A stretch of 64,000 nucleotides of DNA, from the NCBI RefSeq assembly GCF_000975055.1, contig NZ_BBRB01000003.1, positions 124,001 through 188,000 of the forward strand, written 5' to 3'. Origin of the DNA: Demequina sediminicola (GTDB lineage: Bacteria; Actinomycetota; Actinomycetes; Actinomycetales; Demequinaceae). Numbering within the stretch: the stretch's first letter is position 1; each line of letters opens with the position of its first letter. Of this stretch, positions 1 to 64,000 are shown in pieces. Below the pieces are notes generated by a model. It saw only the letters and a list, made by a program, of their open reading frames with translations, ran no database searches and was not told the origin of the DNA. The translations under genes and the position numbers were made by a program.

Positions 1-575
1 AGGATGCTGGTGTCGATGAAGCCTTCACGGTCCAGCGCCGCACGCACTGCTGCGACCTGGCCATCCATCATTCCGCTCAGCCCCAGAACATCCGCACCGG
101 CGCGAGCTTGGGCCACACCCATGCGCGCGTAGAGCTCCAAGGTCGCATCGTTGTCGACTGAGCCGTCATCCGTCAGCACACCGCAGTGGCCGTGGTCAGT
201 GAATTCGTCCAGGCAGAGATCTGCCATGACCACCAGGCGCCCGGCAGCCGCTTCGACGGCGCACTCGATGGCGATGTTGAGGATCCCCTCGGGCTCACAA
301 GCCTGGGAGCCCGTTGCGTCGCGAGTCTCCGGGATCGCAAACAGCATCACACCGCCGACGCCCGCTTCAACCGCGTCCTCGATCACCTGCGGCAACGTCT
401 CGAGTGCGTGCTGCGAGACCCCGGGGAGTGAGTCGATCGGCCGCGACACTGTGAGGCCCTCTCGCACGAAGACTGGCAACACCAACTGTGCGGGCTGGGG
501 ACGTACCTCACGCACCAAACGGCGCATTGCTGGGCCCGTGCGCAAGCGGCGTGGGCGGCGCTGCATGGCGGTCAT
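1..575 (-). CDS. hemB: Delta-aminolevulinic acid dehydratase (porphobilinogen synthase), partial
   Basis: Condenses two 5-aminolevulinate molecules into porphobilinogen in cytoplasmic haem synthesis. Only the first 191 codons lie in the window; the C-terminal part is beyond the left edge. The minus-strand reading from the ATG at 575 shows the family block [14 protein letters not shown], the metal-binding loop, here Cys-x-Asp followed by a later Cys rather than the Cys-x-Cys of classical zinc enzymes. LFAIPE and [10 protein letters not shown] are also typical. The ATG overlaps the hemD stop as ATGA, so translation is probably coupled. It is the last visible gene of a copC/MFS/hemC/hemD/hemB run. 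The identity is secure; metal use is inferred. Confidence 0.95.
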
Positions 576-1558
576 CGGCTCTCCGGGTCTACGGCGTCCT
601 CGTCTTTGTCAGCGGGGCTCGCTGCACTGGCTGAACTGGCTACGCTGCCGGGGCTGGCGGGACTCACCACACTGCCGGGGCTGGCTGAGCTGGCAACGCT
701 ACGGGCGCTCGGCGCATCGGCTGCGGCGTCGTGGTTCGCGACGTTGTCCTCTGCGACGTTGTCGCTCTCGACGGACTCATCGGATTCACCTTCAGGCGCC
801 AGCGCTTCAATCAACCCAGCCACAATGCCGTCATAGGACGGCGCCTGCGCCACGGCTGCAACCGTCAGGCCTGCGCCCCGTGCCGCAGCAGCTGTCATGT
901 CACCGATCGCGATGATGGTGGTGTCAGGGTGCATCTCTGGGCACGTCACCGCGAGACGCTCTGCCACGGAGCCTGAGGTGAGCAACACCCCATCGAATTC
1001 TCCGTCGGCGAGCATTTCTCGAACGTCGGGGTCTGGGCCGTCACCGTCGACGGTGCGGTAGGCCTCAACCACGTCTACATGCCAACCCTTACGCTCCAGG
1101 CCACGCTCCACCACAGGCGAGGCAAGGTTGCCGAGCGGAGCCAGCACCCGACCTGTGCCTTCGGGGAAGTCCGCAACGATGCCGCGAGCATTCTGCTTGT
1201 CAGTGGGGACCAAGTCGATGGCGAGTCCCACTTCTTCGCAGACGGCTCGGGTGGCTTCTCCCACGGTGGCGACCTTGGCGTCCGGTTGGGGGTTGCTCAG
1301 CCGCATGCCGCGGGAGCGAGCAATCCTGTCCATGGCCAGCACTGCATTGCGGCTGGTGACCACCATCCAGGAGTAGTCACCTGAGCACCACGCGAGGGTG
1401 GCATCTTCCAAGTGCTCGGGCGAAGCGGGTCCGGAGATCGCGATGAACTCCACTTCCTCGACCAAGGCGCCCGCATCGGCAAGGCGTTGCGCGAGGTGAC
1501 GACGCTGGGCCGTGACGGGAATGAGCAGGCGCTTGCCCTGCACGTGTGACAGGTCCAT
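572..1558 (-). CDS. hemD: Uroporphyrinogen-III synthase with a long disordered tail
   Basis: Cyclises hydroxymethylbilane to uroporphyrinogen III, the step after HemC. The fold is poorly conserved, but the length of the core (about 255 residues), the segment [11 protein letters not shown] and the position directly after hemC (3 bp gap) make the call firm. After about residue 255 the protein carries an added tail of some 70 residues rich in Ser, Ala, Pro, Asp and Glu, with repeated [13 protein letters not shown] units that are not part of the catalytic fold. At DNA level the tail is built from imperfect repeats around 640-700. The stop overlaps the hemB start. Confidence 0.92.
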
Positions 1559-1561
1559 CAG

Positions 1562-2479
1562 TTAACTACCTCCCATGAGTCGCCCGGCACCGCGGCCAAG
1601 CAGCGTGAACCCGGTGCTCCGTCCGAGCGAAGCCGCTTCGGTGGCGGAACCGGTGGTGGTTTCGTTCAACGACAGTGTGCCGTTTCCGTTCACGACGCGC
1701 GCCTTCAAGGTCATCACACCGTTGGCAATCGTGGCGTATGCGGCCACAGGTGCCGCGCATCCGGCGTCAAGCACACCCAGGACGGCGCGTTCTGCATTGA
1801 CAGCTCGACGGGTGTCGATGTGGTCGAGGCTACGCACTACGTCAGCCCACTCGGGGTCGGCGTCGGGCAGCACCTCGACGGCAAGAGCGCCTTGCCCGGG
1901 CGCGGGAAGCATTTGCGAAGGATCGAGAAGTGTCGTGGCCTCGTCACTACGGCCGATGCGGTTAAGGCCCGCAGCAGCGAGCACGACGCCGTCGAGGCCG
2001 TCGTGTAGTTTTCCGAGCCTCGTGTCGATGTTCCCGCGCAGTCCCTCGACTGTCAGGTCTGGACGCAGCGCGAGCAGTTGCGCCGCACGGCGCGGGGAGC
2101 CTGTGCCAATGCGCGCGCCCGCAGGCAAGTCGTTGAGTGAGTGGCCGAGCGTGCACAGTGCGTCACGCACGTCCTCACGTTCAGGAATCGCAGCAATCTC
2201 AAGGTCTGGATGAGGCTCGACGGGGATGTCCTTGAGCGAGTGGACCACGAGGTCACACACGTCGTTCTTGAGTGCGTCGCGCAGTGCATTCACGAACACA
2301 CCGGTCTGACTCAAACCGACGAGCGAATCCCGCGAGACGTCCCCTTCGGTCCGGATGCGCACCAACTCGACGTCAAGGTCGATACCGCGTTCCTTGGCCG
2401 CATCGATGAGTTGACGGGCCACCATTGACGACTGCGTGCGAGCAAGTTGAGACGCACGAGTGCCCAGGCGAAGTTTCAT
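1562..2479 (-). CDS. hemC: Porphobilinogen deaminase (hydroxymethylbilane synthase)
   Basis: Polymerises four porphobilinogens into hydroxymethylbilane in the cytoplasm. The 305 residues match the family size. The start MKLRLGTRASQLARTQS, the APGQGALAVEV block and the Cys of LDAGCAAPVAAYA (about C241), which holds the dipyrromethane cofactor, are all present. The ATG overlaps the stop of the upstream MFS gene (ATGA), and hemD follows after 3 bp, so this is one transcript. The start is fixed by the conserved N-terminus. Confidence 0.97.
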   Translation of the reverse strand: MKLRLGTRASQLARTQSSMVARQLIDAAKERGIDLDVELVRIRTEGDVSRDSLVGLSQTGVFVNALRDALKNDVCDLVVHSLKDIPVEPHPDLEIAAIPEREDVRDALCTLGHSLNDLPAGARIGTGSPRRAAQLLALRPDLTVEGLRGNIDTRLGKLHDGLDGVVLAAAGLNRIGRSDEATTLLDPSQMLPAPGQGALAVEVLPDADPEWADVVRSLDHIDTRRAVNAERAVLGVLDAGCAAPVAAYATIANGVMTLKARVVNGNGTLSLNETTTGSATEAASLGRSTGFTLLGRGAGRLMGGS

Positions 2480-3717
2480 GAGGACAACTCTTTCACAGAG
2501 CGGACATGGCGATAGCCCGGGCCAACGAGCGCAATGACAAATGCCACACCCGTGAGGACGAGTGCCGCCCAGGCAGGCGCTCTAAACCCGAGTCCCGCGC
2601 CAATGATGATCGCTCCCATACCGGCGCCAAGAGCGGACGCCGCATTGAGTGCGGCGTGGGACAACGCGGAGCCGAGGGAGGGAGATTCGCGCAACGTATC
2701 CATGAGGTGCACTTGCGAGGACTGCGAATAGATCTGCGTCGCGACTCCCAGCAAGAAGAGCGCTGGGATGGTCACGCCGGGCTGATCGCCGGCTGCACCG
2801 ATGGCAATCAGCGCAATGGCAGTCAGGACTAAGCCGATTTTGCCAGCACCGAGGTGCGAACGGTCGGTGAGCTTTCCGCCCACGATAGCTCCGGTGGAGG
2901 TGGCGATACCCCACATCATCAGCACCCATGTCACCGTTGATGGAGTCAATCCGTTCTCGACCTCGAGGAGCGGCACGATGTAGGAGAACACCGCACCGAG
3001 GCCGGAGAATCCGACGGTGATGGCGACGATGGCTGTCCATACGGGGACCGAACGCATGGACTGCATCTCAATGCGCGCCGTGGTCGCCGCGTTGCCGGGT
3101 ACTGCCGGCGTGAAGGCCCATACGGCAGCCAGTGCCATGACGGAGAGGACTGCCACCACCGCGTAGGACACGCGCCAGTCCGTGACGTTGGAGAGCCACT
3201 GCATGCTCGGCACGCCGACAATCTGCGAAAAAGTCAGGCCAAGCATGATGATCGCTACGCCGAGGCCACGACGCGATTTTCCAAGGACCGTCATCGCCAC
3301 ATACGAGGCAACGCCGAGCAGGGCACCGTGAGGAAGTCCCGCCAGGAATCGGATCGCCATGAGCGATTCGACGGTGGGGGCAACGACTGTCGCGATGCTC
3401 ATGAGCGCGAACGTTCCGGCCAACACCACAAGCAACGGGCGCCGGCCCACACGCCCAAGGCCCACCATGATGAGCGGCGCACCCACAACGACTCCCATGG
3501 AGTACGCGACCATGGTGTAACCCAGGATGTCGACGGTGGTGTCGAGGTCGGCTATCTGGCTCTGGACAACTGCTGGAGCCGAGTTTTGGCTCAGGCCAAT
3601 AACAAAGCCCACCAAGGCGAAGGCCGCCAGCACCATCCGTGCTCGCGGCGCGTGCGCAGTCCGCGGAAACTTCCACTGGGGGCGGCCAGCGGGAACGGTT
3701 GAGGGAAAGTCAGTCAC
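2476..3717 (-). CDS. MFS transporter, DHA1/AraJ-like
   Basis: Predicted inner-membrane secondary transporter of about 12 helices and 413 residues. The early segment LVGFVIGLSQNSAPAVVQSQIADL, the loop GLGRVGRRPLLVV between helices 2 and 3 and a 12-helix layout are typical of drug/sugar efflux MFS proteins. I chose the GTG at 3717, which overlaps the upstream copC-like stop as GTGA; a longer reading would run into that gene. The stop overlaps the hemC start (ATGA). The substrate is unknown. Its place between a copper-type periplasmic protein and haem genes hints at metal or porphyrin traffic, but this is only inference. Confidence 0.8.
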   Translation of the reverse strand: MTDFPSTVPAGRPQWKFPRTAHAPRARMVLAAFALVGFVIGLSQNSAPAVVQSQIADLDTTVDILGYTMVAYSMGVVVGAPLIMVGLGRVGRRPLLVVLAGTFALMSIATVVAPTVESLMAIRFLAGLPHGALLGVASYVAMTVLGKSRRGLGVAIIMLGLTFSQIVGVPSMQWLSNVTDWRVSYAVVAVLSVMALAAVWAFTPAVPGNAATTARIEMQSMRSVPVWTAIVAITVGFSGLGAVFSYIVPLLEVENGLTPSTVTWVLMMWGIATSTGAIVGGKLTDRSHLGAGKIGLVLTAIALIAIGAAGDQPGVTIPALFLLGVATQIYSQSSQVHLMDTLRESPSLGSALSHAALNAASALGAGMGAIIIGAGLGFRAPAWAALVLTGVAFVIALVGPGYRHVRSVKELSS

Positions 3718-4343
3718 TTTCGGCGCGACTGTGCAATCAATGCGGCACCGGCGGTACCGATCACCGCAATTGCGACAACAATCCAGACCCATGCCTGGAT
3801 CCCGCCCTCCTCGTCGGATGCAGCAGGGCTTGCACTGGGTGACGGCGACGGGCTTGCCTCTGCGATCAGACCACCTGTGGTGACGGCCGATGCTGTGGGC
3901 TCGGGCGATGCGGAGGCGCCTCCCGCTGTAGGTGACGCCTCGGCTTCAGTCATCGCGGCATCGGCCGGGCTATAGGTGAAAGGGATGGTGCCTTCGATGG
4001 GGTGGCCGTCTTCAGCGACGATGCGCCACTGCAATGTCACTGCACCCGCTGTGAGGTTGCCGGGAACGGGCGCACTCACACTGTTGGTGGAGGGATACGT
4101 GGCCTCAAGCGCGTGGCTGGTGCCTTCTGCGTCGACAAGGGACAACTCGGTGCCAATGTCGAGGATGTCGGACGAAAACTCCAGGACGACCTCGTCAAGC
4201 ACTTCGACCGTCGAGTCCGCGGCGGGTGTCGACGACCTCAACTCGGTGTGAGCAGAAGCACTGGGAGCAACGAGCGCAGTGGCAAGTGCGGCAAGGACCA
4301 ATGCGCCCACGGCGCGCAACGAAGCAACACGAGTAATCACCAT
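3714..4343 (-). CDS. CopC-domain secreted protein with C-terminal anchor
   Basis: A 209-residue exported protein. The signal peptide (about residues 1-30) ends ...PSASA, and the mature chain starts HTELRSSTPAA; an N-terminal His is the usual copper ligand in CopC proteins. The CopC/YcnJ-type beta-sandwich follows, including WRIVAEDGHPIEGTIPFTY. A Ser/Pro/Ala-rich linker then leads to one membrane helix (about AWVWIVVAIAVIGTAGAALI) and a basic end. I start at the ATG at 4343; longer readings include a repeat-rich intergenic stretch. It is the first gene of the run leading into hemC, hemD and hemB. A copper role is inferred from the domain. Confidence 0.8.
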   Translation of the reverse strand: MVITRVASLRAVGALVLAALATALVAPSASAHTELRSSTPAADSTVEVLDEVVLEFSSDILDIGTELSLVDAEGTSHALEATYPSTNSVSAPVPGNLTAGAVTLQWRIVAEDGHPIEGTIPFTYSPADAAMTEAEASPTAGGASASPEPTASAVTTGGLIAEASPSPSPSASPAASDEEGGIQAWVWIVVAIAVIGTAGAALIAQSRRK

Positions 4344-4408
4344 GCCCCCATTGTCACACTGCCGCGAGCCATCTCGACACTCCTTTGCTGTCTGGGGTTG
4401 CCGTCTAC

Positions 4409-4438
4409 ACATGTGCACACAACACATGTGCACACAAC
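4409..4438. repeat. Two tandem 15-bp units upstream of the copC-like gene
   Basis: The unit ACATGTGCACACAAC occurs twice without a gap, about 65 bp before the copC-like ATG. Each unit contains the palindromes ACATGT and GTGCAC. The position suits a regulator site for the copC/MFS/hem run, but there is no direct evidence of that. Confidence 0.6.
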
Positions 4439-4439
4439 G

Positions 4440-4479
4440 CGGCAGGGCGCCCACGGCGTGAACCGTGGGCGCCCTGCCG
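4440..4479. terminator. Strong hairpin between the doxX-like and copC-like genes
   Basis: A perfect 17-bp inverted repeat (arms 4440-4456 and 4463-4479, loop CGTGAA) lies just after the doxX-like stop. There is no T-run, as is common for terminators in high-GC actinobacteria. It probably ends the doxX-like transcript. Confidence 0.75.
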
Positions 4480-4493
4480 TCAATGTACGTAGA

Positions 4494-5072
4494 TCAGATG
4501 AGCCAGCGCTGCTTCTGAACGATGTCGAGGCGCTTCCACCAGCTGCCTAGACCGATGGCCTGGTAGCGGACCTCCAGCAACACGGCCGCTGCAATGGCAA
4601 CAATCATGATGATGTGGTCGTCGACGAAGGGGTTGGTGGCGTTGCCACCCTGGTTGGGCCAGGAGTGCGAGATCCACATCATGGCCAGCATGGCGATTGC
4701 CGACCACATGCCGATGCGAGTTCCGATACCGAGCATGAGTGCCAGACCGATGCCGAGCAGACCAAGCATGAATGGCCAGTCAGTCCAGGCCTGGGTGCCC
4801 AGGTTGGCGAAGAAGTCAGCGAACGGTCCGGACGACGAACCCAGGTAGCCCTCGGTGATGCGGGCGCCATTGGCCCACGCACGTTCACACATCACCTCGA
4901 TGGTGCCGTCGTCCTGGCGGCACGTCGAGAATCCGAGGCCGAACATCTTGTCGAGGAAGGCCCACAAGAAGTAGAACCCGATAGTGATACGGGTAATGCT
5001 GAGCATCACCCAACCGGCTTTAGATCCCACGGGGCCGGTCAGCTCCCGAGTCGTTGTGTCGTCGGCAGTCAT
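4494..5072 (-). CDS. DoxX-family membrane protein
   Basis: A 192-residue integral membrane protein with about four helices, one at the N-terminus (VMLSITRITIGFYFLWAFLDKMFGLG) and three after the central loop. The R-x-x-x-G-x-x-F-x-x-x-G/A-x-x-K pattern at the first helix and LGLLGIGLALMLGIGTRIG are typical of DoxX/DoxD proteins. Some relatives are subunits of thiosulfate:quinone oxidoreductase or work in redox stress; the exact function here is unknown. It stands alone, with its own upstream region holding an inverted repeat at 5100-5125 and a strong hairpin after the stop. Confidence 0.75.
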   Translation of the reverse strand: MTADDTTTRELTGPVGSKAGWVMLSITRITIGFYFLWAFLDKMFGLGFSTCRQDDGTIEVMCERAWANGARITEGYLGSSSGPFADFFANLGTQAWTDWPFMLGLLGIGLALMLGIGTRIGMWSAIAMLAMMWISHSWPNQGGNATNPFVDDHIIMIVAIAAAVLLEVRYQAIGLGSWWKRLDIVQKQRWLI

Positions 5073-5400
5073 TTGCGTCTCCTTTGATGATACTGACCCA
5101 AGGCATCCTTTTGGATAAATGCCTTGACACGACTGTACCGTGAAATGAGGCTCAAATGCCCGGTAGAACAGGGGTTTTTACAACGCACGTCACACCTCAA
5201 TAACGACTTCACCGACCGGGACTGAAGGCCTACAAAAGCGATCAATGAGCACCGATACAGTGGGCACGGATTTGTACGAAAAACCAATTCATGCGCACCA
5301 CGAGGACACCTCCATCTGCAATCCTCGGGCGAAGGATCTGAGATCCGGCTAACGACACGCAAACCCTCACCTTTGAATCGCGCGTCGTACCATCGGCACT
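5073..5400. other. Divergent intergenic region, doxX-like gene / M3 peptidase
   Basis: This 328-bp stretch has no gene I can support. It contains the inverted repeat AAGGCAT (5100-5106) / ATGCCTT (5119-5125), with an inner ATCC/GGAT stem around TTTT, 28 bp before the doxX-like start. It is more AT-rich than its surroundings and must hold the two divergent promoters, but I see no clear -35/-10 pair for the peptidase. Confidence 0.5.
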
Positions 5401-7317
5401 ATGGAAAAACTTACGCCCCTCGCACTCCCCGCTCATGACAGCCCCTCGTGGAGGGACTTCTGCGAGAACTACGTGGGCGAACGCTTGGATTCGGCGACTG
5501 TCGCGCTCGAGAGCATTCGCTCCGGCACATCTGGCGACGTGATCGAGGCGTGGAACGAGAGCGACATCGCGCTCGACTATGCCGGGGGGTTGATGGCCTC
5601 GCTGTCGGAGGTCCATCCTGAGGCGGACGTTCGCGACACCGCCTCGACACTGATGCAGCGCGTTGACGCGTTCAGGTCGGCGCGCAACGGTGACCCAGTG
5701 CTCTATCAGGCATTCCAGACCACGGTTGAGACGCCAGAGACCCGGTATCTACGCGAACTTGTGTTGCGGGACTTTCGCTTGGCGGGAGCACATCTCGACG
5801 ACGAGACTCGGGGGCGCGTGGCCGAGCTCTCCGAGCAAATCACCGCGACCTCGACGGAGTTCTCGGACAACATTCGGGAGGATGTGGCATCCATCTCGGT
5901 GCCAGCACGCGCGCTCGCGTCCATGCCTGAGGACTACAGGGATGCTCACCCAGCGGATGCAGACGGCAACGTCACCATCACGACCGACTACCCCGACATG
6001 GTCCCGGTCTTGGATCTATGCTCGGACCGCGAGGTGCGCGAGGCTCTCATGAGGGCCGACTACGAACGTGCTCCCGCCAATGACGACGTCTTGAAGCGAC
6101 TGCTCGCGTTGCGCCAGGAGAAGGCCCAACTCTTGGGGTTCGACACGTGGGCCGACTTCGCGACGGCCCCCATGATGATGTCGGATGGCCCAGGAATCGA
6201 GGCGTTTCTCGATGAGGTCACGGCCGCTGCACGTCCCGCAGGACGCGCGGACGCTGCCATGCTCCTGGGCCGAATGCGAAAAGACCACCCGGACGCCGAT
6301 GAGCTCCTTGTCTCAGACTCCAGGTACTACCTCGAGGTACTCAAGGCCGAGCGCTTTGGCGTCGACGCACGCGAGATCCGCCAGTACCTCGATTACAGCC
6401 GTGTGCGCGATGGGATCTTGTCGTTGGCAGGTCACCTCTTCGGGCTCACGTTTGACGCGGTGTCCGATGCTCCGCGATGGCACGAGGACGTCGAGGTGTA
6501 CGACGTCACTTCTGGCGACCAACGCATCGGCCGTATTCACCTCGATATGCACCCCAGGGCGGGCAAGTACGGCCACATGGCCTGCTTTGATGTCGCGGGA
6601 GGCATCGCAGGTCGTCACCTCGCGGAAAGCGCCCTTGTCTGCAACTTTTCCCGCGGCAAACTGACGTTCGATGATCTCGAAACGTTCTTGCACGAGTTCG
6701 GGCACTTGATGCACTCGATCTTGTCCGGAGACGCTCACTATGCACGCCTCGCAGGCCTGAGCATCTTTGGCGAGTGGGACTTCGTTGAGGCACCGTCACA
6801 ACTCCTTGAGGAGTGGGCATACTCGCACGATGTCTTGAAGCGGTTCGCGGTCAACGACGCGGGCGAGGAGATTCCACGCGAGCTCGTCGCGGCCATTCGT
6901 GCTGGACGAGACCTCGGTGCCGGATTACTGACATGCCGCCAGCTCACTTACGCGAACCAGTCCTACCGGCTCCACCGCGACGTGCCCGACGACCTCGCTG
7001 AAGCATCGGCTGCAATTGAGCGAGAGTTCGATGTGCGTACACCGCTGACAGGGACTCACCAGTACCGGTCATTCGGCCACTTGACGACATATTCTGCCTG
7101 CTACTACACGTATCAATGGTCGCTTGCGATTGCGAAGGATCTCTTCACGGGCTTTGACCCCGATGACCTGCTGAATTCGAGTGCCACGATGCGCTACCGC
7201 GACGCTGTCTTGGTTCCAGGGGGTTCGAAGCCCGCAGCAGCCCTCATTGAAGACTTTCTCGGGCGGCCGTTCTCTCCGGATGCGTACGCGGCATGGCTGG
7301 CCTCGTTGTCTGAATAG
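5401..7317 (+). CDS. M3-family zinc oligopeptidase
   Basis: Cytoplasmic zinc peptidase that would cut short peptides. It has 638 residues, close to the thimet/oligopeptidase A size. The zinc-binding HEFGH motif is at about H431-H435 in FLHEFGHLMHSILSG, and the third ligand is expected in FGEWDFVEAPSQLLEEW (E463 region), the usual E-x-x-D-x-x-E-x-P-S-Q block. The C-terminal helices with TYSACYYTYQWSLAIAKDLF also fit. There is no signal peptide. It is transcribed alone and ends at a perfect hairpin shared with the converging tetR gene. OpdA-like and Dcp-like members cannot be told apart by eye. Confidence 0.92.
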   Translation: MEKLTPLALPAHDSPSWRDFCENYVGERLDSATVALESIRSGTSGDVIEAWNESDIALDYAGGLMASLSEVHPEADVRDTASTLMQRVDAFRSARNGDPVLYQAFQTTVETPETRYLRELVLRDFRLAGAHLDDETRGRVAELSEQITATSTEFSDNIREDVASISVPARALASMPEDYRDAHPADADGNVTITTDYPDMVPVLDLCSDREVREALMRADYERAPANDDVLKRLLALRQEKAQLLGFDTWADFATAPMMMSDGPGIEAFLDEVTAAARPAGRADAAMLLGRMRKDHPDADELLVSDSRYYLEVLKAERFGVDAREIRQYLDYSRVRDGILSLAGHLFGLTFDAVSDAPRWHEDVEVYDVTSGDQRIGRIHLDMHPRAGKYGHMACFDVAGGIAGRHLAESALVCNFSRGKLTFDDLETFLHEFGHLMHSILSGDAHYARLAGLSIFGEWDFVEAPSQLLEEWAYSHDVLKRFAVNDAGEEIPRELVAAIRAGRDLGAGLLTCRQLTYANQSYRLHRDVPDDLAEASAAIEREFDVRTPLTGTHQYRSFGHLTTYSACYYTYQWSLAIAKDLFTGFDPDDLLNSSATMRYRDAVLVPGGSKPAAALIEDFLGRPFSPDAYAAWLASLSE

Positions 7318-7322
7318 CCAGT

Positions 7323-7356
7323 TGACGCTCGCAGGCCTTGGCGCCTGCGAGCGTCA
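7323..7356. terminator. Bidirectional terminator hairpin
   Basis: A perfect 14-bp stem (arms 7323-7336 and 7343-7356, loop CTTGGC) lies between the convergent M3 peptidase and tetR stops, so it can serve both genes. Confidence 0.8.
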
Positions 7357-7365
7357 TCTGTGCGT

Positions 7366-8040
7366 CTAGTCCTCGACAACGAGGGGAACAGTCATCTGCG
7401 ACTCGAAGTGCAGGCGCAGGACCTCGCTCATGGGGGTCGAGCGCACGCCAAGGAGCCACTGCACCTGTAGTCCATCCATGATGGCAACGGCTTGCTGTGC
7501 GGCAGCGGCGGCATCGATTTCAGGGCGCACGTCGCCGGCCTCTTGGCCCTTGCGGTAGGCGCTTTCAAGCTTTTTCACCAGCGCGTCGTAGCGATCGCGG
7601 AAGAAGTCATGGGCGGGGTGGCGCGACGAGGTCGCTTCCGCGGAGACGACGGCGAAAAGTTCCACGACACCTGGGCGGCCTTCGTTGACGCGTGCGCTCC
7701 GTACGAGGTTCGCCAGAGAGACGATGCCGCCCTCGGGAACCACAGGATTCACACTGGCGTCTTGCTCATCACGACGCTCGAGCACCGCCATCAGCAGCGC
7801 CTCTTTGGTCGGGAAGTGATAGAGCAGGCCGGGATGCGACATGCCCGCGCGCCCAGCGATATCGCGCAGGGAGCTACCGCGGTAGCCGTTCTCGGCGAAG
7901 GTCGTCATTGCGACGTCGAGGATGTGCCCCTTGGTGGCACGGCCGCGCGCGTAGGTGCGCTCGGCGCTTGCGTCGTCCGTTTCGCTGGGTGCGGGATTCT
8001 CGGGAGCGGCGTTCTGACCGGGGGAAAGTTTCTGGTTCAC
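7366..8040 (-). CDS. TetR-family transcriptional regulator
   Basis: A DNA-binding repressor of 224 residues. After a disordered N-terminal stretch of about 35 residues comes the TetR helix-turn-helix: GHILDVAMTTFAENGYRGSSL, then RDIAGRAGMSHPGLLYHFPTKEALL, ending near residue 85. The C-terminal half would bind an unknown ligand. It is divergent from the GH3 beta-glucosidase gene with only 68 bp between them, so it probably controls that gene and itself. I see no clean long palindrome there. The ligand could be a sugar, but this is not shown by the sequence. Confidence 0.9.
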   Translation of the reverse strand: MNQKLSPGQNAAPENPAPSETDDASAERTYARGRATKGHILDVAMTTFAENGYRGSSLRDIAGRAGMSHPGLLYHFPTKEALLMAVLERRDEQDASVNPVVPEGGIVSLANLVRSARVNEGRPGVVELFAVVSAEATSSRHPAHDFFRDRYDALVKKLESAYRKGQEAGDVRPEIDAAAAAQQAVAIMDGLQVQWLLGVRSTPMSEVLRLHFESQMTVPLVVED

Positions 8041-8108
8041 GCGACGAACCTACCACACGGTAAGAATCATGCTAGCGTCAATCCACCACATTCATCGAAA
8101 GGATTCGT

Positions 8109-10355
8109 GTGAGCACCGCAGCCTACCTCGACTCCCACCGGCCCACCGCCGAACGCGTGACCGACCTCATCGCCCGAATGACACTGCCTGAAAAGGTCGG
8201 TCAAATGATGCAGTTGACCGCAACGGACGGGGTCCGCCCGATTATCGAGGACTTCCACGCCGGGTCAATTCTGCATACGTCCCCAGAGCGCATGATCGAA
8301 GCCGCAGAACTAGTCAAGAACACCCGGCTAGGGATTCCGCTGCTCGTCGGAGAGGACTGCATCCACGGCCACTCGTTCTGGGAAGGCGCAGAGATCTATC
8401 CGACCCAGCTCGCCCTCGCAGCATCCTTCGACCCCGACCTGCTGCGTCGGGTGGCACGCGCCACCGCAGTTGAGGTAGCTGCGACCGGAATCCACTGGAC
8501 CTTCTCCCCCGTCTTGTGTATCGCTCGAGACCTGCGCTGGGGGCGCGTATCCGAGACCTTCGGCGAAGACCCCTACCTCCTGGGAGAACTTGGTGCCGCC
8601 ATGGTGGAGGGCTACCAAGGCAATGGGCTGAACGATCCTGACGCTATCCTCGCGACCTCAAAGCACTTCGCCGGATACTCCGAAACTCAGGGCGGCCGCG
8701 ATGCTTCAGAAGCGGACATCTCCCCGCGCAAGCTGCGCTCCTGGTACTTGCCAGCGTTTGAACGTGTCGCCAAGGCGGGTTCCGCGACGTTCATGCTCGG
8801 ATACCAAGCGACCGACGGCGTCCCCATCACCATCAACGACTGGTTGCTCAACGATGTTCTCCGTGGTGAGTGGGGCTACCGGGGCACGCTCATCACCGAT
8901 TGGGACAACGTCGGAAACCTGGTGCGCGAGCAACGACTGTTCCCTGACTATGCCCAAGCGTCAGCTGCGGCAGTCAACGCCGGCAACGACATGATCATGA
9001 CAACTCCAGCCTTCTTTGAGGGCGCACAGGAAGCGGTGCGCCAGGGGCTGCTGAGCGAGGCGCGCATTGATGAGGCAGTCGCGCGAATTCTCACACTCAA
9101 GTTCGACCTGGGCCTGTTCGAGGATCCGCGACTCCCCAATCCAGAGCGGCAACGGGAGGTCATTGCACAGCCCAGCCACCGGGATCTCGGCCTTGAAGCA
9201 TCGCGCCGCTCGCTCGTACTTCTCCAAAACGACGGCGTCCTTCCGCTCGATCGCGAGCGCCCCACCACCATCGCTGTCGTGGGTCCGAATGCGGACGATG
9301 CGCAAACGCAGTTGGGTGACTGGGCAGGCTCCTCCGGTCAGGCGGACTGGCTTCCGCACGGCCAGCCACGCGACATGATCACCACAGTGCTCGATGGCGT
9401 CCGAGCAGTGGCACCTGCCGGCTCGGACGTTCGCTACGCCCGTGGCGCTGACATCATCACGACTGGCCCCGACCCACGCGGTGCTTTCTTTGCCGATGGC
9501 CAGCCACGCCCCCACGTTGCGGTCCCAGTTGATCCCGATGCGGACCAGATTGCCGAGGCAGTCCAGGCCGCACAGAGCGCCGATGCTGTGGTGGCGGTCG
9601 TGGGTGACCGCATTGAACTCATTGGCGAAGGACGCTCCACGGCCACGCTGGAGCTGTTGGGTGGCCAGAACGCACTCATTGAGGCACTCGTTGACTCTGG
9701 CACTCCAGTCATCGTGGTGGTACTGGCCTCGAAGCCTCACGTTCTGCCTGCCTGCGTTGAACGCGCAGCGGCGGTGATCTGGGCGGGCAACCCTGGCATG
9801 CCGGGCGGCCAGGCTGTTGCTGAACTGATGTATGGCGTGATCGAACCCTCGGGTCGCTTGCCGATCTCGTGGCCTCGCCACGTGGGTCAGCAACCCACGT
9901 TCTACAACCAGATCAACGCTCAGCACGGTGATCGGTACGCGGATCTCACTCAGGAGCCGCAGTGGGTCTTTGGCGATGGCCTGACGTACTCGACGGTCGA
10001 GTACAGCGACCTATCCATTGAGAGCCGCACGGTGCCCGCGAATGGCGTGGTGCGCGCCACCATCACGGTGTCGAACACTGGGGCCCGTCCGGTGCGCGAG
10101 ACGGTACAGGCCTATGTTCGCGACAACGTCACGTCGGCAACGTGGGCTGACCGTGAGTTGAAGGCGTTCACCCATGTAGACCTTGAGCCGGGCGCCACGG
10201 CCTCCGTGTCGCTTGAGGTTCCGGCATCGGCATGTTCCATCGTCAATGCGCACGGCGTCCGCATTGTCGAGCCCGGCGAATTCACCCTCCTCGTAGGCCC
10301 CTCGTCGCGTCTTGCCGCACTACTCGACGCGCCGTTCACCATTGTCGGAGACTAA
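8109..10355 (+). CDS. GH3 beta-glucosidase (BglX-like), cytoplasmic
   Basis: Family 3 glycoside hydrolase of 748 residues that would release glucose from beta-glucosides or cello-oligomers. Domain order: (alpha/beta)8 barrel (about 20-330), alpha/beta sandwich (about 370-600) and C-terminal fibronectin III-like domain (about 655-740). The nucleophile is D264 in LITDWDNV, and KHFAGYSETQGGRDAS and the substrate loop WGRVSETFGEDPYL are present. There is no signal peptide, so it should act inside on imported sugars. The start is GTG at 8109 after GAAAGGA. The MFS gene follows 4 bp after its stop, and the divergent tetR gene is the likely regulator. Confidence 0.93.
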   Translation: MSTAAYLDSHRPTAERVTDLIARMTLPEKVGQMMQLTATDGVRPIIEDFHAGSILHTSPERMIEAAELVKNTRLGIPLLVGEDCIHGHSFWEGAEIYPTQLALAASFDPDLLRRVARATAVEVAATGIHWTFSPVLCIARDLRWGRVSETFGEDPYLLGELGAAMVEGYQGNGLNDPDAILATSKHFAGYSETQGGRDASEADISPRKLRSWYLPAFERVAKAGSATFMLGYQATDGVPITINDWLLNDVLRGEWGYRGTLITDWDNVGNLVREQRLFPDYAQASAAAVNAGNDMIMTTPAFFEGAQEAVRQGLLSEARIDEAVARILTLKFDLGLFEDPRLPNPERQREVIAQPSHRDLGLEASRRSLVLLQNDGVLPLDRERPTTIAVVGPNADDAQTQLGDWAGSSGQADWLPHGQPRDMITTVLDGVRAVAPAGSDVRYARGADIITTGPDPRGAFFADGQPRPHVAVPVDPDADQIAEAVQAAQSADAVVAVVGDRIELIGEGRSTATLELLGGQNALIEALVDSGTPVIVVVLASKPHVLPACVERAAAVIWAGNPGMPGGQAVAELMYGVIEPSGRLPISWPRHVGQQPTFYNQINAQHGDRYADLTQEPQWVFGDGLTYSTVEYSDLSIESRTVPANGVVRATITVSNTGARPVRETVQAYVRDNVTSATWADRELKAFTHVDLEPGATASVSLEVPASACSIVNAHGVRIVEPGEFTLLVGPSSRLAALLDAPFTIVGD

Positions 10356-10359
10356 CCCT

Positions 10360-11589
10360 GTGACTCAGTCCCCTCAGCGCGCGGTGTCGCGCGACCTGCG
10401 CCGGGCTCGCCTTGGCGTGTCCTTGATCTTTTTCACCAACGGCATCGTGCTGGGAGGTTTTGCCCCCCGCGTCCCCGAAATTCGCGACGGACTCGACCTG
10501 ACGTACAGCGGCCTGGGTGTCGCGATGGCGATGTGGCCTGTGGGTGCACTGCTTCTTGGGCTCACCGCCGCTCCACTGATTCGCCGTCTGCGCTCCTCGC
10601 GTGTGGCGACCGTCGGAATGGTCGTGAGCGTGCTCGCCATGCTCGTCGCGGGCAGTGCCGACGGCGTATTGCTGTTTGGTGCCGCGCTCTTCTTGGTAGG
10701 CGCAACGGATGCCATTGTTGACGTTGCCCAAAACGCACATGGTCTGAGAGTCCAGCGCCGCTACGGGCGATCGATCTTCAACTCCTTTCACGCACTGTGG
10801 AGCGCGGGCGCCGTGACGGGAGGCCTCATCGGCGCGGCATGTGCAGGCACCGGCGTCAGTGTTCCACTGCAGTTCGGCATCCAAGCGGTCGTGGTGGTGG
10901 GCGTCAACGTAGCGGCGTACCCCATGTTGCTGCCCGGTCCCGAACCACGAAGCTCCGCCGAGGAGGGAGCCACCGAGGCCGCTGTTCCCCAGCACACTCC
11001 GCTACGCGCCATCCCGCTGCGCATCTGGGGAATCCTGTTAGCGCTCACCGTCATCGCGATCGGCGGTGGATGGGTGGAGGACGCCGCATCCACATGGTCA
11101 GCCAGTTACATGCGCGATGAAGTCGGAGCAGCGGCCGGTGTCGCAGCGTTGGCGTTTGTCGCCATGCAGGGCAGCCAGTTCGTTGGGCGCCTTCTTGGTG
11201 ACCGCATGGTTGATCGCTGGGGTCAGCGCACTATCGCGCGGTGGGGCGGAGCGATGGTCGCCGTAGGAATGGGCTCGGCGCTCGCGTTCCCCACAGAGTG
11301 GGGCACTATCGTCGGCTTTGGTGTCGCAGGCTTTGGAGTGGCCACGCTCATTCCAGGGGCGATGCATGCCGCCGATGAACTTCCCGGCCTGCGTTCTGGC
11401 ACGGGCCTCACAATTTTGTCGTGGCTGCTGCGGCTGGCTTTCCTGTTCTCGCCGCCCCTCGTCGGAGCAATCGCCGATGCGACAAGCCTCCGTGTGGGTC
11501 TGGCACTCGTGCCGATGTTCGGCGTCCTCATCATCCTGCTCGCAGGCACGATGGCCCCTCGCAAGGATTCCGACACCGTCGCTTCCTGA
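10360..11589 (+). CDS. MFS transporter, sugar/drug type
   Basis: Membrane transporter of about 409 residues and 12 helices. The first helix LGVSLIFFTNGIVLGGFAPRVPEIRDGLDL and the gene's coupling to a GH3 enzyme recall the FucP/YbjJ-type MFS proteins. I take the GTG at 10360, 4 bp after the GH3 stop; an earlier reading would overlap the GH3 C-terminus in another frame. It probably shares the beta-glucosidase transcript and could move the enzyme's substrate or product, but the specificity is inferred from context only. Confidence 0.82.
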   Translation: MTQSPQRAVSRDLRRARLGVSLIFFTNGIVLGGFAPRVPEIRDGLDLTYSGLGVAMAMWPVGALLLGLTAAPLIRRLRSSRVATVGMVVSVLAMLVAGSADGVLLFGAALFLVGATDAIVDVAQNAHGLRVQRRYGRSIFNSFHALWSAGAVTGGLIGAACAGTGVSVPLQFGIQAVVVVGVNVAAYPMLLPGPEPRSSAEEGATEAAVPQHTPLRAIPLRIWGILLALTVIAIGGGWVEDAASTWSASYMRDEVGAAAGVAALAFVAMQGSQFVGRLLGDRMVDRWGQRTIARWGGAMVAVGMGSALAFPTEWGTIVGFGVAGFGVATLIPGAMHAADELPGLRSGTGLTILSWLLRLAFLFSPPLVGAIADATSLRVGLALVPMFGVLIILLAGTMAPRKDSDTVAS

Positions 11590-11658
11590 TCTCTTGGCCG
11601 ATGGCGCGCACACCACCCGCCACCACCAACCCGGCCCTCCCTCCCCCCTGCTCCCGCT

Positions 11659-11750
11659 CAGTACGAACCAAAGGTGAGGTCAACACGCCCAGGGTGAGCC
11701 CAGCATCGGCCGTCTGCACGGCGTGTCCCGTTCTGCTCCGGTTCGTACTG
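11659..11750. other. Unexplained 92-bp structured element
   Basis: Bounded by a perfect 11-bp inverted repeat: CAGTACGAACC (11659-11669) and GGTTCGTACTG (11740-11750). Inside is a second perfect pair, ACACGCC (11683-11689) and GGCGTGT (11720-11726), and a competing small hairpin GCCGT-ctgc-ACGGC. It lies between the MFS stop and the promoter of the flavin operon. It could be a small RNA, a 3'-end structure of the MFS transcript or the remnant of a small mobile element. Confidence 0.5.
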
Positions 11751-11783
11751 TCACGGGGAGGGAATGAATCGCGTGCGCGGACG

Positions 11784-11809
11784 TTATTACATGCATACGC
11801 ATACAATAA
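11784..11809. promoter_or_regulatory. Palindrome over the -10 box of the flavin/MarR operon
   Basis: A 26-bp imperfect palindrome with arms TTATT and AATAA and a partly symmetric centre (20 of 26 positions symmetric). It covers TACAAT (11802-11807), a good -10 box, 66 bp before the monooxygenase ATG. The operon's second gene is a MarR regulator, and MarR proteins usually bind such palindromes in their own promoter, so this is the likely operator. Confidence 0.55.
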
Positions 11810-11872
11810 GACGAGTGCAGGGTGCTCAGCCCCGCAACACGTCCCGCTCAATGACAGCCCCAGGAGGCCGCC

Positions 11873-13057
11873 ATGCAGTTTGGCATCATGTCCGTCTCGG
11901 ACATCACTCGCGATCCCGTCAACGACTACACCCCGTCAGAAGCGGAACGCATTAACAACCTCACGCGCATCGCCCTCAAAGCAGAAGAGGTCGGACTCGA
12001 CGTGTTTGCCATCGGCGAGCACCACAACCCACCCTTCTTCTCATCCTCCCCCACCACTTTCCTCGCCCACGTCGCTGCGCAGACCCAGCACCTCACTGTC
12101 ACGACGTCCACCACTCTCATCACCACCAACGACCCGGTGCGTATTGCTGAGGAGTACGCCATGCTCCAGCACCTCTCCAAGGGACGCATGGACCTCATGC
12201 TGGGCCGCGGCAACACAGCCCCGGTCTACCCATGGTTCGGGCAGGACATTCGCCAAGGGCTCCCGCTAGCGCTGGAGAACTACAACCTCCTCCACCGCCT
12301 GTGGCGCGAGGATGTCGTCGACTGGGAGGGTAACTTCCGCGGACCGCTCCAGGGCTTCACGTCCACGCCGCGTCCGCTCGATGACGTTCCGCCTTTTGTA
12401 TGGCACGGCTCGATTCGCACTCCAGAGATCGCGGAGCAGGCCGCGTTCTATGGCAACGGCTTCTTTGCCAACCACATTTTCTGGCCCAAGGAACACACCC
12501 AGCGCATGGTGCAGTTCTACCGCCAGCGCTTCGAACACTACGGTCACGGCACAGCCCAGGAAGCCATCGTCGGACTCGGAGGCCAAACCTTCATCGGCAA
12601 GACCACGCAAGAGGCTCGGCGCAATTTCCAGCCGTACTTCAACGAGGCACCTGTGTACGGGCATGGACCATCGCTTGAGGACTTCTCCACTCAGACACCG
12701 CTCGCCGTAGGTTCGCCGCAAGAGGTCATCGACAAGGTCCTTGGCTACCGCGACTACGTAGGCGACTACCAACGCCAGCTGTTCCTCGTCGATCATGCGG
12801 GTCTGCCAATCGAAATGGTGTTGGACCAGCTCGAGCTGCTGGGAGGCGAGGTTGTTCCCACACTGCGCAAGGAGATGGCCGAGCGCCGCGACCCCGCAGC
12901 ACCCGACGCCCCCACTCACGCGAGCCTCGTGAAGGCCAAGTACGGCGACGCGGAGCCCCGCCAGCCACGACCCAACGCCAACCGTGGAGACAACGTCACT
13001 GGCGACTCTCCCTACCAGGACTCTGACGGCAAGCACACCGTCTACCCGGAACTGTGA
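11873..13057 (+). CDS. Luciferase-like FMN-dependent monooxygenase, CE1758 family
   Basis: A 394-residue (alpha/beta)8-barrel flavin monooxygenase. The N-terminus MQFGIMSVSDITRDP, the segment VGLDVFAIGEHHNPPFFSSSP and the length fit the CE1758-type luciferase-like family, which is found beside a dedicated FMN reductase; that partner is two genes downstream. The enzyme would use reduced FMN and oxygen on an unknown substrate. The ATG follows AGGAGG at good spacing. It heads a three-gene operon with a marR gene in the middle. The physiological role is not known from the sequence. Confidence 0.88.
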   Translation: MQFGIMSVSDITRDPVNDYTPSEAERINNLTRIALKAEEVGLDVFAIGEHHNPPFFSSSPTTFLAHVAAQTQHLTVTTSTTLITTNDPVRIAEEYAMLQHLSKGRMDLMLGRGNTAPVYPWFGQDIRQGLPLALENYNLLHRLWREDVVDWEGNFRGPLQGFTSTPRPLDDVPPFVWHGSIRTPEIAEQAAFYGNGFFANHIFWPKEHTQRMVQFYRQRFEHYGHGTAQEAIVGLGGQTFIGKTTQEARRNFQPYFNEAPVYGHGPSLEDFSTQTPLAVGSPQEVIDKVLGYRDYVGDYQRQLFLVDHAGLPIEMVLDQLELLGGEVVPTLRKEMAERRDPAAPDAPTHASLVKAKYGDAEPRQPRPNANRGDNVTGDSPYQDSDGKHTVYPEL

Positions 13058-13064
13058 GAGCCCG

Positions 13065-13538
13065 ATGACTGCCACCCGATCCAGCACCACACGCGCCATT
13101 GCCGCGTGGGAGGCCACGATGACCTCGCACGCCATATGGATGCGCATTTTTGGCGAACAAGACGTATGGGAGGGCTTGTCGCCACGGGAATATGACGTCC
13201 TCTACACACTGGCCAAGAACGCGCGTTCAGCAACGACCACAGGGCCGATGCGCCTGAATGACCTCAGCCGATCGGTGTTGCTCAGCCAACCGGCTCTGTC
13301 GCGCATGGTCGAACGTCTCGTCACGCGCGGTCTGGTGAGCCGTTGTGCAGACCCAGCCGATGCCCGCGCCTCCCATCTATCGCTCACACCGCAGGGGGAA
13401 GCGCTCCAACGCTCCGTCGGAAAGTCTCACGGCACCGCCGTGGCACAAGCGATGTCGGGCGCATTGAGTGACGACGAGATCGCCACGCTAGAAGCCCTAC
13501 ATCTCAAACTCATTACTCATGCTCAGGAGGAAAAATGA
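13065..13538 (+). CDS. MarR-family transcriptional regulator
   Basis: A winged-helix repressor of 157 residues. The DNA-binding core is visible: LSPREYDVLYTLAKN, then MRLNDLSRSVLLSQPALSRMVERLVTRGLVSR, then the wing CADPADARASHLSLTPQGE. I take the ATG at 13065, 7 bp after the monooxygenase stop; an upstream reading would lie inside that gene. Its stop overlaps the FMN reductase ATG (ATGA). It probably represses its own operon through the palindrome at 11784-11809. The inducer is unknown. Confidence 0.9.
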   Translation: MTATRSSTTRAIAAWEATMTSHAIWMRIFGEQDVWEGLSPREYDVLYTLAKNARSATTTGPMRLNDLSRSVLLSQPALSRMVERLVTRGLVSRCADPADARASHLSLTPQGEALQRSVGKSHGTAVAQAMSGALSDDEIATLEALHLKLITHAQEEK

Positions 13539-14224
13539 CGCACGACACCCTCCGACTGGTCGTTGTCTCGGCCGGCGCCTCCAACCCCTCGTCGACTCGC
13601 ATGCTGGCAGATCGCACCGTGCAACGGGTCACCACCAAGGCTGAGGCCCACGGCCATCGAGTCTCAGTGGACGTCATCGATGTTCGTGAACTCCTGCCGG
13701 AACTTCCGCAGGCTCTCTCCAGCCAGTTCATGGGCCCGGGATTCACCCGCGCCATCAAGGCACTTGCGCAGGCGGACGGGATCATTGCAGCAACTCCCGT
13801 CTACAAAGCCTCAGCCTCAGCGGCGTTCACAGGGTTCTTCCAAGTGCTCGACAACGACCTCATCATCGGCAAGCCCATGGTTCTGGCGGCGACGGCTGGG
13901 ACTTCACGCCACGCGCTCGTCGTCGATCAGGAAGTCCGTTCGCTGTTCGCATACATGCGCGCATTGCCGGTACCGACGGGCGTGTTCGCTGCGCCAGAGG
14001 ACATGAACGACGCCGCACTCGCGGCGCGCATCGATCGCGCTGCGCAAGAGCTCGTCACCCTCATGGAGGCGGGCTTTGCTAGCGCTGTGAGGGGTGACAC
14101 CTGGGATTCGTACAGCCATGAGTTTGGGTCCGCGGGAGCCGTGGAATCAGCAGTGGATTTCAGTTCCGAGATGATGCGCCTCGCGGCCGGGGGTTCACTC
14201 CCTCGGGCTCACTCCACTGAGTGA
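13535..14224 (+). CDS. NAD(P)H-dependent FMN reductase, CE1759 family
   Basis: A flavodoxin-like reductase of 229 residues that would supply reduced FMN to the monooxygenase upstream. The phosphate-binding start LVVVSAGASNPSSTRMLADR, then GIIAATPVYKASASAAFTGFFQVLD and ATAGTSRHALVVDQEVRSLFAYM are typical of NADPH-dependent FMN reductases. Its pairing with a CE1758-type monooxygenase is the known arrangement of this family. The ATG overlaps the marR stop, indicating coupled translation. It is the last gene of the operon. Confidence 0.9.
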   Translation: MTHDTLRLVVVSAGASNPSSTRMLADRTVQRVTTKAEAHGHRVSVDVIDVRELLPELPQALSSQFMGPGFTRAIKALAQADGIIAATPVYKASASAAFTGFFQVLDNDLIIGKPMVLAATAGTSRHALVVDQEVRSLFAYMRALPVPTGVFAAPEDMNDAALAARIDRAAQELVTLMEAGFASAVRGDTWDSYSHEFGSAGAVESAVDFSSEMMRLAAGGSLPRAHSTE

Positions 14225-14364
14225 TAGATGCTGACCTAGCGAACACTCGGTGAGTGCGCAGACTCAGATGTATGAAGACTAGGTCACAAGTGTGTTGCAG
14301 TGGGTGCAACTTCACGGCGGTGCCCGTTAGCCTCAAAGACACACCATCTGGTGGAAGGGGATGC

Positions 14365-14670
14365 ATGACTCAGGAGCACACGACGGTGGTGGCACGGAAC
14401 GATGCCGCATCGCGTTACGAATACCTGTCCGATGGCGAACTCGCCGGCTTCATCGAGTTTCGCCAGGATGGTGCCGTCACGGTGCTGACACACACTGAGG
14501 TGGAACCCGGGCTGCACGGCACGGGCGCAGCGCGCGAACTCGCTGAGGGCGCCCTGGAGAATCTTGCGAAACTCGATGCCACGGTGCGCCCGGAATGCAG
14601 CTATCTTTCGCGCTTCATTCGACGAGAAGGCACGCACGGGGTGACCGTGGAGTGGCCTGAGGGCCACTAG
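14365..14670 (+). CDS. Small GNAT-like N-acetyltransferase (YjdJ type)
   Basis: A 101-residue protein related to the short GCN5-type acetyltransferases. It shows the beta strands LAGFIEFRQDGAVTVLTHTEVEP followed by the acetyl-CoA loop GLHGTGAARELAEGALE (the usual G-x-G-x-A pattern) and the ending RPECSYLSRFIRRE. I chose the ATG at 14365, preceded by GGAAGGGG. It is a single gene between the flavin operon and a convergent oxidoreductase. The substrate is unknown. Confidence 0.8.
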   Translation: MTQEHTTVVARNDAASRYEYLSDGELAGFIEFRQDGAVTVLTHTEVEPGLHGTGAARELAEGALENLAKLDATVRPECSYLSRFIRREGTHGVTVEWPEGH

Positions 14671-14696
14671 CTCCACGGAGAAACCTGGAGGACGGC

Positions 14697-15320
14697 TCAG
14701 TTCCGGGCACGGCCGACGACGCGCCCGCGCTGAGAGTCCCAGAATCTCGCGAGGATTGCGATCAATTCTGCGGAGTCCGCATCCGCGCCAAACGCTTCCG
14801 TCAGCGGTTCGAACTTCACCCCGGCACTCAGATCTCCTGCCACGACGGGGTCGAAGCCGATCCGGTCCACCAGGGCACTCACCGTCTCGATATCGGCGTC
14901 GTTGTCCCCCGCCACGGCAACCGCGATCCGCTCCTCATCGCCCGGGGAGCGCGCCAGCTCTTCGAGCGCGTACCCGCTCAGGTGGTTCAGAGCCTTCACC
15001 ACACGTGCCCCGGTCAGTTCACGTGCCACGACTTCCGATGAGCTCGTCGTGGGGTCTTCGAACTGCGCGAGGTGCCCATCGAGTTCCCACCAGTAGTTCA
15101 TTGCGTCGATCACCAGGGCGCCCTCAAGGCGGGGAAGATTCCGGTACTGGCCGAGCGGGACGGCGAGCACGACGGCATCGGCCGTGAGCACCGGGGCGAC
15201 GTCGCCTTTCGATCCCACCATCGCGACGTCCAGGCCCGCTGCTGTCGCCAAGTCACGGATAGCCCGGCCGATGCGTCCGGCACCAAGGATTCCCAACGTC
15301 TGTATCGAAGAAGTAGCCAC
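14697..15320 (-). CDS. NAD(P)-binding oxidoreductase, F420:NADPH reductase-like
   Basis: A 207-residue single-domain protein with an N-terminal Rossmann fold, LGILGAGRIGRAIRDLA (G-x-G-x-x-G). After it come the strand end ADAVVLAVPLGQYRNLP and VIDAMNYWW, which resembles NADPH-dependent F420 reductases and related short reductases. The final residues FGADADSAELIAILARFWDSQRG cover the C-terminal helix. A true F420 substrate is possible in actinobacteria but cannot be proved by eye. It is divergent from the HAD gene across a region with four 17-bp tandem repeats. Confidence 0.72.
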   Translation of the reverse strand: MATSSIQTLGILGAGRIGRAIRDLATAAGLDVAMVGSKGDVAPVLTADAVVLAVPLGQYRNLPRLEGALVIDAMNYWWELDGHLAQFEDPTTSSSEVVARELTGARVVKALNHLSGYALEELARSPGDEERIAVAVAGDNDADIETVSALVDRIGFDPVVAGDLSAGVKFEPLTEAFGADADSAELIAILARFWDSQRGRVVGRARN

Positions 15321-15326
15321 GCTCGT

Positions 15327-15394
15327 ACCCTAAGCGACGTTGCACCCTCAGCGACGTTGCACCCTCAGTGACGTTGCACCCCAAGTGACGTTGC
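15327..15394. repeat. Four tandem 17-bp repeats in a divergent promoter region
   Basis: Units at 15327, 15344, 15361 and 15378 follow the consensus ACCCTCAGCGACGTTGC with one to three changes each, and a partial fifth unit follows at 15395. They lie directly before the oxidoreductase start, in the gap between that gene and the divergent HAD gene. The spacing of about one and a half helical turns and the divergence of the units suggest a protein-binding array or a variable-number repeat. Confidence 0.75.
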
Positions 15395-15447
15395 ACCCGA
15401 GGCAGCGCCGTCCTTCAAGCGACATCGCCAAAGATAGAGTGGTGCGG

Positions 15448-16284
15448 GTGACTTCCCCCAGCCTTGCACCGCACGCCGTGTTCCTCGATGTCGATGGTAC
15501 CTACGCCGCACACGGAGTAGTGCCGGCGGCTCATGTCGATGCCGTCCGGAGAGCGCGAGCCAACGGCCACGCGGTCCTGCTCTGCACGGGCCGACCTGTG
15601 TGTGCAGTCTCGCCGCACCTCCATGAGGCCGGGTTCGACGGCCTCGTGACCTCGGCGGGCGCTCATGTCGAGGTACGGGGCACCGTCCTCGCGGATGTCC
15701 GTTTTCCTGCGGATGTCGCGCGGCGGACTGTGGAGGCGCTCGATGCGCAGGGCGCCCTGTACGCGCTCGAGGCTCCTGAGAGCATGTACGGCGCTCCCGA
15801 GGTCGACGCCAACATGCGCGCTAAGGCTCCCGACGCCGACGCTGCTCCCGAGCGGCGCAAGGCATTCGATGTGCTTCACTCAGCCCTCGTGGTGACTGAC
15901 GAGCGTGCGAGCCGCTCGTTCTCCAAGGTTTTTGTGATCGACGGCGGCGGACCGGTCCAAAATGTGCTCGACAAGGTTGGCCCGGAGGTGTCCGTCGTCG
16001 CGGGATCAAACGAAGCTCTTGGTGAGCGCACGGGCGAGATCTACCTGTCTCACATCACCAAGGCCGTGGGTATGGAGATCGCACGACAAGCTCTCGACGT
16101 TCCGCACTCCCGTGTGGTCGCCGCCGGCGATGGCCCCAACGATCTGGAACTCCTGCGTGAGGCGGGCAAGTCCATCGTCATTTCAACCGCCATCCCGGCA
16201 CTGACCGAGCTAGCAGACATCATTGCGGCACCACCCGAGGAACACGGACTCGTCGCTGCCTTCGAAACCTTGGGACTCATCTGA
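15448..16284 (+). CDS. HAD-superfamily phosphatase, Cof (IIB) type
   Basis: A cytoplasmic phosphatase of about 278 residues, probably acting on small phosphorylated metabolites. Motif I VFLDVDGTY is at the N-terminus, motif II appears as VLLCTGRP, and the late motifs are HITKAVGMEIA and AAGDGPNDLELL. A Cof-type cap lies in the middle (about 90-190). The start is uncertain: GTG codons at 15439, 15442 and 15448 are possible and none has a clear ribosome site; I used the last. The gene may be leaderless. Confidence 0.85.
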   Translation: MTSPSLAPHAVFLDVDGTYAAHGVVPAAHVDAVRRARANGHAVLLCTGRPVCAVSPHLHEAGFDGLVTSAGAHVEVRGTVLADVRFPADVARRTVEALDAQGALYALEAPESMYGAPEVDANMRAKAPDADAAPERRKAFDVLHSALVVTDERASRSFSKVFVIDGGGPVQNVLDKVGPEVSVVAGSNEALGERTGEIYLSHITKAVGMEIARQALDVPHSRVVAAGDGPNDLELLREAGKSIVISTAIPALTELADIIAAPPEEHGLVAAFETLGLI

Positions 16285-16299
16285 CCCACGTCTTGGGTC
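16283..16299. terminator. Short hairpin after the HAD gene
   Basis: GACCCA-cgtct-TGGGTC overlaps the HAD stop codon. It is short and lacks a T-run, so it is only a weak terminator candidate. Confidence 0.4.
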
Positions 16300-16313
16300 T
16301 CAGGCCTTCCCGC

Positions 16314-16335
16314 ATTGCTTCACTAGTGCAACAAT
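16314..16335. promoter_or_regulatory. Palindromic operator candidate before the efflux pump
   Basis: A 22-bp imperfect palindrome with outer arms ATTG/CAAT and a perfect core CACTAGTG; 18 of 22 positions are symmetric. It lies about 80 bp before the MFS ATG and touches ACAATAG, a possible -10 box. Efflux pumps of this type are often under TetR/MarR control, but no regulator gene is adjacent. Confidence 0.45.
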
Positions 16336-16417
16336 AGGGACTTGTTCCCCGCCGATGCGCGCCGTCCGTGTAGCCACAGCCGCACCCTCGCATTGGCCAG
16401 AAAGGCATTCCCCGGCT

Positions 16418-17914
16418 ATGTCTGCTCCTTCTGAGCGCGCCGCTGCGGCCACCACCCTTGAGGCCACCACAGCACGCAATAACCTCGTGATTCGCATTCT
16501 CATCATCTCCGCTTTTACGGTGATCCTGAACGAAACCATCATGGGCGTGGCAATCCCGCACCTGATGGAAGACCTGGGCATCACCGCGATCGACGCACAG
16601 TGGCTCACGACGGCGTTCCTCCTGACAATGGCCGTGGTCATCCCGATCACGGGCTACCTGTTGACTCGGTTCCCCACGCGCCCGCTCTACATCATCGCGA
16701 TGTCGGTGTTTGTGCTCGGAACAGCTTTGGCCGCAGTCGCCCCCGGTTTTGAGGTGCTGCTGATCGCCCGCGTCATCCAGGCCTGTGGAACTGCTGTCAT
16801 GCTCCCGCTGCTGATGACCACCGTCATCTCACTGGTCCCCGAGCATGAGCGTGGCCGCCGTATGGGCACCATCGGCATGGTGATCTCCGTCGCCCCCGCC
16901 ATCGGCCCCACCATCTCAGGCATGATCCTCGCAGTCGCGTCGTGGCGATTCCTCTACGTTGCCGTGCTTCCTGTTGCGATCACGGTGCTGATCTTCGGCA
17001 TCCTCCACATGCGCAGCACCAATGAGCCCAAGAAGACCCCACTGGATATCCTCTCGGTGGGTCTGTCCGCCGTGGGCTTCGGATCGCTCGTGTATGGACT
17101 AAGCCGCATCGGTGAGTCGGCTGAGGGCAACATAGTCTCTGCTCTGGGCTTCACACTCCTTGGCGCCGCAGTTCTCGCCATCTTCGTTCGCCGCCAGATA
17201 GTTTTGCAACGCGACGACAAGGCACTGCTGGATCTGCGGACGTTCCGTTCACGCACGTTTGCGGTCTCCGTGGCGCTCTTTGTCGTGTGCATGACGTCAC
17301 TGTTCGGCACCATCATCTTGCTCCCGCTCTACACTCAGGATGTCTTGGGGCTGACAGTGCTTCAAGCTGGGCTGATCCTCCTCCCCGGAGGTCTCACGAT
17401 GGGCCTGTTGGCCACGCCGGTGGGCCGTGCGTACGACCGCATTGGTCCGCGCGCCCTGCTGATCCCCGGAATGACTCTGGTGTCGCTCGCCCTGTGGGCG
17501 GCTGCTTTCCTTCTGCACGAGGCCACTCCGTGGTGGGTGGTGCTCGTGGTCCACGTGACCCTCAGCATCGGCCTGGCTCTAGTGTTTACGCCGTTGTTCA
17601 CGGCGTCCCTTGGGTCCTTGCCACGCAGGTTCTACTCGCATGGCTCCGCGATTGTGTCGACTGTTCAGCAGGTGGCAGCCGCGGCAGGCACCGCGCTGTT
17701 CGTTGCAACGATGACGGCCGTCACCATCACCGCAGAGAGCGATGGGGCGTCACTTGTCTCCGCGCAGGCGTCGGGCATCCGAGCGTCGTTCATGGTGGGC
17801 GCCATCATTGCGACGGTGGGCATTGGCCTGGCAACCATGATCCGCAAGCCAGTGGCGGCGGAAGAAGAGCCGATGCCGGACAGCGCACCCTCGGAGCCGG
17901 CCCTAGGCCGGTGA
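16418..17914 (+). CDS. DHA2-type MFS multidrug efflux pump
   Basis: A membrane transporter of about 498 residues, long enough for 14 helices as in the EmrB/QacA group. The first helix FTVILNETIMGVAIPHLMEDLGI, then WLTTAFLLTMAVVIPITGYLLTRF and the antiporter-like block WRFLYVAVLPVAI fit that family. I start at the ATG at 16418 (MSAPSERAAAATT), since longer readings run into the HAD gene. It is a single gene with a palindrome upstream. The last 12 bp overlap the end of the convergent SGNH hydrolase gene. Drug substrates are not known. Confidence 0.87.
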   Translation: MSAPSERAAAATTLEATTARNNLVIRILIISAFTVILNETIMGVAIPHLMEDLGITAIDAQWLTTAFLLTMAVVIPITGYLLTRFPTRPLYIIAMSVFVLGTALAAVAPGFEVLLIARVIQACGTAVMLPLLMTTVISLVPEHERGRRMGTIGMVISVAPAIGPTISGMILAVASWRFLYVAVLPVAITVLIFGILHMRSTNEPKKTPLDILSVGLSAVGFGSLVYGLSRIGESAEGNIVSALGFTLLGAAVLAIFVRRQIVLQRDDKALLDLRTFRSRTFAVSVALFVVCMTSLFGTIILLPLYTQDVLGLTVLQAGLILLPGGLTMGLLATPVGRAYDRIGPRALLIPGMTLVSLALWAAAFLLHEATPWWVVLVVHVTLSIGLALVFTPLFTASLGSLPRRFYSHGSAIVSTVQQVAAAAGTALFVATMTAVTITAESDGASLVSAQASGIRASFMVGAIIATVGIGLATMIRKPVAAEEEPMPDSAPSEPALGR

Positions 17915-18658
17915 CATCCTGGTCCATTCGGGATACTTGGCGGCACGGCCGTCACCTGAGGACTTGCGGAGAATACGCCGCCCAAGCCATGGCAGCACGT
18001 AGGTCGCGTAGTACTGGGCCTCGACTCGTGCTCCCGTAGGGATCACGAGCTCATCGTCTGCGGTGGGCAGGTCAGTCTCGACGCCCATCGCAGTGAGGAC
18101 TCGCGCTGCGATGCGCGAATGGCCCAACGTGTTGAGGTGGAGGCGGTCCTTTGACCAATATGGTGGTCGGCGCAGTTCCGCGTCACTCCAGTTGTCAACA
18201 AAGATGATCTCAGGGTGCTCCTCCACCACCGGGAGCATGGCCTCCATCAGCTCCGCTCCTCGTCGGCGCATGGTGGCTCCTCCTGGGAGCCGCTCCGTAG
18301 GGTCTCCGCCGGTCAGCAGCACCAGTTGCACCCCTTCTTCGGCACAACGGTCGATGACTCGCTTCGCGTACTCCACGGCTCGATCCGCACCAAAGCCGGG
18401 GCGCATCATGTCGTTGCCACCGCCGTTGAATGTGAGATGCGTAGGTGGAGGGTCGAGCGCTAGTACGGCTTCGAGTTGCTCGTTCACGATGGGTTCAATA
18501 AGACGCCCCCGAATCGCGACGTTGACATAGTCCACGGGCTCGTCGAGGCCAATTGCCAGTCCCGCGGCGAGCACATCGGCCCATCCGCGGACCCCTCCGC
18601 CGTCGACCTCGTCCCCTACACCTTCAGTAAAACTGTCACCAATTGCCGCAATACGCAT
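17903..18658 (-). CDS. SGNH/GDSL-family hydrolase
   Basis: A 251-residue esterase/lipase-like hydrolase with no signal peptide. The catalytic Ser is in the first block IAAIGDSFTEGVGDE, Gly in VAIRGRL, Asn in FNGGGNDMMRPG and the Asp/His pair in DRLHLNTLGHSRIA, so all four SGNH blocks are present. I start at the ATG at 18658; a GTG at 18667 would add three residues. It is convergent with the MFS gene, overlapping by 12 bp, and divergent from the glutathione peroxidase gene. The substrate (acyl or acetyl ester) is unknown. Confidence 0.87.
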   Translation of the reverse strand: MRIAAIGDSFTEGVGDEVDGGGVRGWADVLAAGLAIGLDEPVDYVNVAIRGRLIEPIVNEQLEAVLALDPPPTHLTFNGGGNDMMRPGFGADRAVEYAKRVIDRCAEEGVQLVLLTGGDPTERLPGGATMRRRGAELMEAMLPVVEEHPEIIFVDNWSDAELRRPPYWSKDRLHLNTLGHSRIAARVLTAMGVETDLPTADDELVIPTGARVEAQYYATYVLPWLGRRILRKSSGDGRAAKYPEWTRMSPA

Positions 18659-18708
18659 ACCCGCCACTCTAAACCTGCGAGTCCAGAACGCTGTGCGACG
18701 ATAGAACC

Positions 18709-19203
18709 ATGTCGACGATCACAGACTTCACCGCCACTACACTCACCGGCGAGGACCGCTCCCTCAACGATTACGCTGGACAAGTAGTTCTTGTGGTGAA
18801 CACCGCCTCCAAATGTGGGTTCACGCCACAGTTCGCGGGGCTGGAAGAGCTTTACCAGCGCTATTCCAAGGACGGCTTCACTGTGCTCGGGTTCCCGTGC
18901 AACCAGTTTGGTTCCCAAGAACCGGGAGAAGCCGAGGAGATCGGTGAGTTTTGCCAAGCGAACTATGGGGTCACGTTCCCGATGTTTGCCAAGATCGACG
19001 TCAACGGCAAGCATGCAGACCCGCTGTTCACATGGCTCAAGTCCGAGGCCGGCGGAATGCTGGGATCAGCCATTAAGTGGAACTTCACCAAGTTCCTCGT
19101 GGGGCGTGATGGGCACGTGATTTCCCGCTACGGCTCCAACACCGAGCCTGAGCAAATCGCACAGGATATCGCTGCCGCGCTGGCCAACGAGGGCGACGCG
19201 TGA
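18709..19203 (+). CDS. Glutathione peroxidase family thiol peroxidase
   Basis: A 164-residue peroxide-reducing enzyme. The peroxidatic Cys is C36 in NTASKCGFTPQF, GFPCNQFGSQEPG holds a second Cys (C64) typical of thioredoxin-dependent members, and WNFTKFLVGRDG supplies the active-site Trp/Asn. Cys replaces selenocysteine, as is usual in bacteria. In an actinobacterium it is more likely to use thioredoxin or mycothiol-linked systems than glutathione; that is inference. The next gene starts in its stop codon (GTGA). Confidence 0.93.
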   Translation: MSTITDFTATTLTGEDRSLNDYAGQVVLVVNTASKCGFTPQFAGLEELYQRYSKDGFTVLGFPCNQFGSQEPGEAEEIGEFCQANYGVTFPMFAKIDVNGKHADPLFTWLKSEAGGMLGSAIKWNFTKFLVGRDGHVISRYGSNTEPEQIAQDIAAALANEGDA

Positions 19204-19607
19204 GCACCAAAGACCTCCGGGATCGCCGGTGGCAGTTGGCCGTCTCCGACACCAAGGTGAGCGTCTACCAGACAGGCAACAAGTGGGCTGCGTGGGTGCC
19301 ACCCGTGCTGATCATCTTTGTCGCCATCAACACCTACCGCGAAGTCGTCACGACCGACAACATCCAGAACACCGCGCTTGCCTCGATCATTTGGGGTGTC
19401 CTCCTGCTCGTGCCCGCCGGAATCGTCTACTGGCTGTGGGGCATGAACCGCCGATCAAGGATAGTCCGGGTGATGAATCGCCGGGACACGGAGACCGGCG
19501 TGACACTCACGCTGCGCGACGCCAACGAGCGCCGCCACGACTTTGTTCTCGATGTTGACGACGCCGATCGCATTGAAGACATCATCACGACCGACCAAGG
19601 AAGGTAA
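19200..19607 (+). CDS. Small membrane protein of unknown function
   Basis: I do not recognise a family. The 135-residue protein has two membrane helices, VPPVLIIFVAINTYREVV (about 37-54) and ASIIWGVLLLVPAGIVYWLWG (about 62-82), and then a charged C-terminal domain of about 50 residues that looks like a small beta fold (MNRRDTETGVTLTLRDANERR). The GTG start overlaps the peroxidase stop, and an AlkD-like gene follows after 2 bp, so the three are likely one transcript. The layout resembles PH-like membrane proteins. Confidence 0.75.
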   Translation: MSTKDLRDRRWQLAVSDTKVSVYQTGNKWAAWVPPVLIIFVAINTYREVVTTDNIQNTALASIIWGVLLLVPAGIVYWLWGMNRRSRIVRVMNRRDTETGVTLTLRDANERRHDFVLDVDDADRIEDIITTDQGR

Positions 19608-19609
19608 CC

Positions 19610-20293
19610 ATGCCGGCTTCTGACACGCCATCACAGCTCACGTCTGTCTCAGAGGTCGAGCACGAGCTCTCCGCGCTTTCCGACCCCAAAACCCTCGCCG
19701 TCAATGAACGCCACGGCGACGACCACTCGGTCAATCTCACCAAGCTGCGAGGAGTCGCAAAAAAGGTCAAGACCAACCACGACCTCGCACGCGAACTCTG
19801 GGACACCGAGAACACCGAATCGCGCCTCGTAGCGTTGCTGGTGTGTAAGCCCAAGGACTTTAGCGCTGCGCAGCTCGACGCGATGCTCCGGGATGCGCGA
19901 GTCCCTAAGGTGCGTGACTGGCTCACGAACTATGTCCTAGCCAAGAGCCCCGAGCGCGAGGAATTGCGCCTGCAGTGGGTCGACGATGACGACGCCCATG
20001 TTGCCGCTGCAGGGTGGGCCCTGACAGCACTCCGCGTACGCAAGGACGCTCAAGGGCTGGACCTCGACACGCTGCTGGACATCATTGAGCGAGAGTTGGC
20101 TGGCGCGGCCGAGCCCTTGCAGTGGGAGATGAACAATACGCTCGCCTACATCGGCATTCATCACCCTGAGCATCGCGAACGTGCCGTTGCCATCGGCGAG
20201 TCGCTGGAGGTCCTCAAGGACTACCCCACTCCCCCGAACTGCACCTCGCCCTATGCGCCGGAGTGGATCGAGGCGATGGTCGCGCGACAGTAG
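19610..20293 (+). CDS. AlkD-like DNA alkylation repair (HEAT-repeat) protein
   Basis: A 227-residue all-helical protein matching the AlkD/DNA alkylation repair family. The early helix block NERHGDDHSVNLTKLRGVAKKVK, then ARELWDTENTESRLVALLVCKP and DWLTNYVLAKSPEREEL, are characteristic of its HEAT-like repeats. AlkD members are glycosylases removing bulky alkylated bases, but many relatives have lost catalysis and the key residues cannot be checked here. It is the last gene of the peroxidase/membrane protein/AlkD run, which fits stress defence. Confidence 0.8.
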   Translation: MPASDTPSQLTSVSEVEHELSALSDPKTLAVNERHGDDHSVNLTKLRGVAKKVKTNHDLARELWDTENTESRLVALLVCKPKDFSAAQLDAMLRDARVPKVRDWLTNYVLAKSPEREELRLQWVDDDDAHVAAAGWALTALRVRKDAQGLDLDTLLDIIERELAGAAEPLQWEMNNTLAYIGIHHPEHRERAVAIGESLEVLKDYPTPPNCTSPYAPEWIEAMVARQ

Positions 20294-20413
20294 GTCCGCG
20301 CTGCCGGTACATCACGGCACCACGTCGCCTGTAGCATCACGGCCTTTGTAGCACCACGGCGACTCTAGACAAATGCCTCAAGACGCAGGCTCCAAAAACG
20401 CTCCAGAAACAGC

Positions 20414-20439
20414 GAAAGCCGCCCCGAAGGGCGGCTTTC
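20414..20439 (-). terminator. Terminator of the tRNA-Ala gene
   Basis: A perfect 11-bp stem, GAAAGCCGCCC and its complement, closed by a TTCG tetraloop on the minus strand, 23 bp after the tRNA 3' end. The UUCG loop points to use on the minus strand; it may also end the AlkD-like transcript from the other side. Confidence 0.75.
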
Positions 20440-20461
20440 TTGATGCTGTCTCAACACATCG

Positions 20462-20534
20462 TGGAGCTGAGGGGACTCGAACCCCTGACCCCCTGCATGC
20501 CATGCAGGTGCGCTACCAGCTGCGCCACAGCCCC
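20462..20534 (-). tRNA. tRNA-Ala(GGC)
   Basis: The minus-strand 73 nt folds as a full cloverleaf: acceptor stem GGGGCTG with CAGCTCC and discriminator A, D-arm GCGCAGCTGGTAGCGC, anticodon stem CCTGC/GCAGG around the loop ATGGCAT (anticodon GGC), and T-arm with GGTTCGAGTCC. CCA is not encoded. Its place after the rsfS/phosphatase genes is common in actinobacteria. Confidence 0.97.
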
Positions 20535-20606
20535 ATGATCACAATGATCAGGTGCCCCTAAGGGCGAATGCAATATTAGCCCAGATCGAGATATATGCCT
20601 AATCCG

Positions 20607-21206
20607 CTACACGGCTCCGCGACCGTGCGCCACGAGGTGCCAAGCACCCGACTCGACCCTCATGACTTCAGACCATGCGGCGTGCGGAAGCCTGCCGAGG
20701 ATCCGCGACTGAAGCGGCAATTCCAGCAGCCCAAACAGCCCTAACTGGATAGCTGAGCCGTGGCTGACCACCACAACAGTTCTGGACCGATCTGCCAGTT
20801 CCTCAAGGCCGCGCTTCACGCGCGCAGAAACATCTGCGGCCAGACCCCAGCCTTCAATAGCTGGGTCCTCTCCTCGTTGCCGCGCCGCGTACTGCTCCGG
20901 CCAACCCGCCGCTACCTCATCGTGCGTCAGGCCCTCCCATTCCCCGTAAGAGCGCTGGGTGAAGGCCTGGTCCACCGTGAGGTCCTGCTGTGTCAGAGCG
21001 GCGAGTTCGCGTGCCGACGACACAGCGCGCTGAAGTGGAGAGGAGACGATGTCCACATCAGTACCGTATTGGTCGACAAGGAGCCGCGCCGCATCCCGCG
21101 CTTGGGCTCGTCCCTCGTCACCTAGTGGCACATCAAGTGAGCCCTGGAGACGGCGTTCCCTGTTGAAGCCCGTAGCGCTGTGCCGCCATAGGACGAGCGA
21201 GCTCAC
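20607..21206 (-). CDS. Histidine phosphatase superfamily protein (phosphoglycerate mutase-like)
   Basis: A 199-residue phosphatase/mutase-like protein. The catalytic block reads LVLWRHSATGFNRERRLQG, that is R-H-S instead of the usual R-H-G, and the second His is in VVVVSHGSAIQLGL. SSPLQRAVSSARELA and the acid residue in YGEWEG are conserved. It follows and overlaps (ATGA) a second gene of the same family, so the two look like a diverged tandem pair. The RHG-to-RHS change may alter activity. The substrate is unknown. Confidence 0.88.
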   Translation of the reverse strand: MSSLVLWRHSATGFNRERRLQGSLDVPLGDEGRAQARDAARLLVDQYGTDVDIVSSPLQRAVSSARELAALTQQDLTVDQAFTQRSYGEWEGLTHDEVAAGWPEQYAARQRGEDPAIEGWGLAADVSARVKRGLEELADRSRTVVVVSHGSAIQLGLFGLLELPLQSRILGRLPHAAWSEVMRVESGAWHLVAHGRGAV

Positions 21207-21847
21207 GTCGTCACCACCGTTTCCACGGTCAGGTGGTGCCTTTCGAGTGTCCAGTCACCGCGCTCACGGCGCGTCAATCGGCTCCACGCGGCATTGCCTA
21301 GATTGCCGAGCGTGCGGTGGCTCAGTGGAATCCCAAGGATCCCCTGCAGCCCCACTCGGGAGGCGCTGCCGTGGGTGAAGACTGCAAGTGTTCCGTCAGC
21401 GTCTGCGCCGCGCGTGTTCTGCTCTCGCACCGCATCGGCCCAGTCTTCGAGCGCAGCAATCATGCGTTGGCGCACCAGGTTGTGCGACTCAAAACCGGGG
21501 ATGTTCGGCTCGCCGTGGGTGTGCCACGCCTCAAGCTCCGCGGGCCACTTCGAGGCCCGCTCTTGTGGCGTGATTCCTTCCCACACACCGTATGCCCGCT
21601 CGCGCAAACGGTCATCCACGGCAACCTCGACACCCACACGGCGTGCGAGCGCCTGCGCGGTCTCGTTGGCGCGTGAGAGCGGAGAACTCACCACAGTGAC
21701 ATCCGGCCCCACTAGCGTAGCCATCGCCTCTGCGGTGGCCTCAGCTTGACGTAGTCCCTCCGGCGCAAGCGGAACTTCCGAGGCGCCTTGTAGTAAACCC
21801 AGGGCGTTCCACTCCGTTTGGCCGTGCCGAATCACGTAGACCTGCAT
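21203..21847 (-). CDS. Histidine phosphatase superfamily protein (phosphoglycerate mutase-like)
   Basis: A 214-residue member with the canonical YVIRHGQTEWNALGLLQG catalytic loop and AVFTHGSASRVGL for the second His. VVSSPLSRANETAQALA and ERAYGVWEGITPQE complete the pattern. I start at the ATG at 21847, preceded by GGAGGGATCG; longer readings enter rsfS. In actinobacteria a gene of this family regularly follows nadD-rsfS. Its stop overlaps the start of the second phosphatase gene. The exact substrate is unknown. Confidence 0.92.
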   Translation of the reverse strand: MQVYVIRHGQTEWNALGLLQGASEVPLAPEGLRQAEATAEAMATLVGPDVTVVSSPLSRANETAQALARRVGVEVAVDDRLRERAYGVWEGITPQERASKWPAELEAWHTHGEPNIPGFESHNLVRQRMIAALEDWADAVREQNTRGADADGTLAVFTHGSASRVGLQGILGIPLSHRTLGNLGNAAWSRLTRRERGDWTLERHHLTVETVVTT

Positions 21848-21879
21848 CGATCCCTCCTCGGCGGACGCGCCTATGGCCC

Positions 21880-22233
21880 CTAGACGGTTGCGACGACCGG
21901 GCAGTCCTTGTAAAGACGCTCGAGGTCGTAGAACGCACGATCTTCGTCGTGCATGACGTGGACGACGACGTCGTTGAAGTTCAGCAAGATCCACCGTCCT
22001 TCACGGTGCCCCTCTCGCCCAATCGCCTTGACTCCTTGGCTGTGCATCGCTTCCTCAATGCCCTCTGCGATCGCGACAACCTGTCGCTCGTTCGAGGCCG
22101 ACGCAATCAAGAACACATCAGTCAATGGCATGGTGCCCGTCACGTCGAGCGCAACGATGTTGCTTGCCAGCTTGTCTTCAGCAGCTCGGGTTGCTTCACG
22201 AGTGAGTTCTATTGCACGGTCTGTTGCGGTCAC
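21880..22233 (-). CDS. rsfS: Ribosomal silencing factor RsfS
   Basis: Binds protein L14 of the 50S subunit and blocks subunit joining when nutrients are scarce. The 117 residues match the Iojap/RsfS family: NIVALDVTGTMPLTDVFLIASASNERQV, then KAIGREGHREGRWILLNFNDVVVHVM. It starts at a GTG that touches the stop of the large disordered protein upstream and lies near nadD, as in many bacteria. No oddities are seen. Confidence 0.96.
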   Translation of the reverse strand: MTATDRAIELTREATRAAEDKLASNIVALDVTGTMPLTDVFLIASASNERQVVAIAEGIEEAMHSQGVKAIGREGHREGRWILLNFNDVVVHVMHDEDRAFYDLERLYKDCPVVATV

Positions 22234-23940
22234 TCAACTACCCTTCATCACATTCCATACGATGACACCCAGCACAAATGCCACGGCGCCCATCACGGCC
22301 AACTGCGCCCACCCAAAGTGGTGGCGTCCTCCAGCCGGGTGAAGATCAGGCTTCTCCCGTTCCGGAATCTGAAAATTACCCGTGGGAACCGGTTCAACCA
22401 TGGTGGTGGGCGAGAACGTTGACGTGCTCACACGGCTGAGGTCCGGGCGCGGAAGCTGTTTGCTGTCCACTTCATCCTCGTCCACGTCAAGGTCGCCGGC
22501 TGCGGCGGGCGTTTGCGCAGTCATCAGGGGATGGCTGTCCCACTGCGACGCTGAATCCGCAGGGGCGGACGTGGAGGCCGGAGTACCGGACGCGCTGCCC
22601 GGGAACACTGCGGAATCATCGCTGGCCACATAGCCTGCGGGATCGACTGCCGCATCCGCGTCGGTGTCCTCTTCGGCAAAAGTGTCGAAGTTTGGCGTCA
22701 CTGCCGCGTCTTCATTCACGCCGCGGTGGGGCACGTCGTGTGCATCGTCGCTGGCAAATGACCACTGCGGGGTCGCAGAATCCCCATGCTCGTCCTGGTT
22801 GGCGGGGACCCAGGGTGCCAACGATGGCTCGTCAGGAGAGGTCGCTCCAGGGGCCGATGCCGCGAACGGGGCTGTGTAGCCACCCGCACCCCACTGATGG
22901 GCGGGTTCCTCGGCGGCGGGGAACTCGGCGCCGGAACGTGATTCGGGGGCAGATACTGAGGGCGCGCTCTGTGCAGGCGCTGCAGTCGACGCGGCACTCG
23001 GTCCGGGGGCCGATGCCGATACCGATGTCCGAGGAGCGCTGGGGGCCGAACCGGATGGCGGCGATACCGCTGAGGTGTGGGAAGCGTCCGCGCCCGACTC
23101 CGCAGCTTCCTTCTCCATGAGGGTGCGCTGGGCCGAACCCGGCGGGAAGAGCATGTCGAACATCTGCGGTGTCATACCAGCAGGCATGCCCAGCGGCCTC
23201 TCAGGCTCAGCGGGCGCCGGGGCCTGCGGTACTGGGGACTCCGACACTGGTGCCTGCGATGCTGACCGCGACGACGGCGGCTGTGCCACGGACCATGGAG
23301 ATTGCGCACCAGTACCGGGCTGCGACGCCACGGTGTTGGGCTGCGAAACTTCAGTACTGGGCGGCGATGCTTGAGTTTCGGGCTGCGAACTCGCCGCGGG
23401 AACAGGCCAGCCTTCCGAGGGAGCAGCCGGCTGGGTCGGGGACGGTGCTGCAGTAACTTGGTCCTGCACAGTGTGGTCCTGCGTAGTTTGGTTCTGCGCA
23501 GTGTGGTCATGTGACTCGGGGATGAGGGTCTCGCGGCGCGGCGCTTCCTCGGCCGGAGAGGGCGTCGCTGCAGGAGCTGCTTGCGTGGGCCGGGCGAGTT
23601 GTGCCAGTTCCTCGGAGGCAGTGAGCGCTTCGCGCTGAGCTTCCTCAGCCTTGCGCCGTGCCAACGTTTCCTGTTCTGCGATCCGCTCAGGAGTCATCGC
23701 CGGGATTTGCCCAGTGGCGATCATTTCCTCTTCTGCGGTCCACGTCTCTACCGGATGCGTCACGCGGTCAATGCGGCGGCGCTCCTTGCGCGATAGAGGA
23801 CGACCGTCGGGACTGTGGGTCGGAAAACCCTCAGTATCAAGGCCAGGCTCTAGGGGCGCGGTGTCATCGAGGCGTTGTGCCTCCCGCTGCTCCTGCGCGC
23901 GACGCTCACGACGTGAGGGCTTGCGCTCCTGGTCATTCAT
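22234..23940 (-). CDS. Large disordered, tail-anchored protein of unknown function
   Basis: I do not recognise a named family. The 568-residue protein has a basic N-terminal segment (ERKPSRRERRAQEQREAQR), a conserved-looking stretch to about residue 105 (GRPLSRKERRRIDRVTHP, ATGQIPAMTPERIAEQE), then some 400 residues of Pro/Ala/Ser/Gln low complexity. It ends in one membrane helix, WAQLAVMGAVAFVLGVIVWNV, with only four residues after it. The bulk would therefore sit in the cytoplasm, held by a C-terminal anchor. It lies between nadD (8 bp overlap) and rsfS. The start is the ATG at 23940. A role in ribosome or envelope assembly would be guesswork. Confidence 0.75.
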   Translation of the reverse strand: MNDQERKPSRRERRAQEQREAQRLDDTAPLEPGLDTEGFPTHSPDGRPLSRKERRRIDRVTHPVETWTAEEEMIATGQIPAMTPERIAEQETLARRKAEEAQREALTASEELAQLARPTQAAPAATPSPAEEAPRRETLIPESHDHTAQNQTTQDHTVQDQVTAAPSPTQPAAPSEGWPVPAASSQPETQASPPSTEVSQPNTVASQPGTGAQSPWSVAQPPSSRSASQAPVSESPVPQAPAPAEPERPLGMPAGMTPQMFDMLFPPGSAQRTLMEKEAAESGADASHTSAVSPPSGSAPSAPRTSVSASAPGPSAASTAAPAQSAPSVSAPESRSGAEFPAAEEPAHQWGAGGYTAPFAASAPGATSPDEPSLAPWVPANQDEHGDSATPQWSFASDDAHDVPHRGVNEDAAVTPNFDTFAEEDTDADAAVDPAGYVASDDSAVFPGSASGTPASTSAPADSASQWDSHPLMTAQTPAAAGDLDVDEDEVDSKQLPRPDLSRVSTSTFSPTTMVEPVPTGNFQIPEREKPDLHPAGGRHHFGWAQLAVMGAVAFVLGVIVWNVMKGS

Positions 23941-24529
23941 CCAATCCTCCTGCGTACAGGTTGTGCTCCCCGATGTAATCCGCGACAACATCCGGCACGA
24001 GTGACTTCACCGAGTCCCCCTCGTGAACCTTGCGCCTGACATCTGTCGAGGATACCGCCATGGCTGGTATTTCAACCACGGAGTGTGGGCTATCCAACTG
24101 TGCCAACGAATGACCGGGCCGAGCCACTCCCACAAATGTCGCCAATGTGCACAACTTCGCAGAGTCTTTCCACTCCCCTAGCCGCGACAGCGCATCCGCG
24201 CCTGCGATAAAGAAGAGTTGCGCATCAGGGAAGTCACGGGCGAGGTCCGTCAGGGTGTCAACGGTGTACGTGGTACCGCCGCGTTCAACATCGACGGTCG
24301 AAACTTCAAGGAAGTCGTGCTCAGCTGCAGCGAGTCTGCACATAGCGACCCGGTCGTCATCGGATGCGGTCACGGCCTCAGCTTTGAATGGTTGCCGATG
24401 TGTCGGGACGAGCAACACCACATCAAGCGCCAGCGCGGTGCGCACCTTTGACGCCATCGTGACGTGACCGTCATGGATGGGGTCAAAGGTGCCACCGAGG
24501 ACACCGATGCGCTGCGGCGCGATGGGCAC
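23933..24529 (-). CDS. nadD: Nicotinate-nucleotide adenylyltransferase
   Basis: Forms deamido-NAD from nicotinate mononucleotide and ATP in NAD synthesis. The nucleotidyltransferase motif IGVLGGTFDPIHDGHVTMA (with the H-x-G-H of this group) is at the N-terminus, VVLLVPTHRQPFK and FFIAGADALSRLGEWK follow, and MAVSSTDVRRKVHEG is the late S-S-T-x-x-R motif. It starts with GTG one base after the stop of a 48-residue membrane protein. The length of 198 is normal. Confidence 0.96.
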   Translation of the reverse strand: MPIAPQRIGVLGGTFDPIHDGHVTMASKVRTALALDVVLLVPTHRQPFKAEAVTASDDDRVAMCRLAAAEHDFLEVSTVDVERGGTTYTVDTLTDLARDFPDAQLFFIAGADALSRLGEWKDSAKLCTLATFVGVARPGHSLAQLDSPHSVVEIPAMAVSSTDVRRKVHEGDSVKSLVPDVVADYIGEHNLYAGGLDE

Positions 24530-24530
24530 G

Positions 24531-24677
24531 CTAGTGGCGCGTGCCGATGCTCCGGAAGGCGAAGGTCACGAACAGCAACGCCATCAGGCCGGTGAAGGCC
24601 AGCAATCCATATGCCACGGGGGGAATAGGGAGTTCGTTCACGACGTGCGCTGCCTCAGCAGAAACCTGATTGATCAC
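24531..24677 (-). CDS. Conserved small membrane protein between proA and nadD
   Basis: A 48-codon gene starting with GTG at 24677 and ending TAG at 24531, one base before the nadD start. It reads MINQVSAEAAHVV, then NELPIPPVAYGLLAFTG, then one membrane helix LMALLFVTFAFRSIG and a TRH end. Similar proteins of 40-60 residues with a PxPP motif before a single helix occur at this spot in many actinobacteria, as I recall. The function is unknown. Tight coupling to nadD suggests co-expression. Confidence 0.75.
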   Translation of the reverse strand: MINQVSAEAAHVVNELPIPPVAYGLLAFTGLMALLFVTFAFRSIGTRH

Positions 24678-24733
24678 TTGGTGTTGTCCTTCCGTCTACG
24701 GTTAGTGAACAGTATTCCACGCTCAGCCTGAGG

Positions 24734-26020
24734 CTAAGGGCGAACCTGCCCGTCGCCGTACGCGATCCAGGTCGTCGTGGTGAGTTCCCCCAGGCCCATC
24801 GGCCCACGCGCATGCAACTTCTGCGTCGAGATTCCGATCTCCGCACCCAGGCCAAACATGGCTCCGTCGGTGAAACGCGTCGAGGCGTTGACGATCACCG
24901 CAGCGGTGTCGATCTCGCTTGAGAATCGATCCGCGGCACCGATGTCGTTGGTGACGATGGCCTCGGTGTGACCCGTCGAGTATTGGGTGACGTGTTCGAT
25001 CGCCTGATCGATGTCATCGACGATGCGCACTGCGATGTCGAGGCTGAGGTATTCGTTCGCCCAGTCGTCTTCCGTGGGAGGAATGACGGTTGCCGATGCC
25101 GGCGCAAGGGCAGCGACGTCGTCGCCGGCATGGAATGTCACCCCTGCCTCGTGCAGCGCGGTCAGGACAGCGGGCAAGACGTTGGCGGCGGCATCGCGGT
25201 GTACCAGCAGCGTCTCCGCGGCATTGCAGACACCCACGCGGTGTGTCTTGGAGTTCACCACAATGTCCACGGCGCGGTCGACGGGCGCTGTGGCATCGAG
25301 GTAGACATGGCAGTTGCCCTCGCCTGTTTCGATGGCGGGCACAGTCGAGTCGCGCACGACCGCCTGAATGAGCGAGCGTCCACCGCGAGGAACCAGAACG
25401 TCAACAAGGCCGCGAGCGTTCATCAGAACCTTGGCGCCTTCCCGACCATAGGCGTCGATGGACTGGACTGCGTCGCGTGGGAGCCCGACGCCTTCAAGGG
25501 CGTCCTGCAGAACGGAGACAATGACCTCATTGGAACTCGCAGCGGCAGATCCGCCACGCAGGACCGCAGCATTACCGGACTTGAGCGCCAAGCCTGCGGC
25601 GTCCACGGTGACGTTGGGGCGCGCCTCGTAGATCATGCCTACCACTCCCATGGGCACGGCCTTTTGCACGAGGCGGATGCCGTTGGGCAAAGTGGACCCA
25701 CGCTTGAGTTCACCAACGGGGTCCGGGAGGCCTGCGACGTAACGCAGAGCATCGGCGATGGCGGCGAGGCGCTCTTCCGTCAGTTCGAGGCGGTCAAGCA
25801 GGCCCTCCGACATGTCGTTCGCGCGGCCGCGCTTCAAGTCTTCAGCGTTGGCCTCGACGATTCGAGGGGCCTGTGCCACCAGCGCGTCTGCCATTGCTAG
25901 CAATGCTTCATCTTTTGTGGTGCTTGTCGCGGTGGCCAGCGCACGGCTAGCGACCTTAGCTCGTTGACAAGCATCGAGAACGGCGGTTGTGATGTCCGGG
26001 TTTTCAGCTGTGTCGTTCAT
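24734..26020 (-). CDS. proA: Gamma-glutamyl phosphate reductase
   Basis: Reduces gamma-glutamyl phosphate with NADPH to glutamate semialdehyde, the second step of proline synthesis. The 428 residues match the family. [23 protein letters not shown] is the nucleotide-binding region, the catalytic Cys is in [15 protein letters not shown], and [20 protein letters not shown] closes the protein. I start at the ATG at 26020 ([12 protein letters not shown]). It follows proB after a 138-bp gap that contains a structured stem. Confidence 0.97.
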
Positions 26021-26089
26021 ACCGACCAGTCTAACGACCGTGCCGACCCCTCCCGTCGGCCGCTTCTTTGGGCCCCACAAACGTCGAAC

Positions 26090-26135
26090 GGCACCTCGTA
26101 ACTGTTCCCCGTAGGGAGATCAGTCTCAAGGTGCC
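26090..26135 (-). other. Stem-loop in the proB-proA gap
   Basis: On the minus strand GGCACCT and AGGTGCC (7 bp) enclose ACTG/CAGT and an inner CCC/GGG pairing. It lies about 70 bp before the proA start in the proB-proA message and may affect proA expression or separate the two transcripts. Confidence 0.4.
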
Positions 26136-26158
26136 ATTCGCGGTTGGAGATGCCCGTA

Positions 26159-27280
26159 TTAAGGAGCGATCACCACAAGGTCGTCGATGTGGACGATGGG
26201 GCGCGCGAAGTGTTCGCCCAATTCTTCGCGTAGCTGGTCAGTGGTTTGACCCAGCATCTGCGGAATTTCGTGGGAGGCAAACGCGGACAAGCCGCGCGCC
26301 ACGACAACTCGGTCTGGTCCTACAAGCTCGATGGGGTCTCCGACGTCAAACTCGCCGCGAACGGCACGTACGCCAGCGGCCAGCAACGATGCGCGGCGTC
26401 CTTCCAGAGCAGCGACGGCACCGGCATCAAGAATCAGTTGGCCTTCAGTACGTGCGGCATGGGCGAGCCATGTCAGGCGCGCACCTTCGTGGCGTCCGGT
26501 AGGCATAAACAATGTGCCCACCGGCTCCCCTTCGAGCACTTGGGTGATGGAGTTGGCAGAGGTCAGGACCGTCAGCACTCCGGACGAAGTCGCGATGGTT
26601 GCAGCCTCGAGCTTGGTCACCATGCCGCCGGTGCCCAACGCTGAGCCGCGATGCGACACGTCGATCCCGCCGAGGTCTTCTGGTCCGTGGACCACGTCGA
26701 TGCGACGGGCACCGGGCGTACCTGGTGCCGCGGTGTAAAGGCTGTCGACATCCGTCAACAGCACCAAGGCATCGGCTTTCACCACAGTGGCCACCAACGC
26801 CGCGAGACGGTCGTTGTCACCAAATCGAATCTCGTCCGTCGCCACCGTGTCGTTTTCATTCACGATGGGCACCACGTCGAGCGCCAGGAGCTGCTCTAGC
26901 GCACGTTCAGCATTGCCGTAGTGCCCACGACGAACCACATCATCCTCAGTCAGAAGCACCTGACCTACGTGAAGGCCGTGAGAGGCGAACTCGCGTGAGT
27001 ACGCGGCAATGAGCATGCCCTGCCCGACCGATGCCGTGGCTTGGGCGGTCTTCAACGAACGTGGACGTGCTGGAAGGCCCAGAGGGCCGATGCCCGCAGC
27101 GATGGATCCCGACGTGACCAGAACGACTTGCTTACCCCTGGCGTGCCAAGCGGAGAGCGCCTCGACCAGGTTTCCCAATGCAGTCTCGTTGAGGTGGCCA
27201 TCTTCACCCGTCAAAGACGACGAGCCAATCTTGACCACAATGCGTTGGGCCTGAGTTACTTGATCACGCGGTTCTGTCAC
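26159..27280 (-). CDS. proB: Glutamate 5-kinase
   Basis: Phosphorylates glutamate with ATP, the first and feedback-controlled step of proline synthesis. There is an amino-acid kinase domain (about 1-260) with IVVKIGSSSLTG, VVLVTSGSIAAGIG, PIVNENDTVATDEIRFGDND and ALGTGGMVTKLEAA, followed by a C-terminal PUA domain (about 285-370). The GTG at 27280 overlaps the obgE stop by one base (TAGTG), so it is co-transcribed with obgE. The total of 373 residues is normal for the kinase-PUA form. Confidence 0.97.
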   Translation of the reverse strand: MTEPRDQVTQAQRIVVKIGSSSLTGEDGHLNETALGNLVEALSAWHARGKQVVLVTSGSIAAGIGPLGLPARPRSLKTAQATASVGQGMLIAAYSREFASHGLHVGQVLLTEDDVVRRGHYGNAERALEQLLALDVVPIVNENDTVATDEIRFGDNDRLAALVATVVKADALVLLTDVDSLYTAAPGTPGARRIDVVHGPEDLGGIDVSHRGSALGTGGMVTKLEAATIATSSGVLTVLTSANSITQVLEGEPVGTLFMPTGRHEGARLTWLAHAARTEGQLILDAGAVAALEGRRASLLAAGVRAVRGEFDVGDPIELVGPDRVVVARGLSAFASHEIPQMLGQTTDQLREELGEHFARPIVHIDDLVVIAP

Positions 27281-28806
27281 TATTCGTCCTCCGTGGGATC
27301 CGTCCAATGTCCGGAATCTCGTTCAGTCCATAGTTCTTGTCGCGCAGCGGCCTTGCCGTCCATACGCTCCTTGTGCTCTGCTCGCTTCTCTGCGCGAGTG
27401 GCACGTCCGCCGTGGCGTTCGTGTTCTTCGACGCGTAGATCCGAGCCGCGCGAGCCTAGAAGTTCCGCACCTGCGGCCATCGTGGGTTCCCAATCGAACA
27501 CCACGCCGCCATCCCGCGGCCCAATGACGACCTCGGATCCAGGCACAGCTCCTGCCTTGAACAGGTCGTCTTCAACCCCAGCCCGCGCCAATCGATCAGC
27601 AAGGTACCCCACTGCCTCGTCATTGGCGAAATTGGTCTGCTTGACCCAGCGCTCAACCTTGGTGCCTCGCACCTGGAAGTAGTCGAGCGCACCGTCCCTG
27701 ACATGCTTCACGGTGAAGCCGGAGTCATCCACAGCCTTGGGGCGAATGGTGATGGGCGCCTTCTCCACTTCAGGCTCAGCGGCACGGTGCTCCGTCACCA
27801 TCCGTGCGAGAGCAAAGCCCAACTCTCGCAGACCCTCATGGGACGCAGCACTGACCTCAAAGATCGGCATGCCGGTGCGTTCCAGGTCCTCGCGAACAAT
27901 CTGTGCAAGCTCACGACCATCCGGAACGTCAATCTTGTTCAGAATGATGATCTGTGGGCGCTCCGCGAGCGGGACGCCGCTAATGGCTTCGTCACCCGTG
28001 TATGCGCGTAGTTCCTGCGAGATGACGTGCAGGTCATTGACCGGATCGCGATCCGATTCCAGTGTCGCAGTATCAAGAACGTGAGCGATGACCGAGCAGC
28101 GTTCGATGTGGCGGAGGAAGTGGTGTCCGAGGCCTTTGCCTTCAGATGCGCCTTCAATCAACCCTGGCACATCGGCCATGGTGAAGCGTGACTCGCCTGC
28201 TTGGACGACGCCGAGGTTGGGCACGAGCGTCGTGAAGGGGTAGTCCGCGATCTTGGGGCGCACCTTGCTCATTGCTGCGATCAGCGACGATTTGCCCGCG
28301 CTCGGGTAGCCCACAAGGGCCACGTCCGCGATGGACTTCAGTTCAAGGATGACAGTCTGTTCGTCACCCGGCTCGCCCAGCAGCGCGAAGCCGGGGGCCT
28401 TGCGCTTGTTGTTCGCCAGGGCGGCGTTTCCCAGTCCCCCGCGACCACCCGCGGCGATGATGAGCTCGGCGCCCTCACCCACGAGGTCCGCGATGACCTC
28501 GCCGTCTACAGTCTTGACGATGGTTCCACTGGGCACACCGAGGCGAAGGTCGTCGGCGTTGGCGCCGTGACGATGGTCTCCTGCCCCCTGTGACCCGCCC
28601 TCAGCGATGCGGTGTGGTGAGTGGTGATAGTCCAACAGGGTGGTCACCTGAGAGTCGACGACGAGCACGACAGAACCACCGCGCCCACCGTTACCGCCAT
28701 CGGGTCCACCCAGTGGCTTGAACTTTTCACGGTGCACTGACGCTACGCCGTGCCCACCCTTGCCGCCCGCGGCGTGAAGTACGACGCGATCCACAAACGA
28801 TGCCAT
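27280..28806 (-). CDS. obgE: Obg GTPase
   Basis: An essential GTPase working in late 50S subunit assembly and stress responses. Domain order: glycine-rich Obg fold (about 1-160), G domain (about 160-340) with [30 protein letters not shown] and SAAS, then the C-terminal OCT domain (about 360-430) and a charged tail typical of actinobacteria. The ATG at 28806 gives the classical [11 protein letters not shown] start. The gene lies downstream of rplU-rpmA, as usual. Confidence 0.97.
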
Positions 28807-28859
28807 GTTCGTGCTCCTTCCTCGGGAGCGCAATTCTAATGCGCACCGGCCCAGATATG

Positions 28860-28895
28860 CGTCAGGGGCGCCACCTATTGGCGGCGCCCCTGACG
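28860..28895. terminator. Hairpin between rpmA and obgE
   Basis: A 13-bp inverted repeat (28860-28872 and 28883-28895) lies after the rpmA stop. There is no T-run; it may be a partial terminator that lowers obgE/proB expression relative to the ribosomal genes, or an RNA-processing site. Confidence 0.6.
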
Positions 28896-28916
28896 GAAAA
28901 CTCTTGTGTGGTGAAG

Positions 28917-29168
28917 TTAGACAGCCACCACGTCGACGACCTTGCGGCCACGACGGTTCGTGAACTGCACCGTTCCTGCCTCGAGGGCGAAGAGGGTGTC
29001 GTCCTTACCGCGGCCAACGTTGTTGCCGGGGTGGTGGTGGGTTCCACGCTGGCGGATCAGGATCTCGCCTGCAGAAACAACCTCGCCACCGAAACGCTTC
29101 ACGCCCAGGTACTGAGCGTTCGAATCGCGACCGTTGCGCGAGGAACTCGCGCCCTTCTTATGTGCCAT
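28917..29168 (-). CDS. rpmA: 50S ribosomal protein L27
   Basis: An 83-residue ribosomal protein with the conserved start [19 protein letters not shown] and the block [21 protein letters not shown]. It begins at the second-residue Ala form, without the N-terminal extension seen in Firmicutes that needs cleavage. It follows rplU after 15 bp. Confidence 0.98.
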
Positions 29169-29183
29169 GAGTCTCTCCTCAGC

Positions 29184-29492
29184 TTACTTAATGCCCGTGA
29201 CCTTCAGGCGCGTAAGCTCCTGACGGTGGCCGATGCGCTTGCGGTAGCCGGTCTTGTTCTTGTACTTCAAGATGTCAATCTTGGTTCCGCGTTCGTCGCG
29301 AACGACCTCCGCGGTGACCTTGACCTTGGACAGGGACTTGACGTCCGAGGTGACCTTGTCACCATCAACGAGCAGCACGGGAGCGAGCTCGACAGTCGAG
29401 CCCTGCGCCGCCTTGAGACGGTCGACGACGATGATGTCGCCTTCGGACACCTTCTCCTGGCGGCCGCCCGCCTTCACAATCGCGTACACCAT
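29184..29492 (-). CDS. rplU: 50S ribosomal protein L21
   Basis: A 102-residue ribosomal protein: start [15 protein letters not shown], end [19 protein letters not shown], both diagnostic. It is the first gene of the L21-L27-Obg run. The 137-bp gap to rne upstream should carry its promoter and leader. Confidence 0.98.
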
Positions 29493-29629
29493 GAATTAAT
29501 CCTTCAAAGCTTGTGGTTTTCCTGCCGCTGCCATGCACGGCGCAGGCAGGACTTGGCGCTTAAGCACCGACGAGCAAATATACGCTCCGCGACCCCTCTA
29601 GGTCAAACTGACCGGGGCCGCGGCCGCGT

Positions 29630-32149
29630 CTATTTCGAGGCCGAAGCCCCACCCTCGTCGCTTGCCGGAGCATCGTCGCTGGCGGCAGCAACTGCCGACG
29701 GCTCCGAATCTTTCTTCTCCGAGCCTTCCGCGGGCGCTCCATCAACGCTCGCGGCGGGTTCGGGGTTCGAGGCGGGGAGGTCGCTAGACGCGGCTCCTTC
29801 GCCCTCGTGATGTGCCTTCTCCGCTGCGGCAGCGATCGAGGCGAGCGTCGCCTTCACTGCCTCACGGGACTCTTCACGCTCGTCAAGGGCATGAGTATCA
29901 GAGTGACCGGCAGATGACACGTCCTCAGCAGCGGCATCCTTCTGCGGCTTCTTCTTCTGCTGTTGCTGTGGCTGCGAGTTGCCGCCGCTCTTGTTGCCAC
30001 GGCCACTGCGACGACGTTCAGGCTGCTTCTCGCTTGCCTCCGGCACTGGTTCACCGTGGACAAGGAATCCGCGACCCTTGCAGTGTTCACAGGTTTCGGA
30101 GAACGCTTCTACGAGACCCTGGCCCACGCGCTTGCGAGTCATCTGGACCAGACCCAGGCTGGTGACCTCGGCCACCTGGTGCTTAGTGCGGTCTCGGCCC
30201 AGGCACTCAATAAGACGACGCAGAACTCGGTCACGGTTGGCTTCAAGGAGCATGTCAACGAAGTCAACGACGATGATCCCGCCGATGTCGCGCAGCCTCA
30301 ACTGACGCACGATCTCTTCTGCCGCTTCAAGGTTGTTGAGCGTCATCGTCTCTTCGAGAGTGCCACCCTTGCCGACAAACTTGCCGGTGTTGACGTCGAT
30401 GACCGTCATGGCCTCAGTGCGGTCGATCACGAGCGACCCACCCGAAGGGAGCCAGACCTTGCGATCCATTCCCTTGGTGAGCTGCTCGTCGACGCGCGAT
30501 TCGGTAAACACGTCACTGTCGCCGTGGAAACGGTGGAGCCGCTCCATCAGATCAGGAGCCACCTGGCCCACATAGGCGCTCAATGAGTTCCAGGTATCTT
30601 CACCCTGAATCGTGAGTGAGTCGAAGTCTTCGTTGAAGATGTCGCGCACCACGCGGATAGCCATGTCGGGCTCGCCGCGGAGAAGCTTGGGCCCCTTGCC
30701 ATTGGTCGACTCGGCCTGAATGTTCTCCCACTGACGCTTGAGGCGCTCCACGTCCGCGCGAAGCTCATCTTCCGACGCGCCCTCAGCTGCCGTACGAACG
30801 ATCACGCCAGCATCGGAAGGGATCACTTCGCGCAACAACTTCTTCAGGCGCGCACGCTCGGTGTCGGGAAGCTTGCGGCTAATGCCTGTGACTCCACCGC
30901 CGGGAACGTACACAAGGAAGCGTCCCGCCAAGGAGATCTGTGACGTCACACGAGCGCCCTTGTGGCCGATGGGGTCTTTGGTGACCTGCACCATCACGGT
31001 GTCGCCAGGCTTGAGCGCCAACTCAATGCGGCGAGGCTTGCCTTCGAGGCCAGCGGCATCCCAGTTGACCTCACCGGCGTACAACACTGCATTGCGGCCA
31101 CGGCCGACGTCGACGAACGCGGCTTCCATGCCAGGCAACACGTTCTGCACGCGGCCAAGGTAGACATTGCCCGCCATGGACTGCTGAGCCTGGTGGGAAA
31201 CGTAGTGCTCGACGAGGACGTCATCCTCAAGGACAGCGATCTGGACGCGGTGGTCCTTTTCGCGCACCACCATCGACCGCTTGACCGACTCGCGACGCGC
31301 GAGGAATTCGGCCTCAGAAATCACGGGGCGCCGGCGCTGTCCATCACGGGAATCACGGCGACGCTGGCGCTTCGCCTGCAAACGAGTGGAGCCCTGGAGT
31401 TGATCGTCGGATGAACCGCCTCCGCCGTTGCTTCCGGAGTTGCCGCCCGAACGGGAGCCACGGCGACGGCGACGGCGACGCGATGAGCTGCCTCCCTCGC
31501 CACCATCTGCGCCCTCGTCCGAGCCATCGCGCTCATCAGACTTGGTGTCGTTGGCGCCGTCCGCGTCGGAGGAATCCTTGGCATCCGCAGGCTTGTCGTT
31601 GCGCTTTCCCTGCTGAGCCTTGTGGTCGTCAGAGTTGCCTCCATCGGCAACGTCTGGGGTCTCGGAGCCGGTGTCCGAACCGCCGTCTTGGCCGCCGCTC
31701 TTGCTACGGCCGCGCCCACGGCCGCCGCGGCGCCGGCGGCGCTTCGCGCTGTCACTTGAGCTGTCGCCCCCATCGCCCCCGTCACGCGGGCCTTGCGACG
31801 AATCAACGGAGTCACCCTGGGCATCGGCCTTCTTGCCCGAGCCACCCTCAGTGTCCTTCTTCGCATCGGCGGACTTCTTCGCATCGCCGGACTTGGAGCC
31901 CTGCTTGCCGCTGCCTTGCTTGGCGTTGCCCTTGCCTTCAGAGCCCGAGTCCGATGGGGAGTCAGGTGCCGACTTCTGGGAGTTCCCAGACTTCTTGGCA
32001 CCGCCTGATTTCTTCTCGCTGGGCTCAGACTTCTTGCCAGAACTTGGAGGGCCTGCAGGGGCGGAAGCACGACGTGGCGCGGCCGGCTCTGGAGCCTGGA
32101 AAATCACGGCAGTTGTGGGTGCTTCGGGTGTGGTCTTGTCCTCGCTCAA
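29630..32149 (-). CDS. rne: Ribonuclease E/G
   Basis: The main endoribonuclease for mRNA decay and rRNA/tRNA processing. Of 839 residues, about 1-280 are disordered and rich in Lys, Ser, Gly, Asp and Arg. Then come an S1 domain (YLGRVQNVLPGMEAAFVDVG), the 5'-sensor/RNase H-like region and the DNase I-like catalytic part with D585 in TVIDVNTGKFVG and IIVVDFVDM. The zinc link is CEHCKGRGF, and an Ala/Glu/Ser-rich tail follows. The start is TTG at 32149 (TTG AGC GAG GAC) with GAGGT upstream; I see no better ATG. Long disordered N-termini are usual in actinobacterial RNase E. Confidence 0.94.
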   Translation of the reverse strand: MSEDKTTPEAPTTAVIFQAPEPAAPRRASAPAGPPSSGKKSEPSEKKSGGAKKSGNSQKSAPDSPSDSGSEGKGNAKQGSGKQGSKSGDAKKSADAKKDTEGGSGKKADAQGDSVDSSQGPRDGGDGGDSSSDSAKRRRRRGGRGRGRSKSGGQDGGSDTGSETPDVADGGNSDDHKAQQGKRNDKPADAKDSSDADGANDTKSDERDGSDEGADGGEGGSSSRRRRRRRGSRSGGNSGSNGGGGSSDDQLQGSTRLQAKRQRRRDSRDGQRRRPVISEAEFLARRESVKRSMVVREKDHRVQIAVLEDDVLVEHYVSHQAQQSMAGNVYLGRVQNVLPGMEAAFVDVGRGRNAVLYAGEVNWDAAGLEGKPRRIELALKPGDTVMVQVTKDPIGHKGARVTSQISLAGRFLVYVPGGGVTGISRKLPDTERARLKKLLREVIPSDAGVIVRTAAEGASEDELRADVERLKRQWENIQAESTNGKGPKLLRGEPDMAIRVVRDIFNEDFDSLTIQGEDTWNSLSAYVGQVAPDLMERLHRFHGDSDVFTESRVDEQLTKGMDRKVWLPSGGSLVIDRTEAMTVIDVNTGKFVGKGGTLEETMTLNNLEAAEEIVRQLRLRDIGGIIVVDFVDMLLEANRDRVLRRLIECLGRDRTKHQVAEVTSLGLVQMTRKRVGQGLVEAFSETCEHCKGRGFLVHGEPVPEASEKQPERRRSGRGNKSGGNSQPQQQQKKKPQKDAAAEDVSSAGHSDTHALDEREESREAVKATLASIAAAAEKAHHEGEGAASSDLPASNPEPAASVDGAPAEGSEKKDSEPSAVAAASDDAPASDEGGASASK

Positions 32150-32556
32150 CGCGGGTACCTCAAATCGGCACGGACCACACTCCGCGCCGACACTGTTGTC
32201 GGTGGTGGCTCACAGGTTTGTGGCCACTTCAAGTCTTCAGGTCGCGGCGGACAGCGGCGCCTACTCTGAGAGCGCCTATCCCCGATGTCTCCGCTGATGG
32301 GCTGTAGCCCGGCGGGACCAGGACGGGACTGGCTGCTACGCAGTCGCTGCGTCTGTCGCGCGGTTGGCACCCGGTGTGGCTGGATGCGACCTGCCTCCCA
32401 TTGTGACACACGCCCTCATATACCGACGAAAGTCCCTGTTTCCAGCGTGTCACGACGACTGCAACACAATTGTTACCTGCTGGATATGCGGAGCGGTCTC
32501 CCACCCCCTGATCAGTCGCGATAGGTTCATTCACATGATCTTGGAAGGGACATTCC
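32150..32556. other. Divergent regulatory region, rne / cydABDC
   Basis: A gap of 407 bp without a gene I can support. It must hold the rne promoter (minus) and the cyd promoter (plus). Visible symmetric elements are the inverted repeat GTGACAC (about 32404) / GTGTCAC (about 32446) and the palindrome ACAATTGT at 32466-32473, about 85 bp before cydA. TTGTGA at 32401 matches half of a Rex site, but the second half is missing. No promoter is clear enough to mark. Confidence 0.5.
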
Positions 32557-34027
32557 ATGGACGTGCTTGAACTGGCTCGCTGGCAATTCGGCCTTACTAC
32601 CGTCTATCACTTCATCTTGGTGCCGCTCACTATTGGGCTTTCCACCCTTGTCGCGATAATGCAGACCGCCTGGGTGGTGACAGGCAAAGAGAAGTACCTG
32701 CGACTGACAAAGTTCTACGGCAAGTTGCTGCTGATTAACTTCGCCTTGGGTATCGCCACAGGCATCGTCCAAGAGTTTCAGTTCGGCATGAACTGGTCCG
32801 AGTACTCCCGCTTTGTCGGCGACGTCTTTGGCGCACCCCTTGCGATGGAGGCTCTGGCGGCGTTCTTCCTGGAGTCCACGTTCTTGGGACTGTGGATCTT
32901 CGGTTGGGACCGGCTCCCCAAGAAGGTTCACCTCGCCACTATCTGGGCATTCTCAATCGGGTCGATCCTCTCGGCCTACTTCATCATCGCCGCCAACTCA
33001 TGGATGCAGCACCCGGTCGGTGCTGAGTACAACGAGGAAACAGGACGCGCAGAGATGACAGACATCTTTGCGGTGCTGACAAACAACACGACGCTTGCCG
33101 CGTTCCCCCACGTCATTGCCACCGCGTTCCTTGTGGCAGGCACGTTCGTCGCCGGAATCGCCGTCTACTGGATGGTACGAAAGTCGCGCCAAGACAAGAA
33201 CGATGCAGACATCCCCATGTACCGCACCGCCGCGCGCTTTGGTGCCGTCACGATGCTGCTCGCTGGAATTGTGGTGATCGTCACTGGCGACATCCAGGCC
33301 AAGCTCATGTTCGACCAACAGCCCATCAAGATGGCGGCAGCGGAAGGCTTGTGTCATACCGAGCAACCTGCTGAGTTCTCGCTGCTAGCGATCGGAAACC
33401 TCGCCGGAGACGACTGTGATTCCGTCAAGCACGTCATCGTGATGCCCGGATTCCTCGGATACCTCGCGGACGGCGACTTCAACGCCGAAGTCACGGGCCT
33501 TGACGATCTCCAAGAGCACTACGCAGAGACCTACGGCGCCTATGACGAAGACGGCATACGAGATCATCTATGAGCCCAACCTGCTGGTGACGTACTGGTC
33601 GTTCAGGCTCATGATCGGGCTCGCCGCTTTCTCTGCCGCACTCTGCGTCACCATCTTCTGGCTCACGCGCAAGAACCGCGGCATCGACCAGGGGTGGATG
33701 CAGAAGCTCGCACTGATCTCGCTTCCCATGCCGTTCCTGGCTGCAAGCTTCGGTTGGATCTTCACTGAGATGGGCCGCCAGCCCTTCGTCGTGGCACCCA
33801 ATCCCACGGGCTTCAACCAGGTCACGATGCTGACCCAGGCGGGAGTCTCGGAAGCGACGAGCGTCACCGAAGTGGTGATCTCTCTGTCCGTCTTCACCGT
33901 CGTCTACGCCGTGCTCGGTGTGTTCTGGTTCCGCCTGATGAAGCGCTACGCCTATGAAGGCGCGCCGCACGTCGAGTATGAGGAACCGAGCGATGACGCC
34001 GACAAGCCACTCTCGTTTGCGTACTAG
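32557..34027 (+). pseudogene. cydA: Cytochrome bd oxidase subunit I, interrupted by a frameshift as read
   Basis: Subunit I carries haems b558, b595 and d of the quinol oxidase. The reading from the ATG at 32557 is normal CydA through ARWQFGLTTVYHFILVPLTIG (haem-ligand His) to about residue 330 (EHYAETYGAYDED), then stops at 33573. The rest of the family sequence continues in the +1 frame from about 33554: YEIIYEPNLLVTYWSFRLMIG, then GWIFTEMGRQPFVV, and an end at 34027. Joined, the two parts give about 497 residues, the normal length. An ATG at 33542 could in principle start the second part alone. A one-base error or true mutation near 33541-33570 is the simplest reading; cydB, cydD and cydC are intact in frame. 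Confidence 0.8.
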
Positions 34028-34040
34028 GAGGAACTGACTC

Positions 34041-35066
34041 ATGGATCTCGCACTCGTCTGGTTCATCCTGATTGCCGTCCTCTGGACTGGCTACCTCGTG
34101 CTCGAAGGCTTCGACTTCGGCGTCGGCATGCTGCTCGAAAAGGTCGGCAAGGGAGACAAGGGGCGCCGCGTGGTGCTCAACTCCATCGGCCCAATCTGGG
34201 ACGGCAACGAAGTATGGCTCCTCACTGCGGGTGGCGCCATGTTCGCGGCATTCCCCGAGTGGTACGCCACACTGTTCTCCGGCTTCTACCTCCCGTTGCT
34301 CCTCATTCTTGTGGCGTTGATTGTTCGTGCCGTGGCCATCGAGTACCGCGGCAAGATCAACGACGACCTGTGGCGCAAGCGCTGGGACTGGGTCATCATG
34401 GGGTCCGCCTGGGTCCCCGCAATCCTGTGGGGTGTGGCCTTTGCGAACATCGTTCGTGGTGTCCCAATCGATGAGAACTTCACCTACACCGGCGGATTCT
34501 TCAACCTGCTTAACCCTTATGCCCTGCTCGGTGGTGCGACAACGCTCACGCTGTTCCTCGCCCACGGTGCGATCTTCCTCACGCTCAAGACATCGGGCGA
34601 GGTCCACGACCGGGCTGCCGCGGTCGCAAAAACGATGGCCCCCATCACCCTGGTGGTCGCCGCAGCATTCGCCATCTGGACCCAGATCGCGTACTCCGTG
34701 ACGTGGACCTGGGCAGTTGTTGCGGTCGCGGCAGTGTCACTCCTGCTCACCTGGCTCTTTGTGAACAAGGAATCGTGGGGCAAGGCCTTCGCCACCAACG
34801 CCATCACGATTGCCGGCGCAGTGGTGCTGATCTTTGGTTCGCTTTACCCCGACGTCATGCCGTCGAGCACCAACCCGGCATACTCGCTCACCATCGACAA
34901 CGCCTCATCCTCCGACTACACCTTGATGGTCATGACATGGGTGGCCGTGGTGCTCCTCCCGATCATCCTGATCTACCAGGCGTGGAGCTACTGGGTGTTC
35001 CGCCGTCGCCTGTCGTTGGACCACATTCCAGAGCACAACTCGCTCACCTTCATCAAGAAGAAGTAG
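34041..35066 (+). CDS. cydB: Cytochrome bd oxidase subunit II
   Basis: A 341-residue membrane subunit of the high-affinity quinol oxidase, with about eight to nine helices. The start DLALVWFILIAVLWTGYLVLEGFDFGVGML, then GPIWDGNEVWLLTAGGAMFAAFP and LLTWLFVNKESWGKAF, are diagnostic. It follows cydA after 13 bp, with GGAGG before its ATG, and cydD starts 3 bp after its stop. Confidence 0.96.
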   Translation: MDLALVWFILIAVLWTGYLVLEGFDFGVGMLLEKVGKGDKGRRVVLNSIGPIWDGNEVWLLTAGGAMFAAFPEWYATLFSGFYLPLLLILVALIVRAVAIEYRGKINDDLWRKRWDWVIMGSAWVPAILWGVAFANIVRGVPIDENFTYTGGFFNLLNPYALLGGATTLTLFLAHGAIFLTLKTSGEVHDRAAAVAKTMAPITLVVAAAFAIWTQIAYSVTWTWAVVAVAAVSLLLTWLFVNKESWGKAFATNAITIAGAVVLIFGSLYPDVMPSSTNPAYSLTIDNASSSDYTLMVMTWVAVVLLPIILIYQAWSYWVFRRRLSLDHIPEHNSLTFIKKK

Positions 35067-35069
35067 CGA

Positions 35070-36665
35070 GTGCGCCCACTCGATCCACGCCTGGCGGGGC
35101 GGATAGGCCCTGCCAGGCGTTACATCGTGACGACTGCCCTGATGGGGCTTGCGACAGCAATCGTCATCGGAGTCCAAGCGCTGGTGTTGGCACGGGCTCT
35201 TGCGCCGGTGCTCGCCCCCGAACCCCTCAACGCCGACGGACTGGGACCTCTGGGGTTCCTCGTCCCGCTCGAAGTACGCCAACTTTCCGTGGCACTGGCG
35301 TGGCTCGCCGTCTTGGTACTCATTCGCGTGATGCTCACGTGGGTCCAGGAGCGCCTTGCTCACCGCGCCGGAGCTCAGGTCATCTCTGAGCTCCGCGAAA
35401 ACGTGGTGGCCCACGCCGCCGCGCTTGGCCCCCGTTGGGTTGCATCGGGTGAAGGCGCTGCGGTCGCCACCACTGTGACACGCGGCCTCGAATCGTTGAT
35501 GCCGTACTTCGTGCGCTACCTTCCTCAGCTGCTGCTGAGCGCGACCGTCACACCGATCATGCTTGTGGTGGTGCTCGGCCTCGACTGGATTTCCGCGCTG
35601 ATCGTGATCGGCACACTCCCTCTGGTGCCGATATTCATGATCCTCATTGGGCTCGTCACGCGCGAACGTTCCGCCAAGCACCTCGACGCGATGCAACGAC
35701 TAGCGGCCCGCACCCTCGATCTCATCGCTGGCCTGCCCACGTTGCGCGCGCTCGGTCGTGAACGGGGCCCGGCCACGCGTGTGCGTGAACTTGGCGATGC
35801 GCAGCGCCGGGCGACGATGGGTTCCCTCCGGATCGCGTTCATGTCCGGAATGGCACTGGAACTGCTCACCACACTCGCTGTCGCGCTGGTGGCAGTGACG
35901 CTGGGATTCCGCCTTGTGGAGGGACAAGTAAGCATCGAAACGGCGCTGGCAGTGCTCATTTTGGCGCCTGAGGTCTACTTGCCCCTCCGCATGGTCGGTA
36001 CTCACTTTCACGCCTCCGCCGATGGTCTGGCTGCGGCTGATGCGGCGTTCGATGTACTGGAACGGCCACTCCCGGCCGCTGGTGGCACGGTGGCAGCGCC
36101 TGATTTGGACGGTGCCACGCTCGTGGTCGAGGACCTAGCGGTAGGGACTCCCGATGGTCGCCGTTTGGCCCCTGGACGGCTGTCCTTCATCGCGCGGCCT
36201 GGAACTGTCACTGCGCTGGTGGGCCCTAACGGTGACGGCAAGTCGACGGCGCTGGCCGCAGTCATGGGGCTGTTGCCGGCGGATTCTGGGTACGTTGCCG
36301 CGTTGGTGCCAACGGACCGCAGCGACACAGGCAGGGTCGATGCCGCAGACGTCGATGCGGAGGGATGGTCGACTCAGTTCGCGTGGGCACCGCAACGGCC
36401 CGATGTCACTCCGGAGACTCGCACGTTGAGCCTTGGGCAGCGTCAGCGCATTGCGCTGGATCGCGCGCTCGCCTCACAGCGACCGGTCCTCGTTCTTGAC
36501 GAGCCCACTGCGCACCTGGACCGCGCGAGCCGCGAAGAGGTGGTCGCACAGATCGTTGCGGCCGCCCGTGCCGGAGCGACCGTGCTCGTCGCCACACATG
36601 AGCACGATGTCATCGACGCCGCCGATAGCGTTGTGGATGTGGTCGCACTGGAGGTCGCGCGATGA
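35070..36665 (+). CDS. cydD: Thiol reductant ABC exporter subunit CydD, with a shortened nucleotide-binding domain
   Basis: Half of the CydDC exporter needed for cytochrome bd assembly. The membrane domain (about 1-330, six helices) is complete. In the ATP-binding domain the Walker A GPNGDGKST (G385, K391), Q-loop Gln (about Q442 in WAPQRP), signature LSLGQRQ (S454) and Walker B LVLDEPTAHLD are present. However, the Q-loop and signature are only 12 residues apart, where about 45-50 are usual, so most of the helical subdomain is missing. The partner CydC has the normal spacing. The start is GTG at 35070. ATGA overlap with cydC. Confidence 0.9.
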   Translation: MRPLDPRLAGRIGPARRYIVTTALMGLATAIVIGVQALVLARALAPVLAPEPLNADGLGPLGFLVPLEVRQLSVALAWLAVLVLIRVMLTWVQERLAHRAGAQVISELRENVVAHAAALGPRWVASGEGAAVATTVTRGLESLMPYFVRYLPQLLLSATVTPIMLVVVLGLDWISALIVIGTLPLVPIFMILIGLVTRERSAKHLDAMQRLAARTLDLIAGLPTLRALGRERGPATRVRELGDAQRRATMGSLRIAFMSGMALELLTTLAVALVAVTLGFRLVEGQVSIETALAVLILAPEVYLPLRMVGTHFHASADGLAAADAAFDVLERPLPAAGGTVAAPDLDGATLVVEDLAVGTPDGRRLAPGRLSFIARPGTVTALVGPNGDGKSTALAAVMGLLPADSGYVAALVPTDRSDTGRVDAADVDAEGWSTQFAWAPQRPDVTPETRTLSLGQRQRIALDRALASQRPVLVLDEPTAHLDRASREEVVAQIVAAARAGATVLVATHEHDVIDAADSVVDVVALEVAR

Positions 36666-38290
36666 AGAACCTCCGTGAGCTCCTGGGTGAATCCGATCTG
36701 TCACGCCCGCGGATTGTGCTGGCGATCCTTACCGGCTCTGCGTCCCTCGGCTCTGCCGTGGGGCTTTCCGCAGTCGCCGCGTGGCTGATCGCGCGCGCCG
36801 CAGGAATGCCCTCCCCCGCTGACCTTGCACTCGCCGCGGTGGTTGTCCGCTTCTTTGGTATTGGACGCGGTCTTTTCCGGTATCTGGAACGCTTGGTGTC
36901 GCACGATGCTGCGCTCCGTGGGGTCGTCGCGCTCCGCGCCCGTATTTATGACCGTTTGGCGGCAGCGCGGGCCGACACTGTGTTGTCCCTGTCTCGCGGT
37001 GACACGTTGGCGCGTATTGGTGCCGACGTGGACGCCGTGGGCGACGCGGTGGTGCGAGGAGTGATTCCACTCGGGGTCGCCGTCGTGGTCTCGTGCATCG
37101 CAGTGGGCATCAATGGCTGGATGGATCCGCTTGCCGGCATCATCCTCGCGATCGCCCTTCTTGCTTCTGCGCTGGGAGCGGCAGGCCTCACGTGGCGTTC
37201 TGCGCGCTTGGCTGCGGAGTTCTCAGTGATGGCCGATGCCCGCGTGAGCGAGGCCGTCGTCTCAAACCTTGAATCTGCACCCGAGCACCGGGTCTGGGGC
37301 ACCGAGGCTGCGGCTCGCACAGCACTCGCTGACGCTGACGCAGAATCGGTGATCGCTCAAGAGAGATCGGCTCGTCCGGCGGCCTTTGCGGCAGGGCTAC
37401 AGACGTTGTGCGCTGGCGCGGCACTCATCGGGAGCCTCTGGGTCGCCGTCACTGGCGCGGCCGCGGGAGACTATGGACCGACCACTGCGGCGATCATCGC
37501 CCTCCTGCCTCTCGCCGCGTTCGAAGCAGTGAACGCCGTCCCTGGCGCCGTCACACAACTGTTCCGTTCGAACAAGGCAGCCACCCGTATCGTCGAGTTG
37601 GCGCCGCGGCCCAGAACGGACCTCCCAGCCGATGCACGGGTTCAGCAGAGCACCACGACCCCGGAAGTCGTCTTGGACGGAGTGAGTGCAGCATGGCCTG
37701 GCATGACACCGACGCGCCCCCTCGATGTCACGCTCAAGCCAGGTGAGTCGCTCGCTGTGGTCGGACGCTCCGGTGTGGGAAAGACCACGCTGTTGGCGAC
37801 CATCGCGGGTGCCTTGAAGCCCGCGGCAGGTGGCGTACGCATCGGCGGCATCGAGGCATCACGAGACATGCTGGGCACCGTTGTGGCGATGACCGCTGAG
37901 GATGCGCATGTCTTTGGCACCTCGCTTGTCGAGAACCTGAGAGTCGCGCGCGGAGACCTGACCGATGAGCAAGCGCTCGATGCGCTGGACCTCGTCGGGT
38001 TGACCTCCTGGGTTCAGTCCTTGCCTGACGGTATCGAGACGCTCCTTGGCACTGGAGGCAACTCGGTATCCGGTGGCGAACGTCGCCGTCTACTGCTCGC
38101 TCGTGCCGTGCTGGGGTCCCAACGCATCGTGCTGATCGATGAGCCCGCCGAGCACCTCGACACTGCGGGCAGGCAGGCACTTGAAGCGGTTCTCGCTCAC
38201 CTGCGTGCGGATGGCCGTACCGTAGTGATCGTGACCCACCATCTCGAGTTTTCCGCGCACACGGACCACGTGAGGACCCTCGATGACTGA
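36662..38290 (+). CDS. cydC: Thiol reductant ABC exporter subunit CydC
   Basis: The second half of the CydDC exporter, with 542 residues. It has a six-helix membrane domain (about 15-300) and a complete ATP-binding domain: Walker A VGRSGVGKTTLL, a full helical subdomain (HVFGTSLVENLRVARGDLTDEQALDALDL), signature SVSGGERRRLLLARAV and Walker B VLIDEPAEHLD, with the switch His in IVTHH. It overlaps cydD (ATGA), and its last 8 bp overlap the sensor-kinase start, so the kinase is probably made from the same transcript. Confidence 0.95.
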   Translation: MKNLRELLGESDLSRPRIVLAILTGSASLGSAVGLSAVAAWLIARAAGMPSPADLALAAVVVRFFGIGRGLFRYLERLVSHDAALRGVVALRARIYDRLAAARADTVLSLSRGDTLARIGADVDAVGDAVVRGVIPLGVAVVVSCIAVGINGWMDPLAGIILAIALLASALGAAGLTWRSARLAAEFSVMADARVSEAVVSNLESAPEHRVWGTEAAARTALADADAESVIAQERSARPAAFAAGLQTLCAGAALIGSLWVAVTGAAAGDYGPTTAAIIALLPLAAFEAVNAVPGAVTQLFRSNKAATRIVELAPRPRTDLPADARVQQSTTTPEVVLDGVSAAWPGMTPTRPLDVTLKPGESLAVVGRSGVGKTTLLATIAGALKPAAGGVRIGGIEASRDMLGTVVAMTAEDAHVFGTSLVENLRVARGDLTDEQALDALDLVGLTSWVQSLPDGIETLLGTGGNSVSGGERRRLLLARAVLGSQRIVLIDEPAEHLDTAGRQALEAVLAHLRADGRTVVIVTHHLEFSAHTDHVRTLDD

Positions 38291-39890
38291 TCAACGCGAC
38301 CTCTCCCTTGCGGATGCCATCACTGCGCTCAATCAGAACCTTGAACTCGACGACGTGCTTGACCTGCTTGTGGAGTCAGCGCGTCAACTCACCGGCGCGC
38401 AGTATGCCGCGCTCCACGTCCTGGATCCCAAGGGTGGGTCCGTGGCCTTCCACGTCAAAGGAATGGACGAGGAAGCTCAAGGCCTCATTGGACACCCACC
38501 CGGCCGAGTAGGCGTGTTGGCTCGTATTCCGGCTCAGGGAACACTCTCCGTGGACAATGTGCGCACTCACCCTGCCCACGAGGGCATGCCCGCCAACCAC
38601 CCGCAGCTCGGCACCTTCCTTGGCACCGCATTGACCGTGCGCGGAGTCGTCTTTGGCTACCTCTACTTGGCGGACAAGTCGAGCTCATTCAACGATGACG
38701 ATGAGCAAGTGATCTTGGCACTCGCCGCCGGCGCTGCAGTGGCGATTGACCACGCGAAACTCTACGACCTGGCAAAGGACCGCGAGCGGTGGCTCGAAGC
38801 CTCCCAGCGGCTCACGACCGAGATGCTGACCGGGACCGACGAGGAGGAAGTGCTGCAGGAGGTGGTGGATGCCGCACGCCGTCTTGGCCGAGCACAGACC
38901 GCCGCCATAGTCCTCCCTGGTGTCAGTGACGAATGGGTCATCGAGTTTGCCTCGGGTGCTGGGGCCGAGATGCTGTTAGGCCTGGTACTTCCCGATGAGG
39001 GCCATGGCATGCAGGTGGTACGCTCCGGTACCGGATTGGTGGCGCCAGCACCCCCAGGCACGCACGTGCTCAAGGAAGTCACTGACTACGGCCCCTCCAT
39101 GTATGCACCCTTGAGCGCCGAGGGGAAGGCTGTAGGGCTCATGATGTTGTGGCGCGACACCGGGGACACTGAGTTCAGTGAAGACGATCTCGCGACGGCG
39201 CAAAGATTCGCTCACCAGGCAGCGCTCGTGTTGACGCTGACCGAACTGAGCCACGCGAGGAACCACACAGCTTTGTTGGAAGAGCGTGAACGCCTCGCTG
39301 ACGATCTTCACGATTTTGTGTCGCAGGAACTGTTCGCCACGTCGATGCAGCTTGAGTCGATTGCGCAGGAGTGCAGCCCGGAAGTTCAGACTCGTTTGGC
39401 GGGCACGCTTGATCACGTCAAACGTGCGCAACATGAAGTACGAGGGGTGATGCGTTCGCTGTCGGGACAGCGCAGCGCCGAGCCCATCGCGGATCGGGCC
39501 CGCCGTGAACTCACGATGGCCGCCGCATCACTGGGCTTCTCCCCCGACGTCGACGTGGCCCAGTGGTCGGCTGTGTCCGACGCCGTGGCTGCGGACGCGA
39601 CGCTCTCTGACGACATCATCGCCGTCATGCGCGAGTTGTTGTCCAACGTCGCGCGCCACGCGAAGGCGAGCGCGGTCAAGTTTTGGATTCATGTGGGCGA
39701 CGGGCGTCTAGAGATTGGCGTCCAAGACAACGGCATCGGACCCTCGGGCGCCCACAAGCGGTACTCAGGCACCAGCAACCTTGCTAATCGGGCCCTGCGG
39801 CGGCACGGAAGCTTTGCTCTTGTCGCCGCCAACAAGGACGCAGAAATGCCGGGCTCGATCGCGACGTGGAACGTCGAAACTGCGATCTAG
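38283..39890 (+). CDS. Two-GAF sensor histidine kinase, DosS/DevS-like
   Basis: A 535-residue cytoplasmic sensor kinase. GAF 1 covers about 15-160 and GAF 2 about 175-325, followed by a HisKA_3 dimerisation helix with the phospho-acceptor H343 in RERLADDLHDFVSQELFA and an ATPase domain (about 430-535) with VMRELLSNVARHAKAS and VQDNGIGPSG. The GAF 1 block ANHPQLGTFLGTALTVRG (H106) lines up by eye with the region near the haem ligand of mycobacterial DosS, so oxygen or redox sensing is plausible. Being coupled to cydABDC fits that role. Its likely partner is the NarL-type regulator at 47.2-47.8 kb. Confidence 0.87.
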   Translation: MTDQRDLSLADAITALNQNLELDDVLDLLVESARQLTGAQYAALHVLDPKGGSVAFHVKGMDEEAQGLIGHPPGRVGVLARIPAQGTLSVDNVRTHPAHEGMPANHPQLGTFLGTALTVRGVVFGYLYLADKSSSFNDDDEQVILALAAGAAVAIDHAKLYDLAKDRERWLEASQRLTTEMLTGTDEEEVLQEVVDAARRLGRAQTAAIVLPGVSDEWVIEFASGAGAEMLLGLVLPDEGHGMQVVRSGTGLVAPAPPGTHVLKEVTDYGPSMYAPLSAEGKAVGLMMLWRDTGDTEFSEDDLATAQRFAHQAALVLTLTELSHARNHTALLEERERLADDLHDFVSQELFATSMQLESIAQECSPEVQTRLAGTLDHVKRAQHEVRGVMRSLSGQRSAEPIADRARRELTMAAASLGFSPDVDVAQWSAVSDAVAADATLSDDIIAVMRELLSNVARHAKASAVKFWIHVGDGRLEIGVQDNGIGPSGAHKRYSGTSNLANRALRRHGSFALVAANKDAEMPGSIATWNVETAI

Positions 39891-39902
39891 CCCGGCACTC
39901 TT

Positions 39903-39920
39903 GAGCGCGATCGCGCGCTC
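39903..39920. terminator. Hairpin between convergent genes
   Basis: GAGCGC-gatcgc-GCGCTC lies between the kinase stop and the stop of the convergent secreted protein gene. Short stem, no T-run. Confidence 0.45.
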
Positions 39921-40594
39921 TACTCCTGCGTCGCGACTCCCTTTCTGCGGTAAAGCCACAGGGCTGCGATGCCCACCACTGCGGCAACCACAGCCGCGAT
40001 CAGCCACCACACGCCTGACTCGGACCCTGTTTCATAGTCCGTTGCAGAGTCCGACGTCGAGGCCGTAGCGGATGGCGTAGCGTCACTGTTCTGCTGCGTG
40101 TCGCTCACCACCGCATCGCCCACGATCGCCGATGGTGCAACCGAAGGTTCCGCCGACGGAGCCTCTTCCAGTTCTTCGACCTCCATGGTCACGGTGGTCT
40201 CAGCCTCATCTGGAGTGGTCGTCACGACGGTGACGGTCCACGTTCCGGGGTCCAAGAATGGCTCCGGGGAGACCCAGAGCCCCTGTCCTTGAGAGGATGA
40301 AATCAGGGCAATCGGCCCCACGGTGTCACCGGTGGAGGACTCAGCAGTCACCACCGGATCCATGATCTCTTCGACACGGTGCCCATCCTGGACGTAATCC
40401 GCTGAGACGATGACGCCACCGGCAGCATCGCTACCCACGGACAGCTCATAGGGCCCGCCGTGGGCAGCGGCAGGCATGGCACCCACCACGGCCCAGACCA
40501 TGAAGGCGACCAGAGCTACAACACTTGCGCCGAAGCGCCGGCGGACAGGCACACGCTGTCCGCCGACGCTCAGGCTCATGGGAGTAGTTCCCAT
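39920..40594 (-). CDS. Secreted, C-terminally anchored protein (YtkA/CopC-like beta domain)
   Basis: A 224-residue exported protein. The signal peptide is SLSVGGQRV...VALVAFMVWAVVGAMPAAA, and the mature start is HGGPYELSVG. One beta-sandwich domain (about 50-135) has GGVIVSADYVQDGHRVEEIM and WTVTVVTTTPDEAETTVTME. A Ser/Ala/Thr-rich linker leads to one helix (WWLIAAVVAAVVGIAALWLY) and a basic tail. The mature His and fold resemble CopC/YtkA proteins, but the family is uncertain. The ATG overlaps the stop of the giant ThuA gene (TGATG), so both are probably expressed together. Confidence 0.7.
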   Translation of the reverse strand: MGTTPMSLSVGGQRVPVRRRFGASVVALVAFMVWAVVGAMPAAAHGGPYELSVGSDAAGGVIVSADYVQDGHRVEEIMDPVVTAESSTGDTVGPIALISSSQGQGLWVSPEPFLDPGTWTVTVVTTTPDEAETTVTMEVEELEEAPSAEPSVAPSAIVGDAVVSDTQQNSDATPSATASTSDSATDYETGSESGVWWLIAAVVAAVVGIAALWLYRRKGVATQE

Positions 40595-43500
40595 CAACGC
40601 TCACCGCGCTCTCGCGCAGCACGGGTCTGGAAGGACCCGGTGAGCACTAGTGCACCGCCGAGAGCCACGAGGATGGCTGCAAGGTAGGCCCACAGCTGGG
40701 TCTGCTCCCGGTTGAGACCAGTGGCAGGCAACTGCGATGAACCGCCAGCGTCAGCGGATCCCGAGCCGGTGCCAGCATCGGTACTCGAGCTAGAACCGCT
40801 GCCCGATCCCGACCCACTGCCCGACCCCGAGCCCGCGCCGCTGTCCGTGCCTCCATTGTCGACATCGGCGGCACTGACGGTGATCGGCGTCCGAGCAATC
40901 TCTTCACCGTTCAGCAGCACCACGATGTTGTGGTCACCGGCATCCAGAGCACTGGGGATCTGGACGCTCGTTGAGAACGTGCCGTTCTGCTGAGACGTCA
41001 CTGACACGAGCAGCTGTGGCTCGGAGTAGACCCACACGTCCAGTGAGGAACCGGCCGGGAAACCGGAGCCCATGACGGTGACCGTGTCGCCGGCACCGGG
41101 GCTCGTGTTCGATACAGCAACAGAAGCCACGGGATCAGTGGGATCCGTCTCGTCGATCTCTTCGACCGTCACTGAAGCAACGTCGCTCACGTGCCCGGCA
41201 TTGTCGGTGGCTCGATACTCGAAAACAACTTGATCCTCACCGGGCACCGTCACCAGGCTGCCGTAGGGCGTCCAGGTCTCCGTGCCAACAACGCGGTACT
41301 CGACCAAGGCGATTCCAGAGGTCTCGTCCGTTGCCGAGAACGTGACATCCCGTCCATCGACACTGGCCGATGCCTGGGGTGCCACGGTGTCAACCATGAC
41401 GGATACCTGCTCGCTTGCCGAGACGTACTCACCGTCGGAGGCGCGGAACCACAGGTGAGTGGCGCCTTCCTCATCAATGACCACGGCCTCGGTCAACGCC
41501 GCGAAGGTCACCCCGTCCGTGGAGTACTCCGCGGACGCTGCAGCCTCACCAGTGGTGGTGACCGTCGCATCGGCGGTCACCGCCTGTGTGTACCAACCGT
41601 TGGCACCGTCAGCCGTGTCTGGCGTCACCATCACGTCGACGGTAAAGGTCGGGGCTTCTTCCTCGACCTCTGGCAGCGAAGTACTCGCCGCTGCCGACTC
41701 AAGGCCAGCGGCATCGATGCTAAGGAAGTGCACGACCTGAGCATCGTCCGTGAGTTCAACGACGTCGGTGTACGCCGTCCACTCACCTTCGTTGATCCGG
41801 TACTCGGTTGCCGCAATGCCGCTGCCATCATCTGAAGCAGTGAGCGTGAGCGTGCGTGGCGACACCGTGTCATCAACTTCAGCGGTGATCGTTGGCACGG
41901 TGGCGTCAATCTTGAACGCCACCGAGTCCGAGACCTCCTCAGCCTCGGGACTCGATGCCCGATAGTGCACGGTGTACTCGCCGTCGTCAGACAGCACCAC
42001 TGGGGCGGTGTACTCCGACCAGTCACCATCGTTGACCTTGACCTCGCGGTACACGGAGCTCTCACCACCACCAGTGGTGTCCACTGTGACCGTGACATCG
42101 TCGGTGTACCACTCGTTGGCGCCCTGCGGCGTCTCCGGGTTCACCGTGGCAGAGACTGTCAATGGTTCAACAGTGTCCTCTTCGACTACGTGGAAGTAGT
42201 CGAAGCGTGCGGTGCGGGACACCGTGTCCTGGGCGGGATTGCCCAGAGCGTAGAGCCCCACGCTGCCGTCTGCTGCAGTCGCGTTCGTCATTGCGACATC
42301 ACCAAGAGCAGTCCAGTCTTCACCGTCGGTGCTGTAGTAACCGGTGAAATCGTCACCGTCACGCGTCAGTCGCAACCATGCCTCTGTTGCACCTTCAAGA
42401 GGCGCATTCGGCTGCGGGTTCTGTACGGCTGCGTTGATCTCTGAACGCATCTCCACGTTGCGAGTCACGTTCTGTCCAGCGCGGTTCGTCGAGATGACAT
42501 CGATCTTGACGTAGTTGTCGTCATCGAACCGGGCGATGATGCCGCCCTGCTGGTAACGACGGTCGAGGGCCGAGGCATCCACCTTGGTTTCCACAGTCCA
42601 CTCATCTCCTTCGACGTCCTGAACGATGAAGTTCGGAACGTCGCCAGCAGCGCTGGTGTAGATGTCGTGGGCGGTGGTGTCGATCTCGAGGTGGCCGTCC
42701 GCCACGCGGTACAGATCCGTGTCCTCGTTGATGACATTCCAACGGCAGGTGTCGAGCTGTGAACCGTCGAACTCATCATTGGGAGTATCCGCAGTGGCGG
42801 TGTCGTCCGGTGTGATGTGGAACCAGTCGAAGTGCGCGTCAATCAACTCCTCTGGCGCGGCCGCATTCGCCCACGCCGCGACACCAATGCGCGGGTTCTC
42901 CATGCCTGCGAGGGCCTTGGTCTCCGGCATCATCGTGAAGTCCACGCCGTCAGCCGAGTACCAAGCGTTCAGGTTCTCGCCATCACTGGTGAACCGCACA
43001 AAGTAGGTGTCGGGGAAATCGACTCCTAGGGTTGCCGTGTTCGAGGCCGACGGAATCTCGTTAGGTGCGCCGTCCTCCTCTCGCACGAACTGGAAGATGC
43101 GCTCCGCCGCGCTGTTGGCGCCACGTCCTTGCAGCACCATCTTTGCGTAGTTGTCGTCGTCACCGTAGATCAACAGACCGGCCTGCTGATACCGGTCACG
43201 TGCCTCGAACGTCACCTTGGCAGTCGCCGTCCACGGGCCCGCAGGGAGGTCCTGCAGTACCAGGTTCTGCGCGGTGTTCGTGTCCCGGTAGAGGTCGGTG
43301 CGGCTGGCCGGAATCACCAGATGACCGTCCTCGATCCGTGCAAACTGGTCGGGACGAACGATGCCGTCCCAGCGAGTGTCATTGAGGTGCTCATCGGTGA
43401 AGTCGTCCGAACGTCCCGAGAAGCACATCGTCTGTGCCGGCTCAGTCACATTGATGGACACGTACTCTTCGCCGTATGCGCCAGCCTCGTCCGTGCCGCG

Positions 43501-46500
43501 CACTTTGAGCAGGTACTGGCCGGGCTCGGTGTAGACGAACTGCTCCGACTCACCGCCGGCGACAAAGCCGCCGCCAGTGCCCTGATCCCAGGTGAGCGCG
43601 ACATCCGTGCCCTCTGGATCAATCGCCGATGCCGTGGCGTCGACCACGAGCGGGGGCTGACCGGAGACCGGCGTGGCTTCCAACTCGACCACGGGAAGCT
43701 TATTGCCGTCGAGGCCGTCGCCTTCCCACGAGAAGTAATTGATGTTCACGCCGCCAGTCTCGTTCACCATGTACAGCGTGCCCGTGCCAGCTGGCAGGTT
43801 GGGCAGGTCAACGGGGACATCGACATAGGTTTGCCACGCACCGGTGCGGGCGTAGTCAAACGAAGCGAACTCAGCGGACTCATCGAGCGAGTTCCACCGC
43901 AAGGAGATGGTGCCTCCAGCAGCGTTGGGTGAGGCCACGCGTGCCGTCATTCCCGTGATGCCCTTGAAGTTCACTGGCTCGTAGGACCACCAGTCTCCGT
44001 CGCCAATGTGCGACAGGTTCTGGCCGCCGTCTCCGTCACCATTGTCCTCGGTCTGGACGCCACCGGCGTCACCTCCCGTGAGATCGAAGTACTCGGCTTC
44101 GAAGTGCTTGGGGTTGAGGATGTTGGTGCCATAGGCAGTCAACGGAACTCCGGCTTCGCCGCCGTCATCCGTGTAGCGCACGTCGACCACCCAGAAGATG
44201 TTCGCCGTGAGGCCGTGGCCCGAGTCACGCTGGGTGACGATTGTGCCTTCACAGCCGCTGAGGGAATCCATCGGGTGCTGGTGAGAATCGTGACCCAGAG
44301 CGGTCAAAACCTCGACGTTTTCGCACAGGATCTCCCCTGAGGCGTCGGGGTCGTTGATGACAACTTCGTAGTCGACGCCGTCGCCCCACTCAAAGAATCC
44401 GCCCTGCTCGGGGAAGATGATGTCCACTGTGGGCATCTCATTACCCACCACGATCGGCACAGTCGCCGTCGCACTGCGGTCATCGGGGTCGCGCACGGTC
44501 AGTGTCGCAGTGAACTCCCCGAGCTCGGTGTAGGTGTGAGTCGGGTTGGCCTCGTTGGAGACGGCCGAACCGTCTCCGAAGTTCCATTCGTAGGTGAACG
44601 GAAGTGCCGCGGGGTGACGGCTGCCCTCTGACGAGAACTGCACCATCATGGGCGCGTCTGCGCCGTGAGTCACATCGGCCGATGCCTTGGCGATTGGCGA
44701 TGGGTTCGCCGCTACGTAGTCGATGCGGTACACGCCGGAGGTGGCGTTGTTTCCGCCGAAACCTGCACCCCAGTCGATGACATAGAGCGAGCCGTCGGGG
44801 CCCCATTCGGCGTCCATCACACGGTTGAAGCCAGAGTCCTCACCAATGAGTGAAGGCAGCATCGGTGCAACATTCAGGATTTCTGTACCCGGGTTGTCGC
44901 CGTCACGGTTGAGCTGGAATCCGTATGCGGAACCGGCGTTCCAGTCTCCGAAGAAGGCCTTGCCGTCCCAGTACTCGGGCCACTTGGTTTCGACGTCCAG
45001 GTCGGGGTCGAACTGGTAGACAGGTCCGCCCATGGGTGCACCGGTGTAGCCACCGTCACCGACGATGGGCCAGGGGTTGTCGGTGGCACGTCGTTCACCG
45101 TGGTATTCAGGTTCGATGATGGGCGGGAGGTTGGTCAGTCCCGTGTTGTTGGGGCTGTCATTGACGATGTTGTTGGGATCAAACTCTGCACCGGCACTAC
45201 CGGCCCCGAAGTCGTAGTCGTGATAGCACTCGTCTCCGGCGCAGTACGGCCAGCCGTAGTTACCCGGCTCGTCCACAATGTTCCACTCGGTGGTGGCAGC
45301 CGGGCCACGTGAGGCGTTGTCGTTTCCGGCATCCGGGCCGTAGTCAGCGACCAAGATGGCGCCACTGATCGGGTCCAGGCCGATGCGGAATGGGTTGCGG
45401 AAACCCATCGCGTAGATCTCTGGGCGAGTGAGGTCGCCGGTGGCGGCATCCTCGTCGAACAGGTTGCCCTCAGGGATCGTGTAGGTGCCGTCGTCTTGTG
45501 GCGTGATGCGCAGCACCTTGCCGCGGAGATCGTTCGTGTTGCCAGAGGACTTTTGTGCGTCCCACGCGGAGCGACCTGGCTCCTCGTCGATGGGTGTGTA
45601 CCCGTTGGAAGCGAAGGGGTTGGTGTTGTCTCCTGTTGCCAGCACAAGGTTGCCTTCGTTGTCGAAGATCATGTCACCACCGGCGTGGCAGCACTGTGTG
45701 CGTTGCGTCTCGACCTCGAGCACCACAATCTCAGAGCCGGGATCGAAGGTATGGGTGCTGGGGTTATAGGTGAAGCGTGAGATTTGGTTGTATCCCATTC
45801 CCGCTTCGGTACCTGCCCGAACGGTTTCGGGCGAGTAGTAGATGTAGGCCCAGTTGTTCGTGGCGAAGTCGGGGTCGAGGACCATGCCGAGTAGACCGTC
45901 CTCTTGCCCCAGTGAGACCTCAAGATCGAGGCCCGTGGTGGTTCCGGGCGTGTCAGCGTCGATCACCCGCACGCGACCGTCACGTTCGAGGTAGAACACG
46001 GTGCCGTCGTCTGCGACGTTGAGCGACATGGGATTTCCGGTGTCTGCGTCAAGCGTCGCGAGTTCATAGGCAACGCCGTCGGTGGCGTTGCACTGCGAGT
46101 GCACGGTTCCGGATGCGGTGCGAATACCTTCAAGGAGGTGCTCGAGGAAGTCTGCGTCGGCGTAGGACTCATTGGTGTGTCCGCCGCCGGTGTACCAGGA
46201 ACGACCACCGTCGTAGAGCTGGCACCAAGCGATGGGGTGGTCTCCGCCCATCTGAACTCCGCCGTAGGTGGACTCGTCCAGAGAAGCCAGGACGTGGACG
46301 TCGCTGCGGGGGTTGTCCTTGAAGTTGTACCACTCGTCGTAGCGGGTCCATACCTCGTCGAGGTGCTCTGTCGAGGCGTGGGAGTGGTCCTCGACGATGA
46401 CATCTGCTGTCTGCTGTGCGGGGTGGCTATCGAAGTAGGCACCCACAAGGTCGCCGTACCACTCCCATTCGTATTCGGTGTCGGAGGCTGCGTGGACGCC

Positions 46501-46923
46501 GGCGTATCCGCCGCCGCCCTGGATGTAGTCCTCGAAAGCCTCCTGCTGCGTCGCGTCGAGCACGTTGCCCGTCGTGGAGACCCACACCACGACGTCGTAC
46601 TGCTCGAGGTTTTCTTCGGTGAAGGCGCCGGCGTCTTCAGTTGCGTCGACGTGGAAGTTATTCGCGTCTCCGAGATCCCTGATGGCCTGGACCGCGGTGG
46701 GGATCGAATTGTGCCGGAATCCGGCTGTCTTCGAGAATACGAGCGCCTTGAAATCGGCGGTTTCTGGCTCGACCTCGGCGGGGACCAAGGTGGCGGCGGC
46801 ATTGGCTGGAAGAGCCGATGCTGTTGCTGTGGTGGCGGCTACGCCCACGAGCGGCACGGACAGCGCCACACTCGCCAGGGCGGCGACCCATCGTTGAGGC
46901 CGAAGATGTACGTCCTTGTACAA
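40594..46923 (-). CDS. Giant LPATG-anchored ThuA / sorbosone-dehydrogenase-like / PKD / DUF1349 protein
   Basis: An extracellular cell-wall protein of 2109 residues. Order by eye: signal peptide (1 to about 45); ThuA domain (about 58-280, FKALVFSKTAGFRHNSIP...HPIAWCQLYDGG); glucose/sorbosone dehydrogenase-like beta-propeller (about 290-735); PKD domain (about 745-828, YEWNFGDG); CBM6-like domain (about 940-1065); second PKD-like domain (about 1080-1160); two DUF1349/jelly-roll domains (about 1165-1375 and 1385-1578); Ig-like/OmpL47 repeats (about 1590-1925); IPT-like domain; Gly/Ser linker; and a sorting signal LPATG (2065-2069) with membrane helix and Arg tail. The start is TTG after AGGAGG. 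It probably binds and oxidises or cleaves sugar polymers at the surface; the substrate is unknown. Confidence 0.88.
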   Translation of the reverse strand: MYKDVHLRPQRWVAALASVALSVPLVGVAATTATASALPANAAATLVPAEVEPETADFKALVFSKTAGFRHNSIPTAVQAIRDLGDANNFHVDATEDAGAFTEENLEQYDVVVWVSTTGNVLDATQQEAFEDYIQGGGGYAGVHAASDTEYEWEWYGDLVGAYFDSHPAQQTADVIVEDHSHASTEHLDEVWTRYDEWYNFKDNPRSDVHVLASLDESTYGGVQMGGDHPIAWCQLYDGGRSWYTGGGHTNESYADADFLEHLLEGIRTASGTVHSQCNATDGVAYELATLDADTGNPMSLNVADDGTVFYLERDGRVRVIDADTPGTTTGLDLEVSLGQEDGLLGMVLDPDFATNNWAYIYYSPETVRAGTEAGMGYNQISRFTYNPSTHTFDPGSEIVVLEVETQRTQCCHAGGDMIFDNEGNLVLATGDNTNPFASNGYTPIDEEPGRSAWDAQKSSGNTNDLRGKVLRITPQDDGTYTIPEGNLFDEDAATGDLTRPEIYAMGFRNPFRIGLDPISGAILVADYGPDAGNDNASRGPAATTEWNIVDEPGNYGWPYCAGDECYHDYDFGAGSAGAEFDPNNIVNDSPNNTGLTNLPPIIEPEYHGERRATDNPWPIVGDGGYTGAPMGGPVYQFDPDLDVETKWPEYWDGKAFFGDWNAGSAYGFQLNRDGDNPGTEILNVAPMLPSLIGEDSGFNRVMDAEWGPDGSLYVIDWGAGFGGNNATSGVYRIDYVAANPSPIAKASADVTHGADAPMMVQFSSEGSRHPAALPFTYEWNFGDGSAVSNEANPTHTYTELGEFTATLTVRDPDDRSATATVPIVVGNEMPTVDIIFPEQGGFFEWGDGVDYEVVINDPDASGEILCENVEVLTALGHDSHQHPMDSLSGCEGTIVTQRDSGHGLTANIFWVVDVRYTDDGGEAGVPLTAYGTNILNPKHFEAEYFDLTGGDAGGVQTEDNGDGDGGQNLSHIGDGDWWSYEPVNFKGITGMTARVASPNAAGGTISLRWNSLDESAEFASFDYARTGAWQTYVDVPVDLPNLPAGTGTLYMVNETGGVNINYFSWEGDGLDGNKLPVVELEATPVSGQPPLVVDATASAIDPEGTDVALTWDQGTGGGFVAGGESEQFVYTEPGQYLLKVRGTDEAGAYGEEYVSINVTEPAQTMCFSGRSDDFTDEHLNDTRWDGIVRPDQFARIEDGHLVIPASRTDLYRDTNTAQNLVLQDLPAGPWTATAKVTFEARDRYQQAGLLIYGDDDNYAKMVLQGRGANSAAERIFQFVREEDGAPNEIPSASNTATLGVDFPDTYFVRFTSDGENLNAWYSADGVDFTMMPETKALAGMENPRIGVAAWANAAAPEELIDAHFDWFHITPDDTATADTPNDEFDGSQLDTCRWNVINEDTDLYRVADGHLEIDTTAHDIYTSAAGDVPNFIVQDVEGDEWTVETKVDASALDRRYQQGGIIARFDDDNYVKIDVISTNRAGQNVTRNVEMRSEINAAVQNPQPNAPLEGATEAWLRLTRDGDDFTGYYSTDGEDWTALGDVAMTNATAADGSVGLYALGNPAQDTVSRTARFDYFHVVEEDTVEPLTVSATVNPETPQGANEWYTDDVTVTVDTTGGGESSVYREVKVNDGDWSEYTAPVVLSDDGEYTVHYRASSPEAEEVSDSVAFKIDATVPTITAEVDDTVSPRTLTLTASDDGSGIAATEYRINEGEWTAYTDVVELTDDAQVVHFLSIDAAGLESAAASTSLPEVEEEAPTFTVDVMVTPDTADGANGWYTQAVTADATVTTTGEAAASAEYSTDGVTFAALTEAVVIDEEGATHLWFRASDGEYVSASEQVSVMVDTVAPQASASVDGRDVTFSATDETSGIALVEYRVVGTETWTPYGSLVTVPGEDQVVFEYRATDNAGHVSDVASVTVEEIDETDPTDPVASVAVSNTSPGAGDTVTVMGSGFPAGSSLDVWVYSEPQLLVSVTSQQNGTFSTSVQIPSALDAGDHNIVVLLNGEEIARTPITVSAADVDNGGTDSGAGSGSGSGSGSGSGSSSSTDAGTGSGSADAGGSSQLPATGLNREQTQLWAYLAAILVALGGALVLTGSFQTRAARERGER

Positions 46924-47229
46924 GGTTTTCCTCCTGGTATTCGCTTCATTGCGAAGTTATGTCGATACACACACGGAAGTCGCGAGTGTTCTCACCTAAC
47001 GGGAGCAAAAGTAATCGACCATATGTTGGAAGTCAAACCAAATTACTGAAATGTTTGATCACAAATCGGACACAACACGGGTTCGCGCCCTCCACGTCGC
47101 CCGCGCCGTCGCCGATCGCGGTGCGCTCAGCTCCCACGTCGAGCAGCCCCACGCGGACTGCATGCGCGCACGACGACAACGCCCCCCATGCGGGGTCATC
47201 CCAAGGGAGAAAACCGTACCTAGCAGGAC
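46924..47229. other. Upstream region of the giant protein gene
   Basis: A gap of 306 bp with no gene I can support. It contains the perfect inverted repeat TTCGC-ttcatt-GCGAA (46940-46955), just upstream of the ribosome site, and TCAAAC/GTTTGA (47033-47038 and 47053-47058) in an AT-rich part that probably holds the promoter. Either pair could be an operator. Confidence 0.45.
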
Positions 47230-47847
47230 CTAGCCACGGAAAGACTGAGCACGCTTCTGCGTCGCCCACGCCACAATCTGTGTCCGTCGACGCAAGCCCA
47301 TCTTGGCGAGAATCGACGTCACGTGGTTCTTGACAGTCTTCTCAGCGATGCCAAGATCGTCAGCGATCTCGCGGTTGGCCTTGCCCTCCCCCACGAGCTT
47401 CAGCACGCGACGCTCGGTAGGAGTCAGGCTCGACGTAATCTCGTCCTCGCCCACTGCGATGTGCTGGCCGTGCTCGCGTCCAGTGGCGCTATCAAGCACC
47501 GCCTTGACGACCTCTGCGGAACCAGCAGTCTTTGCCACAAAGGCATCCGCCCCAGCTTGGTGAGCAGCCGTCCGCGCCTCTTCGTCGTCATAACTGGTCA
47601 GCACCACAATGTGTGTGTCAGGGAGCGTGCCCCGCACGTGGGCAATGACGTCCAGGCCGGTGCCGTCGGGCAGGCGAAGGTCTGAGAGGATCACGTCCGG
47701 CCGCACCGCATCAGCGCGGCGGATGGCCTGGGCTACCGAAGCCGCCTCGGCCACCACTTCCACTCCGTCAGCGCGGTCCAAAATGTCACAGATGCCGCGC
47801 CTCACGACTTCATGGTCGTCCAGAACGAGCACTCTCACGTCTCCCAT
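47230..47847 (-). CDS. NarL/LuxR-family response regulator, DosR/DevR-like
   Basis: A 205-residue DNA-binding regulator. The receiver domain is about 1-120, with acidic pocket VLVLDDHEVVRRG, phospho-acceptor D56 in DVILSDLRLPDG, then LTSYDDEEA and AFVAKTAG. The LuxR helix-turn-helix is at about 140-200, SLTPTERRVLKLVGEGKANREIADDLGIAEKTVKNHV, followed by ILAKMGLRRRTQIVAW, which is very like DosR. It is not next to a kinase on its own strand; the DosS-like kinase ends 7.3 kb away, so they form a likely split pair. The start is uncertain (ATG at 47847 or 47856). Confidence 0.9.
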   Translation of the reverse strand: MGDVRVLVLDDHEVVRRGICDILDRADGVEVVAEAASVAQAIRRADAVRPDVILSDLRLPDGTGLDVIAHVRGTLPDTHIVVLTSYDDEEARTAAHQAGADAFVAKTAGSAEVVKAVLDSATGREHGQHIAVGEDEITSSLTPTERRVLKLVGEGKANREIADDLGIAEKTVKNHVTSILAKMGLRRRTQIVAWATQKRAQSFRG

Positions 47848-47928
47848 ACCCTGCATCGTAGAGGCACTACCCATGCATGACCTAGCGGGCACGCCCTCAG
47901 CGCGACTTCACGCCAAGGCGCCCGCGCG

Positions 47929-48873
47929 TCAACGAGAGACACGTCTGGGTGCCCACCGGCGCTGACACCGGGCACACCAGTGGGTCGCGCGCCCGCCCAC
48001 TGTCGCGCGACGCATGGTCGAGCCGCACCGCGAACACGCCAATCCCCCACGCCCGTAGGCCTCGAGACCGCGTTCAAAGTAGCCCGACTCGCCGTTGACA
48101 TTCACATACAGCGCATCAAAGCTCGTGCCACCTGCCACGAGCGCATCAGACATCACTGTGCGTGCAGCATCGAGCAGTGCTCGGGACTGGGGCGCACTCA
48201 AGGCGCTGGCCGGTCGCTCAGGATGAATACGCGCATGCCACAACGCCTCGTCGGCGTAGATGTTGCCGATGCCGGATGCCACCGTCTGGTCGAGAAGCAC
48301 CTGTTTGATCGCGCGCTGACCCCGCCGCCATCCGCGCAGGATCGTGGGATCGTCGCACGCCGGATCTAACGGATCTCGACCAATGTGGGCCACGCTCGAG
48401 GGAACCGCAGCGAGGTCGCTTCCCTGCCCACCCGGGGATGCATCGGCCGTCGGAACCAAGGGCTCGACGTTGAGGTATCCAAAGGTGCGTTGATCGAGGA
48501 AGTCGAGAACGTGAACACGCCCCTCGCGGCGCAGCGAGAGGCGTGCGCGGCAATGCGGATGCGGCGCTGGGACCTCGTCCGCCGCATGGACACGAAATTG
48601 TCCCGACATGCCCAAATGCGCGGACAACGACTCCACCGCGAGCTCCGGGTGTGGAGGGACGCTCGGGAACGCCACCGGCATCCACAAGAACTTGCCGCGC
48701 CTGACCGCCCCCATGATGGTTGCGCCAAGGAGTCGAGACTGAAACTCCTCCGGACCTCCGGGGAGTAGGCGCACGCAGGAGTCGCGGAAGACCTCAACAT
48801 CGGCCACCGTGGCACCCACGACGAAAGGCTCAAGTCCCGCTCGGACCGTCTCGACTTCGGGGAGTTCAGGCAT
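47929..48873 (-). CDS. mutM: Formamidopyrimidine-DNA glycosylase
   Basis: Removes oxidised purines such as 8-oxoguanine and nicks the DNA at the resulting site. It starts with MPELPEVETVRAGLEP; Pro2 and Glu3 are catalytic, and Lys in RRGKFLWM is the conserved DNA contact. The helix-two-turn-helix GIGNIYADEALWHARIHP and the zinc finger CSRCGSTMRRATVGGRATHWC with CARC close the protein. The length of 314 is slightly above average because of a loop around PTADASPGGQGSDLAAV. It follows rnc, as in many actinobacteria. Confidence 0.96.
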   Translation of the reverse strand: MPELPEVETVRAGLEPFVVGATVADVEVFRDSCVRLLPGGPEEFQSRLLGATIMGAVRRGKFLWMPVAFPSVPPHPELAVESLSAHLGMSGQFRVHAADEVPAPHPHCRARLSLRREGRVHVLDFLDQRTFGYLNVEPLVPTADASPGGQGSDLAAVPSSVAHIGRDPLDPACDDPTILRGWRRGQRAIKQVLLDQTVASGIGNIYADEALWHARIHPERPASALSAPQSRALLDAARTVMSDALVAGGTSFDALYVNVNGESGYFERGLEAYGRGGLACSRCGSTMRRATVGGRATHWCARCQRRWAPRRVSR

Positions 48874-48896
48874 GGGCGTGCAGTAGGGGTAGCGGT

Positions 48897-49595
48897 CTAC
48901 GCCTGTGCAACAACAGCGCGATACGCCTCGGCGGCAGCAGCTTGCTCGGCATGCTTCTTCGCGGATCCCACACCGGTACCCAAGGCCACACCATCGACGG
49001 TCACGGTCGCGGTGAACGTGCGGGCATGGTCCGGTCCCTCACCCTCGCAGGTGTAGACCGGAGCGGGCCTGCCATGCTCGGAGCAGGCCTCTTGCAGCGA
49101 CGTCTTCCAATCGAGTGCCACGCCAGAGGTGGCGGCCGCCTTGAGGTGCCCGTCCACCAAGCGCAACACCATGTCGCGCGCTTCGTCAATTCCGTGGGTC
49201 AGATACACCGCGCCAATGAGCGCCTCGACGGCATCACACAGGATGGAGTCTTTGTCTGCGCCACCCGTGGTGCGCTCGCCCTTGCCCAACAAAATGCAGG
49301 GTCCAAGGTCGATTTCACGCGCTATTTCAGATAGCGCCTTCTGAGAAACCGTGGCGGCACGCATCTTCGCGAGGTCGCCTTCCGGCAAATCAGGGTGATC
49401 GCGGTAGAGGCGATCGGTGACCACGATGCCGAGCACGGAGTCACCTAGGAACTCGAGGCGCTCATTCGTGGGAAGCCCACCCGCCTCGTAGGCGAAAGAG
49501 CGATGAGTAAGCGCGAGGACAAGTAGTTCGGGGTCGATAGTGACACCGAGGCGCGCCACCAGGGCATCGGCTGCTGCCTGGCCCGGAATGGTCAC
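48897..49595 (-). CDS. rnc: Ribonuclease III
   Basis: A double-strand-specific endoribonuclease for rRNA and mRNA processing. The signature ERLEFLGDSVLGIVV, then KDSILCDAVEALIGAVYL with the second acidic pair, define the nuclease domain (about 1-150). The dsRNA-binding domain (about 160-230) has DWKTSLQEACSEHG and GSAKKHAEQAAAAEAY. It starts with GTG at 49595. Besides its housekeeping role it is the expected enzyme for cutting the tracrRNA:crRNA duplex of the type II-C system 2 kb away. Confidence 0.97.
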   Translation of the reverse strand: MTIPGQAAADALVARLGVTIDPELLVLALTHRSFAYEAGGLPTNERLEFLGDSVLGIVVTDRLYRDHPDLPEGDLAKMRAATVSQKALSEIAREIDLGPCILLGKGERTTGGADKDSILCDAVEALIGAVYLTHGIDEARDMVLRLVDGHLKAAATSGVALDWKTSLQEACSEHGRPAPVYTCEGEGPDHARTFTATVTVDGVALGTGVGSAKKHAEQAAAAEAYRAVVAQA

Positions 49596-49624
49596 CTTGT
49601 ACTTGTCCTCGCGCTGAAAACTCT

Positions 49625-49819
49625 TTACAGCTCGTTAACGGTGCGCAGCGCCTCAGCGTACTGGCGACCGTTGTACGCACCGCATGACGGGCATGCGGTG
49701 TGAGCGAGCTTGTCCGCCTTGCAAGACGGGCACGTCGCGAGGTTCGCAGCGGTGGTCTTCCACTGTGAGCGGCGGGCACGCGTGTTGCTGCGCGACATCT
49801 TGCGCTTGGGAACTGCCAC
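49625..49819 (-). CDS. rpmF: 50S ribosomal protein L32
   Basis: A 64-residue ribosomal protein: [20 protein letters not shown], then two CxxC pairs ([19 protein letters not shown]), so it is the zinc-binding C+ form. It lies between the DUF177 gene (2 bp gap) and rnc, the classic order. Confidence 0.98.
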
Positions 49820-49821
49820 GG

Positions 49822-50373
49822 CTAACTCTCTTTCTGTTCAGTCAAACTCTGCAATGTCGACCACCGGGGGTCGATCACCTCGTGGGCGTGGTCTGGGTCA
49901 TCCACGAGCCGTGCACCACATTGGTCGCACAAGCCCGGGCAATCCGGACGGCACAGCGGAGTGAACGGTAGTTGTGTCACTACCGCATCCCGCACCACGT
50001 CCTCAAGATCAAGGTTTTCACCATCAAACTCAAAGACGTCCTCGGGTTCCTCGTCGTCCTCGCCGACCTCGATCTTACCGACTGTGAACAATCCCTGGAC
50101 CACGGCATCGACATCCTGCCGCACCTCGTCCAAACAACGTCCACACTCGCCGATCGCTTCGGCTTGCACGGTTCCGGATACCCAGATGCCTTCCGCTACA
50201 GACTCGAGGCTCGCGGTGAGCTCCAACTCTGCACCTTCAGGCACACTGATGACACTTGTACCCAGGGCCTGCGGCACGGGAAACGACTCCTGAACCTCGC
50301 GGTGCGAGCCCGGACTCCGCGCAATGTCCCGTACGTGGAACATCAGCGGAGAGGTGTTGGGTCGGTGCGACAT
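49822..50373 (-). CDS. DUF177 (YceD) family protein
   Basis: A 183-residue protein of the YceD/DUF177 family, whose relatives take part in 23S rRNA accumulation. It has the conserved [15 protein letters not shown] block, the acidic middle [40 protein letters not shown] and the final Cys cluster [15 protein letters not shown] start at the ATG at 50373 ([16 protein letters not shown]). It is always next to rpmF in bacteria, as here. The biochemical role is poorly known. Confidence 0.92.
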
Positions 50374-50475
50374 GTTCTGCGCCTCCCATCGTTTCCAGTC
50401 CCGCAGGACCTGGTCCACACATCATCAGCAGGACCGACGCACTACTTTACGCGAAAAGGGGCCGCATACTCAACT

Positions 50476-50952
50476 TCAGCGGGACAGCGCCGATGCGATC
50501 GCCGCAGATACTCCCTGTGGAACGTACGCTGAGACATCCCCACCATGGCGCGCCACGTCGCGTACCAGGGACGATGCGACGTGACTGAGGGCGTTGTCTC
50601 CCACAATAAAGACGGTCTCAATCTCAGACAGTGACCTGTTCATCAGGGCCATCGGCCGCTCGGCGTCGAAGTCAGCGCCGCCGCGCAGTCCCTTCACGAT
50701 GGTGTCCGCGCCTTCAGCAGCGCAGAAATCCACCAGCAGTCCGTCCGTTTGCGTCACCCGGACATTGGCCAGATCCGCAGTCGCGTGAGCCGCCAGGTCG
50801 ACCCGGACGCCTGCATCGAGCAGGGGCGTCTTGGTGGAGTTATGGGCGACCGCGATGATCAGTTCGTCAAAAAGGCGCGAGGCACGGCGCGCAATGTCGA
50901 CATGACCCACCGTGATGGGATCAAAGGTGCCGGGGAGTACCGCGATGGTCAT
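50476..50952 (-). CDS. coaD: Phosphopantetheine adenylyltransferase
   Basis: Adds AMP to 4'-phosphopantetheine in coenzyme A synthesis. The 158 residues match the family. The nucleotidyltransferase motif AVLPGTFDPITVGHVDIARR carries T-x-G-H, and KGLRGGADFDAERPMALMNRSL and the late SSLVRDVARHGGDVSAYVP (S-S-x-x-R) are conserved. It lies between rsmD and the DUF177 gene, the usual order. Confidence 0.97.
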   Translation of the reverse strand: MTIAVLPGTFDPITVGHVDIARRASRLFDELIIAVAHNSTKTPLLDAGVRVDLAAHATADLANVRVTQTDGLLVDFCAAEGADTIVKGLRGGADFDAERPMALMNRSLSEIETVFIVGDNALSHVASSLVRDVARHGGDVSAYVPQGVSAAIASALSR

Positions 50953-51006
50953 AGCCCTGACGCTACCTGGCAGGTGCGGGTGCGTGCGACTCGCAACGTC
51001 AAGCGC

Positions 51007-51564
51007 TCAACTACGTTCGGCGTACATCAGCCGTGTCTCGCCGTAATCCTTAGAAGTCAGGACCTCCAACGCCGCTGGCCACTGCGGCGCGCGAGCGCGC
51101 GTGGAACCTTCCAACACCACCATCGCCTGCGGCGCGAGCAGCGCCGGCAGCACCTCCAGGAATGCGTCCACGTCATCCGGGTTCAAGTCGTAAGGCGGAT
51201 CGATCACGACCAGCGTGTAGCCCGGTGCGGTCGCGGCCGAGCGGGCCACAAACGGGGCAACCTTTTCCCGCACCACGCGGGCCTGCCCCTGCACGCCCAG
51301 CTCGCGCACATTCGCCTGGAGAACTCGGACAGCTGGGGCGCCAGACTCCACGAGAGTGACGTCACTGGCGCCACGGCTCAACGCCTCAAAACCCAGCGCG
51401 CCGGAACCAGCGAACAAGTCCAGCACCTTCGCCCCCGTCAGCACACCAGCATGATCGAGCCGCGAGAACAACGCTTCCCGTACGCGGTCCGTCGTGGGAC
51501 GTGTGCCCTTGGCTGGCACCTGAAGACGCCGGCCGCCCAACTGTCCCGCAATGATTCGTGTCAC
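51007..51564 (-). CDS. rsmD: 16S rRNA (guanine966-N2)-methyltransferase
   Basis: Methylates G966 of 16S rRNA using S-adenosylmethionine. The 185 residues from the GTG at 51564 start with TRIIAGQLGGRRLQVPAKGTRPTTD, the typical N-terminus. VLDLFAGSGALGFEALSRGA is the methionine-cofactor loop and VVIDPPYDLNPDD the catalytic DPPY. The open frame continues 50 codons further upstream, but that stretch is the tracrRNA gene read as protein, so the shorter start is correct. In relatives recG usually lies upstream; here the CRISPR-Cas locus and a cellulase gene intervene. Confidence 0.95.
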   Translation of the reverse strand: MTRIIAGQLGGRRLQVPAKGTRPTTDRVREALFSRLDHAGVLTGAKVLDLFAGSGALGFEALSRGASDVTLVESGAPAVRVLQANVRELGVQGQARVVREKVAPFVARSAATAPGYTLVVIDPPYDLNPDDVDAFLEVLPALLAPQAMVVLEGSTRARAPQWPAALEVLTSKDYGETRLMYAERS

Positions 51565-51591
51565 GGCTCCAGAGTAACGACATGCTTCAGG

Positions 51592-51699
51592 CAAAAAGAA
51601 AACGGCCCCACGAGGGAGCCGTCTCATCTTGTGGAGTCCTGATCCAACAAGTTTCTCCTTGTTAGCGGCAGAGCCCATTTCCCAGAGCGATAGGTTGTG
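51592..51699 (-). ncRNA. tracrRNA of the type II-C CRISPR-Cas9 system
   Basis: Predicted RNA of about 108 nt. It begins at about 51699 with an anti-repeat (51661-51696) that pairs with the minus-strand repeat over about 33 bp, including 18 unbroken pairs (CCTATCGCTCTGGGAAAT side). A hairpin AACAAG-gagaaa-CUUGUU and a short middle section follow, then a terminator hairpin with stem ACGGCUCC/GGGGCCGU (51602-51622) and the run UUUUCUUUUU. Its -35 and -10 boxes are close to consensus. It is divergent from cas9, and its terminator ends 28 bp before the rsmD start. Confidence 0.92.
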
Positions 51700-51705
51700 A
51701 TGACT

Positions 51706-51734
51706 TTTATACACGCAGTGTCAGAGGGTGTCAA
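51706..51734 (-). promoter_or_regulatory. tracrRNA promoter
   Basis: On the minus strand TTGACA (51734-51729), a 17-bp spacer and TATAAA (51711-51706). This is a near-perfect sigma-70/SigA promoter, and the expected start at about 51699 is the first base of the anti-repeat region. Confidence 0.88.
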
Positions 51735-51741
51735 TACCCTC
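51724..51741. promoter_or_regulatory. Palindrome around the tracrRNA -35 box
   Basis: GAGGGT-gtcaat-ACCCTC is a perfect 6+6 bp inverted repeat whose centre is the -35 element of the tracrRNA promoter. A protein bound here would block tracrRNA and perhaps cas9, whose ATG is 53 bp further on. No regulator is known. Confidence 0.45.
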
Positions 51742-51794
51742 AAGTTTGGCGGATTCACGCCGATAACACGAACATACATTAGGGGGAGCATTAC

Positions 51795-54700
51795 ATGACT
51801 GGCACTGACGCCACAGCACACTCGCACACGCCGTACCGCCTCGGGCTCGATGTAGGGACAGGATCTTTGGGTTGGGCCGTCGTTGAACTCGATACCGACG
51901 GCAATCCTGTCCGCATCGTGCGCACCGGCTCGCGGATCTATGGGAGCGGGCGCAAACCCAAGGACTTTTCATCGTTAGCGGCCGACCGGCGTGCCGCACG
52001 TCAGATGCGCAAGCAACGCGACCGCTATCTTCAACGCCGCACGCGCCTCATGCATGAACTGGTGGCCGCCGGTCTGATGCCCGAGGCCGAGGTGGAGCGG
52101 CAGAAGCTCAAGGATCTCAACCCCTACCTGCTACGCGCTCGTGGGGTTAAAGAGGAACTGACCGCCCACGAACTTGGCAGGGCTCTCTTTCATCTCCAGC
52201 AGCGCCGTGGCTTCAAGTCAAATCGCAAGACAGACCGCAAGGACGACGACCGCAGCGCGATGAAGAGCGCCATCGCATCGCTCCAATCCGACTTGGGCGA
52301 CGACACCCTTGGCACGTACATGTGGAAGCGGATCCAGAACGGCGAATCTGTGCGGTCCCGTCCGCGAAAGGTCGGGTCAAAGAACGAGTACGACTTTTAC
52401 GTGAACCGCGCGATGGTCGAGGATGAGTTCAATCAGTTGTGGGACTACCAAAGCCAGTCCCACGGCGACCTCCTCACGGACGAAGCCCGCATCCGCGTTC
52501 ATGACGCCATCTTTAGCCAACGTCCGCTCAAGCCGGTGGACCCGGGGCGCTGCACGTTCGAAACAGATCAGCGACGCGCACCGAAGGCACTCCCGAGCTC
52601 TCAACTGTTCCGCATCTACCAAGAACTTAACGCGATCAGAGTGATCGATCCGTTCTCATCAGACCAAGCAGATCGACCCCTGACGCGTCAGGAGCGCGAT
52701 GCCGGCGCATCGTTCCTCCTGGGCAGGGTGAAGGCCACCTTCCCTCAACTCAAGAAGGCGATGTTTGGGCCCACAAAGCTCCAACTCTCACTTGAGTACG
52801 GAGAACGCAAGAACATCCTGGGTGACGTCGTAGGAAGCGAGTTGCGCAAAGCGCAGCACATCGGCCCAGACTGGGAGACGTATGACCTCGCCACCCAGGA
52901 CCTCATCGTGACGATCCTGCTCGAGGCAGACACTGACGATGAAGTGATCGAGCGGCTTCAGGCTGAGTCGTCGCTATCGCTCGATCAGGTCCACGGCGCG
53001 CTTGAGGCACCACTCCCGGACGACTACCTACGGCTGAGCCATCGTGCGATTGGCAAGATCCTGCCTCATCTCAAGGATGAATGGAATGAAGAGGGCAATG
53101 CACCGGTGATGTATGACGCGGCCGTCCGTGCCGCGGGATACCAATCGCACTCAGAGTTCCACAGCGGTGTTCTTGAAGACACGCTCCCCTATTACGGGAA
53201 GGTGCTGAAGCGATACACGCAAGAGGTCTCCGGGAGCAGCCAAGCTGCTACGAACCCTGACGAATGGGAGTTCGGCAAGATCGCCAATCCGACCGTGCAC
53301 ATCGGCCTCAATCAGATCCGCACCGTCGTGAACTCACTGATTGACCGCTACGGCCTGCCCACACAGATTCATGTCGAGGTAGCCCGCGACTTGGGCCAGT
53401 CGGCTGAGGGAAGGCGTGAAGCAGCGTCCAACCGTGCCAAGAATGAACGAGCAAACGAAGCGCTCAACGCCCGCCTGACCGAACTGGGACAACGCACCAA
53501 CTTTGCCAATCGGGAGCGGCTGCGCCTCTACGATGAGATCTCAGTCCTCAATCACAGGTGTGTCCTGACAGGCATCCCCATCGAGATGTCGCGACTGTTC
53601 ACCAATGACTATCAGGTTGACCACATCCTGCCGTTCTCCCGGACCCTGGACGACTCGCGCGGAAACAAGATTCTGGTTCACCACACGGCCAATCAGTTCA
53701 AGGGCGCCCGGAGCCCCTTCGAGGCATACTCGGAGACGGCAGACTGGGATCACATCCTTCAACGCGCAAGCGATGCCTTTGGCGCTACGAGCCCCAAGTT
53801 CAAGCGCTTTTCTGCCGACGCCATGGACAGGTACTCGAACGGCGAGCAAGACTTCATCGCCCGCCAACTCAACGACACCAGCTACCTGGCACGAGTGACA
53901 CGCGAGTATCTAGGGAGCATCGTGGATCCCGACCGGATCCTAGCCACACCGGGCAGACTTACTTCGCTCTTGCGCCACCACTGGGGGCTCAATGGCCTGC
54001 TATCCGATGCCGCGGAGAAGAACCGCTCAGATCACCGGCACCACGCCATCGATGCCCTTGTCGTTGCACTCAGTGAGCGAGTAACTCTAAAGGCCGTCAC
54101 CGACGCCAACCGTCGTGCCGGTGACCAAGGCATCGAACGCTTGCTAGTCGACCTCCCCCAGCCGTGGGAGGGCTTTGCGGATCATGCCCGTGAGTCTGTT
54201 GATCGCATTGTGGTGTCTCACAAGCCAGATCACAATGAGAAAGGCCAGCTCCACGAAGAGACCGCCTATGGAGTCCTGGAAGGGCCCGACAAAAAGGGCA
54301 GGTTCCTCACCCGCAAGCGCATCACGGACCCTGCCAAAGGTGTGGTAGGCAGTTGGGAGCAACCCAAGTGGCGTGACGTCATTCCGCTGTACAGGCGCGG
54401 CGAGGGGCCAGACTCGACCCTTCCCTACAAGGCTTACATTGGCGGCTCCAACTACTGCATCGAGATCGTCCGAACTGCCAAGGGGAAATGGGCTGGGGAG
54501 GTAGTCTCCACGCACACCGCCAACACGGCCGAGTATCGCGCTTTCATGGCAGAGCCGGGCGCGTATCGCGCCCAGAGTTACGCCGGTGGTGACCTCGTCA
54601 TGCGGCTCATCGCCAATGACACCATCGCAATCGAAGTCGGCGATGCGGGTCGCCAGATCATGAGGCTGTGCCAGTTGGAGACGGTCGGAGCTATGTACTT

Positions 54701-54860
54701 CGCAAATGTGCGTGAAGGCAACGTCGCAGCACGTTCACGGGCTCGAGACAACGACTTTTCGTTGCTCAAGAAGGCGGCAAGCACACTTCAGCCACTCAAG
54801 GCTCGGAGAGTCTTTGTTGATCCCATTGGCAGGGTTTTTGACCCTGATTTCAAGGAGTAG
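51795..54860 (+). CDS. cas9: Cas9, compact type II-C
   Basis: RNA-guided DNA endonuclease of 1021 residues, in the small size class of the Campylobacter (984) and Neisseria (1082) enzymes. RuvC-I is YRLGLDVGTGSLGWAV (D19), the Arg-rich bridge helix is at about 61-90, and the recognition lobe at about 95-500. RuvC-II is IHVEVARDL (E528), HNH is YQVDHILPFSRTLDDS with catalytic H610 (N624 and N633 follow), and RuvC-III is HRHHAIDALVVAL (H750, D753). The last 230 residues would form the wedge/PAM-reading part. All catalytic residues are present. The ATG follows AGGGGGAG. cas1 starts 3 bp after the stop. No csn2 or cas4 is present, which with the size defines II-C. Confidence 0.98.
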   Translation: MTGTDATAHSHTPYRLGLDVGTGSLGWAVVELDTDGNPVRIVRTGSRIYGSGRKPKDFSSLAADRRAARQMRKQRDRYLQRRTRLMHELVAAGLMPEAEVERQKLKDLNPYLLRARGVKEELTAHELGRALFHLQQRRGFKSNRKTDRKDDDRSAMKSAIASLQSDLGDDTLGTYMWKRIQNGESVRSRPRKVGSKNEYDFYVNRAMVEDEFNQLWDYQSQSHGDLLTDEARIRVHDAIFSQRPLKPVDPGRCTFETDQRRAPKALPSSQLFRIYQELNAIRVIDPFSSDQADRPLTRQERDAGASFLLGRVKATFPQLKKAMFGPTKLQLSLEYGERKNILGDVVGSELRKAQHIGPDWETYDLATQDLIVTILLEADTDDEVIERLQAESSLSLDQVHGALEAPLPDDYLRLSHRAIGKILPHLKDEWNEEGNAPVMYDAAVRAAGYQSHSEFHSGVLEDTLPYYGKVLKRYTQEVSGSSQAATNPDEWEFGKIANPTVHIGLNQIRTVVNSLIDRYGLPTQIHVEVARDLGQSAEGRREAASNRAKNERANEALNARLTELGQRTNFANRERLRLYDEISVLNHRCVLTGIPIEMSRLFTNDYQVDHILPFSRTLDDSRGNKILVHHTANQFKGARSPFEAYSETADWDHILQRASDAFGATSPKFKRFSADAMDRYSNGEQDFIARQLNDTSYLARVTREYLGSIVDPDRILATPGRLTSLLRHHWGLNGLLSDAAEKNRSDHRHHAIDALVVALSERVTLKAVTDANRRAGDQGIERLLVDLPQPWEGFADHARESVDRIVVSHKPDHNEKGQLHEETAYGVLEGPDKKGRFLTRKRITDPAKGVVGSWEQPKWRDVIPLYRRGEGPDSTLPYKAYIGGSNYCIEIVRTAKGKWAGEVVSTHTANTAEYRAFMAEPGAYRAQSYAGGDLVMRLIANDTIAIEVGDAGRQIMRLCQLETVGAMYFANVREGNVAARSRARDNDFSLLKKAASTLQPLKARRVFVDPIGRVFDPDFKE

Positions 54861-54863
54861 GCG

Positions 54864-55790
54864 ATGATCGGGCGAGTAGTCGAGGTCGTCGAGGCTGACC
54901 GTCGCATAACGGTCGAATACGGGAATCTCATCATCTGCTCGTCCACCTTGAGGATTGGGCAAGTCGCCTTGGATGACATCCAATCGGTTGTCCTCAATCC
55001 CCACGGCGCCACGATCTCGGCGGGTGCGATTGCCGCGCTCGCCGAGCGTGGTGTGCCCGTAGTAGTGGTAGGTAGGAACTTTGCACCAATCGCAACAGTC
55101 TTGCCTATGTTTGGCCACCACGAGATCTCACGTCGCATCGAGATTCAGTCCGCTATCTCTCAACCAGCGAGGAAGCAGGCATGGAGGCAAATCGTCAGAG
55201 CCAAGATCGGAATGCAAGCCCTTGCCCTCGAGGCCTACGGCATCGACTCGGCGCCAGTGAGAAACCTAGTTGCACGGGTGAGGTCAGGAGATCCGGAGAA
55301 CCTCGAGGCCCAAGCTGCCAGGCTGTACTGGCGGCGGCTCTTCGGTCCGGACTTTCGACGGGATCACGACCTACCTGGCGTGAACGCCTTGCTGAACTAT
55401 GGCTACGCAATCATCCGATCTGCGACGGCACGATCGATCGTTGCGGTCGGGCTGCATCCGAGTCTGGGCGTTCATCATCGGAACACAGGCAACCCGATGT
55501 GTTTGGTTGATGATCTGATGGAGCCGTTCCGTCCCCTAGTAGATGTACGGGTCCGTGCAATCGTCGAAGAGGACCCTGATGCGTGCGTGGAGCCATCAAC
55601 CAAGAAGATGCTCGTGGCGATCCTCAGCACTGACGTTTCGCTGGCGACAGGGTCCTCCCCTGTCTCCCTTGTGATCCACAAGGCTGCACATTCGTTGGTG
55701 CAGTACCACCTTGGCGAGTCCAAGCGACTCGCGTTCCCGGACCGTGCTTGTGAAGAGACTATGCAAGCGCTCTCTGAGGCATACCAATGA
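54864..55790 (+). CDS. cas1: Cas1 integrase
   Basis: Catalytic subunit of the Cas1-Cas2 spacer integrase, 308 residues. It has an N-terminal beta domain (about 1-85) and a helical catalytic domain. The expected metal ligands are E148 in NLEAQAARLYWR, H205 in GLHPSLGVHHRN and E220 in LVDDLMEPFRP, matching the pattern of type II Cas1 proteins. It starts 3 bp after cas9 and overlaps cas2 (ATGA), so the three genes are one operon. Codon choice looks looser than in the neighbouring ribosomal and repair genes. Confidence 0.97.
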   Translation: MIGRVVEVVEADRRITVEYGNLIICSSTLRIGQVALDDIQSVVLNPHGATISAGAIAALAERGVPVVVVGRNFAPIATVLPMFGHHEISRRIEIQSAISQPARKQAWRQIVRAKIGMQALALEAYGIDSAPVRNLVARVRSGDPENLEAQAARLYWRRLFGPDFRRDHDLPGVNALLNYGYAIIRSATARSIVAVGLHPSLGVHHRNTGNPMCLVDDLMEPFRPLVDVRVRAIVEEDPDACVEPSTKKMLVAILSTDVSLATGSSPVSLVIHKAAHSLVQYHLGESKRLAFPDRACEETMQALSEAYQ

Positions 55791-56116
55791 GCGAGCTATC
55801 GGGGTACAGACTCATGTGGCTAGTTGCACTGTTTGATCTACCGGTCAGGACCAAGGCTGAGCGTCGTGAAGCGACTCTCTACAGGAAGCGCCTACTCGAG
55901 CAAGGATTCTCGATGGCACAGCTCTCGGTATACATGAAGTTCTGTCGCGACAAGGAGCAGTCGGAGATCATCATCAGGAAACTCTCTCAAGATGTTCCTG
56001 AGGGCGGGCGGGTCGACATACTCATGATCACTGACAGGCAGTACGCTGGGATCGTCACAGTACGTGACAACGAGCGAGTCAGACGGAAGAACCCGTCGCA
56101 ACTCTCGTTGTTCTGA
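55787..56116 (+). CDS. cas2: Cas2, adaptation subunit
   Basis: A 109-residue partner that bridges two Cas1 dimers. The ferredoxin-like start YRLMWLVALFDLPVRTKAERREA carries the conserved Asp (about D17), and the remaining strands follow (FSMAQLSVYMKFC, RVDILMITDRQYAGIV). The last five residues are QLSLF, identical to the consensus of beta-sliding-clamp binding peptides, exposed at the C-terminus after a basic stretch. Codons such as CTA and AGG are frequent. The leader hairpin and the array follow after 26-72 bp. Confidence 0.96.
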   Translation: MSELSGYRLMWLVALFDLPVRTKAERREATLYRKRLLEQGFSMAQLSVYMKFCRDKEQSEIIIRKLSQDVPEGGRVDILMITDRQYAGIVTVRDNERVRRKNPSQLSLF

Positions 56117-56142
56117 CACCTGGAGGACGGTTTTGAGCGCTG

Positions 56143-56188
56143 AGATGGCGGCGAACCTCCCGTTCTACCAGGAGTTTCACCGCCATCT
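56143..56188. promoter_or_regulatory. Long hairpin abutting the first CRISPR repeat (putative leader)
   Basis: AGATGGCGGCGAA (56143-56155) and TTCACCGCCATCT (56176-56188) form a 13-bp inverted repeat with a single mismatch; an inner CTCC/GGAG extends it. The right arm ends at the base before the first repeat. There is no T-run on either side. It may mark the integration leader, bend DNA for Cas1-Cas2, or end minus-strand array transcripts. Confidence 0.6.
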
Positions 56189-58399
56189 AGCCTATCGCTC
56201 TGGGAAATGAGCTCTGGCCGCAACTTCATGCACGAAGTCCTCCGCCGCATGTCCAGCCTATCGCTCTGGGAAATGAGCTCTGGCCGCAACAGGGACTCCA
56301 TCGCATCCAAAGACCTAGAGAGCCTATCGCTCTGGGAAATGAGCTCTGGCCGCAACTGGGAGCCGAGACCCCCTGGGGTATGGCTAAGCCTATCGCTCTG
56401 GGAAATGAGCTCTGGCCGCAACGCAATGGTGGTCGTGTCCTTGAAAGCCAAGAGCCTATCGCTCTGGGAAATGAGCTCTGGCCGCAACGCTTCGCGCTCC
56501 AGCCGTTCGGCTTCGTCAGCCTATCGCTCTGGGAAATGAGCTCTGGCCGCAACCCGCATTGCACGCGGGGCGTGAACGTCTCGAGCCTATCGCTCTGGGA
56601 AATGAGCTCTGGCCGCAACTCCAACGCACTGCGCCGCATCGTCGTGTCAAGCCTATCGCTCTGGGAAATGAGCTCTGGCCGCAACCGAGAATCCCTGGTA
56701 GCGCTTCTGGTGAAGAGCCTATCGCTCTGGGAAATGAGCTCTGGCCGCAACATCCGTAACCTCGTACAGACCGCGAGCGAGAGCCTATCGCTCTGGGAAA
56801 TGAGCTCTGGCCGCAACTAGCCGGTGCCGTTGGGTTCAATCGTGAAAAGCCTATCGCTCTGGGAAATGAGCTCTGGCCGCAACCTCAAGGACCACTACGA
56901 AAGCCCCGTGTAGAGCCTATCGCTCTGGGAAATGAGCTCTGGCCGCAACGCTATCGTGGTCGGCATCAAGTGGCTGCGTAGCCTATCGCTCTGGGAAATG
57001 AGCTCTGGCCGCAACATCAACGAGTCCGGCTACAACGCAATGGTCAGCCTATCGCTCTGGGAAATGAGCTCTGGCCGCAACGTGTTGGCTCGAGGCGTGC
57101 GCGGGCCTGGAGCCTATCGCTCTGGGAAATGAGCTCTGGCCGCAACGTTCTCGAGGGACGCTGGGGGTGGCGTGGAGCCTATCGCTCTGGGAAATGAGCT
57201 CTGGCCGCAACCGGTCCTTTCACTTCCTTGTGGACCTGGTAAGCCTATCGCTCTGGGAAATGAGCTCTGGCCGCAACCACCACCGTGACCTAGCGCGAGG
57301 TGGAGCAAGCCTATCGCTCTGGGAAATGAGCTCTGGCCGCAACTGCAGATAGCCACGCGAAGATCACGGTCATAGCCTATCGCTCTGGGAAATGAGCTCT
57401 GGCCGCAACCTATGCGGGCGTTGCCGATTGGAAGCCAAAAGCCTATCGCTCTGGGAAATGAGCTCTGGCCGCAACAGCGCCCACTAGGTGCCATTGCCGG
57501 TTCTCAGCCTATCGCTCTGGGAAATGAGCTCTGGCCGCAACCGATCCATCTCCGCTCGCACGTCGGCGCTAAGCCTATCGCTCTGGGAAATGAGCTCTGG
57601 CCGCAACGCCGGTCCGCATGCGCAGTCGTCGCCTTCGAGCCTATCGCTCTGGGAAATGAGCTCTGGCCGCAACAAGGTGAGTAGCAAGAAGCGCCCGATT
57701 GGAAGCCTATCGCTCTGGGAAATGAGCTCTGGCCGCAACACGGTGACGGTTGCCGTGTTGAAGTCGTCGAGCCTATCGCTCTGGGAAATGAGCTCTGGCC
57801 GCAACGACCGACTCGCAGCACTCGAAGTTAGCGCCAGCCTATCGCTCTGGGAAATGAGCTCTGGCCGCAACCGTCCCGCCATCGACCTTGCCGCCGCAGT
57901 AAGCCTATCGCTCTGGGAAATGAGCTCTGGCCGCAACTGGAGCCACGCGCGCCCACAATGGAGTGGGAGCCTATCGCTCTGGGAAATGAGCTCTGGCCGC
58001 AACCGCGGCGGCATCAGTCACGGGGATGACGTCAGCCTATCGCTTTGGGAAATGAGCTCTGGCCGCAACAAGGCCGCGAAGGTTGAGGCGTTGCTGGGTA
58101 GCCTATCGCTCTGGGAAATGAGCTCTGGCCGCAACCGCGGCGGCATCAGTCACGGGGATGACGTCAGCCTATCGCTCTGGGAAATGAGCTCTGGCCGCAA
58201 CTTGATTCCAGACACGGGCATGCTTCCGTGAAGCCTATCGCTCTGGGAAATGAGCTCTGGCCGCAACTGCGACGAGCGTGTTGAGTAGCGCGTCCACAGC
58301 CTATCGCTCTGGGAAATGAGCTCTGGCCGCAACTTAGAGTCTGACGTGCTCGATGATCTGGTGAGCCTAGCGCTCTGGGAAATGAGCCCTAGCTACATC
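56189..58399 (-). CRISPR. Type II-C CRISPR array, 34 repeats and 33 spacers
   Basis: The 36-bp repeats begin (plus strand) AGCCTATCGCTCTGGG and end CTCTGGCCGCAAC. They start at 56189 and recur every 66 bp, except for three 65-bp steps, so there are 30 spacers of 30 bp and three of 29 bp (after the repeats at 56453, 57046 and 57111). The repeat at 58034 has one C-to-T change. The last repeat, at 58364, is decayed in its right third. Spacers 58004-58033 and 58136-58165 are identical. Pairing with the tracrRNA shows that crRNA comes from the minus strand. I found no spacer match inside the window. Confidence 0.98.
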
Positions 58400-58635
58400 C
58401 ATCAGCTCAGTCATGCCGGAGGCGTCATCAGTGAGACGGTTTGGAAAGCCGGGAAGGCGGAGTGCCGCAAACCCTGAGATGATTCTGGCCACTCCCCCAG
58501 CCGATGGCCCGCTGAGGGGTGTGAGTCAGTCGGTGCGGTGCGGATCTCCGTGTGTCATTCGCCACACGGGCTCTACCAGGCATACCTGACAACCGTAGGG
58601 TGGCCTTGCAGCCTGAGAATCCGAGGGGAACACCG
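58400..58635. other. Region between the array and the cellulase gene
   Basis: A gap of 236 bp with no gene I can support. It should hold the cellulase promoter. I see no cellulase-type operator palindrome (such as TGGGAGCGCTCCCA) and no clear -35/-10 pair. Confidence 0.4.
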
Positions 58636-60414
58636 TTGAGTGAGAGCGACACAACCGAGTGGTGGCGACAGCCCCGCGTCATCATCCCTGGCGCTGCAGG
58701 AGCCGCGCTGCTGCTTGTCGCCGGCGGGTGGTTTCTTGGCCGGGTCATGAACTCGGAGAGCGACGGAGAGACACGTGCCGTTGATGCGTCTCCAAGTGCC
58801 GCCGTGAGCTCAGAGCCAACGTCATCGCCGACGCTCGTGCCGGCCTGTAGCGCGAAGGTTGACGTGACGGCGGAATGGGACGGTGGCTACCAAGCTGACA
58901 TCACTGTGAAGGCCGAGGGGATTGATATTCCGGACTGGGAAGTCGCGTTCGACCTTGGGGACTCGTCCGTCACCGGAGCGTGGAACAGCACGCTGAAGGT
59001 GGGAACCACCGGTACAGCCACGGCCGCCAATGTGAGCTATAACGGCACCCTCACCGCTGATGAGACGACCGTGTTCGGGTTCACAGCAGACGGCGAGCCG
59101 ACCATCGGCGATGCCACATGCGCGTCATCGGTCCAAGCAGAGGCTGAACCGAACGATAGCGCCGACGCGGCAGCGGACCCAGCCGATGTCTCCGCCCCCG
59201 TCAATGCCGCCAGTGGCGACGATTGGCTGAGCGTCGACGGCAACTCCCTCGTCGACGCGCAGGGCAACCACGTCTGGCTGACCGGGGCGAACTGGTTTGG
59301 TTTCAATACCTCCGAGCGGGTGTTGCATGGCCTGTGGTCAGTGAACCTTGAGGACACGATGGCTGCCTATGCCCAGCACGGCCTGAACGTCATCCGCATT
59401 CCTATCTCGACAGAGGTGTTGATGGAATGGCGGGCGGGGAACGCTGAGACCACCACCAACGTCAACACGTCCGCCAACCCTGAACTCGAGGGCTTCACCA
59501 CCCTTGAGGTCTTCGACGAGTTTCTTGCAATCTCGAAGAAGTACGGCGTGAAGGTCATCCTCGACGTGCACTCCGCTGAGGCAGACAACGCCGGGCACAT
59601 TGCACCTCTATGGCACACCGCTTCCGTCTCTGAAGACGACTTCTTTGTCGCGTGGGAGTGGGTTGCCGAGCGCTATCGCAACGATGACACGATCATCGCC
59701 TTCGACCTTCAGAACGAGCCGCACGGTAAGCCGCCAGAGGCCGACCGTGCGACGTGGGGCGACGGCGGAGCCAACGACTGGCGGGCCGTGGCGACTGAGG
59801 CTGCTGAACGCATCCACGCGATCCACCCGGACATTCTGCTGCTGGTCGAGGGCATCGAAGCCACTCCGTCGAGCGGATCATCGTGGTCGAGCAATGATCC
59901 TGGCGACTATGACATCACTTGGTGGGGCGGGAATCTCCGTCTCGCCGGCGAGCAGCCTGTCACAGGCGCACCCGGCAAGATCATGTACTCGCCCCATGAC
60001 TACGGACCGCTGGTGTACGAACAGCCGTGGTTCCAGGGATCCTTTAGCGCTGCGAGCCTCGAAAAGGACGTGTGGGACCCCACCTGGCTGTACTTGCACG
60101 ATGAGGAAATCTCTCCGCTCCTCATCGGTGAGTGGGGTGGACGCATGGGTGATGACGACCGCCAGGACCGCTGGCTAGTCGCTCTTCGGGACCTCATTGA
60201 AGACCGCGAACTCCACCACACCTTCTGGTCACTGAACCCCAACTCTGGAGATACCGGCGGGCTGTTGCTTGATGACTGGACCACGTGGGACGCCGACAAG
60301 ATGGACCTTCTTGAGCCGGTGCTGTGGCGCGATGCCTCGGGGGCAGGTGTCAGCCTCGATCACCAGATCCCACTGGGGTCCTCGGGAGTTTCTCTGGGCG
60401 AGTACTACTCGTAA
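58636..60414 (+). CDS. Membrane-anchored CBM2-GH5 cellulase
   Basis: A putative endoglucanase of 592 residues acting outside the cell. It has a short cytoplasmic start (SESDTTEWWRQPR), one membrane helix VIIPGAAGAALLLVAGGWFLG, a Ser/Thr/Pro linker and a CBM2-like cellulose-binding module (about 75-170, CSAKVDVTAEWDGGYQADITV, ended by a Cys). A second linker leads to the GH5 barrel (about 195-585), with acid/base E361 in AFDLQNEPHG and nucleophile E499 in LLIGEWGG. I prefer the TTG at 58636 preceded by GAGGGG; an earlier in-frame GTG at 58552 lacks such a site. With the GH3 enzyme it forms a cellulose-use set. Confidence 0.88.
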   Translation: MSESDTTEWWRQPRVIIPGAAGAALLLVAGGWFLGRVMNSESDGETRAVDASPSAAVSSEPTSSPTLVPACSAKVDVTAEWDGGYQADITVKAEGIDIPDWEVAFDLGDSSVTGAWNSTLKVGTTGTATAANVSYNGTLTADETTVFGFTADGEPTIGDATCASSVQAEAEPNDSADAAADPADVSAPVNAASGDDWLSVDGNSLVDAQGNHVWLTGANWFGFNTSERVLHGLWSVNLEDTMAAYAQHGLNVIRIPISTEVLMEWRAGNAETTTNVNTSANPELEGFTTLEVFDEFLAISKKYGVKVILDVHSAEADNAGHIAPLWHTASVSEDDFFVAWEWVAERYRNDDTIIAFDLQNEPHGKPPEADRATWGDGGANDWRAVATEAAERIHAIHPDILLLVEGIEATPSSGSSWSSNDPGDYDITWWGGNLRLAGEQPVTGAPGKIMYSPHDYGPLVYEQPWFQGSFSAASLEKDVWDPTWLYLHDEEISPLLIGEWGGRMGDDDRQDRWLVALRDLIEDRELHHTFWSLNPNSGDTGGLLLDDWTTWDADKMDLLEPVLWRDASGAGVSLDHQIPLGSSGVSLGEYYS

Positions 60415-60435
60415 CCGAAGCCTTCGAGCGCTGAT

Positions 60436-62700
60436 CTAGCCGCGTTCCAGGAACGCTTCACGCTCGGGGTCCAGCCATTCGCTGACGGCCGATGCCAGGG
60501 CTGGGTGTGCGCTCAGTTCGGGATCCGCGTCTATCACCGCACCGGCGGCAACGCGCGCCGCATCAATGACATCGGCGTCGCGCACTGCACGCAGCAGACG
60601 CAACGACGAGCGCCCACCCGACTGCGCCGCGCCAAGCACATCGCCTTCACGGCGCAGTTCGAGGTCCTTCTCGGCCAGAACAAAGCCGTCCGCGGTATCC
60701 GCGAGCGCCTGCAATCGCTCCTGTGCAACAGTGCCGTCCTCGGCGCGCGTCACCAGTAAGCACAACGAAGCAAGATCTGAGCGTCCCACTCGGCCACGCA
60801 ACTGGTGGAGTTGCGAGATACCGAAGCGTTCGGCATCTAGCACGACCATCATGGTCGCCTCGGGAACGTCGACGCCGACCTCAATCACCGTGGTCGAGAC
60901 GAGGACAGGTGTATCCCCTCGCGCAAAAGCCGACATCGCGGCTTCCTTGTCGTCTGCGGCAAGTCGTCCGTGCATGGTCCCGATGCTGATGCCTTCGAGT
61001 TCTGGTCGTTGTCTCAGCATCTCCACGGTGCCGGTGACAGAAGCCAACGGGACATCAGGCTCGTTCGCGACCACCGCATCGGCGATGTCCAAGGTGATCT
61101 CGCCGTCCACGGAAGTCTCGACCTCCGCGTCATCGGAGACCACAGCGTCATCGGAGACCACAGCGGCATCGTCATCGATGCGCGGGCACACCACGTAGAC
61201 CCTGCGACCAGCCTCGACCTCTTCCCGCACTCGCTGCCACGTGCGCGCCATCCACGGGGCATTGTCTGCAGGCACAAGATGCGTGGTGATCTCGGCACGT
61301 CCCGCAGGGCGCTGAGCAAGGACTGAGGTTTCCAGATCACCGAACACGGTCATCGCCACCGTGCGAGGAATCGGAGTAGCCGTCATAACGAGGGTGTGTG
61401 GAGGCTTCTCCCCGCGTTCTCTCAAAGCGTCCCGCTGCTCGACGCCAAACCGGTGCTGTTCGTCCACCACGACGAGCCCGAGATCCGCGTACTGCACACC
61501 CTCCGACAGCAGCGCATGCGTGCCCACGATGATTCCAGCGGCACCTGAGGCGGCCTCGCCAAGTGCTTGACGGCGCGCCTTGGTCCCCAACGAGCCGGTC
61601 AACAACGTGATGCGTGTCGCACCATCCGCTCCGCCGAGCATGCCTCCGTCTGCCAGTGAGCCCATCAGGTGACGCAATGACCTCACGTGCTGCGCGGCGA
61701 GGACCTCGGTGGGCGCCAACAAAGCCGCCTGTCCCCCGGCATCAATCACCTGGGCCATGGCCCGCAACGCCACCACCGTTTTTCCTGCGCCCACATCACC
61801 TTGTAGCAACCGGAGCATCGGCCGGTCGCGTTCAAGGTCAGCCGCGATTTCTTTGCCCACCGCTACCTGTGCGTCCGTAAGTGGAAACGGAAGCTGCGCA
61901 TCGAGGGCGGCTGCCAATCCATCAGAGCGCGCAGCACGTGGGGTGGCTCGCAACTCGGCGTGGGATGCGCGACGCCGGGCAAGCGCAGTTTGAAGCACGA
62001 AGGCTTCCTCAAACCTCAGACGGTCACGACCACGCTTCCAGTCATCGTCCGTGTCTGGCACATGAACCAACTGCAGCGCCTCGCGCAGGCCAGGAAGGTT
62101 GCGCTCGGCGAGCAAAGCATCCGGGATCGGGTCGGCGACGTCCGTGGCCGTCAAGGGGTCAAGCACTGTCCGCACAGACCGGCCGATGCGCCACGTCGGC
62201 ACCGCCGCCGATGCCGGATAGATCGGGATCGGACGTGAGGCTTCAAGCACGGCCTCATCTTCGCTCGCCGCATCGACGCCCACGATCAAGTAGTCCGGAT
62301 GGGTGAGCTGACGTCGTCCCCGATACTCGCCCACCGTGCCAGTGAACAGGCCAGTCCGCCCAGCACGGAGCTTGTCCTCATGCATCCGCAGCACACCAGC
62401 ACGCTTAGCGAAGAACGTCAGTTGCAACGTCGCCGAGCCATCCGTGACGATGGCCTCCAGCATCGCCCCGCCGCGCGATCGCATTGTGCGCACCTGAGAC
62501 GACCGCACCTGAGCCATCACGGTGACGTGCTCGCCTACACGCAGAGCGCCGATGTCCGTCATCTCGCCGGGAGCGCCATAGCGGCGAGGGTAATGCCGGA
62601 CGAGATCGCCGACACTCTCCAAGCCGAGCTTGCGTAGCCCACCCGCAGTCCGCGCACCCAGCACAGCCTTGAGCGGCTCCGCTAGCCGAGGCGAGTTCAT
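60436..62700 (-). CDS. recG: ATP-dependent DNA helicase RecG
   Basis: Branch-migration helicase that remodels stalled forks and recombination intermediates. It has an N-terminal wedge/OB domain (about 1-180; HYPRRYGAPGEMTDIGAL), then helicase motifs I GDVGAGKTVVAL, II VVDEQHRFGVEQRD, III MTATPIPRTVAM and VI HQLRGRVGRS. The length of 754 is normal. An acidic repeated insert (VVSDDAVVSDDAEVETSVDGEITLD) interrupts helicase lobe 2. The ATG overlaps the stop of the DAK2-domain gene (ATGA). It is convergent with the cellulase gene. Confidence 0.97.
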   Translation of the reverse strand: MNSPRLAEPLKAVLGARTAGGLRKLGLESVGDLVRHYPRRYGAPGEMTDIGALRVGEHVTVMAQVRSSQVRTMRSRGGAMLEAIVTDGSATLQLTFFAKRAGVLRMHEDKLRAGRTGLFTGTVGEYRGRRQLTHPDYLIVGVDAASEDEAVLEASRPIPIYPASAAVPTWRIGRSVRTVLDPLTATDVADPIPDALLAERNLPGLREALQLVHVPDTDDDWKRGRDRLRFEEAFVLQTALARRRASHAELRATPRAARSDGLAAALDAQLPFPLTDAQVAVGKEIAADLERDRPMLRLLQGDVGAGKTVVALRAMAQVIDAGGQAALLAPTEVLAAQHVRSLRHLMGSLADGGMLGGADGATRITLLTGSLGTKARRQALGEAASGAAGIIVGTHALLSEGVQYADLGLVVVDEQHRFGVEQRDALRERGEKPPHTLVMTATPIPRTVAMTVFGDLETSVLAQRPAGRAEITTHLVPADNAPWMARTWQRVREEVEAGRRVYVVCPRIDDDAAVVSDDAVVSDDAEVETSVDGEITLDIADAVVANEPDVPLASVTGTVEMLRQRPELEGISIGTMHGRLAADDKEAAMSAFARGDTPVLVSTTVIEVGVDVPEATMMVVLDAERFGISQLHQLRGRVGRSDLASLCLLVTRAEDGTVAQERLQALADTADGFVLAEKDLELRREGDVLGAAQSGGRSSLRLLRAVRDADVIDAARVAAGAVIDADPELSAHPALASAVSEWLDPEREAFLERG

Positions 62701-64000
62701 GCAGCGCCTTCGGGGCCGCTCTCCACACCGATCAGCACCCCTGGGAAGTGATGCCCGCCGCGATACACATGCACATCCGCAAAGGGAGCCACCCCCGCCA
62801 CTGACGTGCGAGCCGAGTCCGTCACCGCCTCCGCGACACCGTCCGCCAAGATCAGCGACACCACTTCTGTCTGGGAGGACACCAGAGAATCGATGTCCTC
62901 ATCCAGCGCGTCACCCGTGCTGGAACCCACCACAGTTCGCTCGATCGCGGCAGCCATTTCTTCCTCAAGGTCCTGGCCAGGGGTCACAAGAGCGGCTGCC
63001 GCCACTGCAGACACGACATGAGCCTCATGCTGCGCATCGAGCACCGTGATGAACGGCTTCTTGCGGCGCTTCTGCGCCAGCTCAGCGGCTTCAGCACGGA
63101 GTCGCGGGTCGCCCGCAACGATGATCGCTGCAGCACCCGACGCATCCTTCACCGCGCGCTTCAACGCTCGCCGACTGATGGACTCCGGATCCGGCACCAC
63201 CAGCACCACAGCACCCGCGTCAGCCAGCGGCTCCGCCAACCCTGGGCATGCCGTCAGCGCCACCACTCCCGTCGATGCGCGGTCAGCGTCATGTCCCATC
63301 GTGATGTTGCGCACAATGATCTGACGAGCATGCGCCTCGATGCCCCGCACCACTGCATCATGCGGCACATCCGTGTGCACGTGTGCCTGCCACAACTCGT
63401 GTGCACCGGTAACGGCTACCGAGTCTCCGATAGTCTCAAGTTCGCCCGTCAAAGCATCGCGGATGTCATGCTCGTCACGAGCAACAAACATGACCTCATA
63501 GGCGCCACCGTGATGCTCGCGCAGGTCATCAGCCGACACGGTGAGGCCCTGATCGCGAACCTCCCACCGCACCTCGTCCACTCCAGCCAACGCATCCGGG
63601 CCCGCAATCGTCTCGGCGAGCATCTCCAACTGGAGCACCAGGCCGGCCGCACCGGCATCGACAACCCCGGCTTCATGCGCACTCGGCAACTGCTCATGGG
63701 TGCGCATGAGCGCCTCTCGCGCCGCCTCCACAGCCGCCACGACCGTCCTGTCGCGCGACGCACCCCCCGCAGCCTCGGCACGGGCATAGTTCGCAGCGCT
63801 ACGTGCCACGGTCAGGATGGTGCCCTCAACAGGGCTGCCGACCGCTCCATACGCCGAGTCTGCGGCTGCCTCCAAAGCGTCCGCAATGTGCGACGAAGAG
63901 GCCTTGGCCATCCCTCCGCGTGCATCAATCTTCGACAAAAAAGTGGTGAGGTACTGACTCAAAATGACACCCGAGTTGCCCCGTGCACCCAAGAGCGCCC
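62697..64000 (-). CDS. DAK2-domain / FakA-like protein, partial
   Basis: Only the C-terminal 433 or so codons are in the window; the start lies beyond the right edge. The visible part begins inside the DAK2 kinase domain (GARGNSGVILSQYLTTF, SPVEGTILTVARSAA, DAGAAGLVLQLEML). A middle domain and a DegV-like C-terminal part (DEDIDSLVSSQTEVVSLILADGVAEAVTD) follow. This is the layout of FakA/YloV, the ATP-binding fatty acid kinase subunit. Its position before recG is widely conserved in Gram-positive bacteria. The fatty-acid role here is inferred. Confidence 0.92.
   Translation of the reverse strand, partial: ALLGARGNSGVILSQYLTTFLSKIDARGGMAKASSSHIADALEAAADSAYGAVGSPVEGTILTVARSAANYARAEAAGGASRDRTVVAAVEAAREALMRTHEQLPSAHEAGVVDAGAAGLVLQLEMLAETIAGPDALAGVDEVRWEVRDQGLTVSADDLREHHGGAYEVMFVARDEHDIRDALTGELETIGDSVAVTGAHELWQAHVHTDVPHDAVVRGIEAHARQIIVRNITMGHDADRASTGVVALTACPGLAEPLADAGAVVLVVPDPESISRRALKRAVKDASGAAAIIVAGDPRLRAEAAELAQKRRKKPFITVLDAQHEAHVVSAVAAAALVTPGQDLEEEMAAAIERTVVGSSTGDALDEDIDSLVSSQTEVVSLILADGVAEAVTDSARTSVAGVAPFADVHVYRGGHHFPGVLIGVESGPEGAA

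What the first reader, a model, noticed from the sequence alone, without database searches (positions are those of the whole stretch)
51592..58399. Complete compact type II-C CRISPR-Cas9 locus with tracrRNA, adaptation genes and a 33-spacer array
The window shows every part needed: tracrRNA, a 1021-residue Cas9 with intact RuvC (D19, E528, H750, D753) and HNH (H610) residues, Cas1, Cas2 and a large uniform array. A Cas9 of this size from an actinobacterium is of interest for its PAM and tracrRNA layout. Activity is not proved, but nothing is broken.
Basis: partly seen in the sequence, partly recalled or inferred. Interest (0 to 1): 0.75.

Follow-up and report, generated by a model that had tools for sequence, protein, structure and literature searches.

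The report
Complete CRISPR-Cas9 locus, type II-C
This is an intact-looking CRISPR-Cas9 immune system of a well-known kind (type II-C) in an actinobacterium; sequence trees say its lineage came from proteobacteria, and three of its stored memories match a phage found in a sister species, but its machinery is ordinary.

Summary
At 51592-58399 there is a full type II-C locus: tracrRNA, cas9 (1021 aa, all five named catalytic residues in place), cas1, cas2, and 34 repeats (33 near-identical plus one degenerate) enclosing 33 spacers, 32 of them different. Comparative work adds: (1) tracrRNA and crRNAs are both read from the minus strand; the tracrRNA is divergent from cas9, conserved in relatives, and pairs with almost the whole repeat. 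(2) The repeat ends in a TAnnnT box found in 24 of 26 related arrays, as expected for repeat-embedded promoters; the cas-distal "extra" repeat has weakened tracrRNA pairing but kept the box. Both are published II-C features. (3) The Cas9 is not of native actinobacterial stock: it nests in a proteobacterial clade, occurs in 2 of 44 genomes of its genus, and sits in a junction (rsmD/recG) that is closed in sister species. (4) Three spacers match one prophage of a same-genus species. PAM, expression and activity remain untested.

The parts
51592..51699 (-). tracrRNA: anti-repeat 51694-51661, invariant UAACAAG core, rho-independent terminator 51625-51599
   Evidence: anti-repeat to the array repeat, only strong non-array match; terminator; conserved in 12 aligned relatives with covarying terminator stem; fold z -2.8
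51706..51734 (-). tracrRNA promoter-like site TTGACA-N17-TATAAA; same -35 and spacing in G012 (TTGACA-N17-CAGGAT)
   Evidence: read from sequence; the consensus scan leaves it out because it demands T at the last position of the second hexamer
51795..54860 (+). cas9, 1021 aa, intact RuvC and HNH residues
54864..55790 (+). cas1, type II, 308 aa
55787..56116 (+). cas2, 109 aa
56117..56188 (.). leader side (spacer-acquisition end inferred): cas2-to-array gap, with 9-bp inverted repeat AGATGGCGG/CCGCCATCT touching repeat 1
   Evidence: sequence; the opposite array end is the degenerate, old end
56189..58399 (-). CRISPR array, 34 repeats / 33 spacers; crRNA-sense repeat GTTGCGGCCAGAGCTCATTTCCCAGAGCGATAGGCT ending in TAGGCT
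58364..58399 (-). extra (oldest) degenerate repeat: five changes in the first 14 nt plus one at position 30, TAGGCT box kept; tracrRNA pairing -49.0 vs -63.2 kcal/mol

Best explanation
A complete chromosomal type II-C CRISPR-Cas9 immune system. Cas1-Cas2 add spacers at the cas2-side end of the array. Each repeat carries its own -10 box (TAGGCT) at its 3' end, so short crRNAs start inside each spacer and run through the next repeat on the minus strand, toward the leader. The crRNA repeat pairs with the divergently transcribed tracrRNA, and Cas9 with the duplex cuts matching phage DNA. The locus descends from a proteobacterial II-C lineage, entered an ancestor in this actinobacterial genus at the rsmD-recG junction, and has since been lost or never gained by most sister species. 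Shown here: gene content, residues, RNA complementarity and conservation, box conservation, tree position, filled versus empty site, phage matches. Inferred: expression, promoter function, spacer uptake, cleavage, direction of transfer.
For: Families and residues. tracrRNA at the same place and strand in 15 of 16 other loci examined, core UAACAAG invariant in the 13 aligned, 11 of 15 predicted pairs with compensatory changes; near full-length repeat:anti-repeat duplex. T31 and A32 in 26/26 and T36 in 24/26 repeats of related arrays with free middle bases. Cas-distal repeat degenerate mostly outside the box in about half of the arrays, as published for II-C (PMC12080349; transcription toward the leader PMC8092290). 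Tree: window + same-genus G012 inside a 24-row otherwise proteobacterial clade, SH-aLRT 99; one clade of all actinobacterial Cas9s rejected, p-AU 3e-8. Cas1 and Cas2 nearest to the same group. Empty site in relatives. Spacers 29, 22 and 28 match one G036 prophage with 3, 5 and 6 mismatches; shuffled spacers gave none at 5 or fewer and 0.4 on average at 6 or fewer in 780 kb.
Against: No expression or activity data. No -35 is recognisable for the repeat box, and the scan found no sigma-70 consensus promoter in the array. No exact protospacer found; no PAM derived. Spacer 29 alone also resembles a Streptomyces NRPS gene, so single weak matches prove little; the case rests on three in one prophage. 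Only a sample of actinobacterial genomes was searched.
Confidence: 0.88

Rival explanations
1. An intact but silent relic: the genes were inherited but the array is no longer expressed or updated.
For: Only 2 of 44 genus genomes keep the system; no consensus promoter found in the array; no exact match to known phages.
Against: 1021-codon cas9, cas1 and cas2 all open; 32 identical repeats; tracrRNA:repeat complementarity kept over almost the whole repeat; related phage present in the genus.
Confidence: 0.08
2. crRNAs are made as one long precursor from a promoter outside the array and cut by RNase III, as in II-A, rather than from repeat promoters.
For: rnc (RNase III) is intact 2 kb away (48897-49595); no -35 seen in the repeats.
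Against: TAnnnT conserved at the repeat end in 24 of 26 arrays; the extra repeat keeps it while losing pairing bases; published II-C arrays use repeat promoters (PMC8092290, PMC12080349), although one II-C study found none in its species (PMC5006608).
Confidence: 0.25
3. The clade is simply patchy and old in both phyla; no cross-phylum transfer into this genus is needed.
For: Same neighbourhood in both carriers and Cas9 divergence (63-65% identity) like that of housekeeping neighbours (54-71%) show long residence in the genus.
Against: No other close member in 396 sampled genomes of the phylum and 99 relatives, many in Pseudomonadota; AU test.
Confidence: 0.12

Closest known systems
Type II-C systems of Pseudomonadota, nearest named: Limnohabitans sp. 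TEGF004 plasmid pTEGF4 (cas9 WP_281891455.1)
   Same: Order tracrRNA(-) cas9 cas1 cas2 array; Cas9 of 1015 aa; 36-nt repeat ending TAnnnT; tracrRNA core CUAACAAG
   Different: Cas9 39-41% identical; different repeat sequence; plasmid-borne
Neisseria/Campylobacter-type II-C with repeat-embedded promoters
   Same: Repeat length, GTTG start, TAnnnT end, array read against the cas genes, degenerate extra repeat (PMC12080349, PMC8092290). The L096 repeat is, from memory, that of N. meningitidis
   Different: Cas9 of that branch is 26-29% identical; TAGGCT lacks the TGn extension of TGCTACAAT
II-C Cas9s with solved structures (9ar4 and others, about 1082 aa)
   Same: Best PDB sequence matches; RuvC, HNH and part of the recognition lobe align
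   Different: The part after about residue 800, where the PAM-interacting domain lies, does not align, so a PAM cannot be borrowed
Same-genus species G012, contig C123
   Same: Cas9 63-65% identical, same tracrRNA, same rsmD neighbourhood
   Different: Contig ends inside cas9, so cas1, cas2 and array are not seen; an EAL-type gene (read by eye) lies between tracrRNA and rsmD

Membership tests
CRISPR-Cas type II-C | Cas9 effector with RuvC and HNH nuclease residues | tested here: met
CRISPR-Cas type II-C | Only cas9, cas1, cas2; no csn2 (II-A) and no cas4 (II-B) in the locus | tested here: met
   No other gene between tracrRNA and array; single Cas1 in the genome
CRISPR-Cas type II-C | Type II Cas1 and Cas2 | tested here: met
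   TIGR03639, Cas1_II, Cas2_II
CRISPR-Cas type II-C | tracrRNA complementary to the repeat | tested here: met
   expression not tested
CRISPR-Cas type II-C | Cas9 falls among II-C Cas9s in a tree | tested here: met
   Groups with loci that share II-C layout and repeats, apart from the about 1380-aa actinobacterial Cas9s; no named reference Cas9 was in the tree
II-C with repeat-embedded promoters | -10 box at the 3' end of every repeat, array read toward the leader | tested here: inconclusive
   Box and degenerate-repeat pattern present; no -35, no transcript data
CRISPR-Cas type II-C | RNA-guided DNA interference with a 3' PAM | not testable with these tools
   Three imperfect protospacers, 3' flanks GGCAAAGT, CATCGAAC, CGCAACAT

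The most novel reading that the evidence does not exclude
Repeat-embedded crRNA promoters work in an actinobacterium because the conserved bases, TAnnnT, also fit the actinobacterial -10 box, which would let II-C systems cross phyla with their expression signals intact.
Probability: 0.45. Interest if true: 0.45.

Novelty: new member of a known kind. Interest (0 to 1): 0.3.

Why it matters
The machinery is textbook II-C. What it adds is a clear case of a proteobacterial-lineage Cas9 system living in an actinobacterial chromosome, with its empty site, a same-genus orthologue and a matching prophage at hand. That makes it testable whether self-contained promoters in the repeats help these systems move between phyla. 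The Cas9 is also an uncharacterised 1021-aa enzyme whose C-terminal, PAM-reading part does not align with solved relatives by sequence.

Tried and rejected
Spacers against 50,697 phage records and 72,556 plasmids gave only chance-level hits. Exact 20-mers of spacers 1 and 20 had no match in IMG/VR. Spacer matches in G010 and G012 fell in chromosomal genes (murD, gap), those in G024 and G059 were isolated; all were put down to chance. The observed totals on the last line are spoiled by a masked spacer (N against N); only its individual rows and the shuffle counts are used. A PAM was not called. Rfam gives no tracrRNA hit in the window. Self-targeting: listed matches of the spacers in the own genome were the array itself and otherwise nothing better than E about 1. 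Mobile-element insertion of the locus: no integrase, transposase or clear target duplication at the borders.

Full report
Observation. The window is G000:C9:124001-188000 of a 2.46-Mb actinobacterial genome in 11 contigs. Cas9 is one open frame of 1021 aa with the five catalytic residues in their motifs; Cas1 is of the type II family, Cas2 is clear. The array has 34 repeats and 33 spacers, two of which (28 and 30) are the same, so 32 different spacers. The genome has no other Cas1 and no second match to this Cas9.

Strands and RNA parts. The anti-repeat 51661-51694 lies on the minus strand, and a terminator (GAGACGGCTCCCTCGTGGGGCCGTTTTCTTTTT) follows it on that strand. So the tracrRNA is read leftward, away from cas9, and crRNAs must be read from the minus strand of the array. 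Upstream of it is TTGACA-N17-TATAAA (51734-51706), and the same-genus G012 has TTGACA-N17-CAGGAT in register (read). The consensus scan did not report it because it requires T at the last position. The consensus repeat pairs with the tracrRNA over almost its full length (-63.2 kcal/mol; shuffled repeats -24.5 +/- 3.2). In relatives the tracrRNA lies upstream of cas9 on the same strand in 15 of 16 loci examined (in L086 the best match was on the other strand); the UAACAAG core is invariant in 13 aligned sequences and the terminator stem shows compensatory changes.

How crRNAs are probably made. In 24 of 26 related arrays the repeat ends TAnnnT in crRNA sense: T31 and A32 in all, T36 in 24, the three middle bases free. 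That is the pattern of a -10 box. The window's box is TAGGCT. The cas-distal repeat 58364-58399 differs at six places, five of them in the first 14 nt, and keeps the box; its pairing with the tracrRNA drops to -49.0 kcal/mol. About half of the relatives show the same kind of terminal repeat. This agrees with published II-C work: arrays are transcribed from repeat promoters toward the leader (PMC8092290), new spacers enter at the last repeat, and the oldest, extra repeat collects mutations in its first 15 nt while it may have to stay a promoter (PMC12080349). So the old end here is the cas-distal end and new spacers should enter next to cas2. No -35 element was found, so promoter function is an inference.

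Origin. Outside the genus the nearest Cas9s are from Pseudomonadota at 39-45% identity. Among 99 relatives only G012 has a close one (65%), and none of 396 sampled genomes of the phylum does; their own Cas9s match weakly over parts. In a 48-row tree the pair nests in an otherwise proteobacterial clade of 24 rows (SH-aLRT 99), nearest to Limnohabitans and two others (94). Holding all actinobacterial Cas9s in one clade is rejected (p-AU 3e-8). Cas1 and Cas2 are nearest to the same group. GC is about 57-60% in the locus against 61-65% around it.

Site. In G009 the matches of rsmD and the GH5 cellulase lie 26 bp apart where the window has about 7 kb; G043, the closest by rsmD (93%), also lacks the locus. 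In G012 cas9, tracrRNA and rsmD are on one contig, so both carriers have the system in the same neighbourhood. Cas9 has diverged about as much as rnc, coaD and rsmD between the two. The simplest account is one entry in the genus and many losses; repeated entry at one spot is not excluded.

Targets. Spacers 29, 22 and 28 match one prophage of same-genus G036 (also IMGVR_UViG_2690315954_000001) with 3, 5 and 6 mismatches; shuffled spacers gave none at five or fewer in 780 kb of phage DNA. The region codes for phage terminase, portal, protease and head proteins. Spacer 28 lies in the portal gene and all six mismatches are at third codon positions that keep the protein DVIPVTDAAA, so the spacer was probably taken from a relative of this phage. 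The flanks are too few and too imperfect for a PAM.

Judgement. Observation confirmed and interpretation supported. Nothing lies outside the known II-C plan. The cross-phylum origin and the shared TAnnnT signal are the parts worth following.

Noticed in passing
51719-51733: TGTCA-N5-TGTCA (plus strand) between the divergent tracrRNA and cas9 starts, also present in G012 (L065); could be an operator as well as the -35.
   Followed up: no
56143-56188: 9-bp inverted repeat AGATGGCGG/CCGCCATCT in the cas2-to-array gap, ending exactly at the first repeat.
   Followed up: no
48897-49595: rnc (RNase III), the housekeeping enzyme used by type II systems, lies 2 kb from the tracrRNA; the rnc-coaD-rsmD order is conserved in relatives without CRISPR.
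   Followed up: partly
58552-60414: GH5 cellulase-like secreted gene between array and recG; present in some sister species, apparently reduced in G043.
   Followed up: partly
57968-58165: Spacers 28 and 30 are identical and flank the only internal mutated repeat (58034-58069): a local duplication or repeated uptake.
   Followed up: no
L008, L104: cas9 is split in Azospirillum thermophilum and carries an in-frame TAG in a gammaproteobacterial MAG: possible decay in relatives.
   Followed up: no
L010, L060, L061, L064: Plasmid-borne cas9 genes of related kind with no cas1/cas2 annotated nearby (Pseudosulfitobacter, Nitrobacter, Bosea, Marinibacterium).
   Followed up: no
L126 7229-19901: Prophage in same-genus G036 with head and packaging genes, matched by three spacers of the window.
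   Followed up: yes

What the first reader, a model, noticed from the sequence alone, without database searches (positions are those of the whole stretch)
51592..51734. tracrRNA can be read directly, with a near-consensus promoter and a clear terminator
The minus strand shows TTGACA-N17-TATAAA, a start at about 51699, an anti-repeat with about 33 bp pairing to the repeat (one bulge on each strand, one G-U), an AACAAG/CUUGUU hairpin and an 8-bp terminator stem with UUUUCUUUUU. Together they predict an RNA of about 108 nt, close in size to known II-C tracrRNAs.
Basis: partly seen in the sequence, partly recalled or inferred. Interest (0 to 1): 0.7.

Follow-up and report, generated by a model that had tools for sequence, protein, structure and literature searches.

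The report
Ordinary tracrRNA beside Cas9 genes

Summary
On the minus strand there is TTGACA-N17-TATAAA, the only match of 11/12 or better in the window; an anti-repeat that pairs 33 bp with the array repeat; and a terminator. They predict an RNA of about 106 nt (about 51698 to 51593). It sits divergently upstream of an apparently intact cas9-cas1-cas2 operon with a 34-repeat array, the usual II-C layout. The same element sits in the same place in congener G012 and, by anti-repeat or motif, upstream of most cas9 relatives fetched. It is a tracrRNA: a new member of a known kind, without RNA evidence.

One correction. Folding with the anti-repeat blocked gives GGAG-N18-CUCC (51658-51633).

Side observations: the terminator lies about 25 nt upstream of rsmD, near an apparent insertion boundary; the oldest repeat is decayed.

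The parts
51729..51734 (-). -35 hexamer TTGACA of the tracrRNA promoter
   Evidence: sequence; best of the window, 11/12 with the -10
51706..51711 (-). -10 hexamer TATAAA, 17 nt after the -35
51698..51701 (-). predicted transcription start (purine 5-8 nt after the -10)
   Evidence: inference from promoter spacing; no RNA data
51661..51694 (-). anti-repeat, 33 bp with the array repeat, one unpaired nt on each strand
   Evidence: duplexfold -63.2 kcal/mol; local alignment score 27
51646..51663 (-).
   Evidence: pair probabilities 0.996-0.999 free; absent from the MFE fold with the anti-repeat blocked
51633..51658 (-). stem-loop 1 (GGAG...CUCC with inner CUUG/CAGG), the conserved form next to the duplex
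   Evidence: cofold; covariation in 11 loci; same stem with a U to C change in L011
51623..51632 (-). linker ACAAGAUGAG, similar in relatives
   Evidence: listing of 11 loci
51602..51622 (-). terminator stem-loop ACGGCUCC-CUCGU-GGGGCCGU
   Evidence: position
51593..51602 (-). U-rich tail TTTTCTTTTT (first T belongs to the stem)
51795..54860 (+). cas9, 1021 aa, HNH and RuvC-III domains found
   Evidence: TIGR01865 574 bits; PF18541, PF13395
54864..55790 (+). cas1, type II
   Evidence: TIGR03639 234 bits; PADLOC Cas1_II
55787..56116 (+). cas2
   Evidence: TIGR01573 52 bits; PADLOC Cas2_II
56189..58399 (-). CRISPR array, 34 repeats of 36 nt; crRNA sense is the minus strand
58364..58399 (-). decayed oldest ('extra') repeat, 6 of 36 positions changed, 5 of them in the half that pairs next to the guide
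   Evidence: duplex -49.0 against -63.2 kcal/mol
48897..49595 (-). rnc, host RNase III expected to cut the repeat:anti-repeat duplex
   Evidence: TIGR02191 227 bits; role inferred from established type II biology

Best explanation
The segment is the tracrRNA gene of a complete type II-C CRISPR-Cas9 system. A sigma-70-like promoter starts an RNA of about 106 nt a few nucleotides before the anti-repeat. The anti-repeat pairs along nearly the whole crRNA repeat; host RNase III trims the duplex; the remaining 3' part folds as stem-loop 1 (GGAG...CUCC) plus the terminator hairpin and anchors the dual RNA in Cas9. Shown here: promoter and terminator sequences, duplex complementarity, conservation of position and orientation, covariation of stem-loop 1. 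Inferred: transcription, trimming, Cas9 binding and target cutting.
For: Apparently intact cas9-cas1-cas2 and array next door. Anti-repeat unique outside the array and pairing 33 bp with the repeat. Best promoter match of the window at the expected distance. Terminator. Congener G012 (Cas9 65% identical) carries the same tracrRNA in the same divergent place with TTGACA conserved, and its tracrRNA pairs with the repeat at the end of its contig C30. 8 of 14 loci have a detectable array; in all 8 the anti-repeat lies just upstream of cas9, 7 of 8 on the opposite strand. Stem-loop 1: 31 of 33 standard pairs in 11 loci; 0 of 20,000 column shuffles and 4 of 20,000 whole-arm shuffles reach this; slid versions reach 7-19 of 33. 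RNase III gene in the window.
Against: No RNA data. No Rfam family matches the segment at its gathering score, so the assignment rests on context and complementarity. The -10 of G012 at the same spacing is weak (CAGGAT) and most relatives have poor -10 matches. In 4 of 15 loci I did not place a tracrRNA tail of this shape (L049, L052 not located; L053 divergent; L054 anti-repeat on the other strand). The anchoring rule for stem-loop 1 was framed after seeing the sequences, and one row (L043) fails it. With near-duplicates removed, 47 of 20,000 whole-arm shuffles reach the observed 25 of 27.
Confidence: 0.95

Rival explanations
1. One reading: the functional tracrRNA keeps the AACAAG/CUUGUU hairpin as the stem next to the duplex.
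For: It is the predicted fold of free tracrRNA, and G012 keeps a partial version (5 of 6 pairs).
Against: AAC is shared with the anti-repeat, so full crRNA pairing excludes it. All 6 pairs form only in this window; by best match 4 of the other 10 loci reach 5 of 6 and 6 reach 3 or 4. In G012 even the free fold chooses stem-loop 1.
Confidence: 0.07
2. The segment is a decayed orphan repeat, not a transcribed tracrRNA.
For: It is about 90% identical to array repeats over the anti-repeat.
Against: It lies in inverse orientation to the array, with promoter, terminator, downstream stem-loops and conserved position in other species.
Confidence: 0.02
3. The promoter mainly serves the rsmD gene downstream, with the tracrRNA as its leader.
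For: rsmD starts (GTG 51567) about 25 nt after the T-rich run on the same strand, leaving no room for a promoter of its own between them; alignment with a CRISPR-free congener ends near there.
Against: A strong terminator lies between, and G012 has the same tracrRNA with about 2.9 kb before rsmD on the same strand. Readthrough to rsmD is compatible with a tracrRNA role rather than exclusive.
Confidence: 0.03

Closest known systems
tracrRNA of type II-C CRISPR-Cas9 (Neisseria/Pasteurella-like branch)
   Same: Recognised by anti-repeat, promoter and terminator; array transcribed against the cas operon; cas9-cas1-cas2 only, as described in passages of PMC3936727. The best solved relatives of this Cas9 are Cas9 chains of 1082-1095 residues.
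   Different: Cas9 only about 34-39% identical to the nearest named relatives outside the genus; UAACAAG motif with an unpaired U next to the first three repeat bases, which I did not see named in the passages I read.
tracrRNAs of Cas9 relatives on proteobacterial plasmids (Limnohabitans, Azospirillum, Novosphingobium, Bosea, Sphingobium, Pseudosulfitobacter, Marinibacterium)
   Same: Position upstream of cas9, UAACAAG-like motif, stem-loop 1 starting at its G, linker, terminator.
   Different: Loop sequence and stem length differ; anti-repeats of some are shorter or interrupted; these tracrRNAs are my predictions too.
Extra-repeat (ecrRNA) suppression in II-C arrays (PMC12080349: abstract, introduction, part of methods and one results section read)
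   Same: The oldest repeat here is mutated where it would pair next to the guide and pairs more weakly with the tracrRNA, as that paper reports for many II-C systems.
   Different: Nothing beyond that paper for this window.

Membership tests
tracrRNA | anti-repeat complementary to the repeat of the same system, outside the array | tested here: met
   33 bp; unique in genome outside the array
tracrRNA | promoter and terminator on the strand that yields the complementary RNA | tested here: met
   (sequence only)
tracrRNA | conserved stem-loop(s) 3' of the anti-repeat | tested here: met
   31 of 33 pairs in 11 loci
tracrRNA | transcribed, co-processed with crRNA by RNase III, bound by Cas9 | not testable with these tools
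   no RNA or protein experiment possible; rnc is present
type II-C CRISPR-Cas | cas9, cas1, cas2 without csn2 or cas4 | tested here: met
   cas9-cas1-cas2, then the array and a cellulase gene; rsmD and coaD on the other side; not every small ORF was scanned
type II-C CRISPR-Cas | array transcribed against the cas operon, oldest repeat at the cas-distal end | tested here: met
   sense inferred from the anti-repeat; decayed repeat at 58364; transcription itself not shown
type II-C CRISPR-Cas | Cas9 in the II-C branch of a tree | not tested
   no tree built; only profile and PDB-sequence matches

The most novel reading that the evidence does not exclude
In this species the free tracrRNA is held in an inactive fold: the AACAAG/CUUGUU hairpin covers the end of the anti-repeat and prevents stem-loop 1. 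Pairing with crRNA would open it and let stem-loop 1 form, so that Cas9 would load only complete dual RNA: a crRNA-triggered switch. Against it: the congener's free RNA is predicted to fold into stem-loop 1 directly.
Probability: 0.05. Interest if true: 0.5.

Novelty: new member of a known kind. Interest (0 to 1): 0.2.

Why it matters
It completes the parts list of a Cas9 system that is rare in its genus and only about 34-39% identical to the nearest named relatives, so that the dual guide RNA of this Cas9 can be specified and tested. It also shows that the stem-loop next to the duplex should be taken from comparison of relatives, not from folding the free RNA.

Tried and rejected
Rfam gave nothing usable on the segment: one sub-threshold match to a plasmid antisense RNA over the terminator, E 0.95, 21 bits where 50 are needed, and only a tRNA at gathering score in the whole window. 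The pattern search of the viral collection found no relative of this Cas9. The array found no phage match, so no target is known. Weak Cas9 matches elsewhere in the phylum (8 of 395 other genomes) were not used for the RNA comparison; looking for the motif in ten loci gave scattered single hits that I did not take further. A search for papers naming Demequina (a guess from memory at the genus, not established by any search) with Cas9 listed two unrelated papers. A search on tracrRNA refolding listed papers, none opened.

Rows dropped before the stem-loop count: of 15 loci (window, L011, L009, L043-L054), L049 and L052 (no tracrRNA located in the 300 nt read), L053 (divergent motif; by eye it has GGG...CCC after AAG) and L054 (anti-repeat on the other strand). 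L045, L046, L047 and L051 have no array in the stretch fetched, so their tracrRNAs rest on the motif alone. The promoter-like hit printed for L051, and the top hits for L045 and L047, overlap the motif or lie after it and are not counted as promoters.

Full report
What is there. On both strands of the 64 kb this is the only promoter-like site with at least 11 of 12 consensus matches; three others reach 10; block shuffles give 0.15 on average at 11 or more. The general scanner missed it because its rule requires T as the last base of the -10. The terminator is the longest-stemmed of the eight the scanner lists. A whole-genome search with the region finds only itself and the array, and the 18-nt core of the repeat occurs 34 times in array sense and once in reverse, the reverse one being this anti-repeat.

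Surroundings. cas9 (51795-54860), cas1 (54864-55790) and cas2 (55787-56116) follow on the plus strand, confirmed by NCBIfam, PADLOC and Pfam models, then an array of 34 repeats of 36 nt. The oldest repeat, at 58364-58399, differs at 6 of 36 positions, five of them in the half nearest the guide, and pairs with the tracrRNA at -49.0 instead of -63.2 kcal/mol. This matches what Feussner et al. report for many II-C arrays, in which new spacers enter at the last repeat and the first, extra repeat is often mutated (PMC12080349; abstract, introduction, part of methods and one results section read). An RNase III gene lies at 48897-49595.

Duplex. The crRNA-sense repeat (minus strand) pairs with the anti-repeat over 33 bp with one unpaired nucleotide on each strand. 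Folding the full repeat, or its first 24 nt, together with the tracrRNA leaves a 3' part that folds as GGAG-AAA-CUUG-UUGGAU-CAGG-A-CUCC followed by the terminator. With the anti-repeat blocked, the GGAG/CUCC stem has probability 0.75.

Relatives. Within the genus only 2 of 44 genomes contain the repeat core, this one and G012. G012's Cas9 is 65% identical. Its tracrRNA (L011) has the same place, orientation, TTGACA and overall sequence, and a U to C change that turns a G-U into a G-C pair in the inner part of stem-loop 1. Outside the genus the best Cas9 relatives found are a gammaproteobacterial contig (L009, 39%) and proteobacterial plasmids (best 39%; one search lists all 59 records). Of 14 loci examined for arrays (window, L009, L043-L054), 8 have one, and all 8 have an anti-repeat just upstream of cas9, 7 on the opposite strand and one (L054) on the same strand. 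In 11 of 15 loci (now with L011) the anti-repeat ends in UAACAAG or a close variant. Taking the 5' arm as the bases from its G on, and the 3' arm by a fixed rule (ending 5 nt before the AT of the linker), 31 of 33 pairs are standard; no column shuffle of 20,000 and 4 of 20,000 whole-arm shuffles do as well; slid arms give 7 to 19 of 33. Without the near-duplicates L011 and L047 it is 25 of 27, reached by 47 of 20,000 whole-arm shuffles. The rule was framed after looking at the sequences, and L043 does not satisfy it. In G012 the free RNA is predicted to fold directly into stem-loop 1, which speaks against a conserved switch.

Promoters of relatives. TTGAC is seen at a fitting distance before the anti-repeat or motif in L011, L044, L045, L047, L048 and L050, that is 6 of 10 relatives scanned; the -10 matches are mostly weak.

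Known kind. Passages of Fonfara et al. (PMC3936727) describe II-C loci as cas9-cas1-cas2 with the array transcribed opposite to the cas operon, and note that the Pasteurella multocida tracrRNA was itself predicted from a promoter and a terminator. Passages of the Cas9 ortholog catalogue (PMC7606464) describe finding tracrRNAs by anti-repeat, fold and terminator, and clusters of related folds that go with Cas9 clades. The present case follows that pattern, so I call it a new member of a known kind. Whether the UAACAAG motif with the unpaired U has been described I cannot say: I read only the passages and sections named here.

Insertion boundary. Alignment with CRISPR-free congener G043 runs through rsmD and stops at about window position 51580, a dozen bases beyond the T-rich run of the tracrRNA. 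On the other side of the array lie a cellulase gene and recG; in G043 recG and a short reading frame that by eye resembles the start of the cellulase gene stand directly before rsmD. In G012 a contig with recG-like sequence ends in a repeat, and rsmD lies further along the tracrRNA contig on the same strand. Both systems therefore appear to sit between recG and rsmD.

Limits.

Noticed in passing
L016 (G012 contig C30 end), 1434-1521: Just before the repeat at this contig end lies an inverted half-repeat about 30 nt upstream; RNA folding of the last 100 nt gives one long hairpin with the repeat at -57.8 kcal/mol. A leader/extra-repeat hairpin like this is known from II-A and was said not to be found in II-C (PMC12080349 introduction); it could also be a contig-end artefact.
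   Followed up: partly
window 51567-51600: The tracrRNA terminator lies about 25 nt upstream of the rsmD start, near where alignment with CRISPR-free congener G043 ends, so rsmD may have lost its own promoter and depend on readthrough.
   Followed up: partly
window 56143-56188: A long inverted repeat lies directly between cas2 and the newest repeat, where array transcripts would end and new spacers would enter; it has no T-run.
   Followed up: no
window 58004-58033 and 58136-58165: Two spacers in the old part of the array are identical over at least 29 nt, separated by one other unit.
   Followed up: no
window 51724-51741: An inverted repeat GAGGGT-N6-ACCCTC overlaps the -35 of the tracrRNA promoter (by eye); it is not obvious in G012 and could be an operator or chance.
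   Followed up: no
G000 and G012 in genus g1: Only 2 of 44 genomes of the genus hold this repeat, and both systems appear to lie between recG and rsmD, though the nearest Cas9 relatives found outside the genus are proteobacterial.
   Followed up: partly
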